Source: Desulfoluna spongiiphila
GTDB taxonomy: Bacteria > Desulfobacterota > Desulfobacteria > Desulfobacterales > Desulfolunaceae
Direction: 5' to 3'
DNA: 64,000 bases
Assembly (NCBI RefSeq): GCF_900101345.1
Contig: NZ_FMUX01000004.1
Coordinates: forward strand, 109,239-173,238
The notes under the pieces are model-generated. The model searched no databases, was not told the DNA's origin, and saw nothing but the letters and a program-made list of their open reading frames with translations. Shown piece after piece: positions 1 through 64,000 of the stretch. Numbering within the stretch: position 1 is the stretch's first letter; the number at the start of each line of letters is the position of its first letter. The translations under genes were made by a program, and so were the position numbers.

Positions 1-120
1 CGTTCCTCGGAGAAAATCACATTCGCCTTTGATTTTCCAATCCTGTTTATTAAACTTTTTAAACGTTTAGCACCCGGCAGGGCTGCCGGAGGCACCTGTA
101 ACCTGGCTGCCTCCGGCGGC
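1..120. repeat. Interspersed palindromic element, copy A (cut by window edge)
   Basis: This is the right half of the hairpin loop and arm seen in other copies (CGTTCCTCGG then AAAATCACATTCGCC). A GCTGCCGGAGGC end (82-93) and a GCCTCCGGCGGC end (109-120) follow. It lies downstream of the 3' end of the pseudouridine synthase gene. The left part is outside the window. Confidence 0.7.
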
Positions 121-155
121 ATTCAGGGTTGACTGGTGCATTTTTTCCTGAGCCA

Positions 156-887
156 TTAATCATGGCAAAAAGTATGGGGAACCTCAGCCGCCCACCCGAA
201 CCGTTCAAAAAGTGCCCTCTCCGCCTCCCCCAGCCCGCATCCCAAGGAGACAATCCGGCCGTCCACAGGGTGAGGAAAGGCAAGGGCCACCGAAAAAAGA
301 AGGAGACGGCGGCAGGCGAGTGTTTCACGAAAAAAGCGGTTGTGCCGCCCGTCGCCGTATACCGTGTCGCCGATGATGGGGTGAGAGAGATGGTGAAAGT
401 GCTGCCGGATCTGGTGGTACCGCCCGGTTTCAAGGGCCACCTTCACCAGGCTGTAACGGGCCGTGTCATAGCGCCCCACCGGCATGGGAAGCTCCACCTC
501 AGCCAGGCGCCGGTACCGACTCACCGCAGGCTTCGGGTTTCCCCGGCTGTTTTTCACAGGGTGATCCACCACCCCGTCGGTATCGGCATATCCCCGGACA
601 ACGGCGAGGTACTCCTTTTCCACACGGTGGTGCCGAAAATCCTCGTTGAGGACAGCGGCCAGCTCGCTTCCGAAGGCCATGAGAAGAATCCCGGAAGTCG
701 GCCGGTCCAGGCGGTGGACAGGCCAGACCATCTTGCCCGTGAGACTCCGCAGCTCACGCATGACCGTGGGAGACCGCCGGTCCAGATGGCTCCGGTGTAC
801 CAGCATCCCGCACGGTTTGTTCACCGCCACCACGGCATCATCCATGTACACAATATCGGCCTTGGAGAGAAAAGGCGCATCAGCCAT
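156..887 (-). CDS. truC: RluA-family tRNA/rRNA pseudouridine synthase, probably TruC
   Basis: Converts a specific uridine to pseudouridine in structured RNA; TruC acts on U65 of some tRNAs. The protein carries the RluA-family catalytic block HRLDRPTSG, whose Asp is the nucleophile, and later RYHQIRQH and IIGDTVYGDGRHN. It has no N-terminal S4 domain and is about 243 residues, the size of TruC. The start at 887 (MADAPFL) is chosen because GGAGGTG stands just before it; the longer frame to 950 has no ribosome site. The gene is alone on the minus strand. The subfamily is inferred from length and context, so another RluA-type specificity is possible. Confidence 0.85.
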   Translation of the reverse strand: MADAPFLSKADIVYMDDAVVAVNKPCGMLVHRSHLDRRSPTVMRELRSLTGKMVWPVHRLDRPTSGILLMAFGSELAAVLNEDFRHHRVEKEYLAVVRGYADTDGVVDHPVKNSRGNPKPAVSRYRRLAEVELPMPVGRYDTARYSLVKVALETGRYHQIRQHFHHLSHPIIGDTVYGDGRHNRFFRETLACRRLLLFSVALAFPHPVDGRIVSLGCGLGEAERALFERFGWAAEVPHTFCHD

Positions 888-1026
888 GGGAAACCACCTC
901 CACACAGCGCCCTTGCCGGGATCTCCCCATGGCCCCGGGCGCCGCGTCATATACTGAATAAAAACTCAATTTATCGTTCATGGGCGAGTCATAACCAAAC
1001 CCGCCTGAGGGGTCAATGGGCCCCAT

Positions 1027-1062
1027 AAAAAAACGGCGCGCAGCTTGAAAAGCCACGCGCCG
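1027..1062 (-). terminator. Rho-independent terminator
   Basis: CGGCGCG (1034-1040) pairs with CGCGCCG (1056-1062), with an inner GCTT/AAGC. On the minus strand it is followed by a run of seven T. It lies downstream of the hypothetical gene at 1286-1789. Confidence 0.75.
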
Positions 1063-1285
1063 CATTAATAACTACCCGGGCAACCCCTAACCCGGAAATT
1101 TCATGAGAAAACGATCACACCAAAACAATGAACTTTTTATTACCACAAAAAACTAAAACATTTTTAAAATACAAAATCAAAACCACCGTTTTTTGATCGC
1201 TTCTCTCACCCTTCGGGCGAGCCGAGCACACTCGATTCGTGAAATATCCGGGCTAAAAGGGTGATCAACCACCCGCAGGTGCTTT

Positions 1286-1789
1286 CTACTCCACCTCAAC
1301 CGCCGGCTCTTCCTTCAGCAGTTCCGGGGGAAACGCCTTCTCATCCGTGGATGCCACCACCGGTTTCCCGGCTTTGTAAACCCCCCTTCGGATGACCTGG
1401 ACATAACCGAACTTGTCCCGGCTGTAGATAAACACCATGTTGCGAACTTTTTTCTCATTGAAGCCGGTCCCGTCGATGAGCTCTTTCAAGGTAAACTCCT
1501 TGTCGGGGTTACTCTGAAGCAGCTCCATCATCTTTAGGTAATCGGCTCTGTACGTCCGCTTTGTCGGCTTGCTTTTTTCTTTGGAAGCACCAGCTGCCCC
1601 CCTTCGTCGTCCACCTCCAGGCAGTTTTCTCTCCACCCGGGCCAGTTGACGACTCAGAATCCGCATCTGGTCTTCAAGCCTGTCCACCTGTCGTTGAAGT
1701 TTATTGTAATGAACTCTCGGAACAAAATCACCGCGCATGGTTTCAATCACATGCGAAAAAGCGCTTTCAAGATCGTATCCTGCTGCCAT
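1286..1789 (-). CDS. Hypothetical protein with coiled coil and winged-helix-like C-terminal half
   Basis: A 167-residue protein that I cannot assign to a named family. Residues about 28-55 form a short heptad-type coiled coil (KLQRQVDRLEDQMRILSRQL). A basic Gly/Arg/Lys linker follows (56-82). Residues about 85-145 read like a small helix-turn-helix (LKELIDGTGFNEKKVRNMVF) followed by a beta wing (YVQVIRRGVYKAG). This suggests a DNA-binding or oligomeric regulatory protein, but that is inference only. The ATG at 1789 is preceded by GGAG at a usable distance. It is monocistronic, with a terminator near 1030. Confidence 0.6.
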   Translation of the reverse strand: MAAGYDLESAFSHVIETMRGDFVPRVHYNKLQRQVDRLEDQMRILSRQLARVERKLPGGGRRRGAAGASKEKSKPTKRTYRADYLKMMELLQSNPDKEFTLKELIDGTGFNEKKVRNMVFIYSRDKFGYVQVIRRGVYKAGKPVVASTDEKAFPPELLKEEPAVEVE

Positions 1790-2255
1790 TGACGAATCTC
1801 CAAACCTTTCCCGTTAATAGTTTAACAACCCACAGGCAAAGATGATAATTAGAAATCCTAACATGGTCAAGTATTTTATTGCCTAATTCATTTCTCAATA
1901 AACATTGAATACATTTTACAGGCTTTGTTTAACCATCTCATTTATCAGGGATGAAACACATGTCACAATACCTAACGCCATACCAACAACCTCACACCAA
2001 TTTTTCTCCCAATCATTCAGCAAAGTATTAAACCATTTCAGGTCAACGGAGAAAATTGATTGATTTGTCACCTCACAGGTTTACTGAACCCCGAAGCCGG
2101 GGATTCCGAAAAAAGGATAAATCCCCTAAAATTACTTCATATTGAATAACTTCTTCGCGAATTTATTCGCAGAGCCCGGTCCCCGGGCCTGCGGAAGCGA
2201 ATCGCAGAACAGTCCCTCCCCCATTCACCACCCGTCCTCACAGGACCCCGCCCAT
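1790..2255. other. AT-rich intergenic region, no gene seen
   Basis: About 470 bp, clearly more AT-rich than its surroundings. It probably holds the promoter of the minus-strand gene at 1789. No convincing ORF or RNA gene was recognised. A small CCCCGAAGCCGGGG hairpin (around 2090-2103) is present. Confidence 0.4.
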
Positions 2256-2289
2256 AAAAAAACCCCTTCAGATGGAGACCGAAGGGGTT
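2256..2289 (-). terminator. Terminator of nadC
   Basis: AACCCCTTC (2261-2269) pairs with GAAGGGGTT (2281-2289). On the minus strand a T run follows immediately, about 40 bp past the nadC stop. Confidence 0.85.
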
Positions 2290-2325
2290 CATAAACATCA
2301 TGGCACCGCATGCCAAACCGGCAGC

Positions 2326-3150
2326 CTACATCCTCATGCTGATGTCCACGGATCGAGCCTGATGGGTCAACGCCCCCGAGGAGATCACATCCACACCCGA
2401 TTCCGCATAGGCACGAAGGTTCTCGTCGGTGATATTCCCCGACACCTCGGTCATGGCTCGCCCCCCCACAAGGGCCGCCGCTTTTTTAACGTCTTCCATG
2501 GCCATGTTGTCCAGCATGATCACATCGGCTCCGGCAGCCAGGGCTTCTTCCAGCTCGTCAAAGTTCGTCACCTCCACCTCCACCTTCACCAGGTGGGAGA
2601 TGGACCGACGCACCGTTTCAACAGCAGGTCCGATGCCCCCGGACACAGAAATATGGTTGTCCTTGATCATGACCCCGTCGTAAAGGGCCATGCGGTGGTT
2701 GAAGGCGCCGCCCACGCGTACCGCCTCCTTTTCAAGGACCCGCCAGCCGGGGGTGGTCTTCCGGGTATCCACCAATCGCACCGGAAGGCCTTTGACCATC
2801 TCGGCGTATCGGCTCACGTGGGTGGCAATACCGGAGAGGCGCTGCAGAAAATTAAGCGCCGTCCGTTCCCCTTTGAGAAGGGCCCTCAAGGTCCCTTCCA
2901 CCTTCAGGATCACGTCCCCTTTGTCCACCCAGCATCCGTCTCCGGCCACCACCTCGACACGGCAACCGGAATCAAGAAAGGTGAAGCAGGCCGCTGCCGT
3001 GGCCGTACCGGCCACCATAAGCCTCTCTTTGGCCACCAGAACCCCGCTCCCCGTCTCACCCTCCGGAATCAGAAAGTCCGTGGTGATGTCACCGGTGCCG
3101 ATATCCTCGGCAAGGGCCAGGCGAATCAACTCTTCTGTCATCATATTCAT
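2326..3150 (-). CDS. nadC: Nicotinate-nucleotide pyrophosphorylase (carboxylating), quinolinate phosphoribosyltransferase
   Basis: Last step of de novo NAD precursor synthesis: quinolinate plus PRPP gives nicotinate mononucleotide, CO2 and PPi. About 274 residues, normal for NadC. Family landmarks are ALAEDIGTGDITTD at the N-terminus, ERTALNFLQRLSGIAT, the VDTRKTTPG strand with its substrate-binding Arg/Lys, GGAFNHRMALYDGVMIKDNH, and VMLDNM-type strands near the end. The start at 3150 (MNMMTEE) has GGGA eight bases upstream; the frame opens earlier but without a site. nadA and nadB are not in the window. It lies ahead of valS on the same strand but 170 bp away, so co-transcription is uncertain. 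Confidence 0.95.
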   Translation of the reverse strand: MNMMTEELIRLALAEDIGTGDITTDFLIPEGETGSGVLVAKERLMVAGTATAAACFTFLDSGCRVEVVAGDGCWVDKGDVILKVEGTLRALLKGERTALNFLQRLSGIATHVSRYAEMVKGLPVRLVDTRKTTPGWRVLEKEAVRVGGAFNHRMALYDGVMIKDNHISVSGGIGPAVETVRRSISHLVKVEVEVTNFDELEEALAAGADVIMLDNMAMEDVKKAAALVGGRAMTEVSGNITDENLRAYAESGVDVISSGALTHQARSVDISMRM

Positions 3151-3323
3151 GTGCTGTCCCTTTTTGCCTTTGCGGCAGAACACTCAGCTAACCGCAAAGG
3201 GGGCATGATACCTTGGGCCTTCAAGAAAAAAACAGCGCGGGTCGGCAGCCGCGAGCAGGACAATCCACCCTCCCCGGAGCTGCCGAAATAAAATCTCCGC
3301 ACCGTTTTTACGCTGCCGGACCC

Positions 3324-5987
3324 TTAGTTGCTCTGAACATCCTTGAGCTTCTGGAGGGTAAACGCCAGCTTGTCCAGCTTATCTTTGGCTTCGTCGTGCT
3401 GTGCCTGGAACTTGGCAACCACATCGGCAGGGGCCTTGGAGATAAAGCCCTGGTTGTTCAGCTTGCCTTCGAGGCCAGCCACCGCCTTCTCGCTCTTGGC
3501 GATGCTCTTTTCAAGGCGCTCGATCTCCCGGTCGAAGTCCACGACCCCTTCCAGGAACACATAGACGGCCGCGCCTTCGACAATGGCCGTGCCCACGCCC
3601 TTGGGTCGTTCACCGGTGAGCTTGACTTCACAGGACGCCAGGCGGGACAGGGTCATGATGGTGCTCTTCTCGCGGTTCACCAGGGCCGCCATCTCCTCGG
3701 TCTCGGCCTGGACTTCCACGGTGAGCTCCAGGGAGGGGGCGATGTTCATCTCGGACCGGATGTTTCGGAGGCCGGAGATCACGGCGATGACGGACTCCAT
3801 CTCCTTTTCGGCCACGGCATCGGCCCCATGGGCGGCAAACTCGTCGCACACGGGCCAGGAGGCCTTCATGATGGACCCTTCGGTTCCGGGGAGCTTGCTG
3901 TAAATCTCTTCAGAGACAAAGGGGATGATGGGGTGCAGGAGAATCAGGGTGTCATGGAGAACCCGATAAAGCACGGAGCGGGTAGACTCCATGGCCGCAT
4001 CCCCCATCTTGCCGTAGAGAGCAGGCTTGGAAGCCTCCAGGTACCAGTCGCAGAAGCTGTGCCACACAAAGCTGTACAGGGCGGCAGCCGCTTCGTTGAA
4101 CTTGTAGGTGTCGATGGCCTCTTCCACCTTGGCCGTGGTCTCGGCAAGTCGTGCCAGGATCCAGCGATCGGCAAGGCTGATGTTGGCGTAGTCGATCTCG
4201 GTGTGGGGCTGCTCCAGATGCATGAAAGAAAAACGCGCCGCGTTCCAGATCTTGTTGATGAAGTGGCGGTACCCTTCCACCCGCGCCAGGGACATCTTCA
4301 CGTCGCGCCCCTGGGCCGCAAAGGCGGTGAGGGTAAAACGGAAGGCATCGGTGCCGTACTCATCGCTGACGGTGAGGGGGTCGATGACGTTGCCCTTGGA
4401 CTTGCTCATCTTCTTGCCCTCTTCGTCGCGAACCAGGGCGTGGATGTAGACATCCTTGAAGGGGACCTCATCCATGAAGTGGAGGCCCATCATCATCATG
4501 CGCGCCACCCAGAAAAAGAGGATGTCAAAACCGGTCACCAGGGTTGAGGTGGGGTAGAAGGTTTTGAGGAGATCGGTGTTTTCCGGCCAACCCATGGTGG
4601 AGAAAGGCCAGAGGGCGGAACTGAACCAGGTGTCCAGCACATCGGTGTCCTGGGTCAGGTGGGTGCTGCCGCAGCCGGGGCAGACCGTGGGGTCTGTCTC
4701 TTCCACGATGTCCATGCCACACTCGTCACAGGTCCATACGGGGATGCGGTGTCCCCACCAGATCTGTCGGGAGATGCACCAATCACGGATGTTGTACATC
4801 CACTCGTAGTAGGTCTTGGTCCAGTGCTCGGGGATAATACGGGTTCTCCCGTCCTCCACGGCGGCAATGGCTTTCTCAGCCAGGGGCTTGACCTTGACAA
4901 ACCACTGCTGGGACAGGTTGGGCTCAATAACGGTCTTGCAGCGGTAGCAGTGGCCCACGCTGTGGGGGTGATCCTCCACCTTGACGAGGTACCCCTGCTC
5001 ATCCAGGGCCTTGACAGCAGCCTCGCGACACGCCTCGCGGGTGAGCCCCTCAAAGGCACCGGCACCGTCGTTCATGACGCCTTCGTCGGTCATCACCTTC
5101 AGGGATTCAAGGTTGTGTTTTTTGCCCAGCTCAAAGTCGTTGGGGTCGTGGGCGGGGGTGACCTTGAGGGCACCGGTGCCGAACTCCAGGTCGACGTACT
5201 CGTCACGGATAATGGGAATCTCGCGGTCCGTGAGGGGAAGCTTCACGTGGGTGGCGGTGATCCCTTTGTAGCGGTCGTCCTCGGGGTTGACGGCCACGGC
5301 GGTGTCGCCGAACATCGTCTCGGGACGGGTGGTGGCCACGACAAAGTGACCGGAGCCGTCGGCAAAGGGGTATTTGAGATGGTAAAGCTTGCCTGGCTTG
5401 TCCTCGTGTTCCACCTCAAGATCCGCCAGGGCGGTGTTGCAGCGGGGGCACCAGTTGATGATGTAATTGCCGCGGTAAATGAGCCCTTTTTTGTAGAGAT
5501 CCACAAACACCTTGCGAACGGCCTCGGAGAGCCCATCGTCCATGGTGAAGCGCTCACGGTCCCAGTCGCAGGACGCGCCCATGCGCTTGAGCTGTTTGAA
5601 GATGGCGTTGCCGGACTCTTCTTTCCACTTCCACACCTCGTCGATGAACGCCTCTCGGCCCACCTCATGACGGGTCCTGCCCTCGGCGGCCAGCTTCTTT
5701 TCCACGACGTTCTGGGTGGCGATGCCTGCGTGGTCTGTGCCGGGCATCCAGAGGACGTTGTCCCCTTTGAGGCGCCGGTATCGGCAGAGGAGATCCTGCA
5801 GGGTGTTGTTCAACGCATGGCCCATGTGGAGCACACCGGTGACGTTGGGGGGAGGGATCACGATGGAATAGGGCTTTTTGTCGCTTGTCTCCTCCGCTGA
5901 AAAGAGCCCCTGCTCGATCCAGGACGCATAGCAGCGTTTTTCTACTTCATGGGGCTCATACCCCTTTGCCAGCAATTCTCCACTCAT
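3324..5987 (-). CDS. valS: Valyl-tRNA synthetase
   Basis: Charges tRNA-Val in the cytoplasm. Class I synthetase of 887 residues. The HIGH motif appears as HMGHALNN after PPPNVTG, and the KMSKS loop as KKMSKSKGNVIDP. The CP1 editing domain (TTRPETMFGDTAVAV, DHPHSVGHCYRC) is complete, and zinc-finger-like CDECG and CPGCG pairs lie in the insertion. The C-terminal 65 residues form the family's coiled coil (FDREIERLEKSIAKSEKAV...). The track-style TTG at 5993 is less likely than the ATG at 5987, which has GAGG seven bases before it. No T-box leader was recognised upstream. Confidence 0.97.
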   Translation of the reverse strand: MSGELLAKGYEPHEVEKRCYASWIEQGLFSAEETSDKKPYSIVIPPPNVTGVLHMGHALNNTLQDLLCRYRRLKGDNVLWMPGTDHAGIATQNVVEKKLAAEGRTRHEVGREAFIDEVWKWKEESGNAIFKQLKRMGASCDWDRERFTMDDGLSEAVRKVFVDLYKKGLIYRGNYIINWCPRCNTALADLEVEHEDKPGKLYHLKYPFADGSGHFVVATTRPETMFGDTAVAVNPEDDRYKGITATHVKLPLTDREIPIIRDEYVDLEFGTGALKVTPAHDPNDFELGKKHNLESLKVMTDEGVMNDGAGAFEGLTREACREAAVKALDEQGYLVKVEDHPHSVGHCYRCKTVIEPNLSQQWFVKVKPLAEKAIAAVEDGRTRIIPEHWTKTYYEWMYNIRDWCISRQIWWGHRIPVWTCDECGMDIVEETDPTVCPGCGSTHLTQDTDVLDTWFSSALWPFSTMGWPENTDLLKTFYPTSTLVTGFDILFFWVARMMMMGLHFMDEVPFKDVYIHALVRDEEGKKMSKSKGNVIDPLTVSDEYGTDAFRFTLTAFAAQGRDVKMSLARVEGYRHFINKIWNAARFSFMHLEQPHTEIDYANISLADRWILARLAETTAKVEEAIDTYKFNEAAAALYSFVWHSFCDWYLEASKPALYGKMGDAAMESTRSVLYRVLHDTLILLHPIIPFVSEEIYSKLPGTEGSIMKASWPVCDEFAAHGADAVAEKEMESVIAVISGLRNIRSEMNIAPSLELTVEVQAETEEMAALVNREKSTIMTLSRLASCEVKLTGERPKGVGTAIVEGAAVYVFLEGVVDFDREIERLEKSIAKSEKAVAGLEGKLNNQGFISKAPADVVAKFQAQHDEAKDKLDKLAFTLQKLKDVQSN

Positions 5988-6234
5988 ATTCAAACCTCAT
6001 ATGTTGATGGGCGCGCACCCTTATGTCCGCTCAAGACGAGCAAGGGCACCCTGCCTGTATGTTCAAGGGTGCAGGCACCGGGGTATCTCACCCCAAGGTG
6101 TCGGAACCACGCACTATTCCAGTCGAAGGATTCAACAGCCGGGCCACGTCTGCGAAACCATCCAAAAAGAAAAACTGGAAATTATTAAATAATCTCCAGT
6201 CTTCTTGCAACCATTTATTAACGCCCCGGGGAAA
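5988..6234. other. Intergenic spacer between valS and the acidic repeat gene
   Basis: About 245 bp with no supported ORF. It contains imperfect repeats of GGGTGC/GCACCC type that could fold in the valS leader, but no known regulatory RNA was recognised. Confidence 0.3.
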
Positions 6235-8070
6235 TCAGGAAAAATTTTCCCGGATCATCTTTTTCATTTTCTCAATATCTTCCGAGAGGTTTTTGCCGAT
6301 GGCATCGACAATCAACTCTTCGATCCGCTCTTTGAACATGGTCCGGATGACGCGCTCCACCACCCGCTCCAGCTGCTCTTCAGAGATATCGGCCAACCCG
6401 GCCATGGAAACAGGCGCCGGAACCTTTCCGTCGGCTTCGCCTGCGTCGTCGTTGATGCCGGACAGATCAAAGGTCCCCTCGGGGAACCCCGGAGGACGCC
6501 GGTCAGATGTTGCGGCGACCGGGGCAGGCTCCTGCACCCGGGTCCCCTGCTCATCCACCAGCTCCGAAAGGTCCAGGACCCCGGTGCCTTCGACCTCGCC
6601 GGCCCCCTCATCGCCGGCTTCGGTTGCATCAACCGAAGCCTCGTCCAGAGAGATCCCAAGATCCAGAAGGGGCTCGTCATCCTCAGGCAACACAATGGTT
6701 TCATCGGGAAGACCTTCCAGAAGGCCATCTTCTGCCGGGGCGTCGCCCACAGCCGCAGGCTCTTCGTCCAGGGAAATCCCAAGGTCCAGGAGGGGCTCGT
6801 CGTCCACAGGCAACACAAGGGTTTCATCGGCTAAATCGTCCGGAAGGCCGTCTCCTGCCGGGGCGTCCGCCCCAGCCGCAAGGTCTTCGTCCAGGGGCAG
6901 GCCAAGATCCAGAAGGGGTTCGTCATCCACGGGCAACACCATGGTGGCATCGGGAAGATCGTCCAGCAGACCGTCCCCCGCCGGAACGTCGCCGGCAGCG
7001 GCCTGCCCTTCGTCCAGGGGAAGCCCCAGATCCAGAAGCGGCTCATCATCGGCGTCCAACACAATGGTTTCATCGGGAAGGTCACCCAGGAGACCGTCTT
7101 CGGCCATGGGGTCCAGCCCACCGGCCTCGTCATCGCTGTCTGCCAGAAGCAGATCAATATCCACAAAACCGTCGTCATCACCGGTGGCGGCGACATCCAG
7201 GGAGGCATCTTCGGCCACCACCTCACTGCGCTGCGAAATATCGAGGTCATCCAGGCTGAAAGAGAGATCCAGATCATCGCTTTCAAGATCACCGGCCTCA
7301 TCGCCTTCAGGGACAGGATCCTCTTCAAGGAGGGAGGAAATCTCCGTCAAATCCAGAACGTCATCGCCCGGCATCTCTTCCCCGGGTATCTCCGAAAGAT
7401 CCCCCATCTCTTCAAGGGAGGGAAGCTCGGTCAGGTCAATGGTCTCTTCACCCAGCCCGGCGCTCTCTTCCGGCACCTCTTCCAGCATGCCGGCCATCTC
7501 CGTCAAGTCGATGGTCTCGTCCCCGAGGACGTCATCGCCATCTTCCGAAATCTCTTCGAGCAGCCCGGCCATTTCCGTTACATCGGTGGTTTCGTCCCCA
7601 AAGGTGTCATCACCACCTTCCGGGATCTCTTCGAGCAGGCTGGCCATCTCCGTTACGTCGGTGGTCTCGTCCCCAAAGACGTCATCGCCTTCCGGGACCC
7701 CTTCGACCAGGCCGGCCATCTCCGTTAAATCAATGGTTTCATCGCCAAGACCGGCTTCTACGCCTTCCGGCACCTCTTCAAGCAAATCAGCCATCTCGGA
7801 GCCGTCCAGGGTCTTCTCACCAAAATCCGGAGCCCCGTTCTCAATCGGCAAGTCATCATCGTCCAGGCGAAATTCCTCTGAAAGCTCGACGATGTCGTCA
7901 TTCGAATCCAGGTCCATATCATCCACAGCGTCATCGTCGCCCGGGATATCGTCATTCCCGTCAACAAACTCCGTCAACTCAATGAGTTCGTCATCGTCTT
8001 CCAACCAGTGGTCATCCAATGCATCCGGAGGTGTTTTATCCATGGGGCTTTTGCTAGTGGGCTCGGTCAT
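6235..8070 (-). CDS. Highly acidic tandem-repeat protein with PopZ-like C-terminal helices
   Basis: A 611-residue, extremely Asp/Glu-rich protein with two internal repeat families. The first has about six units of roughly 24 residues built on GDETxDxTEMAxLLEEIPEG. The second has four units of roughly 40 residues built on DGLLDDLPDETIVLPVDDEP and DLGLPLDE. The last 55 residues change character into amphipathic helices (EEQLERVVERVIRTMFKERI, EELIVDAIGKNLSEDIEKMK). An acidic disordered region followed by a short helical C-terminal module is the layout of the polar hub protein PopZ, and the final segment resembles it in pattern. There is no signal peptide. The start at 8070 has AGGAG nine bases upstream. 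Function is inference; a FimV- or FrzS-like scaffold is an alternative. Confidence 0.6.
   Translation of the reverse strand: MTEPTSKSPMDKTPPDALDDHWLEDDDELIELTEFVDGNDDIPGDDDAVDDMDLDSNDDIVELSEEFRLDDDDLPIENGAPDFGEKTLDGSEMADLLEEVPEGVEAGLGDETIDLTEMAGLVEGVPEGDDVFGDETTDVTEMASLLEEIPEGGDDTFGDETTDVTEMAGLLEEISEDGDDVLGDETIDLTEMAGMLEEVPEESAGLGEETIDLTELPSLEEMGDLSEIPGEEMPGDDVLDLTEISSLLEEDPVPEGDEAGDLESDDLDLSFSLDDLDISQRSEVVAEDASLDVAATGDDDGFVDIDLLLADSDDEAGGLDPMAEDGLLGDLPDETIVLDADDEPLLDLGLPLDEGQAAAGDVPAGDGLLDDLPDATMVLPVDDEPLLDLGLPLDEDLAAGADAPAGDGLPDDLADETLVLPVDDEPLLDLGISLDEEPAAVGDAPAEDGLLEGLPDETIVLPEDDEPLLDLGISLDEASVDATEAGDEGAGEVEGTGVLDLSELVDEQGTRVQEPAPVAATSDRRPPGFPEGTFDLSGINDDAGEADGKVPAPVSMAGLADISEEQLERVVERVIRTMFKERIEELIVDAIGKNLSEDIEKMKKMIRENFS
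6640..7130 (-). repeat. Intragenic tandem repeat, about 120-126 bp units
   Basis: Four imperfect units in the acidic repeat gene, each opening with TCGTCCAG(A/G)G and encoding the DLPDETIVLPVDDEPLLDLG pattern. Copy number could change by recombination. Confidence 0.75.
7410..7800 (-). repeat. Intragenic tandem repeat, about 72-75 bp units
   Basis: Five to six imperfect units encoding the GDETTDVTEMA / LLEEIPEG pattern. Neighbouring units share long stretches such as GGCCATCTCCGTTA. Confidence 0.75.
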
Positions 8071-8402
8071 AATCAGCATCTCCTGGAAGTGAGTAGGCAA
8101 TGACTTATTTGGTGCAACGCCATGATATTATTCACAAATAGCTTATCCTAACAACGGTATCATACCGAAAATACAGTGTCAAGCGCCTTGTCAGCTCCCA
8201 AAACCCGTTTTTAGTGATCTCTTTTTCCCGGCCCGCAGGAACCCCACAGCCCCCGGAGCAGAACCCCGGAGCCACCTGCTATTGACCCCGGGCGGAAGTA
8301 TGGTAAAATCAACCATTAATCACAGCACCATCCCCACGACGGGCCCCTCCCTTCATTCCACCCCCCTTCCCGCCCGTTAAACCTTCATAGTCGGGAGAGA
8401 CC

Positions 8403-8831
8403 ATGAAAGAGTCAGCCAGCCTCCACTTAAAAGTACAGGAGCTCTGCGACTGCTATGCAGAGACCGATCCGTTGAAAGAGATGTCCGCCATCATCCGCGA
8501 ACCGGCCACCGAAGAGACAGCCCTTAAATGGCTTGCCCTGGCCGTGCTCCACGGAGTCAACAGCAACGCTGAAAAAATCAACCTGGTTAAAACCGAATCC
8601 GGGAAGGTGGGTATCACGGCCACCTACAGGACAACGGAGCTGCCCTCCCCCGGAGAGGAGACCGGTGCCCGCATCCTCGACATCGCACGGGCCATCACCC
8701 ATATTGAAACAGACAAGGGAAAAACAGACCTGGCCTTAGGGTTTCGAGGCAACAGCATGGAGTTGAAAATCAAGATTAAAAAGGAAAAGGACCGGGAACG
8801 GATCACCCTTCACTTCCCCGGTGAAGGGTAA
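8403..8831 (+). CDS. Hypothetical 142-residue cytoplasmic protein
   Basis: No family recognised. There is no signal peptide or membrane segment. The N-terminal half is helical (LHLKVQELCDCYAETD, ETALKWLALAVLHGVNSNAE). The second half looks like beta strands ending in alternating Lys/Ile (MELKIKIKKEKDRERITLHF). The ATG at 8403 is preceded by GGGAGAG at proper spacing, and codon use matches the neighbours, so I take it as a real gene. It is transcribed away from the divergent acidic repeat gene and ends about 180 bp before a bidirectional terminator. Confidence 0.65.
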   Translation: MKESASLHLKVQELCDCYAETDPLKEMSAIIREPATEETALKWLALAVLHGVNSNAEKINLVKTESGKVGITATYRTTELPSPGEETGARILDIARAITHIETDKGKTDLALGFRGNSMELKIKIKKEKDRERITLHFPGEG

Positions 8832-9005
8832 GGGCTCGGCCGGACAATAATAATACACCATGACGTATTGGCCGTTTGAGCGATACCGTCAAGCCACCGT
8901 TCGGTAAGGCTCATGGCGTGCTATTTCACACGCCGATACGCGTATATTTTTTTGTCATTGCCCTAACTCACGCCGCCATGGACGCAACTGGCAGGAACGA
9001 AAATC

Positions 9006-9048
9006 AAGGCCCCAAAAACGCCGATCCCTTTCGTCTTTGGGGCCTTTT
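9006..9048. terminator. Bidirectional terminator
   Basis: AAGGCCCCAAA (9006-9016) pairs with TTTGGGGCCTT (9036-9046), followed by TTTT on the plus strand. It lies between the convergent genes at 8403-8831 and 9061-10143. Confidence 0.8.
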
Positions 9049-9060
9049 AACCATTTTTAA

Positions 9061-10143
9061 TCAGGCAAAAGACGAGAAATCAACACCGCGGCTTTCACCT
9101 CGCCTGGCATACCAGTCCGCCTCGTTTTTGGGTGGAGCCACAAGGGAAGACTCAGGCTTTCGAACCAGGGACACGGCATCTGCCGGACAGGTGGAGATGC
9201 ACAGGCCGCAGCCGATACACAGATCGGCATTGACGCGATACCCGTCTTCCACCTCGTCGATGGCCGAGACCTGACATCGTTCATCGGCGCAAAGCCCGCA
9301 GCCCACGCACGCCTCATCATCAATGACCGCCGTGTAGTTGGAATGGACGGCATTGGTCAGCCCCAGCTCATTTTTTGCCCTGAGCACCCCGCAGCAGCAC
9401 CCGCAGCAATTGCAGATATAAAAATGGCCCTTCTCAAAGTTGTTGGTCATGTGGACCAGACCGGCCTCTTCGGCCATCTTAAGGACCCCGTAGGCCTCTT
9501 CCTTGGTGATGGGGCGCAGCTTCAGCGGATGGTTGTCGAAAAAACCGGGGACCGGGGCAATGGAGAGGCACACCTCCATGGGCTTGGTGCAGGGCTCGCC
9601 CATGAGTTCATGCTCTTTTTTGCAGATGCAGTCGGTCACGGCAAAGGACTTTCCCTTCTCAATGATCGCCGAGACCTGATCAAAGGGAAGAGCCTGGCTG
9701 TCGCTTCCCAGCTCCTCTTCCACCGGTACCACGTGCATCATGGGGGGATCGTGGGTGAAAAACTGCGAGGCAAAACAGGTTTCATACGCCTTGCAGATCT
9801 CTGCCATCTCCCGGTCCAGGCTCTTGAGTTGAAACTCATAGATCCCGAAAATCCAAGGGGCCATGCGGTAGACATACACCCCGCCGAAGTCAATGCCGAA
9901 GATCTGTCCCTTTCCCCACATGCGCTTGAGATGGTCATCCAGCCCCTCCAGGGGCCGCCCCGACCGTTCGGAGATCTGCTCGGCGGTTTCATAGGTCAGG
10001 CGAAGGTCGCAAAAAATCGCCGCCTCCTCCTCGGTAAAAATCCGCTCCAGGATTTTGATCTCCACCCCGTCGTCCGCTGCGGGGAACCCGTTGGGCAGGG
10101 TGTCCAGAACCTGTTGCAGCCGCCTGTAAATCGTCTGAGCCAT
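9061..10143 (-). CDS. 4Fe-4S ferredoxin-type protein with winged-helix-like N-terminal region
   Basis: A 360-residue soluble iron-sulfur protein. Residues about 1-90 look like a helix-turn-helix-type domain (ETAEQISERSGRPLEGLDDH). The middle has conserved Cys in VTDCICKKEHELMGEPC and the unusual CNCCGCCCGVL cluster. The C-terminal 90 residues are a two-[4Fe-4S] ferredoxin domain: CVGCGLCADERC is the irregular first motif and CIGCGLCISTCP the second. Proteins of this build are common in sulfate reducers, where they are thought to move electrons; the partner is unknown. The start is supported by GGAGGAGAGT directly before the ATG. Confidence 0.8.
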   Translation of the reverse strand: MAQTIYRRLQQVLDTLPNGFPAADDGVEIKILERIFTEEEAAIFCDLRLTYETAEQISERSGRPLEGLDDHLKRMWGKGQIFGIDFGGVYVYRMAPWIFGIYEFQLKSLDREMAEICKAYETCFASQFFTHDPPMMHVVPVEEELGSDSQALPFDQVSAIIEKGKSFAVTDCICKKEHELMGEPCTKPMEVCLSIAPVPGFFDNHPLKLRPITKEEAYGVLKMAEEAGLVHMTNNFEKGHFYICNCCGCCCGVLRAKNELGLTNAVHSNYTAVIDDEACVGCGLCADERCQVSAIDEVEDGYRVNADLCIGCGLCISTCPADAVSLVRKPESSLVAPPKNEADWYARRGESRGVDFSSFA

Positions 10144-10226
10144 ACTCTCCTCCCTTCATTCATCTGCCTGTTGTCTTCTGTAATCTGCCAAAACGCTGCC
10201 TTCTGTGCTTAAAGTGCTTTAAAAAA

Positions 10227-10396
10227 GCCTCCGGCGGCAAGGTGTGCCACCTTGAAAGCAGGTTGCGAATGCGCTTTCCCCCTCGTTCCTCGGGGAAAAT
10301 CACATCCGCCTTTCATTCAGGGTATGCTGAGAAAACCTTGCCATAACTGTTTGTCAAATTTTTCAAAAACTTGCCCCCGGCAGGGCCGCCGGAGTC
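10227..10396. repeat. Interspersed palindromic element, copy B (complete)
   Basis: Bounded by GCCTCCGGCGGC (10227-10238) and GCCGCCGGAG (10385-10394). It contains the AAGGTG/CACCTT hairpin, then a long hairpin with left arm GCGAATGCGCTTTCCCC, loop CTCGTTCCTC and right arm GGGGAAAATCACATCCGC, then a TTTGTCAAATTTTTCAAAAA segment. Intergenic. Confidence 0.8.
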
Positions 10397-10495
10397 ATCT
10401 TGAAAGCCGGTTGCCGCTGTTGAATCTCAGCGGCATTCATGCGTGACGTGTCTATGTATGTTTCGCCTGTGCCCTTATCGTCTGCCGAGGGGCCG

Positions 10496-11146
10496 TCACG
10501 GAACAGAGTCAGGGCCGGCCTCACCGCGAAACCCGGCGTAAAAGGCGTACAGCAGGCCGCGTTTCATGGACTCCAGGGACCCTTCGTCCAGGGAGCCCCC
10601 CTGGAGATGCCCGTCAATGACAAGAAGCGAAAACCCATGGACGGTGGACCATGCGGAGAGCGCAATGGAATACGGACTCTCCCCTTTGAGGATCCCCTGC
10701 TTCCAGCATTCGGTGATCTCATCGATGAACAGATGAAAAAAGGGCGTGGACTCGGGCTTCAGATCCTCGGGCATGGGCACGCCCTTGCGCGGCGAGGAGA
10801 ACATCACCCGAAAGTGGGCCGGATGGGCAATGGCAAAATCAATGTACGCCAGCCCGCACACCATAAAGCGCGCCAGGGGATCCCCCTTTGCCCGCTCAAG
10901 GCGGTGGTTGATCTCGGAAAGCATGAGGGCGACCCCTTCCCGTGCCACCGACACAAGCAGGGCCTCTTTGTCTGAAAAATGACGATAGGGAGCCGAGTGG
11001 CTAACCCCTGCCCGCTTTGCAATGCCGCGAAGGGTCAGCTCCGCCGTACCCGCCTCCTCAATCATCTCCAAGGCCACTTCAATGAGACGATGCCTCAAGT
11101 TTCCGTGGTGATACGCTGTGTTTTCATCTGTGTTTTTTTTGATCAT
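10496..11146 (-). CDS. TetR/AcrR-family transcriptional regulator
   Basis: A one-component repressor, about 216 residues. The N-terminal helix-turn-helix is typical (LIEVALEMIEEAG, LTLRGIAKRAGVSHSAPYRHFSDKEALL). The C-terminal ligand-binding half has the AWSTVHGFSLLVIDGHL pattern of the WHG/TetR_C_13 type. The ligand and targets are unknown; its only near neighbours are the iron-sulfur protein gene and the small ORF at 11330. The start is ambiguous: ATG at 11146 (MIKKNTDENTAYHHG) fits the family best, while ATG at 11158 is also possible. The far upstream TTG at 11167 is less likely. Confidence 0.88.
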   Translation of the reverse strand: MIKKNTDENTAYHHGNLRHRLIEVALEMIEEAGTAELTLRGIAKRAGVSHSAPYRHFSDKEALLVSVAREGVALMLSEINHRLERAKGDPLARFMVCGLAYIDFAIAHPAHFRVMFSSPRKGVPMPEDLKPESTPFFHLFIDEITECWKQGILKGESPYSIALSAWSTVHGFSLLVIDGHLQGGSLDEGSLESMKRGLLYAFYAGFRGEAGPDSVP

Positions 11147-11225
11147 GGCCGGTAGCATACCCCGCAATGTTTACAGCGTCAACATCAATCAACCATATAA
11201 AATTTCAGCACCTATGCTCGGCCCT

Positions 11226-11521
11226 GGGTGCAGACTCTTTGACATTTCCCGGCCCCCGGTGTTCAATGACAAACCGGGAACAACGCAAACCCTTCCAAAA
11301 AAAAGCCACGCCCCACGGGAGACGAGACGGTGATAAAATGGATCCCCCGAGTGCTGTGCCTGCTGGGTCGCCATGCCTGGCAACCCATCGAAATACATGG
11401 TGAAGCCGTGTTCGTCTGTCGTCGGTGTGGTGCCTTGAGGGCGAGGCAGCACAATGAGGGGCGGAGACTCTGACCGCCCCTTTGGTGCCGAGTCATGGGT
11501 GAAGATACTTTGACATTTCCC
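11226..11521. repeat. 25-bp direct repeat flanking a small ORF
   Basis: Positions 11226-11250 and 11497-11521 match at 22 of 25 bases, with an identical 14-base core CTTTGACATTTCCC. The repeats flank the 47-residue ORF at 11330-11473, so the 271-bp repeat unit may be an inserted cassette or a duplicated promoter-like site (TTGACA is included). Confidence 0.55.
11330..11473 (+). CDS. Small 47-residue CxxC protein, DUF1660-like
   Basis: GTG start with GGGAG eight bases upstream; 47 codons to TGA. The product begins with a hydrophobic/basic stretch (VIKWIPRVLCLLGRHAWQPI) and ends in a knuckle-like VCRRCGALRARQ. A leading Cys and Gly-x-His-x-Trp pattern followed by CxxCG is what small phage-type DUF1660 proteins show, so a zinc-binding role is possible. 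It was found by eye; coding status rests on the ribosome site and the patterned sequence. It lies inside the 25-bp direct repeat pair. Confidence 0.45.
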   Translation: MIKWIPRVLCLLGRHAWQPIEIHGEAVFVCRRCGALRARQHNEGRRL

Positions 11522-11727
11522 CCTATTTTATTTACTCATTATCTATACAATAAACATCATACCCAGCCATAAACAGCGCTACACACAGCGAACTGTACAA
11601 TCAACGTCAAGCATATCTGCTCAACCGGTCAGGAGGCCATACACGACCCGCCACGGGGCAAAGGCCCGCAAAAAGCATCATAGAAAATTGACGACGCCCC
11701 CAGCGCCCTGCAAGCCAAGGAGACGCC

Positions 11728-12810
11728 ATGCAATTTATCGATCTCAGAGCCCAGTATGATCAGATTGAAAAAGATGTAAACGACAGGATCCATGCCGTTC
11801 TCAAGCATGGACAATACATCAACGGACCGGAAGTCCGGGAGTTGGAGCAGCGCCTTGCCGACTTTGCCGGCACCCCGCACTGCATCGGGGCCGCAAGCGG
11901 AACCGGTGCCCTTCTCATGGCCATGATGGCCCTTGGCATCTCATCAGGTGATGAGGTGATCACCTCCCCGTTCAGCTTTGTCGCCACAGCGGAAACCATC
12001 GCCCTTTTGGGTGCCGTGCCCGTGTTCGTGGATATCCAGGCCGACACCTGCAACATTGACCCCAGCCTCATTGAGGCGGCCATTACCGACAGGACCAAGG
12101 CCATCATGGCCGTCAGCCTTTTCGGGCAGTGCGCCGATTTCGATGCCATCAACGCCATCGCCCGGCGCCACGGGCTTCCCGTCATCGAGGATGCCGCACA
12201 AAGCTTCGGAGCCACCTCTAAGGGGCGAAAATCCTGCAACCTCACCACCATCGGATGCACCTCCTTCTTCCCCTCCAAACCCCTGGGATGCTACGGGGAC
12301 GGCGGCGCCTGCTTTACCGCTGACGAAGCCCTGGCGACGCGCATGCGGGAAATCCGTGAACACGGCCAGGATCGGCGCTATCATCACCCCCGCCTGGGCA
12401 TCAACGGACGGCTGGACAGCCTCCAGGCAGCGGTGCTCCTTGCCAAGCTGCCCCTGTTTCCGGGGGAAATCGAAAAACGCCGGACCATCGGGGCACGCTA
12501 TACCCAGGCCCTGGCCCATGACCGCATCACCACGCCCGTGGTCCGCCCCCACAACACCTCTGTCTATTCCCAGTACACCATCCGTGTGGGCGATAGAAAC
12601 GCCCTGAAGGAGGCCCTTCGGGACCAACGCATCCCCACCGCCGTCCACTACCCCGTCCCCTTGCACCACCAACCGGTCTTCCGTCGGCCCGATGCCCACC
12701 TGCCCGTCAGCGATGAGGCATCGGCCCACGTCCTGAGCCTGCCCATGCACCCGTATCTCACCCATGAGGAGATCCATCGCGTTGCAACCGCCGTCCGGGA
12801 GACCGTATGA
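11728..12810 (+). CDS. gnnB: DegT/DnrJ/EryC1 PLP-dependent sugar aminotransferase, probably GnnB-type
   Basis: A 360-residue sugar nucleotide aminotransferase with the usual landmarks: GTGALLMAMMALGI near the N-terminus, VIEDAAQSFGATSKG (the Asp that contacts PLP), and the active-site Lys in TSFFPSKPLGCYGDGG. It overlaps the next gene, a Gfo/Idh/MocA dehydrogenase, by 4 bp, and lpxB follows. In Acidithiobacillus and Leptospira, GnnA and GnnB make UDP-GlcNAc3N for lipid A and lie beside lpx genes, so I propose GnnB here. A WbpE/WlbC-like role in O-antigen synthesis is the alternative. SD-like AAGGAG lies upstream of the ATG. Confidence 0.85.
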   Translation: MQFIDLRAQYDQIEKDVNDRIHAVLKHGQYINGPEVRELEQRLADFAGTPHCIGAASGTGALLMAMMALGISSGDEVITSPFSFVATAETIALLGAVPVFVDIQADTCNIDPSLIEAAITDRTKAIMAVSLFGQCADFDAINAIARRHGLPVIEDAAQSFGATSKGRKSCNLTTIGCTSFFPSKPLGCYGDGGACFTADEALATRMREIREHGQDRRYHHPRLGINGRLDSLQAAVLLAKLPLFPGEIEKRRTIGARYTQALAHDRITTPVVRPHNTSVYSQYTIRVGDRNALKEALRDQRIPTAVHYPVPLHHQPVFRRPDAHLPVSDEASAHVLSLPMHPYLTHEEIHRVATAVRETV

Positions 12811-13736
12811 AAGCTGGGGTCATCGGGGTGGGAAAGCTGGGAAAAATCCATGCCCGAATTTACGCCGAACTGGATGCCTTCGAGCTGGTGGGGGTGACCG
12901 ACCCCCGTCATCCCGGCCAGGAGCACCTCCACGGCTCGGCCTGGACCCGGGACTGCAGCGAACTCCTCGCCCTGGGGGTGGAGGCGGTGACCATCGCCAC
13001 CCCCACCGTCAACCACCACGAGGTGGCCAAGTTCTTCCTTGACCACGGGGTGCACTGCCTCATTGAAAAACCCATCGCCGTCACCATGGCCGAGGCCGAG
13101 GACCTCCTTGAGACCGCCTCCCGCAAACAGGCCTTTCTCATGGTGGGCATGGTCGAGCGATTCAACAAGGCCTACACCGAGGCCCGCAAGATGATAACCG
13201 CCCCCATGTTCATCGAGTCCCACAGGCTGGGCCCCTTCCCCAACCGATCCCTGGACGTCAGCGTGGTGCTGGACCTCATGATCCATGACCTGGACATTAT
13301 CCTCGACCTCGTGGGCGACGAGGTGGCCTCCGTCGAGGGGGTCGGCGTCAAGGCCCTGACGGACAAGGCGGACATTGCCAACGCCCGCATCCACTTCAAG
13401 GGAGGCTGCATCGCCAATATCACCGCATCGCGGATCTCCGAAGAGCAGATGCGCAGGACCCGGGTCTTTTTCAACCACAACTACATCTCCCTGGATTTTG
13501 CCGAGCACACCATCAAAGCGTTTAAAAGCGGAGACCACGGCATCGAAAAAAGGGTCATCGCCATTGAAATGGAAGAGCCCCTAAAGCGGGAGATCCGTCA
13601 CTTCCATGCCGGTATCACAGCGGAAAGGCGGGACTACACCCTGGCAAAAAATGCGGTTATGGCCCTTGACCTTGCCCTGAAAATCGACGAAGATCTGGCC
13701 AAACGACAGACCCAACTCCGGAACCCGGCACAATGA
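12807..13736 (+). CDS. gnnA: Gfo/Idh/MocA NAD-dependent sugar oxidoreductase, probably GnnA-type
   Basis: A 309-residue dehydrogenase. The N-terminal Rossmann fold shows GVIGVGKLGKIHARIY, and the family EKP motif is present as CLIEKPIAVTMAEAE, with the Lys in the nicotinamide pocket. The catalytic region includes VVLDLMIHDLDIIL. It starts inside the last codons of the aminotransferase (ATGA overlap), implying translational coupling, and lpxB begins 68 bp after its stop. Oxidation of C3 of UDP-GlcNAc followed by transamination would give the 2,3-diamino sugar for an amide-rich lipid A. The substrate is inferred from context only. Confidence 0.85.
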   Translation: MKAGVIGVGKLGKIHARIYAELDAFELVGVTDPRHPGQEHLHGSAWTRDCSELLALGVEAVTIATPTVNHHEVAKFFLDHGVHCLIEKPIAVTMAEAEDLLETASRKQAFLMVGMVERFNKAYTEARKMITAPMFIESHRLGPFPNRSLDVSVVLDLMIHDLDIILDLVGDEVASVEGVGVKALTDKADIANARIHFKGGCIANITASRISEEQMRRTRVFFNHNYISLDFAEHTIKAFKSGDHGIEKRVIAIEMEEPLKREIRHFHAGITAERRDYTLAKNAVMALDLALKIDEDLAKRQTQLRNPAQ

Positions 13737-13803
13737 CACCAAGGGACTCCGGCCTCCCGATACTCTGGACACAAGGGCCTCACCGGCCCATAAAGGCAAG
13801 GTT

Positions 13804-14898
13804 GTGAAACTTTTTATCGTTGCAGGCGAACCCTCCGGTGACATGCATGCCACCGAACTGGTCCACGCCCTGAAAAACGCATCACCCGACATCGATGTCT
13901 ACTCCGCAGGGGGCCCCGGACTGGCCGCCTGCTCCACCCAGGTGGAAGACCTCGCAAGCCTGGCCGTCACCGGCTTTTTCGAGGTCATCAGCTACCTGCC
14001 CACCCTCATCCGGGTCTTTAACCGCATCGCGGCAAAGATAGAAGAGATCAACCCCGACGTGGTCATCTTCACCGACTACCCGGACTTCAACTTTCGCATG
14101 GCCAAGCGCGTGGCCAAACCGGGCAGAAAGCTCGTCTACTTCATCAGCCCCCAGCTCTGGGCCTGGCGCAAGGGGCGCCTGAAACTGGTGAAGCAGTACA
14201 TCGACAAGATGCTGGTGATCTTTCCCTTTGAGGAGGGGTTCTACAAAGAAAACGGCGTGGAAGCCGCCTTTGTGGGCAACCCCCTGGTCAACACCATCCC
14301 GGCCATGAAGGCGGAGACAAGAAAAGAGGCAGGCCCCCGGCGTATCCTGCTCCTTCCCGGATCCCGCAGCAAAGAGGTCAAGTCCAACCTGGCCACCATG
14401 TGTCAGGCCAAAAAGGCCATGGACGGCCGCCTCGATGCCCGCTACTCCGTGCTCAAGCACCCCAGCCTCGATGCCACCCTGTTTAAGAGCGCCCACGAAG
14501 CAGGTATCCGCGTGTTCGAGGGCAATCCCCACGACGAATTCCAGAAGGTGGACCTGGCCATCGCCTGCTCCGGTACCGTCACCTTTGAGCTGGCCCTTTC
14601 AGGGGTCCCCACCGTGGTGCTCTACCGCATGAACGCCGTGACCTACCATGTGGCCAAGCGCCTGGTGAAGGTGGACGCCATCTCCATCCCCAACCTCATC
14701 CTGGGGCACCACGTCTTCCCCGAGCTGATCCAGGATGCCGCCACCCCCGAGGGCATCGCAGAAGAAGTGGTGACCATCTTAAGCGACCCGGAGCGCCTGG
14801 GGCGCATCCGTGACGAACTGGGCCGGTTCCGCACCCTGGTCAAGGCCTTTGACGCGGACTACGCCGCCCGGGAGATTTTTTCCCTGGTGAAAAAATAA
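13804..14898 (+). CDS. lpxB: Lipid-A-disaccharide synthase
   Basis: A GT19 glycosyltransferase that joins UDP-diacyl-glucosamine and lipid X to form the lipid A disaccharide at the inner membrane. 364 residues, normal length. Landmarks: FIVAGEPSGDMHATELVHAL at the N-terminus, FTDYPDFNFRMAK, KLVYFISPQLWAWRKGR, AAFVGNPLVN, LLLPGSRSKEVKSN, and the nucleotide-binding end (AIACSGTVTFELALSGVPTV, VLYRMN). The start codon is GTG; no in-frame ATG fits because the first residues are conserved. It ends just before a palindromic repeat element. Confidence 0.95.
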   Translation: MKLFIVAGEPSGDMHATELVHALKNASPDIDVYSAGGPGLAACSTQVEDLASLAVTGFFEVISYLPTLIRVFNRIAAKIEEINPDVVIFTDYPDFNFRMAKRVAKPGRKLVYFISPQLWAWRKGRLKLVKQYIDKMLVIFPFEEGFYKENGVEAAFVGNPLVNTIPAMKAETRKEAGPRRILLLPGSRSKEVKSNLATMCQAKKAMDGRLDARYSVLKHPSLDATLFKSAHEAGIRVFEGNPHDEFQKVDLAIACSGTVTFELALSGVPTVVLYRMNAVTYHVAKRLVKVDAISIPNLILGHHVFPELIQDAATPEGIAEEVVTILSDPERLGRIRDELGRFRTLVKAFDADYAAREIFSLVKK

Positions 14899-14903
14899 AA
14901 AAA

Positions 14904-14988
14904 GCCTCCGGCGGCAAGGTGTGCCACCTTGAAAGCAGGTTGCAGATGTGCTTTCCCCCTCGTTCCTCGGGGAAAATCACATCCGCCT
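14904..14988. repeat. Interspersed palindromic element, copy C (left half)
   Basis: GCCTCCGGCGGC (14904-14915), AAGGTG/CACCTT hairpin, then the long hairpin with GATGTGCTTTCCCC against GGGGAAAATCACATC. It begins 5 bases after the lpxB stop. Confidence 0.8.
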
Positions 14989-15085
14989 TAATCTGAGTGC
15001 CGCCGTTTTCAGGGCATTCGCGCGAAGGGTTCTCCCCTCGAAACCGTCCCTGCAGAAAATGCCGATTCCAATCGGTCCGAAAAAC

Positions 15086-15118
15086 AAAAAAGCCTGTGCA
15101 ATCGCACAGGCTTTTTTA
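15086..15118. terminator. Bidirectional terminator between lpxB and panB
   Basis: AAAAAAGCCTGTGC and GCACAGGCTTTTTT form a perfect stem with a four-base AATC loop. Confidence 0.93.
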
Positions 15119-15212
15119 TTGATCTCTATGTCCGGGCGCGGGGAACTGAGTGGAATACTCAGGTCGCTTGCGCCCTCTGTGGCTCCCCCGCCATTGGCAG
15201 GAAAATCCGCAG

Positions 15213-16004
15213 TTATTTGCTGTAGCAGTGCTCGGGGGCGGGGAACTCGCCGCTTTTCACCTCATCGATGAATCCCTTGATGCCCTTTCTGGCCTCATCC
15301 CCCAGGTTGACGTATTTCTTCACGAACTTCGGGATGTGGCCGGAGTTGATGCCCAGGGTATCGTGCATCACGATGATCTGGCCGTCGCAGTCGGGTCCGG
15401 CACCGATGCCGATGGTGGGGATGGTGAGCTTTTCGGTGATGGCCCGGGCAATATGGCTGGGAATGCCCTCCAGAACCACGGAGAAGGCCCCTGCCTCCTG
15501 AACGGCCAGGGCGTCTGCCATGAGTCGGTCTTCGTCACGCTGCACCTTGAACCCGCCCATCTGGTGAACAGACTGGGGGGTAAGGCCGATGTGGGCCTGG
15601 ACGGGAATACCTGCGGCCGAAATGCTTTTTATCACCTCGCACACCGAGGCGCCGCCTTCAAGCTTAACGGCGGAGCAGTCGGTCTCCTTGAGAAAACGCC
15701 CGGCATTTCGCACCGCGTCTTCCACGCTGGTCTGGTACGCCATAAACGGCATGTCCCCCACCACCATGGTACGCTTGCAGGCCCTTGAGACAATACGGGT
15801 GTGGTAGATCATCTCGTCCATGGTCACGTGAAGGGTGCTGTTGCCCCCTTGAATCACCATGCCCAGGGAATCCCCCACGAGAATCATGTCCACCCCGGTC
15901 TCATCCATGAGGCTGGCAAAGGGATAATCATAGGCGGTCATGGCCGTGATCTTCTCCCCTTCCTTCTTCTTGTTGTACAGCGTTGTGACGGTAACCTTTT
16001 TCAT
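15213..16004 (-). CDS. panB: 3-methyl-2-oxobutanoate hydroxymethyltransferase (ketopantoate hydroxymethyltransferase)
   Basis: First committed step of pantothenate and coenzyme A synthesis: adds a hydroxymethyl group from 5,10-methylene-THF to alpha-ketoisovalerate. 263 residues, the normal length. Family blocks visible: [77 protein letters not shown] (Mg and substrate site), [39 protein letters not shown] precedes the ATG. It lies 16 bp after the thyX stop and is probably co-transcribed with it; both use methylene-tetrahydrofolate. panC and panD are not in the window. Confidence 0.96.
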
Positions 16005-16020
16005 GACACCCTTCCTTATG

Positions 16021-17436
16021 TTATTGCATATTGGAAAAAAGTTGTTTCATTTCAACTTGTTTACCGCAACTCATCTTTCCTTCCGGGCACACCCCGTCCA
16101 TAAAACATCCCGGCCCGACCTTGCCGAAGAGGACCGGAGAGATACCCCGCACGGCGGAAAGCATCCCCACGGCGTAATTCCGGATTTCCCACTGCGCCCT
16201 GTCGCAGCATCGCAGCTTGAGGAAGTGGTAGAGCTCCCGCCCGTTCATGGTGGTCACCACGTCCATCACATTGCCGCTTAAGTAAAGGTACACGAGATCC
16301 TCTTCCATGACCCCTGCATCGAGGAAGGACTCGTAGAGGTCCATGCTCTTTTCAAAGCAGCCCATATAGATCTCTTTGGCTGCTTCGTTTTCGGTGATGG
16401 TTTCGGGCATCACGCAGGTCCGGCTCTTGCCGAACTCCGTAAAGGAAGGCACCACCAGGGACTGGATGCGGTGACGCGCCAGGTGGGTGAGGCAAGACAG
16501 GCTCATGTCATTCAGACGAAAGGTCACGTTCACCTGCTCGAGTTCGCGCCTGCGCCGATCCGATGTCACGATGTCGATGACCCCGGCGGTAAGGGACTCA
16601 TCGTCTTTCAGAAGGGTCAGGGCGTCGGCAGAGGAGCACCCGCTGTGGGAGACAAGGGCGGAGACGGCCACCATCAAATCGGGCTCGCCGGAATGGGTGA
16701 GGAGTTCCACCAGGGCGCTGTCGCCTTCGGCACGGCGCTGGACGCCTTTGCCCGCAAGCAACTCGCGGAGCCTGACCTCTTTGTCCTCGCGCCCTTTTTC
16801 GACCTTGTCAATGTCATCAAACACATCGGGAAGGATTTCTTTGGCCTGGGCCAGAAGGCTCTCGCCGATCTGCCGGATCTCGGGATACGCAGCCCCGCGG
16901 CCGTGAAGACAGGAGTGGAGAATATGGAGCAGTTCCCGGGCATTGACCGTGCAGTAGATATGGCTTCTCAGGCAATAGGGAAGCACAAAACGGGCGTCTT
17001 CCTTGGGAACCCCGGCCTCCAACAGCTTGTGGTAATCCTCGAACAGCTCGCTGGAAAGGGCCTCGAACCGATCGGCAAAGGAGGCATCGGCCACCCCACC
17101 CTTTTTCAGTCGAAACTCGGGGGCGAGGCCGCCCATCTCGGAGTAATCCACGTACCGGCGGGATTTGATGGTGTACGCTGCCAGTCGAAACTCAATGAGA
17201 AACTGTTCAAAAAAGGCGGACACATTTTCAAAAGCGATGTTAAAGACGGCATGCTCGGTGATGGTCACATGCCCCAATGCCACGACCCGTTTGATCAGCG
17301 GGCCGATGTTGGTGCGATCCGTGTTCTCATAGATCTCGGTGGCCGCCCCTTTGGTGGATGAAATACGCGCCGCAGAAGCGCACATACGCTCGGGTTCCGG
17401 TGTAAAGGCAAGTATGACTGCTCTTGCTTTTTCCAT
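16021..17436 (-). CDS. thyX: Tandem-domain FAD-dependent thymidylate synthase-like protein
   Basis: About 471 residues, roughly twice a usual ThyX (220-250). The N-terminal half has the ThyX-type helix with SRRY ([18 protein letters not shown]) and [20 protein letters not shown]. The C-terminal half repeats the fold with [13 protein letters not shown] and [19 protein letters not shown]. The canonical motif RHRx7S plus RY is therefore split: RHR is seen only in the second half and SRRY only in the first. The protein ends in a Cys-rich tail ([16 protein letters not shown]). It probably makes dTMP from dUMP with methylene-THF and FAD, but the split motif leaves activity unproven. The start has GAGGAG 12 bases upstream. 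Confidence 0.8.
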
Positions 17437-17521
17437 ATGGATGTTCTGCTCCTCAATGGTTGATGATAAATGACGGATGTCTATTTCCCATATAATAAAG
17501 AGGGAAGGCAGGGCAAGAGCT

Positions 17522-17553
17522 AAAAAAGCGGGGCGTTGTCAACGCCCCGCTTT
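17522..17553 (-). terminator. Terminator downstream of cooC
   Basis: AAAGCGGGGCGTT and AACGCCCCGCTTT form a perfect stem with a three-base loop, followed on the minus strand by TTT. It lies about 100 bp past the cooC stop. Confidence 0.88.
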
Positions 17554-17652
17554 CACAGAGAGATATGAAATTGACGTTCCTTGATAACTCCCGGCCTTTT
17601 TCAAAAAAAAGACCGACAGGCTCCCACGGGCGGGTCATACAAAATCCCGGCC

Positions 17653-18417
17653 TCAGGCAAAGGCGGCCAGAACTTTTTCCATCACACCGCCCACGGCCTG
17701 CGCCGAGGCAGACTCATCGGCGAGATCCATCATGGAGCCCTTCTCCATGTCCAGAACGGCCAGCTGCGGGTCATCCGGAACGGTGCCCACGATCTCCACC
17801 CCGATCTCCTTGACTTCGGCAAGAAAGGTGCCGTTCAGGTCCTCGGGCGCCCGGGTCACCACAAGCCCCTTGTGCTTGACATCGAGCTTTAAGTCCTCGA
17901 GCATGTCATGGATCCGCTTGACGGCCCTTAGCCCCCGCAAGGAGTAATCCGTGATAAGAAGCAGGTAATCCACCCGACCGCTGGTGCGCCGACTCAGGTG
18001 CTCCATGCCCGCCTCGTTGTCCACCACCATATATTTGTAGGAGCTGGCCAGCTCTTCGGTGAACCGGTTCAGGATATTGTTCACCATGCAGTAGCAGCCC
18101 TGGCCCTCCTGGCGGCCCATCACAAGTAGGTCGAAATCCTTCCGTTCGATGATAACCTGGTTCATCAGAAGCTCCAGGTAATTGACTTTGTCCATGCCCG
18201 ACGGAACCCCTTGCGGGTCCTTCATGAACCCTTCCCGGATATCCCCGACGGTCTTTTCCACTTCAATGCCTAAGGTCTCCCCGAGGTTGCTGTTGGGGTC
18301 AGCGTCCACGGCCAGTACCGGGGAGACGCCGTTGGCCGCAAGGTACCGCACCACCTGGGATGCTGTGGTGGTCTTTCCGGTACCGCCCTTGCCTGCAACT
18401 GCAATTACTTTTCCCAT
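17653..18417 (-). CDS. cooC: CooC-type nickel-insertion ATPase for CO dehydrogenase (first copy)
   Basis: A MinD/SIMIBI-family ATPase that helps load nickel into CO dehydrogenase or acetyl-CoA synthase. About 254 residues. The deviant Walker A is VAGKGGTGKTT at the very N-terminus, Walker B is YMVVDNEAGMEHLSR, and the CooC signature CxC in EGQGCYCMVNNIL is the metal-binding dimer interface. ATG at 18417 is chosen because GAGG sits six bases upstream. It is the third gene of the leftward arm after fhs and the RACo-like gene. A second CooC is encoded at 32615; which enzyme each serves cannot be told from sequence. Confidence 0.92.
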   Translation of the reverse strand: MGKVIAVAGKGGTGKTTTASQVVRYLAANGVSPVLAVDADPNSNLGETLGIEVEKTVGDIREGFMKDPQGVPSGMDKVNYLELLMNQVIIERKDFDLLVMGRQEGQGCYCMVNNILNRFTEELASSYKYMVVDNEAGMEHLSRRTSGRVDYLLLITDYSLRGLRAVKRIHDMLEDLKLDVKHKGLVVTRAPEDLNGTFLAEVKEIGVEIVGTVPDDPQLAVLDMEKGSMMDLADESASAQAVGGVMEKVLAAFA

Positions 18418-18532
18418 GGTCATCCTCAATCAGGGTCATGTGTGATGTGATGAAAAAAAACCGCCGCCGCGCCCTGCGCGGACCTATGACGCGATTGCCC
18501 TCCGGGGCAAAAAGCATCATAGCACATTAAAC

Positions 18533-20488
18533 TTACGGCGTATCCACCGCCGCCTGTTTTTCAGAGAGCCGCGCCTTCAGGCGGGGAAACAGGTTCAGGT
18601 CGGTGTGGGGCAAAAAAAGTGCCGCGATGTAGTGATCCATATAAGAGGGGGTCTCGGAGAGTTCAAAGTTGGTCATCATGCGAACCACATCGACCACATC
18701 CTGCCGCAGGGTGTTGGTCAGGGCACTCATCTTGGCTCCCATGAGGGACCCGTTTCCGATGAAGGTGACCTTCTCGGAATCGATCTCCGGAAGAAACCCG
18801 ATGGTAAAGGCGCGGTCCAGGTCGATGTAGCTTCCGAACCCACCGGCCAGAATAATCTCCTCAATCTCGGAAATGGAGAGCCCAACCTCATTTAAAAGGG
18901 TTTCACAACCGCTGTACACGGCGCCCTTGGCGCGGATGAGGTTATCGATGTCCGGCTCTGTGAGGGTGATGTCCCGCCCGATGTCTGTCTCATCCGCCCA
19001 GACCATGACGTACTCGGTGATGCCTTCGCTCTCCCGGACCCGCGGATTATGAAGGTCCGTGTTGAATTTTCCCCGGCTGTCGATGAGCCGGTTCTCAAAC
19101 AGGACGGCCACGGTGGTAATGAGGCCGGACCCGCAGATCCCGCGGGGCCTGACACCCCCCACCGTCCGCAGCATCGGCTCCCAGCTCACCGGATCGATGG
19201 AAAAATCTTCAATGGCTCCCGGAGCTGCCCGCATGCCGAATTTAATGCCCCCACCTTCAAAGGCGGGACCTGCGGAACAGGCGGTGCAGGCCAGCCACTC
19301 CCTGTTTCCCACCACGATCTCGGCGTTGGTGCCGATGTCGATGAAAAGGGTCAGCTTGTCGCTCCGGTAGAGGCCGCTGCCCATGACCCCTGCCACGATG
19401 TCCCCCCCCACATAACTGGAGATAAGCGGGTAAATAAGGGCCGTGGTGTGCTCGGCAAGGGTAATGCCAAGGCTTTGGGCCAAAAGGGGAGGATAGACGT
19501 TGGCCGCCGGAACATAAGGCGCACGGCGGATGTTCCGGGGGTCGACCCCCAGCAGAAGCTGGGTCATGGTTGTGTTGCCGGCGATGGCCACTGTAGAGAC
19601 CTCTTCCATGTCCACGCCGCTGCGGGACAGGAGGCGGCCCACAATGTCGTTGATGGTCTCCACCACCACCTGGCGGAGCCGCTCCAGCCCCCCGTTCTTT
19701 TCGGCATAGATGATCCGGGAGATCACGTCCTCCCCGTAGCTCACCTGGCCGTTGACCTTGCCGCACTGCTCCAGCACGGCGGCATCCTTGAGGTTAAAGA
19801 GCTGGCCGTAAATGGTGGTGGTCCCGATATCCAGGGCGATGGCGTAGTTGAAGTCCGTCCGGTCCCCAGACTGGATGTTGATGATGCGGGACTTGTTGCC
19901 GATCTTCACCGGCCGTTCAAGGGTCACCGTGGCCTTGAACTCCCCGTCCCGGAGCACCTTGGGCATCTTCCGGATAACGGACAGATCAATGTCGAGCCCC
20001 CCTTCCCCCCTCACGTTTTTCAAGTACTCGAACAGGCGGGTCACATCGGCGCTGTGGTCCGACGCGTCGGGGACGGGAAGGTCCACGAAGATCTTCTCCA
20101 TGGGAGGAATGAACAACCCCTTTTCTTTCAGGGCCTCAAAATCCATTTTGCGGATATGGGCAGTGGTCCGCGGCGTGGCCTGGGGCAATTCCCCTCCCAG
20201 AAGGGCCGAGGACTCCATGGGTATGCGAACCGTCAGATGGTCCCGCACCTCGGTCATGCAGGCGAGGCGCCAGCCTCCGTCGTAGTCTTCCCTGGTCAAT
20301 TTGTCGGTTTGTTCACAAGCCGACGCCCCCTTCTCAACCATCACGCGGCACTTGCCGCAGACGCCGCCCCCGCCGCAGGAGGCATTGATGTGCACGCCGG
20401 CTTCCATGGCGGCAGCGATAAGAGTCTCTCCGGCTGCGACTTCAATGGAGACATCGTGGGGAATGAACTGCACCGTGTATTTTTCCAT
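18533..20488 (-). CDS. RACo-type reductive activator of the corrinoid iron-sulfur protein (2Fe-2S plus ASKHA ATPase)
   Basis: About 651 residues. Residues 30-75 hold a plant-type [2Fe-2S] site: Cys in CGGGGVCGKC and a fourth at RLACMTE. The middle and C-terminal parts are the ASKHA nucleotide-binding fold of the DUF4445 family (ALDIGTTTIYGQLF, VAIAGNTTMTQLLLGVDP, FIDIGTNAEIVVGN, ILAGGFGSYIDL). RACo uses ATP to drive reduction of the inactive Co(II) state of CoFeSP. Its place between fhs and cooC, opposite the acsCDE genes, fits this job. The start at 20488 has GGGAGAG just upstream; the longer frame is not needed. Confidence 0.9.
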   Translation of the reverse strand: MEKYTVQFIPHDVSIEVAAGETLIAAAMEAGVHINASCGGGGVCGKCRVMVEKGASACEQTDKLTREDYDGGWRLACMTEVRDHLTVRIPMESSALLGGELPQATPRTTAHIRKMDFEALKEKGLFIPPMEKIFVDLPVPDASDHSADVTRLFEYLKNVRGEGGLDIDLSVIRKMPKVLRDGEFKATVTLERPVKIGNKSRIINIQSGDRTDFNYAIALDIGTTTIYGQLFNLKDAAVLEQCGKVNGQVSYGEDVISRIIYAEKNGGLERLRQVVVETINDIVGRLLSRSGVDMEEVSTVAIAGNTTMTQLLLGVDPRNIRRAPYVPAANVYPPLLAQSLGITLAEHTTALIYPLISSYVGGDIVAGVMGSGLYRSDKLTLFIDIGTNAEIVVGNREWLACTACSAGPAFEGGGIKFGMRAAPGAIEDFSIDPVSWEPMLRTVGGVRPRGICGSGLITTVAVLFENRLIDSRGKFNTDLHNPRVRESEGITEYVMVWADETDIGRDITLTEPDIDNLIRAKGAVYSGCETLLNEVGLSISEIEEIILAGGFGSYIDLDRAFTIGFLPEIDSEKVTFIGNGSLMGAKMSALTNTLRQDVVDVVRMMTNFELSETPSYMDHYIAALFLPHTDLNLFPRLKARLSEKQAAVDTP

Positions 20489-20625
20489 ACTCTCTCCCGA
20501 GTGGGTTTTCACCAGATCCGTTCCAACGGGTCGGTGCGATACGATAGAGGTGGGGCTTGAAACGGTGATGCGAAAGCTATCTTAACCCACGCACGTTAAG
20601 TAATCCAGCTTTTGCTCATTAAAGA

Positions 20626-20656
20626 CAAAAAAAGGCCGGCAAGCCGGCCTTTTTTC
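20626..20656 (-). terminator. Terminator of fhs
   Basis: AAAAAAAGGCCGGC and GCCGGCCTTTTTT form a stem with a two-base AA gap as loop. It lies 30 bp past the fhs stop and also has a T run on the plus strand. Confidence 0.9.
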
Positions 20657-20687
20657 TATAGCGTGTTACACCTTCATTAAAATAACC

Positions 20688-22463
20688 TTAGAAGATCCCC
20701 TGAACCTTGCCGGTGTCCACATCCACATCCACCCGACGGAAGGAGGGGTTGGAACCGGTGCCGGGCATCAGGCTGATGGTACCGGCCACGGGCACGATAA
20801 ATCCGGCACCGCCGTAAGTCAGCACCTCACGGATCTGGAGCCTCCAGCCCGTGGGCACCCCTTTAAGGGCGGGGTTGTCGGACAGGGACAGGTGGGTCTT
20901 GACCATGCAGAGCCCCAGCTTGGCAAGCTCGGGGTCGGCCTGGATCCGCGAAAGGGCAGCCGAGGCATCGGCAGAAAAATCCACGCCGTCGGCACCGTAC
21001 ACCTCGGTGGCGATGAGCTCGATGCGCTCTTTGACCGGCATGTCCAGATCATAGAGGAATTTAAAGTTGGTGGGCTCTTCGCACGCCTCGATAACAACAT
21101 CCGCAAGGTCCAGGGCGCCGTCGCCGCCCTTCTCCCAGTGCTCGGAGATGGCAAACTTGGCCCCTTCGGCCTCCACCAGCTCACGGACCTTGTCACACTC
21201 TGCCTTGGTGTCGGAGACAAAGGCGTTGAGGCAGACCACGGGGCTGATACCGGCCTTGCGCACGTTGCGGATGTGGTGGATGAGGTTGGCGCATCCCTTT
21301 TCAACCCACTCCACGCTCTCTTCACTGTACTCTTTGGGCATGGCTTTTCCGGGAACAGGAACCGGTGCGCCGCCGTGGCACTTGAGGGCACGGATGGTGG
21401 CCACAACAACGGCCGCATCAGGAACCAGGCCGCTGTAACGGCACTTTAAGTTCCAGAACTTTTCAAAACCGATGTCCGCACCGAAACCCGATTCGGTGAC
21501 GTGGTAGTCGGCAAGCTTCAGGCCCACCTGGTCGGCAATGATGGAGCTCTGACCGATGGCGATGTTGGCAAAGGGACCGGCGTGAACAACCACGGGCTGG
21601 CCTTCCAGGGTCTGCATCAGGTTGGGGTTCAAGGCGTCCACCATCCAGGCCGTCATGGCGCCGGCCACTTCCAGGTCCTCGGTGGTGACGGGATTGCCCT
21701 TTTTGTCGTAAGCCACAACGATCTTGCCCATGCGCTCGCGCATGTCTTTAAGGCTGGTGGCCACCGAGAGAATCCCCATCACCTCGGAGGAGACGGCGAT
21801 GCCGAACTTGGAACGCATCATAAAGCCGTCCCGCTTGCCGTTGACCCCGTCCATGCCGATGACGATGTTGCGAAGGGATTGGCAGCAGTAATCGATGACC
21901 CAGCCCATCTCCACGTTGGTGGGGTCCACGTCGAGGCGGCGCATCTTGGTGAGGCGGTCGAGCTGCTCGTCGGTGTAGTTCCGCTCATGCTGCATGCGGG
22001 AGGTCAGGGCCACCATGGCCAGGTTGTGGGCATTCATGATGGCGTTGATGTCACCAGTGAATCCGAGGGAGAAAGGGGTCAGGGGAATGCACTGGGCCAG
22101 GCCGCCGCCGGCGGCAGAACCCTTGATGTTCATGGTGGGACCGCCGGAAGGCTGGCGGATGGCTGCAGACACGCGTTTTCCGCGCTTGCCCAGGCCCTGG
22201 ACAAGGCCCATGGTGGAGGTGGATTTTCCCTCACCCAGGGGGGTGGGGGTGATGGCGGTTACATCGACGTATTTGCCGTTGGGCTTGTCCTTCAATCGTT
22301 CAAGGACCTTGCGATAGTCAATCTTGCCGATGTAATGGCCCTGGGGCAGAAGTTCTTCTTTGGTCAGCCCGAATTCTTCCGCAACCTCATAAATGGTCTT
22401 CATGGATTTTTCGGAATCCTGAGCAATTTCCCAATCAGCGTGCTTCTTTGGATCTAAAGCCAT
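20688..22463 (-). CDS. fhs: Formate-tetrahydrofolate ligase
   Basis: Activates formate with ATP onto tetrahydrofolate, the second step of the methyl branch of the Wood-Ljungdahl pathway; it can run in reverse when acetyl-CoA is oxidised. 591 residues, slightly longer than typical (about 557). Landmarks: [20 protein letters not shown] (ATP loop), [55 protein letters not shown], and [19 protein letters not shown] near the C-terminus. AGGAG precedes the ATG at ideal spacing. It is first in the leftward arm, divergent from acsD. folD, fchA, metF and formate dehydrogenase are not in the window. Confidence 0.97.
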
Positions 22464-23408
22464 TCATTAACTCCTTTCAAGAATTGGCCCACAGAAAGAG
22501 CCGGTAGCATGGTGATGAAAACAAAATCCCTGGTCTGTACGTCCCAATAATTGTTGCCTGCGTCACAAACTATACCTGCAGGAATTATCCGGTTGTTCAG
22601 AGTCGCTTGGCGCACATACGCCTGGCCCGGCTGATACCGAGCCCTTGCTTGGCGCTGTCACGTCCATCCCCTTAACGAACGAACGACGCCGGGGCAAGCC
22701 CCCTTTTGTTTGTTTTCACTACTTCCTGGCAGCTCTTCTTTGTTTCCCCCGGAAGAAACCACCATCATGTCGTATAACGAATGCATTGATCGTAAACACC
22801 GTTCCAAACGCTATACCAACAAAACGGATTGCCTTCTATCCTTTATTTATTATTCGAAACTATCTCTCAATCGCCAATACCAGTCAAGCTCTTTTTCTTC
22901 ATAATTAGTATTTTTAATGTTACTCATCAATGATAGTTGTCATCACGCGAACACCCCTGTAAAAATATCCTTCTGGGGCCCCTGCTTATGTGGTCTGCAG
23001 CCGAGTCAGGATACCCAACTATGATAGATAAACACCTTCCATTTTTGACTGCCGCCCATTGACAAAAACAATATATTACTTCTCAAAGGTCATCCGGGGA
23101 AAAATAATTCGAATCATATGATATTTAATATTGACAGCACCCAAGGCAGTTGTTAGAAATTTCATGGTTTAGCTATCCTAAGAAGAAACTAACACGACTC
23201 AACACCATATATACTGAAGAGTAAACGCCGTGCCCAGCACGACCTCATGACACGCTCTCTTGCGTTACCTTCCGACTCCGCTCTTTAAAAACTTCAGGTT
23301 TCTCCTCGAAACGTCCCTTCGGATCGTCACAGTCCGTGGGCGTGATCGACACGAATAAACGAATGGACGCCTTCATCCATATAATTAGTCAACGACAAGG
23401 AGGTAACA
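22464..23408. promoter_or_regulatory. 945-bp divergent control region between fhs and acsD
   Basis: No supported gene. It separates the two arms of the acetyl-CoA pathway island and must hold both promoters. It is more AT-rich than the flanks, notably 22750-23200. The 87-residue frame at 22645-22908 has no ribosome site or recognisable sequence. No named riboswitch was recognised. Confidence 0.5.
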
Positions 23409-24977
23409 TTGGGTTTCGAAATCATTAAAGAGTCCTATGCAGGAAGCATCAAGGAAATCTCCATCGGGGCAGGCGACAATGCAGTCTCCGTCGGCGGTGC
23501 CTCATGCTACCCTTTCTATCATTTTGAAGGGGACATGCCACACAAACCCAAAATCGCCATGGAAGTCTGGGACATGGCACCTGAAGACTGGCCCGAAGCC
23601 TGCCTGGCTCCTTTTAAGGATGTCGTCAACGATCCTGCGGCCTGGGCAAAACTCTGCGTGGAGAAATTCGGCGCGGAACTCATCGTTCTCCAACTCAAAA
23701 GCACCGACCCCAACGACAAAGACGCCAGCCCGGCGGATGCGGCGGCCACAGTAAAAAAGGTGGCCGCAGCCATTGATGTGCCCCTGATTGTCTGGGGCTG
23801 TTCAAACCCGGGCAAAGACGAAGAGGTCCTGAAAGCCGTCTCGGAAGAGTGCCAGGAATTCAAGCTCACCCTGGGCCCGGTGGAAGATGCCAACCACAAA
23901 GGCATCGGCGCCTCGGCCATGGGGTACGGCCACGCCCTCATCTCCTCATCGCCCATTGACGTCAACCTTGCCAAGCAGGTCAACATTCTCTTGGAAAACC
24001 TGGGCATGCCCATGGACAGGGTCATTGTCGACCCCACCACCGGCGGCCTCGGCTACGGCATGGAGTACTCCTACTCCGTCATGGAACGCCTGCGCATGGC
24101 AGCCATGCAGCAGGGCGACGACAAACTCCAGTTCCCCATCATCAACAACCTCGGCAACGAGATCTGGAAGTGCAAGGAAGCCAAGCAGAGCGTGGAAGAA
24201 GCCCCCCTCTTGGGCGATCCTGAAAAACGCGGCATCCTCATGGAAGCCGTCTGTGCCGTTTCCTACCTTGTCTCAGGCGGTGACATCCTCGTCATGCGCC
24301 ACCCCGAAGCCGTCCGGCTTGTCCGCTCCTTCATCGACCTGATGATCGACGGGGGCATGGCCACCGACGTGGCGGCCATCTCAAAACAGCTCAGCGAAGT
24401 GGATGTTGACTTTGCGAGCCTCGCTCCTGCCCCCGACACCGCCATCGCCGAAGAGAAAAAGGCGGCCCCCCAACCCGCGAAAAAAGAGGCACCCAAAGCC
24501 GCCGCAGAAGCGCCCGCGGCCCCTGCAGCCCCTGCCGCTCCCAAGGCGGAAGCCACACCTGCCCCTGCCCAGCCCGCTCCTGAGCCTGCCACGACCAAAG
24601 AGCCTGAGGTAGATCCCGAAGCCAAGGCCAAGGCGGAAGCCGAAGCCAACGCAAAGGCGGAGGCTGAAGCAAAGGCCAAAGCCGAGGCGGACGCCAAGGC
24701 CAAGGCAGAAGCCGAAGCAAAGGCCAAGGCCGATGCGGAAGCCAAAGCCAAGGCAGAAGAGGCCGCCAAAAAGCAGGCGGAAATCGATGCCCAGGCCAAG
24801 CGGGAAGAAGCAGAAGAAGCCATCCGTGCAGAACGGGCCAAGGCCCGCGCCGAAATGGCCAAATCCCATGCAACCAAGCCTGAGGCCCTGAGGACACTCA
24901 CCGCGGCAGCAGAACAAAAGAGCCAGCTGGACAAGCTCATTGATCGCCTCAACATGATCCATCGTCGCGTGGCGTAA
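23409..24977 (+). CDS. acsD: Corrinoid iron-sulfur protein small subunit (CODH/ACS delta) with long TolA-like C-terminal extension
   Basis: Binds the corrinoid with AcsC and carries the methyl group to acetyl-CoA synthase. The first about 345 residues are the AcsD/CdhD TIM barrel (GGASCYPFYHFEGDMPHKPK, ELIVLQLKSTDPN, GHALISSSPIDVNLAKQ, IVDPTTGGLGYGMEYSYSVM). After that comes a Pro/Ala-rich linker (347-400), an Ala/Lys/Glu heptad-like stretch of about 80 residues (401-483) resembling TolA domain II, and a 39-residue helical tail. The known subunit is about 320 residues, so roughly 175-200 residues are extra. The start codon is TTG behind a perfect AAGGAGGT. It is first in the rightward operon; cooS follows after 90 bp. 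Confidence 0.93.
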   Translation: MGFEIIKESYAGSIKEISIGAGDNAVSVGGASCYPFYHFEGDMPHKPKIAMEVWDMAPEDWPEACLAPFKDVVNDPAAWAKLCVEKFGAELIVLQLKSTDPNDKDASPADAAATVKKVAAAIDVPLIVWGCSNPGKDEEVLKAVSEECQEFKLTLGPVEDANHKGIGASAMGYGHALISSSPIDVNLAKQVNILLENLGMPMDRVIVDPTTGGLGYGMEYSYSVMERLRMAAMQQGDDKLQFPIINNLGNEIWKCKEAKQSVEEAPLLGDPEKRGILMEAVCAVSYLVSGGDILVMRHPEAVRLVRSFIDLMIDGGMATDVAAISKQLSEVDVDFASLAPAPDTAIAEEKKAAPQPAKKEAPKAAAEAPAAPAAPAAPKAEATPAPAQPAPEPATTKEPEVDPEAKAKAEAEANAKAEAEAKAKAEADAKAKAEAEAKAKADAEAKAKAEEAAKKQAEIDAQAKREEAEEAIRAERAKARAEMAKSHATKPEALRTLTAAAEQKSQLDKLIDRLNMIHRRVA

Positions 24978-25067
24978 GCCTTAGGTACTTTCATTTACGA
25001 AGCCGCATCGAAGCGAGCTTCGAGTGTAAGGAAAAGGAAGACCCAACAACAAGAGGAGGAACCTCTG

Positions 25068-27086
25068 ATGGCAGATGAGAAAAAAGCAAAGGCAATGAAG
25101 CTGGCAGATCCGCTCAATGCCTCCATTGATCCAGCGACTCAGCAAATGATCAAAAGAGCCCAGGAGCTCGGCGTCGAGACCGTGTTCGACCGGGCCGAAA
25201 CCATGAAGCCCTGCAACATCGGCATCCAGGGCACCTGCTGTAAAAACTGCGCCATGGGCCCCTGTCGCCTCCCCCTTCCCAAGAGCGGCATCGAAGGCGA
25301 AGACACCCGAAAAGGACTCTGCGGGGCCACAGCAAACACCATCGCGGCACGTAACTTTGCCCGCATGGTTGCCGGCGGCGCCTCCGCCCACTCCGACCAC
25401 GGACGCGGTGTGGCCGAAGTGTTCCTCTCTGTGGCGAGAAAAGAGACCGAAGACTACCACATCAAGGACTACCACAAGCTCCTTGCCATCGCCCCCCATT
25501 TTGACGTGGCCACCACCGTCACCGTGGACGGCGAAACCCAAGATCGCGATATGGACGAGATCGCCCTTGAGGTCGCTGAAAAGGCCATGAACGAATGGGG
25601 CAAGCCCGACAGCGAGTGCCTCTACATCAAGCGTGCTCCCGAGGCCACCTACAACCGCTGGAAAGAGCTCGGCGTCCTCCCCAGAAACGTTGACCGCGAA
25701 ATCGTCGAAATCATGCACCGCACCCACATGGGCGTGGACCAGGACTACAAAAACCTCATCAAGCAGTCCACCCGGGCGGCCCTGGCCGACGGCTGGGTCG
25801 GCTCCATGATCGCCACCGACCTTCAGGACGTCATGTTCGGGACCCCCAGCCCCGTGCAGTCCGAAGTCAACCTGGGCATCATGAAGGCGGACCACGTCAA
25901 CCTCGTCGTCCACGGCCACGAGCCCATCCTCTCGGAGATGATCGTTGCTGCCTGCCAGTCCAAGGAGATGATGGATTACGCAGCAGAAAAAGGCGCCAAA
26001 GGCATCCAGCTCGGCGGCATCTGCTGTACGGCCAACGAACTGGCCCAGCGCCACGGGGTACCCATCGTGGGGACCTTCCTCCAGCAGGAACTGGCCATCA
26101 TCACCGGCGCCTGCGATGCCATGGTGGTGGATGTGCAGTGTATCTTCCAGAACCTGGCCAACGTGGCCAAGTGCTTCCACACCAAGCTCATCACCACCCA
26201 CCCCATCGCCCGCATGGAGCAGAACAACGTCATCCATATCGAATTTGACGAGCACCACGCCATGGAAGATGCCAAGCGCATCGTCAGGATGGCCATCGAC
26301 AACTTCGAAAACCGCAAGGCCGAAGTGATGATTCCCACACAGAAAGAGACCCAGGTGGTCGGTTTCGGTGTGGAATCCATCGAGTACCACCTCGGCGGCT
26401 CCTTCAGGGGCTCTTACTACACCTTGAACGACAACATCATCAACGGCCGCATCCGCGGCATCGCAGGGGTCGTGGGCTGCAACAACGCACGAACCAAGCA
26501 CAACAACGATCACATCACCGTGATCAAAGAACTGATCAAAAACGACGTCATCGTCCTCACCACCGGCTGCAGCGCCATCGCAGCAGGCATGGCCGGCCTG
26601 CTCAGCCCGGAATGCGCCGCCGTCCATTGCGGCCCCGGCCTTGCCGAGGTCTGCGAAACCGTGGGCATCCCCCCGGTCCTTCACCTGGGATCCTGTGTGG
26701 ACAACTCCCGTATCCTCCTGGCCGCCACCGAAGTGGTCAAGGCAGGCGGGCTCGGCAAAGAGATCAAGGACCTTCCCGTGGCCGGCAGCGCTCCGGAGTG
26801 GATGAGTGAAAAAGCCATCTCCATCGGCCACTACTTCGTAACCTCCGGCGTCTACACGGTCTTCGGCGTCACCATGCCCGTGGACGGTGCCCCTGTCTTC
26901 AGGGACCACCTCTACAACGAGCTGGAAGGCCTCTACGGCGGGATGTGGGACTGCGAGCCCGACCCCGTCAAGCACGCTCAAAAGATGATCGCCCATATCG
27001 ACAAGAAACGCCAGGAGCTGGGCATCGACAAGGCCAGGGAGCGTGTCCTCATGGACATGGCCGCCCGCCAGGCCATCGACGGATAG
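25068..27086 (+). CDS. cooS: Anaerobic (Ni-Fe) carbon monoxide dehydrogenase catalytic subunit
   Basis: Interconverts CO2 and CO at the nickel-iron C-cluster; also called AcsA or CODH/ACS beta. 672 residues, as expected. The N-terminal Cys cluster that binds the D and B clusters is CNIGIQGTCCKNCAMGPC, followed by GLCGAT. C-cluster motifs include GICCTANELAQRHG, VGCNNARTKH, TTGCSAIAAG and HLGSCVDNSRIL. GAGGAGG lies eight bases before the ATG. It sits between acsD and acsB, the ACS partner, so it is the CODH of the bifunctional complex rather than a stand-alone CooS. Both CooC genes in the island could mature it. Confidence 0.97.
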   Translation: MADEKKAKAMKLADPLNASIDPATQQMIKRAQELGVETVFDRAETMKPCNIGIQGTCCKNCAMGPCRLPLPKSGIEGEDTRKGLCGATANTIAARNFARMVAGGASAHSDHGRGVAEVFLSVARKETEDYHIKDYHKLLAIAPHFDVATTVTVDGETQDRDMDEIALEVAEKAMNEWGKPDSECLYIKRAPEATYNRWKELGVLPRNVDREIVEIMHRTHMGVDQDYKNLIKQSTRAALADGWVGSMIATDLQDVMFGTPSPVQSEVNLGIMKADHVNLVVHGHEPILSEMIVAACQSKEMMDYAAEKGAKGIQLGGICCTANELAQRHGVPIVGTFLQQELAIITGACDAMVVDVQCIFQNLANVAKCFHTKLITTHPIARMEQNNVIHIEFDEHHAMEDAKRIVRMAIDNFENRKAEVMIPTQKETQVVGFGVESIEYHLGGSFRGSYYTLNDNIINGRIRGIAGVVGCNNARTKHNNDHITVIKELIKNDVIVLTTGCSAIAAGMAGLLSPECAAVHCGPGLAEVCETVGIPPVLHLGSCVDNSRILLAATEVVKAGGLGKEIKDLPVAGSAPEWMSEKAISIGHYFVTSGVYTVFGVTMPVDGAPVFRDHLYNELEGLYGGMWDCEPDPVKHAQKMIAHIDKKRQELGIDKARERVLMDMAARQAIDG

Positions 27087-27167
27087 CGGGTCGGTGGCCC
27101 GCCCGTGGCCACCATCCACATGCTTGATCATCAACCTTAAGAATATCCTCAACGAAGGAGGAAGAGC

Positions 27168-29381
27168 ATGTCCAAATTAGTCGCATTCGCCGCCATTCAG
27201 GGTGGTTATAAAGTGGTCTCCCAGGTGGAAGGTGAGTACAAGAAAGCACTTGAAACCTTTGACGCAAGCACCAAGGTCAGCTTCGGCAACACGGCCTACT
27301 ACCTGCCGGTTATATACTCTCTTCTGGGTATCAAAGTGGAAACCCTGGAAGACCTGAAAAAACCCCTGGAATTTGCCCGGGGCCTTCTTCCCCCGCACGT
27401 CAAGGGCAAGAACCACCTCCCCTACCTGGGTCCCCTCCTTGACGCCGGCATGGCCGCGATCTTTGCCTATGAGATCAAAGAAGCCCTGCGTATCCTGAAC
27501 GAGCCCGACTTCTACTCCTTTACCGAAGACCCGGATGTGGAGTCCGGCAGCATCTGGCTCGGCCCCGCCGACGACACCATCCTGCGTAAACGCGGCGTGG
27601 AGTTCGTGGACGGCAGCGCCCCCGGGTTTGCCGCCATCGTAGGCGCCGCTCCCACCCCTGAAATCGCAAGGGACATCGTGGAAGACTACCAGAAGAAGAG
27701 CCTTTACATCTTCTGCGCGGCCAACCACAACAACACCAGCGTTATTCAGCAGCTCGTGGATCAGGACGTGCAGGTGGGCTGGAACACCCGTATCGTTCCC
27801 TTCGGCCCGGACATCTCGTCCGCCGTCTTCGCCCTGGGCTTTGCCAACCGTGCGGCCATGGCCTTCGGCGGCGTTCAGCCCGGCGACCACCGCAAAATGC
27901 TCATGTACAACAAAGAGCGGATCTTCGCCTTTGTCAACGCCCTGGGCGATGTGGGCACCGAGTGGGGCGTGGCGGCTGCCGGCTGTGTCAACTGGGGTTT
28001 CCCGACCCTTGCCGACACCGACATCCCCGAAATTCTCCCCACCGGTATCTGCACCTACGAGCACGTGGTGGCCAACGTCCCCCACGAGGAGCTCTGCCAG
28101 AAGTCGGTTGAGGTCAGGGGCCTTAAGGTCACCGTCTCCGACATCAACATCCCCTGCTCCTTCGGTCCCGCGTACGAAGGCGAGCGTGTACGCGGTGCCG
28201 ACCTGCACAGCCAGATGGGCGGCGGCAAAACCCAGTGCACCGAGCTGGTCAAGCGCGCCGAGATGAACGAAATCGAAGACGGCAAGGTGATCGTGGTAGG
28301 CAAGGACATCGCCGATTTAAACGAAGGCGATACCCTGCCCCTGGGCATCTTCATCCAGATCGCAGGGCGCGAGTTCCAGGAAGACTTCGAGCCCATCATG
28401 GAGCGCCAGATCCACCACCTCGTCAACTACATCCAGGGCATCATGCACATCGGCCAGCGGGACATCTCCTGGGTCCGCGTCAGCAAAGCCGCCGTGGACA
28501 AAGGGTTCACCCTGAAAGACATCGGCGTGGTTCTCCATGCCAAGTTCCATCAGGAGTTCCAGAAGATCGTCGACAAGGTGCAGATCACCCTCTACACGGA
28601 AAAAGAGGACGTGGCCAAGCTCACGGCAACGGCCCGCGCCGAGTACAAGACCCGCGACGAGCGCGTGGACAAAATGACCGACGAGGACGTGGAGATCTTC
28701 TACTCCTGCTCCCTCTGCCAGTCCTTTGCCCCCAACCACGTCTGTTCGGTGAGCCCCGAGCGAACCGGCCTCTGCGGTGCCTACAACTGGATGGACTGCC
28801 GGGCAGCCTATGAGATCAACCCCACAGGCCCCAACCAGCCCATTGAAAAAGGGGAGTGCCTCGATCCGGTCCTCGGCCAGTGGAAAGGGGTCAACGAGTT
28901 CGTGGAGAAGGCATCCCGCGGTGCCGTCACCCACTACAACTTCTACTCCATGGTCATCGACCCCATGACCACCTGCGGCTGCTGCGAATGCATCGCCGCC
29001 ATGCTCCCCAGCTGCAACGGGGTCATGACCGTCAACCGAGAATTCGCCGGGGACACCCCCTCAGGGATGAAGTTCACGACCCTTGCCGGCGTCATGGGCG
29101 GGGGCGCGTCCTCACCCGGGTTTGTTGGCCACTCCAAGTACAACATCACCCAGAGAAAATTCATCAAGGGCGACGGCGGCCTGCTCCGCATGGTCTGGAT
29201 GCCCAAGATGCTGAAAGAAGAGATTAAGGATCGCCTTGATCAGTACGGCAAAGAAAACGGCTATCCCGATTTCTACAACATGATCGCCGATGAAACGGTG
29301 GGGACCACCGAAGAGGAAATTCTGCCCTTCCTCCAGGAAAAAGGTCACCCCGCCATGTCCATGGACTCGCTCATCGGGTAA
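27168..29381 (+). CDS. acsB: Acetyl-CoA synthase, CO dehydrogenase/acetyl-CoA synthase alpha subunit
   Basis: Condenses CO, the methyl group from CoFeSP and CoA at the Ni-Ni-[4Fe-4S] A-cluster. 737 residues, the full bacterial type that includes the N-terminal CODH-binding domain absent from archaeal CdhC. A-cluster ligands are visible: CSLCQSFAPNHVC and GLCGAYNW for the cubane, and the CGC tripeptide of TTCGCCECIAA for the distal nickel. GGAGGAAGAGC precedes the ATG. It follows cooS by 81 bp in the same operon. Confidence 0.97.
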   Translation: MSKLVAFAAIQGGYKVVSQVEGEYKKALETFDASTKVSFGNTAYYLPVIYSLLGIKVETLEDLKKPLEFARGLLPPHVKGKNHLPYLGPLLDAGMAAIFAYEIKEALRILNEPDFYSFTEDPDVESGSIWLGPADDTILRKRGVEFVDGSAPGFAAIVGAAPTPEIARDIVEDYQKKSLYIFCAANHNNTSVIQQLVDQDVQVGWNTRIVPFGPDISSAVFALGFANRAAMAFGGVQPGDHRKMLMYNKERIFAFVNALGDVGTEWGVAAAGCVNWGFPTLADTDIPEILPTGICTYEHVVANVPHEELCQKSVEVRGLKVTVSDINIPCSFGPAYEGERVRGADLHSQMGGGKTQCTELVKRAEMNEIEDGKVIVVGKDIADLNEGDTLPLGIFIQIAGREFQEDFEPIMERQIHHLVNYIQGIMHIGQRDISWVRVSKAAVDKGFTLKDIGVVLHAKFHQEFQKIVDKVQITLYTEKEDVAKLTATARAEYKTRDERVDKMTDEDVEIFYSCSLCQSFAPNHVCSVSPERTGLCGAYNWMDCRAAYEINPTGPNQPIEKGECLDPVLGQWKGVNEFVEKASRGAVTHYNFYSMVIDPMTTCGCCECIAAMLPSCNGVMTVNREFAGDTPSGMKFTTLAGVMGGGASSPGFVGHSKYNITQRKFIKGDGGLLRMVWMPKMLKEEIKDRLDQYGKENGYPDFYNMIADETVGTTEEEILPFLQEKGHPAMSMDSLIG

Positions 29382-29480
29382 TGCGCCTGCATCCGGGCGG
29401 CCGCCCTGCCGCCCGGGTGCACCCCATTGTCCTTTTTCCACCGAGCGTCATCCCGAAAGGACCCAGACAAGGAGATACAC

Positions 29481-30833
29481 ATGGCTCTTACCGGTATTCA
29501 GATATTCAAACTTCTGCCCAAAACCAACTGCAAAGAGTGCGGGGTGCCCACCTGCCTCGCCTTTGCCATGAACCTGGCCTCCGGCAAGGCGGAGCTGGAC
29601 AATTGCCCCTACGTCTCGGACGAAGCCAGGGAAAAGCTGGCCGAAGCATCGGCCCCTCCCATTCGCCCCGTCAAGCTGGGCAAAGGGGTCCGTGAGACCA
29701 CCGCCGGCGGCGAAACCGTGATGTACCGTCACGAAAAGACCTTCTACAACCCCACGGTTCTGGCGGCAACGGTCTCCTCCTCCATGGGAGAAGCCGACCT
29801 TGCGGCCCGCCTGACGGCCTGGAACGCCCTCCAGTACGAGCGCGTGGGCCTGAACCTTCGCCCGGAACTCATCGCCGTCAAGGACAGTGACGGCAATGCG
29901 GAGGCCTTTGCCAAAACCGCAAAGCTCATTGCCGAGACCTCGGAGTTCAACCTCATCCTCATGAGCGATAGCGCCGACGTCATCAAAGCCGGTGTGGAAG
30001 CCGTTGGGTTCAAGCGCCCCCTCATTTACGGTGCCACCGAAAGCACCATCGATGCCTTCGGTGAAATCGCCAAGGCCGCAGAGCTGCCCATCGCCGTCAA
30101 GGCCGACAGCGTCGAAGCCCTCATCCCCCTGACCGACAAACTGACGGCCATGGGGGTCAAGGACATCGTCATCGACGCCGGCAGCCGCGACCTCAAAGGC
30201 TCCTTTGCAGACCAGGTATCCATCCGCCGGGCCGCCCTCAAAGGCGGGAACCGTTCTTTGGGTTTTCCCACCATCACCTTTCCCTGCGAAATGGCCGGAA
30301 ACCCCGACATGGAAGCCCTCATCGCCGGGATGTTCGTGGCCAAATACGGGGGCATCGTGGTGCTCTCCGAGTTCAACACCGAGACCCTGTTCCCGCTCCT
30401 GCTGGAACGCCTCAACATCTTCACCGACCCGCAGCGGCCCATGACGGTCACCGAAGGGATCTACGAAATCGGCAACCCCGATGAAAACTCCCCGGTCATG
30501 GTCACCACCAACTTTGCCCTGACCTACTTCATCGTCTCAGGCGAAGCCGAAGGCAGCCGGGTCCCCTGCTGGCTCCTCATCAAGGAAGCCGAAGGCCTCT
30601 CGGTGCTCACGGCCTGGGCTGCAGGCAAGTTCAGCGGCGACGATGTAGGCGTCTTCGTGAAAAAGAGCGGCATCGCCGACAAGATCAAGCACAACGAGCT
30701 GATCATCCCCGGATACGCTGCGGCCATCGCCGGAGACGTGGAAGAAGAACTCCCCGACTGGAGCATTACCGTTGGCCCCAGGGAAGCAGCCCACCTGCCG
30801 GCCTTCCTGAAGGCCAAAATCGGTGCGGCCTGA
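29481..30833 (+). CDS. acsC: Corrinoid iron-sulfur protein large subunit (CODH/ACS gamma)
   Basis: Carries the [4Fe-4S] cluster that reduces cobalt and, with AcsD, the corrinoid that receives the methyl group. 450 residues, normal length. The N-terminal cluster motif is CKECGVPTC with a further Cys in ELDNCPYV. A TIM-barrel and a C-terminal cobalamin-binding part follow (LTYFIVSGEAEG, VPCWLLIKEAEGLSVLTAWA). ATG 29481 is chosen because GGAG lies six bases upstream and MALTGIQIFKLLPKTNC is the family start; the frame opens 54 bp earlier without support. It lies between acsB and acsE. Confidence 0.97.
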   Translation: MALTGIQIFKLLPKTNCKECGVPTCLAFAMNLASGKAELDNCPYVSDEAREKLAEASAPPIRPVKLGKGVRETTAGGETVMYRHEKTFYNPTVLAATVSSSMGEADLAARLTAWNALQYERVGLNLRPELIAVKDSDGNAEAFAKTAKLIAETSEFNLILMSDSADVIKAGVEAVGFKRPLIYGATESTIDAFGEIAKAAELPIAVKADSVEALIPLTDKLTAMGVKDIVIDAGSRDLKGSFADQVSIRRAALKGGNRSLGFPTITFPCEMAGNPDMEALIAGMFVAKYGGIVVLSEFNTETLFPLLLERLNIFTDPQRPMTVTEGIYEIGNPDENSPVMVTTNFALTYFIVSGEAEGSRVPCWLLIKEAEGLSVLTAWAAGKFSGDDVGVFVKKSGIADKIKHNELIIPGYAAAIAGDVEEELPDWSITVGPREAAHLPAFLKAKIGAA

Positions 30834-30953
30834 TCAGGGCCACCCTCAAACCCGTCCCAACCGCCGCCATCGGGTTGGGACGGCCTTATTTTCGAACACG
30901 AGCACATTTCAATACCTGCACTGCAACATCAACCTAGATCCGGAGGGAATTTT

Positions 30954-31841
30954 ATGGGTTTTCAAGTCATCGGAGAAAGCTTGAACGTTATCGGCAAAGA
31001 GATCGGACGCGCATTCAGAGAGAGAGATCCCAAGCCGATCCAGGAAGAGGCCCTCTTCCAGAAGTCCAAAGGCGTGGACTGGATCGACATCAACCTCGGT
31101 CCCGCCAAGAAAAACGGCGTGGAGCTGATGCCATGGGTTGTGGAAACCGTACAGGAAGTGGTGGACGATATCCCCCTGGTTCTGGACACCTCCAACATCG
31201 ACGCCATCGCAGCCGCCCTTCCCAAATGCAAACTGCCTCCCATGATCAACTCCATCATGGCCGTGCCCGAACGCTATGAGCGCATGATTCCCCTGGCCGC
31301 CGAAAGCGGCGCCCACTTCTGCGCCCTGATGTGGGGACCGGAAGGCCTGCCCAGGGACGAAAACGAGCGTGCCGCCCTGTGCGTGGAGCTCCTCTACGCA
31401 GCCAACGAAGCGGGAGTCCCCAACGAGAAGATCTGGGTCGACGGCATCGTCACCCCCGTCAACATCCAGCAGCCCCAGGCCGTGAGCCTTCTCAACTTCA
31501 TGGACATGCTCCAGGATATCGCCCCCGGTGCCCGCAGCACCTGCGGTGTCTCCAACATCTCCAACGGCGTGCCCGATCACCTTCGGCACATCATCAACAT
31601 CACCTTTACCACCATGCTCAACATCAAAGGCATGGAGTCTTTCATTGCGGATGCCAAGGACGACGCCACCATGGGCCTCGGCAAGGGCAAGCGCCCCGAT
31701 ATCTATGAAGTAATCAAAAACACCATGGACGGCAATGCTCCGGCCCTGGATTCCCTCAGCGAGGAACTGCGAGGCTATGTGAAGACCTGCAATGTCATCC
31801 TTGGCCACACCCTCTTTTCGGATTCCTGGCTTGAAGTCTAA
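30954..31841 (+). CDS. acsE: 5-methyltetrahydrofolate:corrinoid/iron-sulfur protein methyltransferase
   Basis: Moves the methyl group from methyl-THF to the Co(I) of CoFeSP, linking the folate branch to acetyl-CoA synthesis. 295 residues, somewhat longer than the Moorella enzyme (262), with the extra part at the C-terminus. It is a pterin-binding TIM barrel: VIGESLNVIGKEIG, VDWIDINLGPAKK, LVLDTSNIDAIAAAL, PPMINSIMAVPERYE and STCGVSNISNGVPDHLRH. GGAGGGAATTTT precedes the ATG. It is the last clear pathway enzyme of the operon, with a terminator about 120 bp downstream. Confidence 0.95.
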   Translation: MGFQVIGESLNVIGKEIGRAFRERDPKPIQEEALFQKSKGVDWIDINLGPAKKNGVELMPWVVETVQEVVDDIPLVLDTSNIDAIAAALPKCKLPPMINSIMAVPERYERMIPLAAESGAHFCALMWGPEGLPRDENERAALCVELLYAANEAGVPNEKIWVDGIVTPVNIQQPQAVSLLNFMDMLQDIAPGARSTCGVSNISNGVPDHLRHIINITFTTMLNIKGMESFIADAKDDATMGLGKGKRPDIYEVIKNTMDGNAPALDSLSEELRGYVKTCNVILGHTLFSDSWLEV

Positions 31842-31960
31842 CCCTGGAATGGGACGGGGTCGGGCCGGAAGGCAGGAGCAGCTCACCGGGAACCCCTGGG
31901 GCCGGTCGAAACGCCGGTGCAGATTCCCATAACGAATTGCCCCAATACCCCATGAACCCA

Positions 31961-31986
31961 AAGCCCCGCAGACCCTGCGGGGCTTT
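31961..31986 (+). terminator. Terminator after acsE
   Basis: AAGCCCCGCA pairs with TGCGGGGCTT, followed by TT. It would end or attenuate the acsD-acsE transcript before the small hypothetical gene and second cooC. Confidence 0.75.
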
Positions 31987-32059
31987 TCTCATCTTCCGAT
32001 CATGCGAAAGGCTTTCCATGACGCGGAAGGCTTTCCGTGATGCGGAAAGGATACAGGCA

Positions 32060-32377
32060 ATGACCATGGACAAAACGACTGACGACAAAGGCTGGATCTA
32101 TATTTATGTGAACAATCCCGGGAAAGATGAATCCTTTGCCGGATTTGACGATCAGGAGCTGGGGATCCGGTTTATCCCGGCCTTTCAGGACAAAGAGAGC
32201 GCCCTGATGTGCTCCGGGCACTTTATGGACCCCGCCGCCTCCTTTGAAGCCCAGGCGATCCACAAAGACGACCTGAACCGCTATGCCGCGGACCAGAACT
32301 TCCTTATCTTCATGCTGGACAAAACAGGGGCCATTCTTGAAAAAATCAATCCCTTCCCTGCAGCCGAGAAGACCTGA
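32060..32377 (+). CDS. Hypothetical 105-residue protein, possibly SseB-like
   Basis: No firm family. The sequence has two short beta-alpha stretches (KGWIYIYVNNPGKDESFAGF, GIRFIPAFQDKESALMC) whose pattern recalls SseB N-terminal domains, and ends in a strand-turn (FLIFMLDKTGAILEKINP). No signal peptide. ATG 32060 follows AGGATACAGGCA; the frame is open further upstream through a short region of 19-bp tandem repeats (roughly 31998-32050) that I do not take as coding. It lies between acsE and the second cooC, so a role in CODH/ACS assembly or regulation is possible but unproven. Confidence 0.6.
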   Translation: MTMDKTTDDKGWIYIYVNNPGKDESFAGFDDQELGIRFIPAFQDKESALMCSGHFMDPAASFEAQAIHKDDLNRYAADQNFLIFMLDKTGAILEKINPFPAAEKT

Positions 32378-32614
32378 CAGGCCATAAAGACCAAAGGGGC
32401 GCCCATGGGTGTCAACCAACGGCAGGACAGCACCAGTCACACCGGTGCTTGATGGTTGCCCCCCTCCCCTTCAATCCTTGCACACGCCGGGCATATGCCC
32501 CATAGTGAGCAAAGAAAAAATGAATCAGCGGGGTCTTGGATCCCGCCACAAGCTTTGACATATCGGGGAGACGCTTTTTCCTGAGCGACCGGCCCCATGA
32601 CGGGAGAACGATCT

Positions 32615-33388
32615 GTGAGTTTGAAACTGGCATTTGGAGGCAAAGGCGGGGTCGGCAAGACAACCCTTACCGCTCTTATCGCACGCATCATCGCCCGGGA
32701 GGAGAAGAAGGTCATCGCCATCGATGCGGACCCGGTCTCCAACCTGGCATCGGCCCTGGGCATTTCCGAAGAGATTGAAATCACCCCCATCGCCCAACTC
32801 TCCGACCTCATTGCCGAGAGAACCGGGGCCAAGCCCGGGACCATGGGAGGCTTTTTCACCCTGAACCCCAAAGTGGACGATATCCCCGACCGGTTCTCCC
32901 TCGAACGGGACGGTGTCAAGCTGCTTGTGATGGGAACAGTGCAAAAGGGAGGCTCCGGATGCATCTGCCCGGAGAGCACCATCTTGAAAGCCCTGATGAT
33001 GCACCTGGTGCTGCAGCGCGATGAGGTGGTGGTGATGGACATGGAGGCCGGGGTAGAACACCTGGGCCGGGCCACCACCGGATCGGTAAACGCCCTGGTG
33101 ACCGTGGTCAACCCCGGCAAAAGAAGCCGGGTGGCGGCCCTTCAGATCCGGCGCCTGGCAGAAGAGCTGGGGATCAAACGGGTGATGATCATCGGCAACC
33201 GGGTCCGCTCTGCGGAAGACCGGCAGATGATTGAGGAGAGCTTAAGCGATTTCGAGATCCTGGGGTTTGTCCCGGAGCTTGATGAGGTGGCCGAATCCGA
33301 TCGATCCGGAGAGCGCCCCTACGACGACATCGAAACCGTCCCTGAGGCCTTGCGTGAGATCGCCGTCAAACTGGCCAGCCTGGACTAA
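32615..33388 (+). CDS. cooC: CooC-type nickel-insertion ATPase (second copy)
   Basis: About 257 residues. P-loop AFGGKGGVGKTTLTALIA at the N-terminus, VVVMDMEAGVEHLGRA as Walker B, and the CxC of GGSGCICPESTIL that marks CooC. It is clearly diverged from the copy at 17653: different linker after IDADPVSNLASALG and no shared insert. GTG 32615 is chosen because GGGAGA lies seven bases upstream and the P-loop then starts at the usual place; ATG 32597 is the alternative. It lies downstream of acsE and a terminator, so it may be separately transcribed. Confidence 0.92.
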   Translation: MSLKLAFGGKGGVGKTTLTALIARIIAREEKKVIAIDADPVSNLASALGISEEIEITPIAQLSDLIAERTGAKPGTMGGFFTLNPKVDDIPDRFSLERDGVKLLVMGTVQKGGSGCICPESTILKALMMHLVLQRDEVVVMDMEAGVEHLGRATTGSVNALVTVVNPGKRSRVAALQIRRLAEELGIKRVMIIGNRVRSAEDRQMIEESLSDFEILGFVPELDEVAESDRSGERPYDDIETVPEALREIAVKLASLD

Positions 33389-33426
33389 AAAAAACGGCCC
33401 CTTTTCCCAGGGGAAAAGGGGCCGTT
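33387..33426 (-). terminator. Strong hairpin terminator between cooC and the HesB-like gene
   Basis: AACGGCCCCTTTTCCC pairs with GGGAAAAGGGGCCGTT. Only the minus strand has a T run after the stem, so it best serves the HesB-like gene; it may still slow transcription from cooC. Confidence 0.85.
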
Positions 33427-33474
33427 GCAGTCGTCTTCATATCGCGTATTGCCCGCATTCACGGGACGACGCGA

Positions 33475-33789
33475 TTAGGAGCAGCAGGAGCCGGTGGAGC
33501 TGCAGCTGCCGCAAGCGGACTCAAGCTTGAGGCTTGAGGTCACTTTGAAGCCCACTTCAAGGAAATCAACCTTGATGGGCTGGGCCTGGCCCAGAAATTC
33601 CTTGTCTACAATGTAGACGTAGCCATCCACTTCAAATTTTTCGTCGGTGTCTTTAGACTCATCCAGAGCCATGGCAAGGGAAGGGCCCCCTCAGCCACCG
33701 GAGTTGAGAAAAATACGAATGGGCATGACTTCCCTGCCCTTGAAATATTCTGCAATCTGTTGCGTTGCAGCCGCAGTCACCTCTAACAT
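33475..33789 (-). CDS. HesB/IscA-like selenoprotein with in-frame TGA (selenocysteine at residue 33)
   Basis: The frame runs from ATG 33789 (GGAGG just upstream) through a single TGA at 33693-33691 to TAA at 33475. The product is 104 residues if TGA is read as Sec. Around it the protein reads IRIFLNSGG-U-GGPSLAMALDE, where other family members have Cys, and sequence on both sides of the TGA is conserved in type. The tail ACGSCSSTGSCCS supplies the other two metal-binding Cys. HesB-like selenoproteins are a known group. A standard gene finder would call only the 65-residue part from 33672. The G/C-rich mRNA just after the TGA could form a SECIS stem, but I could not settle its fold. Confidence 0.85.
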
Positions 33790-34146
33790 GGGACCTCCAT
33801 AGAAGCTGTAAATATATAAGAAAAATGAAACTTTCGTTTCGTCTATCGGGCTTGGCACAATGTAAACATTCGGTTTACCCTTGTCAATAAAGAAAAACTA
33901 TGGAAAATCCATCCGCATTCAGTTTCATCAATACCACGGGACAGCTGCGCACCGCGGGGCTGCACCCCTTGCCGTCGGGACCGCTCCGCCCTTTTAAGGA
34001 CAGAGGGGCCGGCCCCGCCGTCATCAGGCTGTCATCACCATGACCATGATACCCGCAGGGTGCCACAGGCGGCGGTACCGCGGGCGTATTGCCGGAATTA
34101 TGTTTCCGCATCCCTCAACCATCAAACAAGGAGCCTTCCCACACCC
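33790..34146. promoter_or_regulatory. Divergent spacer between the HesB-like selenoprotein gene and ndk
   Basis: About 357 bp without a supported gene. It contains an exact inverted repeat GTAAAC-ATTCG-GTTTAC at about 33861-33877, about 70 bp upstream of the selenoprotein start and suited to a dimeric regulator. A smaller GAAAC-TTTC-GTTTC repeat lies near 33826. Confidence 0.35.
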
Positions 34147-34563
34147 ATGGAACAGACGCTATCCATCATCAAACCCGACGGGGTCAAAAAACAGATCATA
34201 GGCGACGTGATCCGGCGATTTGAAAACCGGGGCCTTTCGGTCAAGGCCATGCGCATGCTTCAGATGACCAAAGAAGATGCCATGGGCTTTTACGCCGTCC
34301 ACAAGGAGCGCCCTTTCTTTGACAGCCTCACCGACTTCATGTGCTCAGGCCCCGTGGTGGTGATGGTCCTTGAAGGGGAAAAAGCCATCGCCCTTAACCG
34401 GGAGATCATGGGCGCCACCAATTTCAAAGAGGCCGATGAAGGAACCATCCGAAAAGATTTCGCATCATCCATCGAAAGCAACGTGGTCCACGGCTCCGAC
34501 GCCCCGGAAACGGCCAAAACGGAAATCGCCTACTTCTTCTCCTCCCTTGACATCATGGCCTGA
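34147..34563 (+). CDS. ndk: Nucleoside diphosphate kinase
   Basis: Transfers the gamma-phosphate of ATP to other nucleoside diphosphates. 138 residues, normal. It starts with [20 protein letters not shown]. The active-site His lies in the conserved block [23 protein letters not shown] 34147 is the family start; AAGGAG lies 13 bases upstream. It is followed by a strong terminator, so it is monocistronic. Confidence 0.97.
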
Positions 34564-34599
34564 TTCCAGCATATTTTCCCCATCGACAACAAAACCTTC

Positions 34600-34633
34600 G
34601 AGAGCACCGGCATTTCCGGTGCTCTCGTTTTTT
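34600..34633 (+). terminator. Terminator of ndk
   Basis: GAGAGCACCGG and CCGGTGCTCTC pair, followed by G and six T. Confidence 0.93.
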
Positions 34634-34669
34634 ATTTCTTGAGCCATTCAGGAGATGTGAGAGACGACC

Positions 34670-35398
34670 ATGAGCAACGCCCCCATCCAAACCCAACAGA
34701 TCGCCATCATCCTGGTGCGCCCCCGCTACCCGGAAAACATCGGGTCTGCCGCCCGAGCCATGATGAACATGGGCTTTTCCGAGCTGATCCTCGTCAACCC
34801 CCTGGAGCCGGACCAGGAACGCATGCGCAAAACCGCCACCCACCATGCGGCCGGAATCATCGACACCCTCACCATCCACGACAGCCTGGAAGAGGTCCTT
34901 AAACCCTTTACCTTTGTGGCCGCCACCACCACGCGCAAAGGAAAGAAGCGCCACGGCCTCATCACCCCCCAGAGCTTTGTGGAACGCGTGGGCACCCTCT
35001 CCACCGACGACAAGGTGGCCATCCTCTTCGGTTCCGAGGACAAGGGGCTGACCAACGACGAGCTCCGCTTTGCCGACGCCCTGGTCTCCATCCCCACCAT
35101 GGATTTCTCTTCCATCAACCTGGCCCAGTCCGTCATGATCCTCTGCTACGAACTCTCCCGCAAACCGCCCGCAGGGGAAAAGAACCCCTTAAGGCTGGCC
35201 AACAAGCAGGAGATCGGCAAGGTCCATGAAGCCATCGAGAACCTCCTGCATGCCATCGACCTGCACAACCCGGAAAACCCCGACCACTGGGCCGCCCGAT
35301 TCCGAAATCTTCTGTCCCGGGCCGGACTCCGAGCGGGGGATACGTCCCTGGTCCTTGATTTTATCGGGAAGACGTTGAAGAAAATTAACGGGGCATAG
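34670..35398 (+). CDS. trmJ: SpoU/SPOUT-family tRNA (cytidine/uridine-2'-O-) methyltransferase, TrmJ-like
   Basis: Methylates the 2'-hydroxyl of position 32 in the tRNA anticodon loop, using S-adenosylmethionine. 242 residues. SPOUT motifs: RPRYPENIGSAARAMMNMGF (motif 1), ILFGSEDKGLTNDELRFAD (motif 2) and SINLAQSVMILCYEL (motif 3, knot). The C-terminal extension of about 70 helical residues is typical of TrmJ and absent from TrmL. A 7-bp tandem repeat starts two bases after its stop codon. Confidence 0.92.
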   Translation: MSNAPIQTQQIAIILVRPRYPENIGSAARAMMNMGFSELILVNPLEPDQERMRKTATHHAAGIIDTLTIHDSLEEVLKPFTFVAATTTRKGKKRHGLITPQSFVERVGTLSTDDKVAILFGSEDKGLTNDELRFADALVSIPTMDFSSINLAQSVMILCYELSRKPPAGEKNPLRLANKQEIGKVHEAIENLLHAIDLHNPENPDHWAARFRNLLSRAGLRAGDTSLVLDFIGKTLKKINGA

Positions 35399-35400
35399 AA

Positions 35401-35477
35401 AAGGGCTAAGGGCTAAGGGCTAAGGGCTAAGGGCTAAGGGCTAAGGGCTAAGGGCTAAGGGCTAAGGGCTAAGGGCT
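35401..35477 (+). repeat. Eleven tandem copies of AAGGGCT
   Basis: A perfect 7-bp microsatellite of 77 bp, right after the trmJ stop and before a terminator. The unit resembles telomere-like G-rich repeats, with three G per unit. Copy number is likely to vary between strains. Confidence 0.97.
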
Positions 35478-35526
35478 CGTTTCATTGATTTGCCCGGAGA
35501 GCAAGCCTTTGCATGCATTTTTGATC

Positions 35527-35567
35527 AAAAAAAGGGCCATGATTCTCAGCGGAATCATGGCCCTTTG
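35527..35567. terminator. Bidirectional terminator after trmJ
   Basis: AAAGGGCCATGATTC (35531-35545) pairs perfectly with GAATCATGGCCCTTT (35552-35566) around a six-base loop, with A run before it and TTT at its end. Confidence 0.88.
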
Positions 35568-35633
35568 TCGTGGTACGCCCCTTTTTGAAAAAGGGAATCT
35601 TTTCGCCAGGCTCAGACAGAAAATTCTACTTTA

Positions 35634-35719
35634 AAGGCGGATGTGATTTGACCCGAGGAACGAGGGGCAAAACGCATCCGCACCCTGCTTTCAAGGTGGC
35701 ACACCTTGCCGCCGGAGGC
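35634..35719. repeat. Interspersed palindromic element, copy D (inverted)
   Basis: Reverse orientation: GCGGATGTGATTTGACCC, loop GAGGAACGAG, GGGCAAAACGCATCCGC, then the AAGGTG/CACCTT hairpin and GCCGCCGGAGGC (35708-35719). The inner stem bases differ from copies B and C (TTTG.CCC against GGGGCAAA) yet still pair. It lies between convergent trmJ and lepA. Confidence 0.8.
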
Positions 35720-35739
35720 ATCGCCTTTTGCACCGCCCC

Positions 35740-37533
35740 TTAATCGTCGGACTTGAGCACGGCGAGGAAGGCGGACTGGGGAATCTCCACCTGGCCCACC
35801 ATCTTCATGCGCTTCTTGCCCTTTTTCTGCTTCTCCAGAAGCTTTCGTTTTCGGCTGATATCCCCGCCGTAGCACTTGGCGGTAACATCTTTACGGAAAG
35901 CAGAGATGGTCTCCCGGGAGACAATCTTGGCACCGATGGCACCTTGAATGGCCACCTTGAACATCTGCCGGGGAATCTCCTCTTTCAGCTTTTCACAGGC
36001 GACCCTCCCGCGAGACACGGCGCGATCCTTGTGCACCAACTGGGCCAGGGCGTCCACTTTCTCTCCGTTGATAAGAAAATCGAGCTTGACCAGATCGGTT
36101 TCCTTGTACCCGATGAGCTCGTAATCAAAGGACCCGTAGCCCTGGGTGATGCTCTTGAGCTTGTCGTAAAAGTCATAGACCACCTCGGCAAGCGGCAGTT
36201 CAAAGATCATCTCCATGCGGCTGTTGGTGAGGTACTGGTAGTTCACACTGATTCCCCGGCGATCCAGGCACAGCTTCATCACCGCCCCCATGTAGCGCTC
36301 CGGCACGATAATGGCCGCCTTGATAAAGGGCTCGCTGGTGCGGCTGATGGTGGTGGGGTCCGGGTAGAGGGCCGGGTTGTCGATGATCTCCACCTCACCG
36401 GTGTTGAACTCCACCTCGTACTGAACAGAGGGCGCCGTCAGGATCAGGGAGAGACCGTATTCACGCTCCAGGCGCTCCTGAACCACCTCCAGGTGGAGCA
36501 GGCCGAGGAACCCGCAGCGAAATCCGAAGCCCAGGGCTGCCGAGGAGTCTTTTTCGTAAATCAGGGAGGCATCGTTGAGCTGAAGCTTCTCCATGGCCGT
36601 GGTCAGCTCTTCGTAGTCGTCCGATGCCACCGGGTAGATGGAGGAGAAAACAACCGGCGTGGGGTCCTTAAACCCTGCCACTGCTTCCTCACAGCCCCCC
36701 TTCACGTGGGTGATGGTGTCCCCGCAACGGGTATCACTGACGGTCTTGATACCGGCGATGAGGTACCCCACCTCCCCTGCGGAGAGTTCTTTTCTGGGGA
36801 CCCTGACGATCTGGAACACACCCACCTCTTCGACCTTGTAGGAGGCATCGTTGCTCATGAACTTGATGGTATCACCGGCCTTCATCTTGCCGTCGATGAC
36901 ACGGAAATGGACAACGGTCCCCCGATACGGATCGTAATGGGAGTCAAAGATCAGGGCCTTTAAGGGGGCAGCCGGGTCCCCTTCCGGTGCCGGAAGCAAC
37001 TCAACGGCCCCTTCAAGGACGTCTGCGATGCCGATGCCGTTTTTGGCCGAGGTCAAAATGGAGGCTTCGGGATCCAGGCCCAGATCCTCTTCGATCTGCC
37101 CCTTGACCCAGTCGATCTCAGCACTGGGGAGATCGATCTTGTTGATAATGGGAATGATCTCAAGGTCATGCTCAAGGGCAAGGTACAGGTTGGCCAGGGT
37201 CTGGGCCTCCACCCCCTGGCTGGCGTCCACAATGAGCAGAGCACCTTCGCACGAGGCAAGGGCACGGGAGACCTCGTAGGTGAAGTCAACGTGCCCGGGG
37301 GTATCGATGAGGTTCAGCACGTACTCCTTCCCGTCCTTGGCCGTGTAGGGAAGAGAAACGGTCTGGCTCTTGATGGTGATCCCCCGCTCTCGTTCGATAT
37401 CCATGGTATCCAGGATCTGATCTTGAAAGTCACGATCCGAGACGATGCCGGTCTCCTGAATCAGGCGATCGGACAAGGTGGATTTTCCATGGTCAATATG
37501 GGCGATGATGCTGAAGTTACGAATATGTTTCAT
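35740..37533 (-). CDS. lepA: Elongation factor 4 (back-translocating GTPase LepA)
   Basis: Ribosome-bound translational GTPase involved in initiation and 30S maturation. About 597 residues, the normal length. G1 [11 protein letters not shown]2 RGITIKSQ, G3 DTPGHVDF, G4 NKID and the LepA-specific C-terminal domain ([25 protein letters not shown]) are all present. I start at 37533, where the conserved [17 protein letters not shown] begins, although ATG 37575 has GGAGG close by and would add 14 residues. It lies convergent with trmJ. Confidence 0.97.
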
Positions 37534-37575
37534 GCCGTTTCGACTGCTGCTCCTGAACGATTCTTCATGTGGCAT

Positions 37576-37970
37576 CCCTCCTGCCCACCGCGGACAGAAT
37601 CACTGGGTCATACCATATGAATACTGTGAAATTTCAGATGTATAAAAGAAATGCGCCGGTGTATGCGGGTTGACATAACCAAACCGAACCGCTATAGTTT
37701 CCAAATAAAAACATCATTATCTATCAAATCGGCTTTTGCCCTGTCAAGCCATGGCTCATCACCCCAGTGGAGGCCATCGTCCAAAGGCCTGTTAACCGGC
37801 TCTCTCCATGGCTTCCCCCCCTCGAATATTTCTAACTCACCCGGGGCGTTGCGCGGTCTGTTGCATCGTATGCCGTCTGTGGTGCCCTCACCCGCCGGTC
37901 ACGGCCTGCCGGGAAAAAGGTCCCCTTTGGCCGGAAACGAAAACCACTCACCCCGATATCAAGGGTTGCC
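37576..37970. other. Spacer between lepA and the GGDEF regulator
   Basis: About 395 bp. It must hold the divergent promoters. No gene, repeat or RNA was recognised. Confidence 0.35.
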
Positions 37971-38885
37971 ATGAGCTCTATTGCCATCGTCGATGAGGAC
38001 AAAAGCGTTCGGGACTCTGTTGCCGATTACCTCACCCTTGCAGGGTTTGATGTCATCGCCTTTGCTTCGGCAAGCGAAGCCCTGACCCACCTTGAAACCA
38101 CTCCCCTGGACATCGTCATCACAGATATCCCCTTAAAGGGGACCAGCGGTTTTGAACTCACCGACACCATCAAAAAGAATTTTACAACCGACGTCATCAT
38201 CCTCACCGGCTACAGCACCGGCTACTCCTACGAGGAAGCCATCAACAAAGGGGCCAGTGATTTTGTCTTCAAACCGGTCCGGTTCGAAGAGCTGCTCCTG
38301 CGCATCAAGCGGGTGCTCCACGAGCGGCGCCTGACCTGCGAGCGCAACGAGATGCTCAACCGGCTCAAGCGCATGGCCGTCACCGACCCCCTCACGCGGC
38401 TCTTTAACCTGCGCTACTTCTACAACCAGCTCGAAAAGGAGATCGACCGGTTCAACCGCTACAATCGCCCCCTGTCCCTGATGCTTCTCGATATTGACAA
38501 TTTTAAAATTTTCAACGATACCTATGGTCATCTTGAGGGGGACCGCATTCTGGTCAACCTGGGCAAGGTCATCCGGGAATGCCTTCGAACCATGGACTCA
38601 GGCTACCGTTTCGGCGGAGAAGAGTTTACCATCATTTTGCCTGAAACCACGGTCAATGAAGGGCTGGTGGTGGCAGAACGGATCCAGAAAGCCATGCGGG
38701 ACAGCTCGTTTTCACCGGTATCGGCCCCCGAGCCCGTCATCACGACACTCAGCATCGGCCTCACCGAGTATGCCTCGGGGGAACCCTTAAAAGAGTTTGT
38801 CCGAAGGACAGACAGGGCCATGTACCTCTCCAAGGCAAGGGGAAAAGACCTCATCTCCCTTTTAAACAAAGACAACACCGAATAA
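37971..38885 (+). CDS. Response regulator with diguanylate cyclase (REC-GGDEF)
   Basis: 304 residues. The N-terminal receiver domain has acidic pocket residues at IVDEDKS, the phospho-acceptor Asp in IVITDIPLKG, Thr in IILTGYST and Lys in FVFKPVRF. The C-terminal GGDEF domain makes c-di-GMP from two GTP; its signature is GGEEF, an active variant, and an RxxD inhibitory site (RTMD) lies exactly five residues before it. Ser/Asp spacing after LLDIDNFKIFNDTYGHLEGD is normal. No cognate kinase lies next to it. It is followed by a GNAT gene after 15 bp. The c-di-GMP made could act on the riboswitch at about 51 kb. Confidence 0.94.
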   Translation: MSSIAIVDEDKSVRDSVADYLTLAGFDVIAFASASEALTHLETTPLDIVITDIPLKGTSGFELTDTIKKNFTTDVIILTGYSTGYSYEEAINKGASDFVFKPVRFEELLLRIKRVLHERRLTCERNEMLNRLKRMAVTDPLTRLFNLRYFYNQLEKEIDRFNRYNRPLSLMLLDIDNFKIFNDTYGHLEGDRILVNLGKVIRECLRTMDSGYRFGGEEFTIILPETTVNEGLVVAERIQKAMRDSSFSPVSAPEPVITTLSIGLTEYASGEPLKEFVRRTDRAMYLSKARGKDLISLLNKDNTE

Positions 38886-38900
38886 AAGCACTGGACCAGA

Positions 38901-39326
38901 ATGATCACTGTCGACTTTCTCCATCACCCCACACCCGACGAAAAATCACGTATTCTCAGCATCTACCATCACCAGAAATGGTGGCCGGAATCCATCACCG
39001 ACCCCCAACGCATCGACCGGATCATCCGGGGAAGCCACTGCTATGTGGTGGCCAGGGACGGCCGGGAGGTCATCGGATTCGGCAGGGCCTTAAGCGACGG
39101 GGTGGGCGATGCCTATCTCCATGACATCACCGTGGTGGAGAGCCACCGCCTCCGGGGCATCGCCCAACGTATTGTCTCCATGATCCTCGCGCGCCTTGAA
39201 GAAGACGGCATCACATGGGTCGGTCTCATCGGAGAAAACGGGTCCCCTGCCCTCTACCGAAAATTCGGCTTTGCCGCCCTGGAGGATGCCGTCCCCATGT
39301 TTCGCTTCGAAACACCCCCCGCATAG
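38901..39326 (+). CDS. GNAT-family N-acetyltransferase
   Basis: 141 residues. The acetyl-CoA binding motif is degenerate but readable in YLHDITVVESHRLRGIAQRIVS (R/Q-x-x-G-x-G/A type), and the C-terminal strand GENGSPALYRKFGFAALED is typical. The substrate is unknown. It lies 15 bp after the GGDEF regulator on the same strand, so it is probably in the same transcript. Confidence 0.85.
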   Translation: MITVDFLHHPTPDEKSRILSIYHHQKWWPESITDPQRIDRIIRGSHCYVVARDGREVIGFGRALSDGVGDAYLHDITVVESHRLRGIAQRIVSMILARLEEDGITWVGLIGENGSPALYRKFGFAALEDAVPMFRFETPPA

Positions 39327-39429
39327 GGGACCGCCCCTGCTGATACAGGGGAAACATCAACGATGCCGGTTCGGAGCTGCTCGGGCAGTACCCCTTAACC
39401 TCCCATTGACCATACGACAAGACGAGACC

Positions 39430-40368
39430 ATGACAAAACGACACGACCAGTGCGGCATGACGCCCCTCCTCCCGGAATACCACGCAGAGCTTGCGCCCTT
39501 TTTTAACGGGCAGTCAAATCCCTTGTGCGGATACTCCCTTTCAGCCCTCATCATCTGGAAAACCCACGTCTACTACCCGGCCTTTGCCGTAAACGGTGAC
39601 GACGCCATCATCGCCCGGCTCTTCCCCTCAAGCCCTGAAAAGGACTACCTGATCCTGCCGGTCCCCAACGCAACGGCCTGGTCACCCGAACGGCTTGCCG
39701 CCCTGTGCCGACAGCACGGGATTCCCCGCATCAGCTTTGTCCACGAAGCGTATCTGGACACCTGGGGCACCGAGGCCATCACACAGCTGTTTACCCTCAG
39801 GGAGCAAACCGATTACGAAGACTACGTCTACAAAAAAGAGGACCTGGCCGAACTCAAGGGAAACAAATTCAGCAAAAAGCGAAACCTCATCAACCAGTTT
39901 TTACGGGAGTACGTGGAAAAAGGACGGGTAAAGGTCGAGGCCATCACCGACTCAAACAAAGAGGAGTGCAAGGCCCTGCTGGCACACTGGTGGGGCCAGA
40001 AACCCGCTGAAGCCCAGACCGATGAAGAGGTCCTCGGGGAAAAGGTGGCCTGCACCTGCGGGCTTGATCTCATCGGCACCCTTGAAGGACTCAGGGGGAT
40101 CCTCCTTCGCGTGGACGGCACGGTCAAGGCCTTCGGCATGGCCACGGACCTTACCGGGGAGATGGCCGACTTCAATTTTGAAAAAGCCGACCCCGACATC
40201 AAGGGACTGTATCAGTTCTTTGACCGCCAGTGTGCCCGGATGCTCTTTCCCGACACCCCCCTCATCAACAAGGAGTGCGACATGGATGACCCGGGACTTC
40301 GCCATGCCAAGCGCTCCTACCACCCCCACCTGCGCTTTAAGTCCCATACCCTGGAGCTCATCGCATAA
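39430..40368 (+). CDS. DUF2156 domain protein (phosphatidylglycerol lysyltransferase C-terminal-like)
   Basis: About 312 residues, a double-GNAT-type fold family. Characteristic segments are LWK-type N-terminal part (CGYSLSALIIWKTHVYY), the basic KGNKFSKKRNLINQFLREY, and a C-terminal FEKADPDIKGLYQFFDRQCA with INKECDMDDPGLRHAKRSYHP. Family members include MprF-like aminoacyl transferases, but soluble copies like this have no proven role. ATG 39430 gives the usual start; the frame is open further upstream, overlapping the GNAT gene. No membrane segments. Confidence 0.82.
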   Translation: MTKRHDQCGMTPLLPEYHAELAPFFNGQSNPLCGYSLSALIIWKTHVYYPAFAVNGDDAIIARLFPSSPEKDYLILPVPNATAWSPERLAALCRQHGIPRISFVHEAYLDTWGTEAITQLFTLREQTDYEDYVYKKEDLAELKGNKFSKKRNLINQFLREYVEKGRVKVEAITDSNKEECKALLAHWWGQKPAEAQTDEEVLGEKVACTCGLDLIGTLEGLRGILLRVDGTVKAFGMATDLTGEMADFNFEKADPDIKGLYQFFDRQCARMLFPDTPLINKECDMDDPGLRHAKRSYHPHLRFKSHTLELIA

Positions 40369-40447
40369 AAGAGGGCGACCGATGGGCAAGGCTCTGGTAT
40401 ACATAAAGAAAGGCCCCTGACATCCCATACAGACACCGGAAAATAAG

Positions 40448-40996
40448 ATGTTTCCGTCATGCTGGAGTGTTGGAACCATGCCCATCATCACCACAATCAA
40501 ACGCTGGCTGAGAAGGCTCTTTACCAAGACGCACCGGGAAGACCTTCTCTCCGGCGTAAGCGCCACGCCCGAATTTCCAGATCCCGTCTCTCTGGTCTCT
40601 TGGATCCTCATGAGCTATCGGCACCATATCGACTCGGCCGCCTGCTTCTCTCTAGAGCATGTCCAGGGCCCTTTCATTCGCCTTGTGCAAGGCGACACCA
40701 CCACGGATCTCATGATCCGCTACAGCCCGCCCTTTTCCCCTGCAGAGCGCCTGAAAGCCATCGGAATCCACCTGCCCGACGGATTTGTCCTCACCGACTG
40801 GAAACGTCACGAACACTTCACCCTCACCGGCCCAAGGGTGCAGCCAAATGAGATGGCATCCTTTTTGGACCTGCTCTTCCGAAAGCTCTATCGCGCAGAA
40901 AAAGGGTATGTCCTGGTGGCCTGGACCGATATCCACCCCGCCTCGCACCCGCCTCAACCCTCCGCACAGGATAGACGCCACGCCGAGCGATGGTAG
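40448..40996 (+). CDS. Hypothetical 182-residue protein
   Basis: No family recognised. An N-terminal basic helix (MPIITTIKRWLRRLF) is followed by a mixed alpha/beta core (SLVSWILMSYRHHID, FIRLVQGDTTTDLMIRYSP, GFVLTDWKRHEHFTLTG, EMASFLDLLFRKLY). The pattern of the last part, where an aromatic and charged turn precedes a helix, recalls small TY-chap-like proteins, but this is weak. The start could be 40448 or ATG 40478. Same strand as the DUF2156 gene, 80 bp downstream. Confidence 0.55.
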   Translation: MFPSCWSVGTMPIITTIKRWLRRLFTKTHREDLLSGVSATPEFPDPVSLVSWILMSYRHHIDSAACFSLEHVQGPFIRLVQGDTTTDLMIRYSPPFSPAERLKAIGIHLPDGFVLTDWKRHEHFTLTGPRVQPNEMASFLDLLFRKLYRAEKGYVLVAWTDIHPASHPPQPSAQDRRHAERW

Positions 40997-41084
40997 GGCG
41001 CTGGAACGCAGCGCCCCTCTTTCATCAACCATGCCATGCAAAGAGACATCTTTGCCCGGAAGGCTGAAGGGCACAGGCTTTCAA

Positions 41085-41315
41085 CTACTCCGGCCTGTCC
41101 GCCTGAATGGCCGCGTTCCAGTCGTAAAGCAGGTTGTCCAGCTCGGTTAACACCTCGTTTAAGTCGGTGTACGTCCCCTGGCACTCGGCGATCAACTCAG
41201 TCTCGTGGTAGGCACGCGCAAGGGAATTGTCATGGGCGGTGGTGCCCAGCTCAATGCGTACACCGTTTTCGATGGCGTCGGCAATCTGAACAAAGGTCGG
41301 TTCGGAAATAAGCAT
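41085..41315 (-). CDS. Hypothetical 76-residue acidic protein
   Basis: A short helical protein (FVQIADAIENGVRIELGTTA, YTDLNEVLTELDNLLYDWNA). No family recognised. I accept it as real because a perfect AAGGAGGACACC precedes the ATG and it stands alone in a gap otherwise without genes. Confidence 0.65.
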   Translation of the reverse strand: MLISEPTFVQIADAIENGVRIELGTTAHDNSLARAYHETELIAECQGTYTDLNEVLTELDNLLYDWNAAIQADRPE

Positions 41316-41581
41316 GGTGTCCTCCTTTCTCTCAGTGTGTCAAGCCCGCAGACAGCGTTCGGAGTAACGGGCTATCCCGCCCCCGCGCCGTGTAAACAGA
41401 TCAGCTTACATCACTATACCGCATTACACGGATCATCCAACCGGTTTTTGCTCTCTGAACGGGTGCGTCGCCAGTGCCTGAGCCCTTTCAAGAAACACGG
41501 TCCAGGACTGACATACCGTATACATTCAGCAAACGGCATGCCGACAAGACAAAAGCAGGAGGAAAAAATGAATTGGGCCAC

Positions 41582-41621
41582 AAAAAAAGCGCGACCCCCT
41601 GGTGCCAGGATGTCGCGCTTT
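41582..41621 (-). terminator. Terminator of cspA
   Basis: AAAGCGCGAC and GTCGCGCTTT pair around an inner CCTGG/CCAGG stem. A seven-T run follows on the minus strand. Confidence 0.88.
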
Positions 41622-41646
41622 GTATAAACCTTTTGAAAAGCAGGGG

Positions 41647-41847
41647 CTACTGAACAGTAACGTTCACAGCCGCAGGACCTTTCTGACCCTGCTCAACATC
41701 GAAGGTCACTCGGTCGCCTTCGTTGAGAGTTTTGAAACCGGATGCATTGATACCTGAATGGTGAACGAAAACATCAGGTCCGTTTTCCTGCTCGATAAAA
41801 CCATAACCCTTCTGCTCATTGAACCATTTTACAATACCGTTTGCCAT
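41647..41847 (-). CDS. cspA: Cold shock domain protein, CspA family
   Basis: 66 residues, a single cold-shock OB fold that binds single-stranded RNA and DNA. RNP1 is KGYGFIEQ and RNP2 is VFVHHSGI. It starts [17 protein letters not shown] with GAGGAG upstream. The gene has a long upstream leader (about 200 bp or more) as cold-inducible csp genes usually do. It has its own terminator. Confidence 0.96.
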
Positions 41848-42422
41848 GGTGACGATCTCCTCATCATTGTTCTAGTGTTTTCATGCATTCTCATTCCAAG
41901 GTAGATGTCACGATGACACATTTTTCTTTTTCCTGAGAGCGCAACAACTTCCCCATCGGGGCGGGCCACGGTGACCACTTCAACAGGGAAGCTTTGAAAT
42001 TTATGATCCGTGCTACACACACACATCTTAGTAGAACTTTCTCACACTCTTGCCTGCAAATCAATCTAAAAACAGCCCGCAATCACCCGAAAGTTGGTGC
42101 ACCATAGAAATCATTCGAATTGCTGTGTCCATTTCCTCCCCCGCGGAGTCGGTAGCGGCCACCGGAGTCAACACCGGCAAGGGAATCCGAGTTTTCCGAC
42201 CGGTTTTAGCCGCCCCCCGGTCCCTCGCTGTCCGCCCCTTAAAAAAACCGGCACAAGCATACCACAATGTGGTATAATCTATACCGATTCCGGTTGCACC
42301 TTATCGCATCCCCTTTGTCCCCGATCTTTCCTGCCGTTCAACACCATCGGTGCAACCCCGCATGCACCACCCCTTCACAAAACCAGGGCGGCCCCTTCGT
42401 GCCCGCCCGAGGAAGGTAACAC
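41848..42422. promoter_or_regulatory. cspA leader and divergent spacer to the stress protein gene
   Basis: About 575 bp. The part next to cspA (41848-42050) is likely its structured 5' leader. It contains GGTAGATGTCACGATGACACA, an imperfect hairpin near 41900. The remainder must carry the promoter of the gene at 42423. No gene seen. Confidence 0.4.
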
Positions 42423-42860
42423 ATGAACAACCCCAAAGTTCTCTGGCCCACAGATTTTTCAAGGCGTGCGGAAAAAGCACTGCCCTATATCGCCACGTTG
42501 ATCCGTGAAAAAAAGGCCGACGTCCATATCCTGTACGTCATCCCGGACATCGCCCGCCATGAACCATGGTACGGCGAATACGATAAGCAACACGTCAAAC
42601 GCCTGACCAAGCGGGAAGAAGAATCCGCGGCCAAGCGACTCAACCAGCTCTGCAACAAGTACCTGGACGGCTGCGCCCTGTTCACACGGCACACCGCCGT
42701 TGGGGAACCAGCCGATGAGATCCTGAAACTCATCGACAAAGAGGGCATGGACATGGTGGTCATGGCAGGCCACGAGCCCCACATCCCGGACATCGGCGAG
42801 CCCACGCTGGAAAAAGTGAAACGCATGGCATCCGTTCCCGTGGAGGTCATCTCCACCTGA
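42423..42860 (+). CDS. Universal stress protein (UspA family)
   Basis: 145 residues with the alpha/beta Usp fold: PKVLWPTDFSRRAEKALPYI at the start, VHILYVIPDI, and VMAGHEPHIPDIGEPTLEKV near the end. The usual ATP-binding G-x2-G-x9-G(S/T) is only partly kept (GHEPHIPDIGEPTLE), so ATP binding is uncertain. GAGGAAGG precedes the ATG. Monocistronic; a palindromic element follows. Confidence 0.88.
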   Translation: MNNPKVLWPTDFSRRAEKALPYIATLIREKKADVHILYVIPDIARHEPWYGEYDKQHVKRLTKREEESAAKRLNQLCNKYLDGCALFTRHTAVGEPADEILKLIDKEGMDMVVMAGHEPHIPDIGEPTLEKVKRMASVPVEVIST

Positions 42861-42875
42861 AGCAGCAAAAGCAAT

Positions 42876-43036
42876 GCCTCCGGCGGCCCTGCCGGGGGCC
42901 AAACTTTTGAAAAGTTTGACAAACAGGTTTTGCTCAATTTAACAGAAACCTTCGCGGAAGCCCTCACCCTGAGGAACGAAGGGGGAGGGCTTTCGCAACC
43001 TGGGGTCCAGAGGATCATCCCCAGGCCGCCGGAGGC
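42876..43036. repeat. Interspersed palindromic element, copy E (complete, inverted core)
   Basis: Ends GCCTCCGGCGGC (42876-42887) and GCCGCCGGAGGC (43025-43036). Inside are a CAAACTTTTGAAAAGTTTG palindrome and a hairpin with arms GCGGAAGCCCTCACCC and GGGGGAGGGCTTTCGC around GAGGAACGA. The arm sequence is unrelated to copies B-D but pairs at 14 of 16 positions. Confidence 0.85.
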
Positions 43037-43053
43037 AGGTTTTCCCTGCCCAC

Positions 43054-43165
43054 TGTAACCATAGAAGGCAGCTTTAACTTGGCTGCATACGGCGGCATTC
43101 TGTGCTGCTTTGAATGCAAATGCCCTACAGGCTGTTTCCCTCGTGCTTCAGGGAACAGCCTATCC
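43054..43165. repeat. Interspersed palindromic element, degenerate copy E2
   Basis: A further hairpin with new arms, AGGCTGTTTCCC against GGGAACAGCCT (43129-43161), around TCGTGCTTCA. It is preceded by GGCTGCATACGGCGGC, a degenerate end. Confidence 0.6.
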
Positions 43166-43370
43166 CGGATATTTCACGAGTCGGAAGCGTGCCCATCATT
43201 GCTCAGTCAACCCGCCTTGTTCACCCCCATCAACACACCACGCGATGCCATACCGTTGCCACAGGTGATTAAAAGTATGTTTAAGCTCTGTCAGATGTGT
43301 AGGTTTGGCCCCATCTTCCTTGAATGACAATTTTCCATGCAACCGCACCTCATCTGGTGTATAAGTCCCA

Positions 43371-43480
43371 AAGGATGTTGCCGACGTGGCGCCCCCAAGC
43401 CTTGCAGTGGCGTGTCCACCCTCGCCGCCGAAGGCTTTTTTTGTGTCTGAAAAAAACGTTTACAGGAGTTGCAGTAGCAG
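43371..43480 (+). promoter_or_regulatory. Possible structured leader of the racemase gene
   Basis: G/C-rich stretch with AAGCCTT (from 43398) and AAGGCTT (to 43436) pairing, followed by a seven-T run. This is an attenuator or terminator-like shape 40 bases before the coding region. No known riboswitch class was recognised. Confidence 0.3.
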
Positions 43481-44191
43481 ATGTCTTCGAAAACCTTAGG
43501 AATTGTCGGCGGCATGGGCCCGCTGGCCACCGCCATGCTCTTTGAGAAAGTCGCCACCCTCACCCGTGTGTCAAAGGATCAGGATCACATCCGGGTCCTC
43601 ATCGACAGCAACCCAAAAATCCCGGACCGCACCGCCCACATCGTGGCCGGCGGCGAAGACCCGCGCCCCGAGTTAACCGCCACCGCAACCCACCTGGAGG
43701 CCATGGGCGCCGACTTCCTCATCATGCCCTGCAACACCGCCCACTACTTCTACGAGGACATCACCAAAGGGCTCACCATCCCCTTTCTCCATATGGTCAA
43801 CGAAACCGCCGCCTACATCGGCACCCATTATCCCGACACCCGAAACGTCGGGGTCCTCGCCACTGAAGGCACCTGCAAGGCCGGGGTCTACACCAAAGCC
43901 CTCACCGCCAACGGTCTCACCGCCCTGACGCCGGAACCAGCCATGCAGCAGCACGTCACGGATCTCATCTACGGCATAAAAGCCAACAGAGATATCCCCA
44001 TCGACGGATTCATGGAGGCCGTTACCGCCCTCAAGGCCAAAGGCGCAACCTGCTTTGTCCTGGGCTGCACCGAACTCTCCGTGGCACAAAAGCTCTACGG
44101 TTTTTCCGGCCCCTTCGTGGACCCTTTGACCGTCATCGCCGAAGCCGCCATCCGCTTTGCGGGGAAACACAGTATTTCCTCCGGGGAATAG
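43481..44191 (+). CDS. Aspartate/glutamate racemase family protein
   Basis: 236 residues, cofactor-independent racemase fold. Both catalytic Cys are present: the first in FLIMPCNTAHYFY and the second in CFVLGCTELSVA, with the N-terminal KTLGIVGGMGPLATAMLFEK typical of aspartate racemases of the YgeA/RacX type. The substrate is not decided by sequence; a peptidoglycan or D-amino acid role is likely. AGGAG lies 12 bases before the ATG. Confidence 0.9.
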   Translation: MSSKTLGIVGGMGPLATAMLFEKVATLTRVSKDQDHIRVLIDSNPKIPDRTAHIVAGGEDPRPELTATATHLEAMGADFLIMPCNTAHYFYEDITKGLTIPFLHMVNETAAYIGTHYPDTRNVGVLATEGTCKAGVYTKALTANGLTALTPEPAMQQHVTDLIYGIKANRDIPIDGFMEAVTALKAKGATCFVLGCTELSVAQKLYGFSGPFVDPLTVIAEAAIRFAGKHSISSGE

Positions 44192-44230
44192 GTGGCTTCG
44201 CGCAGAATAAAAATAAAAGCGCAAAAAAAT

Positions 44231-44312
44231 GCCTCCGGCGGCAAGGTGTGCCACCTTGAAAGCAAATGACCGACGGGCTGCCCCCCTCGTACCTCGGGGA
44301 ACAGCCCGTCGG
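44231..44312. repeat. Interspersed palindromic element, copy F
   Basis: GCCTCCGGCGGC (44231-44242), AAGGTG/CACCTT hairpin, then a hairpin whose arms CCGACGGGCTG (44270-44280) and CAGCCCGTCGG (44302-44312) pair perfectly but share no sequence with the arms of other copies. The loop region CCCCTCGTACCTCGGGG is conserved. Confidence 0.85.
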
Positions 44313-44496
44313 TATCTTTCACATTGACGTCATCCAGAGGACCATCACCGCGATCACCGCGGCAATGAGGCGGCCCCGGAGAATCGGCAAAGCGAAACGT
44401 GCCCAGCGATGTTCAGAAAAACCGAGTCCTCCAGAGCGCCAAGGAAAGCATGACATGCCGGGCCGTTTTCCCGAATGAATCGAAAGCTACCTGATC

Positions 44497-44533
44497 AAAA
44501 AAAGGGACTATCCGTCTTACTCGGATAGCCCCT
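44497..44533 (-). terminator. Terminator of the exported protein gene
   Basis: GGGACTATCCG pairs with CGGATAGCCCC, followed by a seven-T run on the minus strand. Confidence 0.85.
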
Positions 44534-44566
44534 ATTCTCGATTATACCGTTGATTCACGACTAATT

Positions 44567-45181
44567 TTACATGGCAGAAATCTTGATGTTGCCAAGGACA
44601 GTCGTATGCCCCCCTGCCTGATAAGAAGTCCCGAGGCAATTGGCTGCAGAAGCACCCTTTAAGGAACCTTCAACAAGTGCCGTTTCTTGGATATAAATTT
44701 CGGTTGCTTTGGCTGTTTGAAAAATATCAAAGGCATCGGCATTTGAAGCGTCCCCATCGGCAGCGGTATTTTCTTTACCAATCTGAATCTTGACGAAGCT
44801 GTCTTTTACTACGTCATCACCTGTCCCCGTTGTAATCGTATCCGCCGTAATACCAATTTCGCCTGCCACATAGATTTCTTGGGACAAGGATTCATACATA
44901 ACAATCGCGCCCTTAGAAGCTCCATTGTCATTTTCCCAAGCAGTGGTGGAATTGCTCTTGGTTATTTTCATTGCATCTTCGAAATAATAGACAGCGTCCG
45001 TCGGTGGTGTTGCAGAAGGATCCGCCGGGGTTTTCAATGCACCATGTGTCCCACCAATCTCAATCTTCACCCCTTCCTGTGCCGTAATCTCATCCAGAGC
45101 TTCGGCATCCATGGACTTCAGGTCTGCATAGGCAGACAGGGGAAGCAGAACCAGTACAGCCACCAAAAGAATCTTTTTCAT
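44567..45181 (-). CDS. Exported protein with N-terminal DxxxLxxITxQxG motif (204 residues)
   Basis: Clear signal peptide MKKILLVAVLVLLPLSAYA, then KSMDAEALDEITAQEGVKI. This segment matches in pattern the N-termini of two other exported proteins in this region (45558 and 51091), and is the start type of a DUF6160-like group. The rest (about 160 residues) is Thr/Ala/Asp-rich, low in Cys (one), and looks beta-rich (QEIYVAGEIGITADTITTGT). The function is unknown. It is divergent from 45558 and near the C39 peptidase/barrel pair, so it may be an exported fibre or surface protein. GAGGAGGGTGA precedes the ATG. Confidence 0.7.
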   Translation of the reverse strand: MKKILLVAVLVLLPLSAYADLKSMDAEALDEITAQEGVKIEIGGTHGALKTPADPSATPPTDAVYYFEDAMKITKSNSTTAWENDNGASKGAIVMYESLSQEIYVAGEIGITADTITTGTGDDVVKDSFVKIQIGKENTAADGDASNADAFDIFQTAKATEIYIQETALVEGSLKGASAANCLGTSYQAGGHTTVLGNIKISAM

Positions 45182-45557
45182 TCAGTCACCCTCCTCAAAA
45201 TTAGGTTAGTTGCCAATCATCCGCCCACCAACGGTGACGGACTCCGGTGTGGCCCGGCTCCTGCACATAAGAGCCCGACAGGGGATCTGCCGGATACAAG
45301 CCACAAACACCGCTTTATTTCGACGTACCTTAAAATAAACAACGTTCACTTGCATAGAACAGTTATCCACCACCACAACACGACTGTCAACACCTTTTTT
45401 CAGTGTTTATAGATAGCTACCACCCATCAGAGCCTCCCAAGTTTCCCTTGACCCGTATATTGGCATCTGGTAACGTAATTTTCATACATTAAACGTTGTT
45501 TACTTATGCCAACTATTTCATAAATATCGATATACTTCGAATTATAGGGAGAGATAC
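45182..45557. promoter_or_regulatory. Divergent promoter region with an inverted pair of 11-bp sites
   Basis: TAAACAACGTT occurs at 45336-45346 and in inverted form at 45492-45502, one near each divergent exported-protein gene. This suits a shared regulator. No GEMM-type riboswitch was recognised here. Confidence 0.45.
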
Positions 45558-46460
45558 ATGGCATACCGAGTTCTCCGGATCTTTGTGATGTGGGTCACCG
45601 CTGCCCTGACGATCCCGTCGGCATCCCCTGCCATAGAGTCCCTCACCAACCATGCCATGGACCACATCACCGGGCAGGCAACCGCACAGCAATCCAACGA
45701 AGACCGTGAAACGGCCTACACCGTTGCCACGGAGGTACACCCCCCCGACGATACCCTTCACCCGGTCCTGCCCAAGCCAACCATGGCCCCGTCTACCCTG
45801 GACGGCGACCACACCAACACCGTCATTCTCGATTTTTTAGGTGTGGAGGCCAATGAACGCCTCGGGACCGACGCCGAAGATTTCAACGGTGAGGTAGAGG
45901 TGGGTAACATTTTCTACCTTGACGAGGACACTCAGACCTATGTCCACCTCCACGGCACTTTTTTCGGAGAATTCGTCGTTCCCTCAACCTATGACGACGG
46001 ATCGAGTTTTAAAACAATCCGCGTCTCCAAAGAACGACTGGACGATGTCTACCCCGATGGTAATTACCTCCTCAGTTACCAGGGAAGCACGTATATGGAA
46101 AAAGACCTCATCGATGAAACCTCGTACCGTGCCTACCCAAACCGTCAGGCCCAGACAGTTGCCAAAACGGGAGAACGCCCCCTGCACCTTCTTATTCCCC
46201 ATGGGGAAGGAGACTCTACCCAGTGGCGGCTATTCACAACCATCCCCGCGGAAACGGACTTTATCCAAATTGACATCAACCGCCTGGTGACACGAAACAG
46301 CGGCGCGTACACCGTCAAACTGTCCAACAACGCGGCCGGTCTCAACGCAGGCAATGTCGGCGCAGCAGCCGGAGATTACTCAGGGACCTTGGGAACCCTT
46401 TATTTTTCAGGTGAGACACTCGTCGAAGGTGGAACCGTTGTCATAACCACGACCCAGTAA
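45558..46460 (+). CDS. Exported protein with SLTNHAMDHITGQ motif (300 residues)
   Basis: Signal peptide about 1-28 (MAYRVLRIFVMWVTAALTI...), then ESLTNHAMDHITGQATAQ, the same short motif as in 44567 and 51091. The remaining 250 residues look beta-rich (FYLDEDTQTYVHLHGTFFGE, DYSGTLGTLYFSGETLVEGG). No Cys pair or repeat family was recognised. GGGAGAG precedes the ATG. The next gene (C39 peptidase) lies 387 bp downstream, so it is perhaps separate. It is a candidate substrate or surface partner of the FapD/FapF-like proteins, by context only. Confidence 0.65.
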   Translation: MAYRVLRIFVMWVTAALTIPSASPAIESLTNHAMDHITGQATAQQSNEDRETAYTVATEVHPPDDTLHPVLPKPTMAPSTLDGDHTNTVILDFLGVEANERLGTDAEDFNGEVEVGNIFYLDEDTQTYVHLHGTFFGEFVVPSTYDDGSSFKTIRVSKERLDDVYPDGNYLLSYQGSTYMEKDLIDETSYRAYPNRQAQTVAKTGERPLHLLIPHGEGDSTQWRLFTTIPAETDFIQIDINRLVTRNSGAYTVKLSNNAAGLNAGNVGAAAGDYSGTLGTLYFSGETLVEGGTVVITTTQ

Positions 46461-46847
46461 CCTCGTAATTTCCGGAGTGAGACCTGCCGGCAAGGAATCT
46501 TGCACAGCAACATTGTGATATAATAAAGATAAATCGACAAGCCTTTCTCTGACTTACAAAATACATATCAGACAAACTGTCCTTTGAAGGTATTATAGCC
46601 CTGCCGGCAACAGCACCACAGGCTGTCGCCAGCCCGATCACCGGGCGCAGCATACGGGAAATAATGCTTTACAGTTTTTTTTGCGCTTGATAGGAACAAT
46701 GTTTATCTTCTTAATCATAAGTCTTGCGGGCTGAATAAGAATACCGCACAGGAACCACGCAGTGAAGTGGGGTTCACATCCTCAGGACACTACCAGAATC
46801 TGGCCAGGCGCGTACCCATGCACCCTTAATTCCCCAAGGATGGACGC
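46461..46847. promoter_or_regulatory. 387-bp leader of the peptidase-barrel operon
   Basis: No gene recognised. It contains a TATAAT-like box near 46520 and a GCCCGATCACCGGGC hairpin (about 46635). It is likely to hold the promoter of the 46848 gene. Confidence 0.35.
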
Positions 46848-47597
46848 ATGCATATTCTTGTTGCTTTTCTAATCGGTGTCGGTTTTTTCACCATCTACCA
46901 TCCGTTGGAAAAGGCCCCGGAAAACCAGGTGACGGTTCTTGACCTGCAACGGCCCCAGTTCGGGTTCAGCCATCCCGTGGAGCCCATCACCGAGATTGAA
47001 AAGCGGCGTATTGTCAAGCAGAACTATGACTACAGTTGCGGCTCTGCTGCCCTTGCAACCCTGCTCAAGTACCACCTTGGCGAACAGTTTACCGAGCAGC
47101 AGGTGATCTGGGGGATGCTGAAATACGGAGACGTCAAGCGGATCCAGGAGAGACGGGCCTTTTCTCTTCTGGACATGAAAAAATTCGTCACGGTGCTGGG
47201 GTATGATGCCAACGGGTACACGGCATCCATTGAGGACCTCGCCTCCGCCGAATACTGGCCCTGCATCGTGCCCATCAAATTCTTCGGGTACCGCCACTTC
47301 GTGGTGGTCAAGGGAATCCACAGGGGCCACGTTTTTGTGGCGGATCCCTGGCGCGGCCACAGCAGCTACACCGTCCCCCAGTTCAAGAAAATCTGGTTTA
47401 AGAACGTCATGTTCATCGTCTCGGCAAAAGACTCCCGGCCTGTGGGAAACCTGGCCCTGATTCGGGATGATCTGCGTTTCATTGATGAAGAGATCACCCG
47501 TTTTGCACTTTTTGAGCAGGACAAGGTGGAGCGACAGCTCGACATCCAGCGGGCCCTCAACCAATCCAGCGGGGACACGCTTTACTTCAAGAATTAA
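46848..47597 (+). CDS. C39 (double-glycine-type) peptidase, FapD-like
   Basis: 249 residues. N-terminal hydrophobic segment (MHILVAFLIGVGFFTIY) anchors or exports it. The C39 papain-like triad is present: Cys64 in YDYSCGSAALATLLKYHLG, His150 in GYRHFVVVKGI, Asp166 in VADPWRG. In Pseudomonas fap operons FapD is such a peptidase, required for amyloid export together with the barrel FapF; the gene directly downstream here has that barrel's architecture. There is no ABC transporter domain, so it is not a bacteriocin exporter of the usual type. Its substrate is unproven. AAGGA precedes the ATG. Confidence 0.85.
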   Translation: MHILVAFLIGVGFFTIYHPLEKAPENQVTVLDLQRPQFGFSHPVEPITEIEKRRIVKQNYDYSCGSAALATLLKYHLGEQFTEQQVIWGMLKYGDVKRIQERRAFSLLDMKKFVTVLGYDANGYTASIEDLASAEYWPCIVPIKFFGYRHFVVVKGIHRGHVFVADPWRGHSSYTVPQFKKIWFKNVMFIVSAKDSRPVGNLALIRDDLRFIDEEITRFALFEQDKVERQLDIQRALNQSSGDTLYFKN

Positions 47598-47691
47598 TCG
47601 GTTTTTACCTGATGATAACTAAGCACGGCAGGCAGGTTTGTTTCCCCCAACGACCCCAGCGTGTTCACCCCTGATGAAGGAGGCGGTTTTG

Positions 47692-48774
47692 ATGAGAAGA
47701 GCCGGCATACTGCTTACATGGATCGTGGCCATGGGAATCCTGGTTCTCCCGGCGTTTACCTGGGCGGAGGAGGCGGCAGATACGGATCAGGCAGCCCTCG
47801 AATCCATTGCCACCGAACTTGAACAGCTGAAAAAAGAGCTGGCGACAATCAAGCAGGCGGCCCAGGTCCGGGAACAACTTGAAGCCACCAAAGAGGAGAA
47901 AACCGAAGAGACCGAGCGGATCCTTACGGCCATCGGTCTGGAGTATGTCCTCAGAAGGGAGGGCTCCCTGGGCGTCACCTACGGGGCCAGCTATTCATAC
48001 AACTCCACGGATATCCTTGAAAATGCCAAGACCAACATGACGGTGGACCACACCAGCAACCACACGCTCTACAGTAGCGTGAGCGTACAGTACGGCCTGA
48101 AAAACAACCTCACCGTCAACGGCGCCATTCCCTTTGTCTACAAATGGGACCAGCAATCCACCGCCTCGGAGCGCAACGCCACCGACATCGGGGACATCAG
48201 CTTCGGGCTCCAGTGGCAGCCCCTGCCCACGTCCACAGGGCGCGCCTCATACATCCTCAACACCTCACTCATCGTTCCCTCCGGCACCAGCCCCTATGAA
48301 ATCGATGTGGACAACGCCCTCTCCACCGGTTCGGGCTATTACTCCGCCCTTGCGGAACTCTCCATCAGCAAGCCCATTGACCCCATCATGGCCTTCGGCA
48401 GCCTCTCGTACCGCTACGCCCATGAAGTCACAGGGCTCAACCAAACCCGAAACGGCCCCAACGGTGCCACGGCCCTAAAAGAGGTCTCTCCGGGGGATAC
48501 CTTCGGCGGCTCCCTGGGTATCGCCTATGCCCTCTCCTATCAGGTCACCCTGCACCTGAGCTGTCAGTACTCCCACACCACCAGCTACGAATTTGACTGG
48601 CACGGCGGAGAGCACAACAAAACAGGAACCTCCACGGCAGCCTCCCTCAACATCGGTACCGGCTGGAAACTCTCCCCGGAAAGTTCCATGAACATCACCG
48701 TGGGCGTTGGCCTCACCGACGCCACCTCCGACTTTACGCTGTCGTTTTCCATGCCCTTTAACTATGCGCTGTAA
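47692..48774 (+). CDS. Outer-membrane beta-barrel with N-terminal coiled coil, FapF-like
   Basis: 360 residues. Signal peptide MRRAGILLTWIVAMGILVL...TWA, then a coiled coil at about 34-77 (LESIATELEQLKKELATIKQ, LEATKEEKTEETERILTAIG). A beta barrel of alternating strands follows to the end (SLGVTYGASYSYNSTD, TLYSSVSVQYGLKNNLTVNG, LNIGTGWKLSPESSMNITVG). FapF, the trimeric amyloid secretion pore of Pseudomonas, has exactly signal, coiled coil, barrel. ATG 47692 is chosen for AAGGAGG eight bases upstream. It follows the FapD-like gene by 94 bp. A generic Phenol_MetA_deg-type porin is the alternative. Confidence 0.8.
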   Translation: MRRAGILLTWIVAMGILVLPAFTWAEEAADTDQAALESIATELEQLKKELATIKQAAQVREQLEATKEEKTEETERILTAIGLEYVLRREGSLGVTYGASYSYNSTDILENAKTNMTVDHTSNHTLYSSVSVQYGLKNNLTVNGAIPFVYKWDQQSTASERNATDIGDISFGLQWQPLPTSTGRASYILNTSLIVPSGTSPYEIDVDNALSTGSGYYSALAELSISKPIDPIMAFGSLSYRYAHEVTGLNQTRNGPNGATALKEVSPGDTFGGSLGIAYALSYQVTLHLSCQYSHTTSYEFDWHGGEHNKTGTSTAASLNIGTGWKLSPESSMNITVGVGLTDATSDFTLSFSMPFNYAL

Positions 48775-48879
48775 ACGCCCGACTCGCTCCATCAGAAGAT
48801 GCCCCGGTTCCTTCTTCCCGGCGACATGAAGAAGCCATCAGCTTAAAACGAACCCGGCCCCAGAGCCTTTAAGGAAACC

Positions 48880-50634
48880 ATGATGAGAAGAGCTGTGAAC
48901 ACCTTGCGCATGCGATGGCACATACCGGCTGTTTCAACTCTTGCGGTGCTCTGCCTGCTGATCTGCGTACCCCGACATGCAAGGGCCATGTTTGTGGAAC
49001 AGATGGCCGTGTCCACACGGGCCATCGCCCTGGGAAACGCCTGCACGGCGGACCCTCCAGGGGTCATGAGTGTTCACTACAACCCCGCAGGCCTTACCAA
49101 GCTCCCCGACCAGTCCTTCAGCCAGGGGTTGACCCTCCCCTTTATCTTTATCGATATCAGCCTGACCGCCGATCCGGACATGGAGCCGTTTATGGATGGC
49201 TCCAGCCCCAATCCCGTAGGGCATCCCAACGGTGCCTCCGAAGAATCCAAGGTCGACCCCCTGGCCGGGACCACCGGCTCCAGCGGCCCCTCCATGTATG
49301 TGCCCCTGTACAACGACACGATCCCCTTTCTGGCGGGGCCCTCCCTGGGGCTCTCGTCGCGGCGGAAAGGCTCCAAGTGGACCTTTGCCTTTGCCAACTA
49401 CTCCCCTTACGCCGTGGGCCTCACCTTTGACGACGATGACAACCCCGTACGCTACCAGGCCAAGGCCCTGGGCCAGCAGCACCTCATCTATGCCGCCCCG
49501 GCCTTGAGTTACAAGGTCAACGACAAACTCTCCGTGGGGTTCACCGTCGGCATGGGCCAGACCGCCACCTACGCCGAACTCGACATGCGCATGCCCAACC
49601 AGATGACCGCCCTGACCAAGGTCCTGGGGGATGCCACCCAGGACCTCAACATCCCCGTCATCAGCCAGATGACCCTGCCACCCCCCTGGTTCGGCGGCGG
49701 CGTGGCCCCCTACGACAAAGTGGCCCAGCTCAGCATGAGCATGCGGGATGATTTTTCTCCAAACTACAACGTGGGGGTCCTCTACGAACCGAAACGCTGG
49801 CTCTCCTTGGGCCTCACCTACCAAAGCGAGATCAAGGTGGAGCAGGTGGGCAACTGGGAGGTTCAGTACTCCAAGCAGTTCAAGGCCATGATCGACTGGC
49901 TCGGCGAGGGCAATATCCTGCCCGTCACCGCCGCCATGCTCAACCTCCCCACAGACGCGGAAAACCAGGGTGGCTACGTCACCAACAACATGACCATTCC
50001 CCAGCGTATCCAGGCCGGCATCGCCTTACGGCCCTCGAAATACTTTCAGCTCCTCTTTGATGTCAACTGGGTGGACTGGTCCGTCTTGAACCAGGACACC
50101 TTCACCTTTGACCGGCAGGCCGACTTTCTGAGGTTTGCGACCCTCATGGGCTACACCGGCGGACCGGATGCCCTGATCATCCGGCGGGATTTTGAAGACA
50201 CCATCAGCTGGGCCACCGGCATCGAGCTCTTTCCCACGGACTGGTTTACCTGGCGGTTCGGGTATGAATGGCGCCCCACCTCGGTGCAGGAAGACCTCTA
50301 CGATGCCATGTACGCCGTTCCGGATATCCACAATTTCGGTACGGGGTTCGGAATCAAAACCAAAGATGACGTGGTCATTGATGTCTCCTTTGCCTACCTT
50401 ATCGGAGACACCACGGAAATTGCCAACAACGGCAGCATCAACATGAACTCTACCGACTTCAACAAACCCGTCTACAACCCCTACGCCGGTCTCGACTTCG
50501 AACAGGAGATGGAAGCTTATATCATCTCCGTCAATGTCAGCATGCCCATCAGCACCATGAAGGAACACATGCACCATCAAGCGGAAATGGTAAAAAGTGC
50601 GTATCATTTCCTGAACCCCTTTGACGACGAATAA
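48880..50634 (+). CDS. FadL/OMPP1-family outer membrane transporter
   Basis: 584 residues, longer than E. coli FadL (446). It has a signal peptide ending near VPRHARA, then MFVEQMAVSTRAIALGNACTADPPGVMSVHYNPAGLT, the N-terminal plug pattern of the family. It ends in barrel strands (DVVIDVSFAYLIGDTTEIAN) and a C-terminal segment (MEAYIISVNVSMPI...) rather than a terminal Phe. FadL proteins import hydrophobic compounds across the outer membrane. The ATG is preceded by AAGGAAACC. It lies 105 bp after the FapF-like gene, so it may be in the same operon. Confidence 0.88.
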   Translation: MMRRAVNTLRMRWHIPAVSTLAVLCLLICVPRHARAMFVEQMAVSTRAIALGNACTADPPGVMSVHYNPAGLTKLPDQSFSQGLTLPFIFIDISLTADPDMEPFMDGSSPNPVGHPNGASEESKVDPLAGTTGSSGPSMYVPLYNDTIPFLAGPSLGLSSRRKGSKWTFAFANYSPYAVGLTFDDDDNPVRYQAKALGQQHLIYAAPALSYKVNDKLSVGFTVGMGQTATYAELDMRMPNQMTALTKVLGDATQDLNIPVISQMTLPPPWFGGGVAPYDKVAQLSMSMRDDFSPNYNVGVLYEPKRWLSLGLTYQSEIKVEQVGNWEVQYSKQFKAMIDWLGEGNILPVTAAMLNLPTDAENQGGYVTNNMTIPQRIQAGIALRPSKYFQLLFDVNWVDWSVLNQDTFTFDRQADFLRFATLMGYTGGPDALIIRRDFEDTISWATGIELFPTDWFTWRFGYEWRPTSVQEDLYDAMYAVPDIHNFGTGFGIKTKDDVVIDVSFAYLIGDTTEIANNGSINMNSTDFNKPVYNPYAGLDFEQEMEAYIISVNVSMPISTMKEHMHHQAEMVKSAYHFLNPFDDE

Positions 50635-50964
50635 GCCCCCCCTCATCTCATCCCCCCTTCGGCCACAGGTGGCACCCTGCCGTCCTGTAGCCGGGACCAT
50701 GCCCCATCCCTCCACAACCTGACCCCAGCCGTGTGACAGCCGAGTGTCCCATGCGCAATCCGGGTCATCCGTTCACAATCCTGAAAATCCACCCCCTTGT
50801 ATCGAATTTCTCTGTTCGTTCCCCCTTGCCCCCGGCATGCCCCGAAACACGCAAAAATCCGCCAGCCCCGGCCATTTCAAGACTATTCCCTCTTCCCTCC
50901 AGCCCGTTCCCTTCCCTGGCACGCTTCTTGAAGAAATAATCCATCAGACAAACCGCACCCACGG

Positions 50965-51079
50965 CGATGCGGTGACCACGCCAAACCGGGGGTGACCCCG
51001 GGACGGAAAGCCACGGGTCCGGGACGGCAGCAATCACGCTGCCCCCGGGCAGCCGGGTTACTTGCCGCAAAGGCGGCAA
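50965..51079 (+). ncRNA. Cyclic di-GMP-I (GEMM-I) riboswitch
   Basis: Canonical core features: CCAAACC, a stem with GTGA tetraloop (GGGGGTGACCCC), GGGACGGAAAGCC and ACGGGTCC, a second hairpin (GGCAGC...GCTGCC), and the closing AGCCGGGTTAC. P1 pairs GTGACC (50972-50977) with GGTTAC (51056-51061). It is followed at once by a 7-bp hairpin TTGCCGC-AAAG-GCGGCAA (51062-51079) ending just before the ribosome site GGAG, which could be the expression platform. It controls the exported protein at 51091. The sub-class (c-di-GMP or cGAMP) is not settled. Confidence 0.85.
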
Positions 51080-51090
51080 AGGAGAACACC

Positions 51091-51534
51091 ATGAAAAAAA
51101 ACAATCTTATCCTTGCTCTGGTTTGTTCACTTGTTGTCTTGTCAGGCGCTGTCGCCCAGGCCCAGGTTGTCGCCATGAGTGACGCTGACCTGGCTGAAGT
51201 CACAGGCCAGGCGGGGTTTGCAACCATAGGAAACTATGCCGGTTTTCAGCGGGACCTGGCAACCGACAGCCTTCACTTCGGAGCCAGCGCAGCCATCGCC
51301 ACCCTCTTTAACGCCTCCCACCAAGGAGAGCACACCGGCGACGTCAGCGCCATACGGGTTGCAGAAGACGGCTCCTACTCCTTCGACATCAAAAATCCAG
51401 GATTCACCATTCAAAACTATCAAACCAGCCTTCGCGTCGGAAACCCCACGGGGACCGGTAACAGCCTGGGCACGGTATCCATGGAGTACATCCGGGTCAC
51501 CACCCAGGGAACCGTTCGCGTCACCGTCCGATAA
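51091..51534 (+). CDS. Exported protein with DADLAEVTGQAG motif, under riboswitch control (147 residues)
   Basis: Signal peptide MKKNNLILALVCSLVVLSGAVAQA, then VVAMSDADLAEVTGQAGFATI, the clearest of the three such motifs in this region. The middle and end are Gly/Ser/Thr/Asn-rich and beta-like (GDVSAIRVAEDGSYSFDIKN, NSLGTVSMEYIRVTTQGTVRV). It has no Cys. The function is unknown; a surface or matrix protein whose level follows c-di-GMP is the simplest reading. GGAG precedes the ATG at 51091, directly after the riboswitch. Confidence 0.75.
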   Translation: MKKNNLILALVCSLVVLSGAVAQAQVVAMSDADLAEVTGQAGFATIGNYAGFQRDLATDSLHFGASAAIATLFNASHQGEHTGDVSAIRVAEDGSYSFDIKNPGFTIQNYQTSLRVGNPTGTGNSLGTVSMEYIRVTTQGTVRVTVR

Positions 51535-51574
51535 CCGGGTCCACGGATGTTCTCCCCTGCCTCACCGCGCCGTC

Positions 51575-51611
51575 ATTCGGTGTCGCCGCAACAGATGATG
51601 CGACACCGAAT
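51575..51611 (+). other. 12-bp perfect hairpin after the riboswitch-controlled gene
   Basis: ATTCGGTGTCGC (51575-51586) pairs with GCGACACCGAAT (51600-51611) around a 13-base loop, about 40 bp after the stop. No T run follows, so an mRNA-stabilising or Rho-assisted hairpin is more likely than an intrinsic terminator. Confidence 0.55.
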
Positions 51612-51846
51612 CGGCGCAGGTGGGTTGCCACAGGCACTGCCCAGAAGCCCAATCCCCTCAGGGCCTTACTCCTTAAGCCATTCCCTGAGTAACGAGGCCT
51701 TCTTCTCCCCCCGACGGCCTGTCATCGCCCGGGTCATCCCCATGCCCGTTCTGTCATGCTTCCCCATGTTGACACCGAATGGAAACTGCACTACATTGTC
51801 GTAAACAATGTTAGCAATCCAATACTTCCAACGCCCGGGAGGTCAC

Positions 51847-54126
51847 ATGATAAACCGACAAACACTCACCCTGTTTCTGGCGATTTTCCTGCTCCCGGCC
51901 CTCACCTGGGCAGACGCCTTCTCCCCCATGGGAACCCGCTGGCCTGCGGGTGTCAAAAAAACACTGGTCGGCAACAGCACCACCCTCTTCGGAGCCAACG
52001 GAGACATCCTGGCGGCTTACCCAAAGGGTGCCTTTGAAACCACGGCCCCTGCCTCCATCCGCCTCAACGCCCCTGAAGGCATCGCCACCCTTGATTACCT
52101 GAAGATAGGAGGTGACAAGTACATCATCGCCGCCTGCGGCACCGGCGGATTGCAGGTTGTAAAATTTGACGGCACCTCCTTTACCCTCCATGGGGATGCC
52201 GTGGTTACCGAATCGACCCATCCCCGGAAAGACACCCCCTCTCCGGCGCTCCTGAACATCGCAGGATGCGTCGGTTTTGAGGCCAGGGGTGCACATCTCA
52301 TCGCCACCATAGACAACAACTTCGGCTACCGCGTTTTTAAGTTTACCACCACGCCAAGCCTGGAAGAGGTGGCCCGCCAGGAGCTCTCCAGGGATCTTTA
52401 CACCATGCTTGTGGACATTGACCGGTGGAATAAAGAACCCGGCCACGACTGCATCCTCACCGTGGCACAAAACAGGGAGATGGGCCTCCTCGACATAACA
52501 AAAGGCATCCACGATCAGTGGGAGATCAAAGGGCTGGGTAAGCTCACCTTCGACATCCCGAACCTGCCCTCCACCGCCCTGCTCTACATGAGCACCCTCA
52601 CCTTGCGGGTTGCAGACGACACGGCCCATGTCGTCGAAAACTCCATGGGACACTTCCTGAGTTTCGGGATTCAAGGCACGCCCCCTTACCTGAGCCAGAC
52701 CTACCCCATTGCCGACTCGGACGGCATCACTCTGGGCTACCCCCTGGACCTCTCCATGGGGGGGGCCTATGCATGCATCACCACCCTTGCGGATAACGAC
52801 GACAACCCACCCGGGGTCCAGGTGATGAAGCTCGCCAATAAAGCCGTTGTGGGGACCCTTGCCCAGGAAGGGGCCGGGGCCGTGCACCAGACGGATGCCA
52901 CCACTCTTTTTCTCATGGATATCAAAAGCGGCCTGTCGAAAATCACCCTCTCCACCTCCGGGAGTCCCGCCCAGGGGCCCCATGTGGCCACCCCCTTTGC
53001 CGTGGATGAGCTGCTGGCAAGGGAAAACCATCTCTTTTTCGTGGACGGGCTGGACAGCGACAAAGCCGGGGTCCGCGTCATGGATATCCTCAACGCCACC
53101 CAGCCGAAATGCGTCTTTTTTGGCCCCACAAACGGACGGGCCTGTGACCTCGCCGTGGACAAAGACTTCTACCGGCTCTTCGTGGCGGATAAATCCGAAG
53201 GCGTGTACTGCTATTCCATGAACAGCGACTTTGTCTCCTCGGAGGACGATCTGGACAACCCCGAGCCCCCATCGCCCATAGCACCCTTGCCACTAGCAAC
53301 ACTTGGCATCGAGCACTTTGACCACGAGAGCCCTTTAAGCATTACCGTCTCTTCCAAAAACCATGGGGGGGTAAACACAGACTACCTCCACGTCCTCACC
53401 GAGGGGGGCAAACTCTTCTCCTTTCCCCTGCCCGTTCCCCTGGGCAGTCCCCAGATCCACACCATCGACACCGATGAAAGAGTTGACTTTGTGGATCTGC
53501 CCGGAACGCCGAAAACCGTGGAACCTTTTGCCAGCGATTACCTCCTTGTGGCATGCGGCCCCCAGGGTCTCCAGGTTGTGGATCTTTTCTCAAACCCGGA
53601 CACCCCCGGAACGCTGTCCCACGCCATTGAAGCCTCCCACACCGCAGGACTGAGCAATACCGTCAACGTGTCGTCCGACGGCACCCGCCATGCCTGTGTG
53701 GCCGATGATGGCGCAGGCATCGTCACGTTGGACCTCTTCGCCGACCAGAACACCCCCGCCCTCATCACCCTTGCAAAAAAGAGCAGCTACACCATCGACT
53801 CGGGACATGTTATCGACCTCTTCCTGACGGACAACAACAACCTCTATGCCGTCACCGACCAAAGTTCGGACAACCTCCTGATCCTTGATATGTCCGATCC
53901 CTCGACCCCGGGCCTCCTCTCCCGCGAGACCTCCCCGGGCTCTCCCAGGGCCATTGTGGCGGCCACCACAGGGGGGCTCAGCTCAGACAGCCCGTCCCTG
54001 CGCGCCGCCTACATCGCCGATGGACAGGGCGGCCTGACCGTTCGCCAAACCACCAACGACGACAACTCCCAGGAGCAGGTCTGGCACGATGACTCCTCCA
54101 GCTGTTTCATCCAGACCCTGCGCTAA
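51847..54126 (+). CDS. Large exported protein, probable LVIVD-type beta-propeller
   Basis: About 759 residues with a signal peptide (MINRQTLTLFLAIFLLPALTWA). Recurrent blade-like sequences have the pattern ACGTGGLQVVKFDG, VADKSEGVYCYSM, VACGPQGLQVVDLFSNPDTPG, AYIADGQGGLTVRQTT, each with a short hydrophobic strand before Val-x-Asp/Lys. This is what LVIVD or NHL-like propellers show. ATG 51847 is chosen for GGGAGG five bases upstream. It sits between the riboswitch-controlled gene and the efflux operon. The partner and function are unknown. Confidence 0.7.
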   Translation: MINRQTLTLFLAIFLLPALTWADAFSPMGTRWPAGVKKTLVGNSTTLFGANGDILAAYPKGAFETTAPASIRLNAPEGIATLDYLKIGGDKYIIAACGTGGLQVVKFDGTSFTLHGDAVVTESTHPRKDTPSPALLNIAGCVGFEARGAHLIATIDNNFGYRVFKFTTTPSLEEVARQELSRDLYTMLVDIDRWNKEPGHDCILTVAQNREMGLLDITKGIHDQWEIKGLGKLTFDIPNLPSTALLYMSTLTLRVADDTAHVVENSMGHFLSFGIQGTPPYLSQTYPIADSDGITLGYPLDLSMGGAYACITTLADNDDNPPGVQVMKLANKAVVGTLAQEGAGAVHQTDATTLFLMDIKSGLSKITLSTSGSPAQGPHVATPFAVDELLARENHLFFVDGLDSDKAGVRVMDILNATQPKCVFFGPTNGRACDLAVDKDFYRLFVADKSEGVYCYSMNSDFVSSEDDLDNPEPPSPIAPLPLATLGIEHFDHESPLSITVSSKNHGGVNTDYLHVLTEGGKLFSFPLPVPLGSPQIHTIDTDERVDFVDLPGTPKTVEPFASDYLLVACGPQGLQVVDLFSNPDTPGTLSHAIEASHTAGLSNTVNVSSDGTRHACVADDGAGIVTLDLFADQNTPALITLAKKSSYTIDSGHVIDLFLTDNNNLYAVTDQSSDNLLILDMSDPSTPGLLSRETSPGSPRAIVAATTGGLSSDSPSLRAAYIADGQGGLTVRQTTNDDNSQEQVWHDDSSSCFIQTLR

Positions 54127-54243
54127 GGAACGAACACCCAAATCTGTATGCTATTTAATGTTCGTGCCCAAAACACCCGGCCTAAAGGCATGGGGCTGTT
54201 TTGTAAACGACCGCATCAGCGGCACCATGCCGGACAGGTGACC

Positions 54244-55602
54244 ATGAATCGATCGCTTATGTTATTGCCCCTGCTTCTCCTTTGTGCATGGCTCGGCCCC
54301 TCGTCGGCCATGGCAGAGACCGGCCCCATCACCCTCAGGGAGTGCATTGAAAAAGCACTCCCCTATGCGGACGCCATCAAGCTGGCCGAAGAGTCCCTGT
54401 ATGCCGCAGAACAGGACCGGCTCCGCGCCCGCTCGGTCCTCATCCCCACCGTGGAACTCACCGGCCGTATAGACGGAAGCAACACCGAAATCCAAGGGGC
54501 CTACGCCCCGCCAAACCGCATCGAGGAGACACGCTACGGGGCCTTTGCGGGCCTGGGGCTCTCCTACAGTTTTTACCTCAACGGCCGTGAACTCATCGTC
54601 TACAAGGCCTCCGGGGAACTCGTTGAAAAAGCCGGCATGGACGTAACAGCCGCACGTCATGACTACATGCTGCAGGTGGCCGTCACCTTTGTGGGCTGTA
54701 TCCGCAGTGAAAAAGGCGTGGCCATTGCCGAGGCAAACCTGACCCGGCTCATCTCCAACCGGGATGCCGTCATCCGCCGCATTGAGGCCGGGCTTCTCAC
54801 CCGCACCGAACAGTTTCGATCAGACGCCGAAGTCGCCGGTGGGCGGGCAGAACTCAAAGAGGCCCTCAACCAGCGTACCGTGAGCAGGCGGGCACTCCAG
54901 CGCCTGGTTCCCCTGACCGATGGTTTCCAGCTTATGCCGCCGGAAACCATTCCAGCGCCCACGAACCTGAGCCTTGAAGAGTGCGTCTCCCTGGCAACGG
55001 AAAACCGACCTGAACTCAAGGCCCTTGTCATCGCATCCAGGGTGGCGGACAAGGAGGTGGCCGTGGCCAAAAGCACCTACTGGCCAAAGCTCACCATCGA
55101 AGGGTCGGCCGGCCGGACCGAGAGCCGGGTGGACGGCAGCTACGACAATCTGGAGGCAGACTTTGACCTGGACACAACCCGGTACATGGCGAGCCTCACC
55201 CTCTCCCTTCCCCTCATGGACGGCGGCCTGCGCAGGGCCGACATCCGCAAAAGCCTCTCGGACAAACGCTCCGTGGACCACAGGCTGAACGAAAGAACCA
55301 AGGAGATTCGCCTGGCCGTGGAGCGGGCCTGGTACGACCACAACACCGAATCACTCCGGGTGCAGGCCCTTGAAGAGAGCCTCACCTTTGCCCGGCAATT
55401 TCTGGACTCCGTCACCCGGCGGTTTGACGAAGGGCTGGCGGAAAGCCTGGATCTCATCGACGCCAACACACGGTTTGTCGAGGCAGAAAACCAGCTGGCA
55501 GACGCCCGCTTTGCCCTGCAACTGGCCGCCATCCGCCTCAGGTACACCTCGGGGGTGCCCATGCTCCCCGCCCCGGCGCCCCAAAGCGCCCCCAATGGCT
55601 GA
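54244..55602 (+). CDS. TolC-family outer membrane efflux protein
   Basis: 452 residues. Signal peptide (MNRSLMLLPLLLLCAWLGPSSAMA), then TLRECIEKALPYADAIKLAEESLYAAEQDRLRARS, the first helical repeat, with the second beginning at LSLEECVSLATENRPELKALVIAS. Long helices and strands alternate as in OEP barrels. It would form the outer membrane exit of the downstream MFP-RND pair. ATG 54244 is the signal peptide start; the frame extends upstream without a site. A palindromic repeat separates it from the MFP gene, so the three may not be one transcript. Confidence 0.92.
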   Translation: MNRSLMLLPLLLLCAWLGPSSAMAETGPITLRECIEKALPYADAIKLAEESLYAAEQDRLRARSVLIPTVELTGRIDGSNTEIQGAYAPPNRIEETRYGAFAGLGLSYSFYLNGRELIVYKASGELVEKAGMDVTAARHDYMLQVAVTFVGCIRSEKGVAIAEANLTRLISNRDAVIRRIEAGLLTRTEQFRSDAEVAGGRAELKEALNQRTVSRRALQRLVPLTDGFQLMPPETIPAPTNLSLEECVSLATENRPELKALVIASRVADKEVAVAKSTYWPKLTIEGSAGRTESRVDGSYDNLEADFDLDTTRYMASLTLSLPLMDGGLRRADIRKSLSDKRSVDHRLNERTKEIRLAVERAWYDHNTESLRVQALEESLTFARQFLDSVTRRFDEGLAESLDLIDANTRFVEAENQLADARFALQLAAIRLRYTSGVPMLPAPAPQSAPNG

Positions 55603-55627
55603 CCATCGCCATCCATGGGTTAAGTGC

Positions 55628-55756
55628 GCCTCCGGCGGCCCTGTCGGGGGCCAAACGTTTGAAAAGTTTGACAAACAGGTTTTAATAACAGACCCCGTTT
55701 AATCTGAATCACATTCGCAACATGCTTTCAAGGTGGCTCACCTTGCCGCCGGAGGC
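55628..55756. repeat. Interspersed palindromic element, copy G (complete)
   Basis: Ends GCCTCCGGCGGC (55628-55639) and GCCGCCGGAGGC (55745-55756). Inside are CAAACGTTTGAAAAGTTTG and AAGGTGGCTCACCTT. The long hairpin with GAATCACATTCGC is partly lost. Located between the TolC and MFP genes, it contributes spurious coding upstream of the MFP start. Confidence 0.8.
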
Positions 55757-55832
55757 ATCTTTAACCATACGAAGGCACGCTCTCGGCTTTCTTCATTTTT
55801 CATACAGACTATGGCAACGAAAGAGACTTGGT

Positions 55833-56975
55833 ATGACGTTCAGACCACCCCACCCATCCCTTGCAAAAAAAGTCATAACGGCCTGTGCGGCCTGGTGGCC
55901 GGTGTGCCTCCTCATGGTTGTTCTCCTTATCCTGTACGTCATGACCGTCATGAAGGCGGAAGCGGTGGCAAAGGCACGCCGCGACCAGCGAAAGGAGGGC
56001 TCGCCTCCCGTCAACGTGGTGACCTTAACCCTTGCCCCCACCACCATCAGGGACCGGGTCACCCTCCCCGGCGAGGTCCGTGCCAATCAGGAACTCCTTG
56101 TACCCTCGGAGGTGTCGGCTGTTCTCATAAACAAAACGCGGCAAGAGGGTGAGGCCGTCAAGGCCGGGGACACCCTGGCGCAGCTCGACACCTCCCGGTT
56201 TGCGGCCCGCCTCCAGGCCGCCACAGCTTCCTTTGAATCGGCACAGGCCACGGCCAGGCGCCTGACAAATCTGAACCGCACCAACCTTGCCACCCGGTCG
56301 GACCTGGACCAGGCCGAAGCAGCACTGGAAGAGGCGCGAAGCGTGCTGACCGTCACACGCCTGGACCTTGCCAAATGTCAGGTAAAGGCCCCATTTGCCG
56401 GGTATCTCGACGCCTACCTCATCGACAAAGGGGCCTTTGTAACGGCAGGGAGCCCCATCTGCCGCCTGGTGGACCTCAACCCCGTAAAAATCCGCGTGGG
56501 CATCCCCGAATCCGATGTTCGGCACATCCGCACCATGGCGTCTTTCTCCGTCTCCATTGATGCCTTAGGGGGCGACCCCATCCAAGGGGGCCGCGTCCTG
56601 CATCTGGCCCGATCGGCGGGGAACAAGGCGCGCCTCTACGACCTGGACCTTCTTTTTCCCAATGACCAGGGGCACCTGATCCCCGACATGTTCGCCCGGG
56701 TGGACCTGATCAAAGAGGTCCGGGAACAGGCCCTGGCGATCCCCCTTTACGCCCTCATCACCCGAAAGAACACCCAGGTCGTTTTTTTAGAAGAAAAGGG
56801 GCTGGCCACGGCCCGGGAGGTCACAACGGGAATTCAGGAAGGCTGGATGGTGGAGGTCACCCGGGGACTTGCGCCGGGGGACAAGGTTATTGTGGTGGGG
56901 CAGCGGTCGGTGAGCGAAGGTAGAAAGGTCAACGTGGTCCGCCGCGTGCAAAAGGCTGAGGAGCTTCAGCCATGA
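55833..56975 (+). CDS. RND efflux membrane-fusion protein (periplasmic adaptor)
   Basis: About 380 residues. An N-terminal membrane anchor (VITACAAWWPVCLLMVVLLI) precedes a lipoyl/alpha-hairpin/beta-barrel architecture: VTLPGEVRANQELLVPSEVSA, TRQEGEAVKAGDTLAQLDTS, the helical hairpin (SFESAQATARRLTNLNRTNL...), CQVKAPFAGYLDAYLIDKGAF, and MFARVDLIKEVREQALAIPL. It links the RND pump to TolC. I start at ATG 55833; earlier in-frame Met codons come from the repeat element and are not trusted. Its stop overlaps the RND start by four bases (ATGA). Confidence 0.92.
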   Translation: MTFRPPHPSLAKKVITACAAWWPVCLLMVVLLILYVMTVMKAEAVAKARRDQRKEGSPPVNVVTLTLAPTTIRDRVTLPGEVRANQELLVPSEVSAVLINKTRQEGEAVKAGDTLAQLDTSRFAARLQAATASFESAQATARRLTNLNRTNLATRSDLDQAEAALEEARSVLTVTRLDLAKCQVKAPFAGYLDAYLIDKGAFVTAGSPICRLVDLNPVKIRVGIPESDVRHIRTMASFSVSIDALGGDPIQGGRVLHLARSAGNKARLYDLDLLFPNDQGHLIPDMFARVDLIKEVREQALAIPLYALITRKNTQVVFLEEKGLATAREVTTGIQEGWMVEVTRGLAPGDKVIVVGQRSVSEGRKVNVVRRVQKAEELQP

Positions 56976-59900
56976 TCATCCCGGACACCGCCGTCAAAAA
57001 CCGCATCAGTGTCCTGGTGCTCTCCGTCATCATCGTGCTGGTGGGGATCTACGCCTACTCGGTGCTGCCACGGGAAGACGAACCGGACATCACCATCCCG
57101 TATGTCTTTGTTGCCACCGTCTACAAAGGCGTGGCCTCGGCCGACATCGAAACCTCGGTGACCATCCCCATTGAAAAAAAGCTCAAAGGCCTTGAGGGGG
57201 TCAAAAAGATCAGCTCCGTCAGCTCCGAAGGGTTGAGCGAGATCAACATCGAATTCATCCCGGGCACCGACATCGACGAGGTCCTCCGCAAGGTCAAGGA
57301 CAAGGTAGACGAAGCCGAGCGGGACCTGCCCTCGGACATGGAGGAAGACCCGTCCGTGTTTGAGGTGAATATCTCGGAGATGCCCATCGTGGTTTATTCC
57401 CTCAGCGGGCCCCAGGGCAGCACGGCGCTCAAACGCCTGGCCGACGACCTCCAGGAAGACATGGAGTCGGTGGCAGGGGTCCTGGAGGTCACGGTCACCG
57501 GTGGCCAGGAGCGGGAGATCCTCATTGAGGTGGACCCGGAAAAACTCGCCTGGTACCACATCCCCATCACCGATTTCTCCCTGGCCGTCACCAGCGAAAA
57601 CACAAACACCTCGGGGGGGGGCCGTCAACATGGGGGACGGCCGCTACCAGCTGAGGGTCCCCGGTGAATTTGACTCCCCGGATGAACTGATCGGCATCGT
57701 TGTCAAGGAGCACAACGGAAAACCCGTGTACCTGAAAGAGCTGGCCCGTGTTCTCGACACCTTCAAGGAGGAGGAGAGCAGGGCCCGCCTCAACGGCCAC
57801 GAAGCCATCAATATCTCCGTCAAAAAACGAAGCGGAGAAAATGTCCTTGCCATCTGCGCGGAGCTGGACCGCATCGTGGCCCGCCACCGCACCGGGTGGC
57901 CCGAGACCACCCTCATCACCAAACTGATGAACAAGGAGAAAAACATCCGGCTCATGGTGGCGGACCTTGAGAACAACATCCTCTCCGGGCTCATTCTCGT
58001 GGTGGGGGTCCTCTTTTTTGCCCTGGGTTTCCGCAACGCCATCATCGTGGGCCTGGCCATCCCCCTCTCCATGCTCATCAGCTTCACCGTCCTGTATGCC
58101 CTGGGCATCACCCTGAACATGGTGGTCCTCTTTTCCCTGACCCTGGCCCTTGGCATGCTGGTGGACAACGCCATCGTCATCGTGGAGAACATCTACCGTT
58201 TCATGGAGCAGGGGGCCTCGCGCACCCAGGCCGCCATGAAGGCTTCCTCGGAGGTGGCCTACCCGGTTATCGGATCCACCTTGACCACCCTGGCCGCCTT
58301 TTTCCCCATGCTCTACTGGCCCGGCATCATGGGCGAATTCATGCGCTACCTGCCCCTGACCCTCATCGTCACCCTCACGGCAAGCCTCTTCGTGGCCCTG
58401 GTCATCAACCCGGCCCTGGCCGCCTTCATCATGCGGGTTAAAGCGCCCTCCGGGCCCCATACGCCCAAAAGCGCCCCCCTCTCGTTGTCCGTCGAAACCC
58501 CGGTGGAGATCAAAGGCAGGCTCCTGGTCTCCTACGCAGCCACCCTCCATGTGGCCTTGAAACACCGGGCCAAGGTAATCACAGGGGCTTTTCTCTCCCT
58601 GTTTATCCTCCTTTTTCTCTGGCTCCTTGTGGTGGGCATTGAAAAGCCCATGGAATTTTTTCCTTCCGTGGACCCGCAAAACGTCTTTGTCAACATCGAC
58701 CCCCCGGAAGGGGCCACCCTGGATTACTGTGACGGCATCGTGAGGGAGGTGGAGATGCGCATCGCCTCGGCAACGGACGCACGGCCCACAGACGAGGCGT
58801 ACCGGAACGCCCTGGCCCTTCGGCAGCACACGGACCGAAAGGGTCACAGCTACATGGCCCCCAGTGATTTCAACAACGTTGAATACATCTACGCCAACAG
58901 CGTCCGTCGATTCGGCAGCAACCTGTTTGCCCAGAATTCCCCCAATCACCTGGGCATCCAGTTTGTGGACTACGAAAACCGCACCCGCCCGTCGGCGGAA
59001 GCCATCCACCGGTTCCGGGACCGCGTCAAGCACATTGCCGGTGCCCGGGTCACCGTAAAAAAAGAGGAGGGAGGCCCCCCCACCGGAGCCCCGGTGAATA
59101 TCGAAATCGCAGGGGATGACTTTGCCACCCTGGGGCACCTCGCAGCCGAGGTCCAGAAAGTCATCGCCACCATCCCCGGCATTGAGGACGTCCGTGACGA
59201 CTACAGCAACAACATCCCCACCATCCGCATCCGCATCGACCGAAAACGGGCGGCCCTCTTCGGCCTCTCCACCGGGGCCGTGGGGGCGGCCCTGAAAACG
59301 GCGTACAACGGCACCAAGGTCTCCACCTACCGGGAAGCCGGTGATGAATACGACATCACCGTGCGCATGCCCGAGCACTTCCGAAACGCCCCGGAGACCC
59401 TCCACACCCTGCTGATCCCCGCAGAAGACGGCACCCTTATCCCCTTGTCGGCCCTCTCCCGCATGCACTACACCGGAAGCTTAGGGGATATCACCCGCAT
59501 CAACCACAACCGGGTGGTGACGGTCAAAGCCAACGTCGATGTTGAAATCAAGCCGGGGACCGCCCTGCGAAGCGAAGCCGAGACCCTTCTCGACGCCTTT
59601 CCCCTGCCCGAGGGCTACACCCTCACCTTCACCGGGGAAAACGAAGAGGAGCAAAAGGCAAAAGCCTTTCTCTCCCGGGCCTTTCTGCTGGCCATCCTCC
59701 TGATCTTCCTGATCCTTGTCACCCTGTTCAACTCCGTGGCCCAGCCCGTCATCATCCTCACCTCGGTGATCCTCTCCTTCGGGGGCGTTTTTTTAGGGCT
59801 CGCCGTCATGGGCTACCCCTTCGGCATCATCATGAGCGGGGTGGGCGTCATCTCCCTGGCCGGCGTGGTGGTCAACAACGCCATCGTCCTCATCGATTAC

Positions 59901-60209
59901 ACCAACAAACTGCGGGAATCCGGCATGGAGACCAGCGACGCCATCGTCGCCGCAGGAGCCACGCGCCTCCGGCCCGTCATGCTCACCGCCGTCACAACCG
60001 TCCTCGGGCTCATCCCCATGGTCACCGGCGTCTCCATCAACTTTCGGGAGCGATCCATCTCCACCCTCAGCGAAACCTCCCAGTACTGGCAATCCATGTC
60101 CATCGTCGTCATCTTCGGACTGATCATCGCAACGGCCCTCACCCTCGTGGTGGTCCCCACCCTCTACAGCCTCCTGGCTACCCAGCGGAACGACGACCCC
60201 CTTGTTTAA
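56972..60209 (+). pseudogene. RND (AcrB/HAE1-type) efflux pump, frameshifted in a G9 run
   Basis: Two frames together make a full pump of about 1078 residues. Frame 1 (from 56972) carries the first membrane helix (VKNRISVLVLSVIIVLVGIY) and the N-terminal porter. Frame 2 carries the rest, including the helices around ALGMLVDNAIVIVENIYRF with the Asp of the proton relay and the C-terminal helix block (FLSRAFLLAILLIFLILVTL). They join at TCGGGGGGGGG (G9, 57613-57621): eight G would restore ...NTNTSGGAVNMGDGRYQ. It is either a broken gene, a phase-variable switch, or a sequencing error. The ATGA overlap with the MFP gene shows translational coupling. Confidence 0.85.
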
Positions 60210-60236
60210 TCAACAAAAATGCAATCTCAAAAAAAC

Positions 60237-60785
60237 GCCTCCGGCGGCCAGGGGATGATCCCCTGGACCCCAGGTTGCGAATGCGCTTTCCCCCTCGTTC
60301 CTCGGGAAAAATCACATTCGCCATTCATTCAGGGCATGTTTAGAAAATCTTGTCAGATAACTGTTTTTCATAACTATTTCGCTTGCCTCCGGCGGGTCGC
60401 TTTTTTTAAAAAAAGCTCCACAAAAAAACGTTTCTAATGTGAAAAAGTGGAAATTATTTCGGAGGAGCCTGGAAAGGCTTGCTTAAGACCTGTTTGTCAA
60501 ACTTTTTAAAAATTTGGCCCCCGGCAGGGCCGCCGGAGGCTTGTTTGAGCTGAATAGTTACTGTTTTTCCAACGTTTCAAAAGGGTGCCCCCCGGCAGGG
60601 CTGCCTACGGCGGCAAGGGTGGGGAACCCACATAGGCAAAACACCTTGAAAGCAGGTTACGATAACGTACTCTGCTGCTTCGAAGCTTATGGATCAATCC
60701 GCACAAACCATCCGCTTTTAAATCGGGCAAAGCCCGAGCCCAAGGCCAATATGCTTTCGAGGTGGCTCACCTCGCCGCCGGAGGC
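60237..60785. repeat. Interspersed palindromic element cluster, copy H (several merged units)
   Basis: Ends at GCCTCCGGCGGC (60237-60248) and GCCGCCGGAGGC (60529-60540); a second inverted end lies at 60774-60785. It contains a CCAGGGGATGATCCCCTGG palindrome, the GCGAATG...CATTCGC hairpin with loop CTCGTTCCTC, and TTTGTCAAACTTTTT. Lies between the convergent RND and sbcB genes. Confidence 0.75.
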
Positions 60786-60828
60786 ATGTTTTTCCCGCTA
60801 CCTTGAGTTATCTTCTGTGCGTTCCCAA

Positions 60829-60863
60829 ATAAAAAAGGGCCGTGGCAACACGCCACGCCCCTT
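60829..60863 (-). terminator. Terminator of sbcB
   Basis: AAAAAAGGGCCGTGGC pairs with GCCACGCCCCTT (one mismatch). On the minus strand the stem is followed by TTTTTT. Confidence 0.88.
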
Positions 60864-60892
60864 CCGTAAATCAAAACCCCGCTATCCGGAGA

Positions 60893-62311
60893 CTAAAAAT
60901 TGCTGGACAGATACCCTTCCAACTCGTCCAGCAGGTGAACCTGGCCGTCATCTAAGGGCACCTCAGCGCGCACCCGGGCGATCTCTTCCATGGCCGCTGC
61001 AGGCGTCAGGCGGGCATCGCCCCTGAAGTCCACCATGGGGGGTTCCTCTTCTTGGGGGTGCACCCGGGCCATATAGGATTCAAAGGCCTCGAACACTTCT
61101 TCGTCGGAGAATTCCGGGTAGTTGCGGAACAAAATACGCGTTGCAAGCTCCCGGACATGACCGGGGGCCATGGCCTGCATGGCCTCTGCCATGGCCTCGG
61201 GCCCGGCCCGGTGAAACTTGGCGCAGAGGGCCTCTTCGGCCTTGGAGAGAAACCCGTTCTGGTACAGGCAGGTGTCCGCATCCAGGTTCGGAACCTCGGG
61301 GTAGCGGAACTCCCGGTGGTGCCGGACAATCCGCGCAAACTCATCGGGGTGTTCCTTCAGCCAGCTGAGGTTCTCCTCCACCCTGGCCAGGCGCTCGGGG
61401 GAGAGCCTCCCCACAAAACGCTCCAGGGGGGGCAGGATCACGTTGGGCTCTCCCAGTCGCTTCCGGATCACCCAGACCCGGTCTTCCACCTCGCCCTCCC
61501 CGTTGATGAGTGACTCATCATCCAGCCGAAGCCAGAGGGTCTGGTTTTTGTAGGGGACGGACTCTCCGATGGCAAGGACCGGGGCCTGGTAAAAGGCATC
61601 GGCACCGAACCGGCTGCCCGTCATGATGCCCCAGGTGTGCTGGCCAGCCGATGACACATGCTTAGGGGGCAGCTTGCCCAGGCGAAGGCCGTCCTCTTTC
61701 TTGTTGAAACTCCCCGAGACATACTCCCACATTTTCCCTTCGGCAATGAATCGCTTGGCCAGGGCCAGGGTCGCCTCCACGTCCACCATGGCGTCATGGG
61801 CCTGCCCTTCGGCCAGGGCGTTGGCCTCGCTGAGTTTTTCAAGTTTCAAGGTGGTTTGCCCGTCTTCCCTCAAGGGCCAGGTTAACACCTCCGGCTTGTA
61901 GAGATGGTAGAGCACGGCCATGGGAAGCAGGTCCATGCGGGAGCACCCGTTGGCCCACTGGTGGGTGTAAGGGGGGAGCAGGTTGCGATGAAAAGCAAAC
62001 CGAAGGAACTCGTCGTCGAACCCCAGGGTGTTGTAACCCAGGGAAATCGTGCCCTCGCGGTTCATCAGGGCATGGATATGCCTCACCGCTTCATACTCGC
62101 AGATCCCCTCCATGGATTTTTCGATGCCGATGCGATGGGTGACGGAGGCCATGGGAGACGGCACCACGTCGGGCCGCAGGGACACCACGATGTTATAGCG
62201 TTCCAGCTCGTTGAGGTGCATATCCGTGCGAATGGCGGCAAACTGAAGAATCTGGTCAAAGGATTTATTCAGGCCGCTTGTTTCAAGATCGTAGAATAGA
62301 TAGCTCTTCAT
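60893..62311 (-). CDS. sbcB: Exodeoxyribonuclease I
   Basis: Digests single-stranded DNA 3' to 5' in repair and recombination. 472 residues, as in E. coli (475). DEDDh exonuclease motifs: FYDLETSGLNKSFDQILQFA (DE), GYNTLGFDDEFLRFAFHRNL (second D), and AHDAMVDVEATLALAKRFI (H and D). An SH3-like part (PKHVSSAGQHTWGIM) and a helical C-terminal domain follow. ATG 62311 is chosen for the conserved start MKSYLFYDLETSG with AAGGGG upstream; the longer frame is not needed. Monocistronic. Confidence 0.96.
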   Translation of the reverse strand: MKSYLFYDLETSGLNKSFDQILQFAAIRTDMHLNELERYNIVVSLRPDVVPSPMASVTHRIGIEKSMEGICEYEAVRHIHALMNREGTISLGYNTLGFDDEFLRFAFHRNLLPPYTHQWANGCSRMDLLPMAVLYHLYKPEVLTWPLREDGQTTLKLEKLSEANALAEGQAHDAMVDVEATLALAKRFIAEGKMWEYVSGSFNKKEDGLRLGKLPPKHVSSAGQHTWGIMTGSRFGADAFYQAPVLAIGESVPYKNQTLWLRLDDESLINGEGEVEDRVWVIRKRLGEPNVILPPLERFVGRLSPERLARVEENLSWLKEHPDEFARIVRHHREFRYPEVPNLDADTCLYQNGFLSKAEEALCAKFHRAGPEAMAEAMQAMAPGHVRELATRILFRNYPEFSDEEVFEAFESYMARVHPQEEEPPMVDFRGDARLTPAAAMEEIARVRAEVPLDDGQVHLLDELEGYLSSNF

Positions 62312-62349
62312 GGACGCCCCTTGGGATGAATGGTCATGCGGTAATGAAC

Positions 62350-62385
62350 AAAAGGGGACCAGGCCGGTTGTGCCTGCTCCCCTTT
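62350..62385 (-). terminator. Terminator of the REC-HD-GYP gene
   Basis: AAAGGGGACCAGGC pairs with GCCTGCTCCCCTTT with one bulge; the minus strand continues with TTTTG. It lies about 90 bp past the stop. Confidence 0.75.
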
Positions 62386-62473
62386 CTAATCGGCTGTGAT
62401 GGTTTTTCATACACCGGGCAGCCCCCGATGTAAACCGGTATCGACACCCCCCGGGGAAGAGTGTCCCTTGGGG

Positions 62474-63559
62474 TCACCCGGCCTCTTTCTTTATGCTCTC
62501 TTCGCCCTTGCCCGCCTCACGGACCGTGTTGACAATGTGCGTAAGCTCCGGCTCGAGCCCGAGGAACAGCTCTGCCAGCCAGGGGTCGAACTGCCGCCCG
62601 GCCCACTCGGAGATCTCGGCCAGGGAATCTGTGACGGACCAGGCCTTTTTGTACGGCCTTTCAAAGACAAGGGCGTCAAAGACGTCGCAGATACAGACGA
62701 TCCGTCCATAAAGCGGAATTTCCGGGCCCTTCAACCCTTTGGGGTAGCCGGTGCCGTCCCACCGTTCGTGGTGTGTCAGGGCTATCTCTTCGGCCATGCA
62801 AAGCAGCCGCGATGTGCTTCCGGAGAGAAGCTGGCCGCCGATTTCGGCGTGCTGTTTCATCACCACCCACTCCTCATCGGTGAGGGCCCCGGGTTTCAGG
62901 AGGATGGCATCTGAGATCCCGATCTTTCCGGCATCGTGCATGGTGCTTGCCAGGGCAACGAGCTCCACCTCGTCCCGGGGCAACCCTGCGGCCCGCCCCA
63001 GAAGACGGCAGTAATCGGAGATGCGCTGCACATGCTTGCCCGTGCACTCGTCGCTGTACTCGGAGGCAAGCCCAAGGCGGTTGATGATCTCAAGCTGGGT
63101 CTCCTCCAGCTCCCGGGTCCGCTCCCGCACCATGGCCTCCAAGGCGATGTTCTGCTGCCTCAAGGCCTCCTGGGCCGTGACCAGGGTGAGATGTGTCCGC
63201 ACGCGCGCCTTGACTTCGGCAATGTCAAAGGGCTTGGTGATGTAATCCACCGCACCGTAATCAAATCCCCGGGTTTTGTCTTCCGGCCTGTCCAGGGCGG
63301 TAATGAAAATAACGGGGATCCCCGCCGTCTCCGGGGCCCTTTTGAGGCGCCTGCACACCTCGAACCCGTCAACCTCGGGCATCATCACATCCAGCAGGAT
63401 CAGGTCCACCGGATGCTGCCGCACATATTCAAGGGCACGCACCCCGCTCATGGCAACCCCGAGCTTAAACGAATCCTTCAGGGCGTCGATGAGGATATCG
63501 AGGTTGGCCCTGGTGTCGTCCACCAGCAACACCCTGCACTGTTTCAAAGGCTCAGTCAT
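62474..63559 (-). CDS. Response regulator with HD-GYP phosphodiesterase domain
   Basis: About 361 residues. The receiver domain (residues about 10-125) has VLLVDDTRANLD, phospho-Asp in LILLDVMMPEVDG, Thr in FITALDRPED and Lys in YITKPFDIAEV. A coiled-coil linker follows (LEAMVRERTRELEETQLEI). The HD-GYP domain has HDAGKIGISDAILLKPG and HHERWDGTGYPKGLKG, so hydrolysis of c-di-GMP is expected. The start at 63559 (MTEPLKQ) has GGAAC upstream and overlaps the stop of the preceding gene by four bases (ATGA), so the two are co-translated; the partner is likely its sensor. Confidence 0.95.
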   Translation of the reverse strand: MTEPLKQCRVLLVDDTRANLDILIDALKDSFKLGVAMSGVRALEYVRQHPVDLILLDVMMPEVDGFEVCRRLKRAPETAGIPVIFITALDRPEDKTRGFDYGAVDYITKPFDIAEVKARVRTHLTLVTAQEALRQQNIALEAMVRERTRELEETQLEIINRLGLASEYSDECTGKHVQRISDYCRLLGRAAGLPRDEVELVALASTMHDAGKIGISDAILLKPGALTDEEWVVMKQHAEIGGQLLSGSTSRLLCMAEEIALTHHERWDGTGYPKGLKGPEIPLYGRIVCICDVFDALVFERPYKKAWSVTDSLAEISEWAGRQFDPWLAELFLGLEPELTHIVNTVREAGKGEESIKKEAG

Positions 63560-64000
63560 CGTAAGGTTCCTGCCGCTATCTCTTTTTTCAACTGGTTTCC
63601 GAGGCGCTTCAAGGTCCCACCTGCCTTTTCGAAACTGTACTCCCGGACTTCCTGCTCCAGGCTGCTTGTCAGGCTCCGGCACTCGGGCCCCACCCCATGA
63701 CGCGAAACCCCTTCCCGGAGTTCGTCAAAAAGGCGACCGGACTCCACAGGGTCCAGTTCTTCCAGGCTCTTACCAAGTTTACCCAGCAATGAGAACATTT
63801 TTTCAGGGCCCGCGGTGAACAAGGGGTCCCACGAGTCCTCCCCGGCTTCCAGGCCGGCAAGGAGCTCCCGGGACGACGCGGCCACCTCACGCAGGGACTC
63901 TTCAAGAAAAAAGAAGAGCTCTCCGCAACGGTCCGCGTCATGGGCGACGGCAGCCTCTTTCAGGGACTCTGCCCAGGTCGCCACATGGACGACACTGACC
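63556..64000 (-). CDS. C-terminal part of a larger protein, probably a sensor/hybrid histidine kinase (cut by window edge)
   Basis: The reading frame is open to the window edge, so this is the 3' end of a gene that starts outside; a GTG at 63984 is not a trusted start. The 148 residues seen are helical with repeated Glu/Leu patterns (ESLKEAAVAHDADRCGELFF, LEELDPVESGRLFDELREGV, YSFEKAGGTLKRLGNQLKKE). Such an amphipathic tail follows Hpt or receiver domains in hybrid kinases of this group. The ATGA overlap with a response regulator gene supports that reading, but no kinase domain is visible here. Confidence 0.5.
   Translation of the reverse strand, partial: VSVVHVATWAESLKEAAVAHDADRCGELFFFLEESLREVAASSRELLAGLEAGEDSWDPLFTAGPEKMFSLLGKLGKSLEELDPVESGRLFDELREGVSRHGVGPECRSLTSSLEQEVREYSFEKAGGTLKRLGNQLKKEIAAGTLR

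Follow-up and report, generated by a model that had tools for sequence, protein, structure and literature searches.

The minus-strand gene at positions 33475–33789 of the window (the whole 64,000-nucleotide stretch of Desulfoluna spongiiphila DNA analyzed here) very probably encodes a HesB/IscA-like selenoprotein, HesB_Se, in which selenocysteine (Sec) is inserted at residue 33. This assignment is drawn from conserved sequence, a predicted RNA hairpin and the Sec machinery of the genome, which together support it strongly. The gene contains or is preceded by the following features.

33475..33789, minus strand: HesB/IscA-like selenoprotein gene (NF038090 match of 121.3 bits, order-wide conservation, predicted IscA fold)
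33691..33693, minus strand: in-frame TGA, the putative Sec codon (codon 33), the single interruption of the frame, at the alignment column of IscA's first Fe-S-ligand Cys
33794..33798, minus strand: ribosome-binding site GGAGG, 4 nt 5' of the ATG, read directly from the sequence
33656..33670, minus strand: candidate SECIS stem-loop GGCUC-UGGAU-GAGUC (predicted fold; synonymous-site constraint in Sec but not in Cys genes)

The frame runs on the minus strand from ATG 33789 to the TAA stop codon at 33477–33475, and its read-through product comprises 104 residues with Sec at position 33. An earlier note on this DNA had described the frame with its GGAGG and with the TGA at 33693–33691 as the sole break, and had predicted that ordinary gene calling, starting at 33672, would miss or truncate it. 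Both statements were confirmed on the sequence, and conventional ORF calling yields only 65 residues. The read-through product matches the NF038090 (IscA_HesB_Se) profile over positions 1–101 of 101, and the downstream 65-residue ORF alone reaches 61.7 bits, below the curated cut-off of 85 bits. A score of 121 bits with read-through versus 62 bits without it indicates that the frame is not due to chance. Among eight close relatives, the sequence on either side of the TGA is under purifying selection, with pN/pS values of 0.19 upstream and 0.18 downstream. The gene cleanly exemplifies a known family of selenoproteins whose genes are cut short by simple gene callers.

The NF038090 family is found in 133 of the 146 genomes that comprise this genome and others of its genus, family and order, and a copy with one in-frame TGA is present in at least 122 of them, as counted among the matches listed. 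The earlier note had proposed an alignment with Cys-containing homologues, folding of the sequence after the TGA and a genome search for selA, selB, selC and selD. The alignment, built from 63 distinct genes, reveals an exchange of TGA with TGC or TGT at one column, which carries TGA in 40 of 40 Sec genes and TGC or TGT in 23 of 23 Cys homologues. Moreover, the conserved Cys of 1nwb, an IscA-like protein from Aquifex, is the residue to which Sec33 aligns, and the placement of the TGA at the first metal-binding Cys of the family was thus upheld. A poorly resolved tree of the family places most Cys forms apart from the Sec forms, with about six changes of state. A Cys paralogue with TGC at the Sec position is encoded in the same genome (G000:C15:2749-3033; L047). 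Tandem Sec and Cys pairs on one strand, separated by a few hundred bases, are observed in G056 and G138 (L063, L064), and further pairs occur in G159, G231, G259, G311, G351, G412 and other genomes of a phylum sample.

The predicted hairpin begins 20 nt past the TGA, and its apical loop, UGGAU, starts at 25 nt with a G at loop position 2. Three codons in the hairpin are nearly fixed in the Sec genes (GCT in 39/40, CTG in 40/40 and GAG in 36/38) but not at the corresponding columns of the Cys homologues (8/18, 8/14 and 7/19, respectively). The difference in codon use gives Fisher P values of 8e-6 for GCT, 1e-4 for CTG and 5e-6 for GAG, in tests that are not independent because the sequences are related. 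Elsewhere in the Sec genes, the same amino acids are encoded by GCT, CTG and GAG in 17, 21 and 34% of cases, respectively. The mean z-score of the hairpin energy, computed against synonymous recoding with local codon usage, is −2.7 for the Sec genes and −0.2 for the Cys genes. The exact loop combined with a stem of at least four pairs is present in 33 of the 40 Sec genes and in none of the 23 Cys genes. Among the eight close relatives, pS drops to 0.24 in the 12 codons after the TGA, compared with 0.46 upstream and 0.69 further downstream. Folding of the single sequence after the TGA predicts the hairpin without a significant z-score, and the signal emerges only against synonymous recoding and across homologues. 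An Rfam search returned no SECIS match at the gene. Because the hairpin barely varies in the 40 Sec genes, synonymous sites included, and is absent from the 23 Cys genes, it is most likely a SECIS element. A DNA pattern consisting of the TGA plus the hairpin matched at least 117 stretches in the genome collection, and the matches listed include Clostridia, Geobacter, Desulfovibrio and a Myxococcota MAG. The readable translations of these matches are HesB-like proteins, some of which are ended by contig edges.

A pseudogene or a sequencing error, in which the TGA would be a genuine stop or a miscalled Cys codon, has a negligible probability: TGA normally terminates and lies one base away from TGC, TGT and TGG, but this explanation is already contradicted by conservation, given the TGA in at least 122 related genomes, the purifying selection before and after it and the SECIS hairpin conserved only in TGA genes.

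The machinery required for Sec insertion is encoded in the genome (6.5 Mb, 52 contigs). SelA (599 bits), SelB (356 bits), SelD (362 bits) and tRNA-Sec (75 bits; anticodon TCA, UCA in the RNA) were all found above their curated cut-offs. The selenoprotein call of the earlier note is thus strongly supported by the Sec machinery, the conservation of the family and of its TGA, and the SECIS hairpin. The SelD gene (G000:C25:216580-217503; L014) itself carries a single in-frame TGA, a feature shared with other Sec-containing SelD proteins; when the selD locus was scanned for its SECIS, mostly chance frames were obtained. Of the other in-frame TGA codons in the window, the one at 62474, which has the longest open frames to either side, was rejected as a Sec codon, since two unrelated genes surround an ordinary stop there.

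The HesB_Se protein, modeled by AlphaFold using 42 homologues (mean pLDDT of 81), is predicted to have the IscA fold. Its top structural matches in Foldseek are IscA and SufA, with the IscA-like DsrR among the best (best E-value of 1.5e-6; TM-scores to the query of 0.61–0.72). The tail from residue 90 is predicted to be disordered (pLDDT below 50), which places the cluster site beyond modeling. Residues R25, C/U33, G35, D43, D49 and F81 are invariant, and the tail residues C93, C96 and C102 show conservation of 90% or more, in agreement with the earlier proposal that the other metal-ligand Cys residues reside in the C-terminal tail. HesB_Se scores below the cut-offs of the related profiles, with 24.7 bits against PF01521 (gathering cut-off of 26.3), 35.7 bits against TIGR00049 (58.8) and 23.7 bits against TIGR01911 (HesB_rel_seleno; 66.35). 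Canonical IscA/SufA/ErpA proteins (PF01521, TIGR00049) share the fold and the first ligand position with the Desulfoluna protein, but they combine a Cys with a CxC tail, whereas the Desulfoluna protein combines Sec with a CxxC...CC tail. TIGR01911, a weak match that is likewise HesB-like with Sec at a UxGP motif, is a sister subfamily.

Catalogues of HesB-like selenoproteins from deltaproteobacteria and other bacteria go back to 2006 (Zhang et al. 2006, PMC1794560), consistent with the description of these proteins as a known group in the earlier note, and they are known in sulphate-reducing bacteria. The catalogued proteins and NF038090 have the same size, UGGP motif, Sec position and Cys-rich tail as HesB_Se and likewise occur in deltaproteobacteria that use Sec, among them Syntrophobacter, Syntrophus and Desulfovibrio (PMC1794560); nothing essential differs. 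The Desulfoluna gene is a further member of this family from a genus not named in the literature compared. The function of HesB-like selenoproteins is still given as unclear (PMC13188914). Mutagenesis and 75Se labelling revealed such a protein in Methanococcus maripaludis; its function was called unclear, and nitrogen fixation persists in its mutant (PMC11097638).

The proposed product is an A-type (IscA/HesB-like) Fe-S carrier or chaperone that contains selenium. With the SECIS hairpin just past the UGA as its guide, SelB would deliver Sec-tRNA and thereby place Sec at residue 33, where it would replace the first Fe-S ligand Cys of IscA. The flexible Cys-rich tail (C93, C96, C102 and C103) may supply the remaining ligands, a role assigned by homology. 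We hold with moderate confidence that the protein binds either an Fe-S cluster or iron and hands it on, in a host that contains NifU-type scaffolds and in which canonical IscA/SufA/ErpA proteins were not found. The tail motif, which differs from the CxC of IscA, and the nitrogen fixation retained by the M. maripaludis mutant were counted against this role. Alternatively, HesB_Se could be a selenoprotein with a thiol/selenol redox or metal- or metalloid-handling role, in which Sec33 reacts with the tail Cys residues and Fe-S trafficking is not involved. This function is possible but on the whole unlikely. The Cys-rich tail is compatible with it, as is the fact that the genes conserved beside it in other families (macro domain, FmdB-like zinc ribbon) are not Fe-S genes, and reviews suggest that most uncharacterized selenoproteins are redox enzymes (PMC13188914). 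However, the protein is predicted to adopt the IscA fold with Sec at the first Fe-S ligand position, and it displays neither a thioredoxin fold nor a CxxU/UxxC motif at the Sec.

The added value of the present analysis lies in the context of HesB_Se: the family is widespread in the order, mostly in its Sec form, and canonical A-type carriers are essentially undetected there. PF01521 found no match in this genome and was undetected in 145 of the 146 genomes of the order searched; the sole match is a TGA-containing gene at a place that NF038090 also reports. Because canonical carriers are essentially undetected, no A-type-like proteins other than HesB_Se and its Cys paralogue were found here, although a more diverged A-type carrier may lie below the search threshold in this genome. 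NifU_N proteins are present in the genome, and canonical SufB was not found in it. Across the phylum sample, PF01521 matches occur in 31 of 297 genomes; 13 genomes contain 23 places with scores above 54 bits and no internal stop, and many weaker matches contain a TGA. NF038090 matches occur in 165 of the 297 genomes, and the family is not universally required, given its absence from about 44% of the sample. We consider it conceivable, but doubtful, that, in Desulfobacterales and sulphate reducers allied to them, the selenoprotein has taken the place of the general A-type Fe-S carrier. Such a replacement would make Fe-S cluster delivery selenium-dependent, and in some species the Cys paralogue might serve as a backup that needs no selenium. 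Because some genomes, this one among them, carry both Sec and Cys paralogues, the selenium dependence of Fe-S assembly can be tested in practice.

HesB_Se lies beside a CODH/ACS cluster whose members include CooS, AcsB and the gamma subunit. The following features flank the gene.

32597..33388, plus strand: CooC-like P-loop ATPase, convergent, at the end of the CODH/ACS cluster (Pfam CbiA/ArsA/ParA-type hits)
33393..33426, minus strand: predicted intrinsic terminator after HesB_Se, a 15-bp stem and T run beside the convergent cooC (pattern scan)
33859..33887, minus strand: promoter-like site TTGACA-17-TACATT (consensus match of 10/12, which is not proof of function)
34147..34563, plus strand: gene that we take from its sequence to be ndk (nucleoside diphosphate kinase), a divergent neighbour of HesB_Se in several families of the order

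On the basis of these signals, HesB_Se is proposed to be transcribed on its own. The earlier note had raised a link to metal-cluster assembly for the CODH/ACS enzymes, and a dedicated maturation factor for Ni-Fe-S cluster assembly in the adjacent CODH/ACS would be consistent with the gene order: HesB_Se adjoins CooC and CODH/ACS in one sister genus (G006) and in every Desulfoluna genome in which the region was examined. However, the gene is convergent, with its own promoter-like site and a separate terminator, and the adjacency is limited to these two genera; it was not seen in G007, a third genus of the same family, or at the other loci examined, which is partial evidence because many of these loci have short flanks. 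A CODH/ACS partnership was therefore rejected as unsupported, and such a dedicated factor is highly improbable. The CODH/ACS genes seem to be lineage-specific neighbours, not partners, and the putative carrier would not be dedicated to CODH/ACS. The association with ndk is older than that with CODH/ACS. Other lineages carry genes for macro-domain and FmdB-like zinc-ribbon proteins upstream of HesB_Se on the same strand.

Two further elements were observed in the window. A small plus-strand gene (31985–32377) between the AcsE-like gene and cooC has no Pfam match and is 59–85% identical within the genus. A c-di-GMP-I riboswitch is located at 50970–51065 on the plus strand, with 51.2 bits versus an Rfam gathering score of 35.
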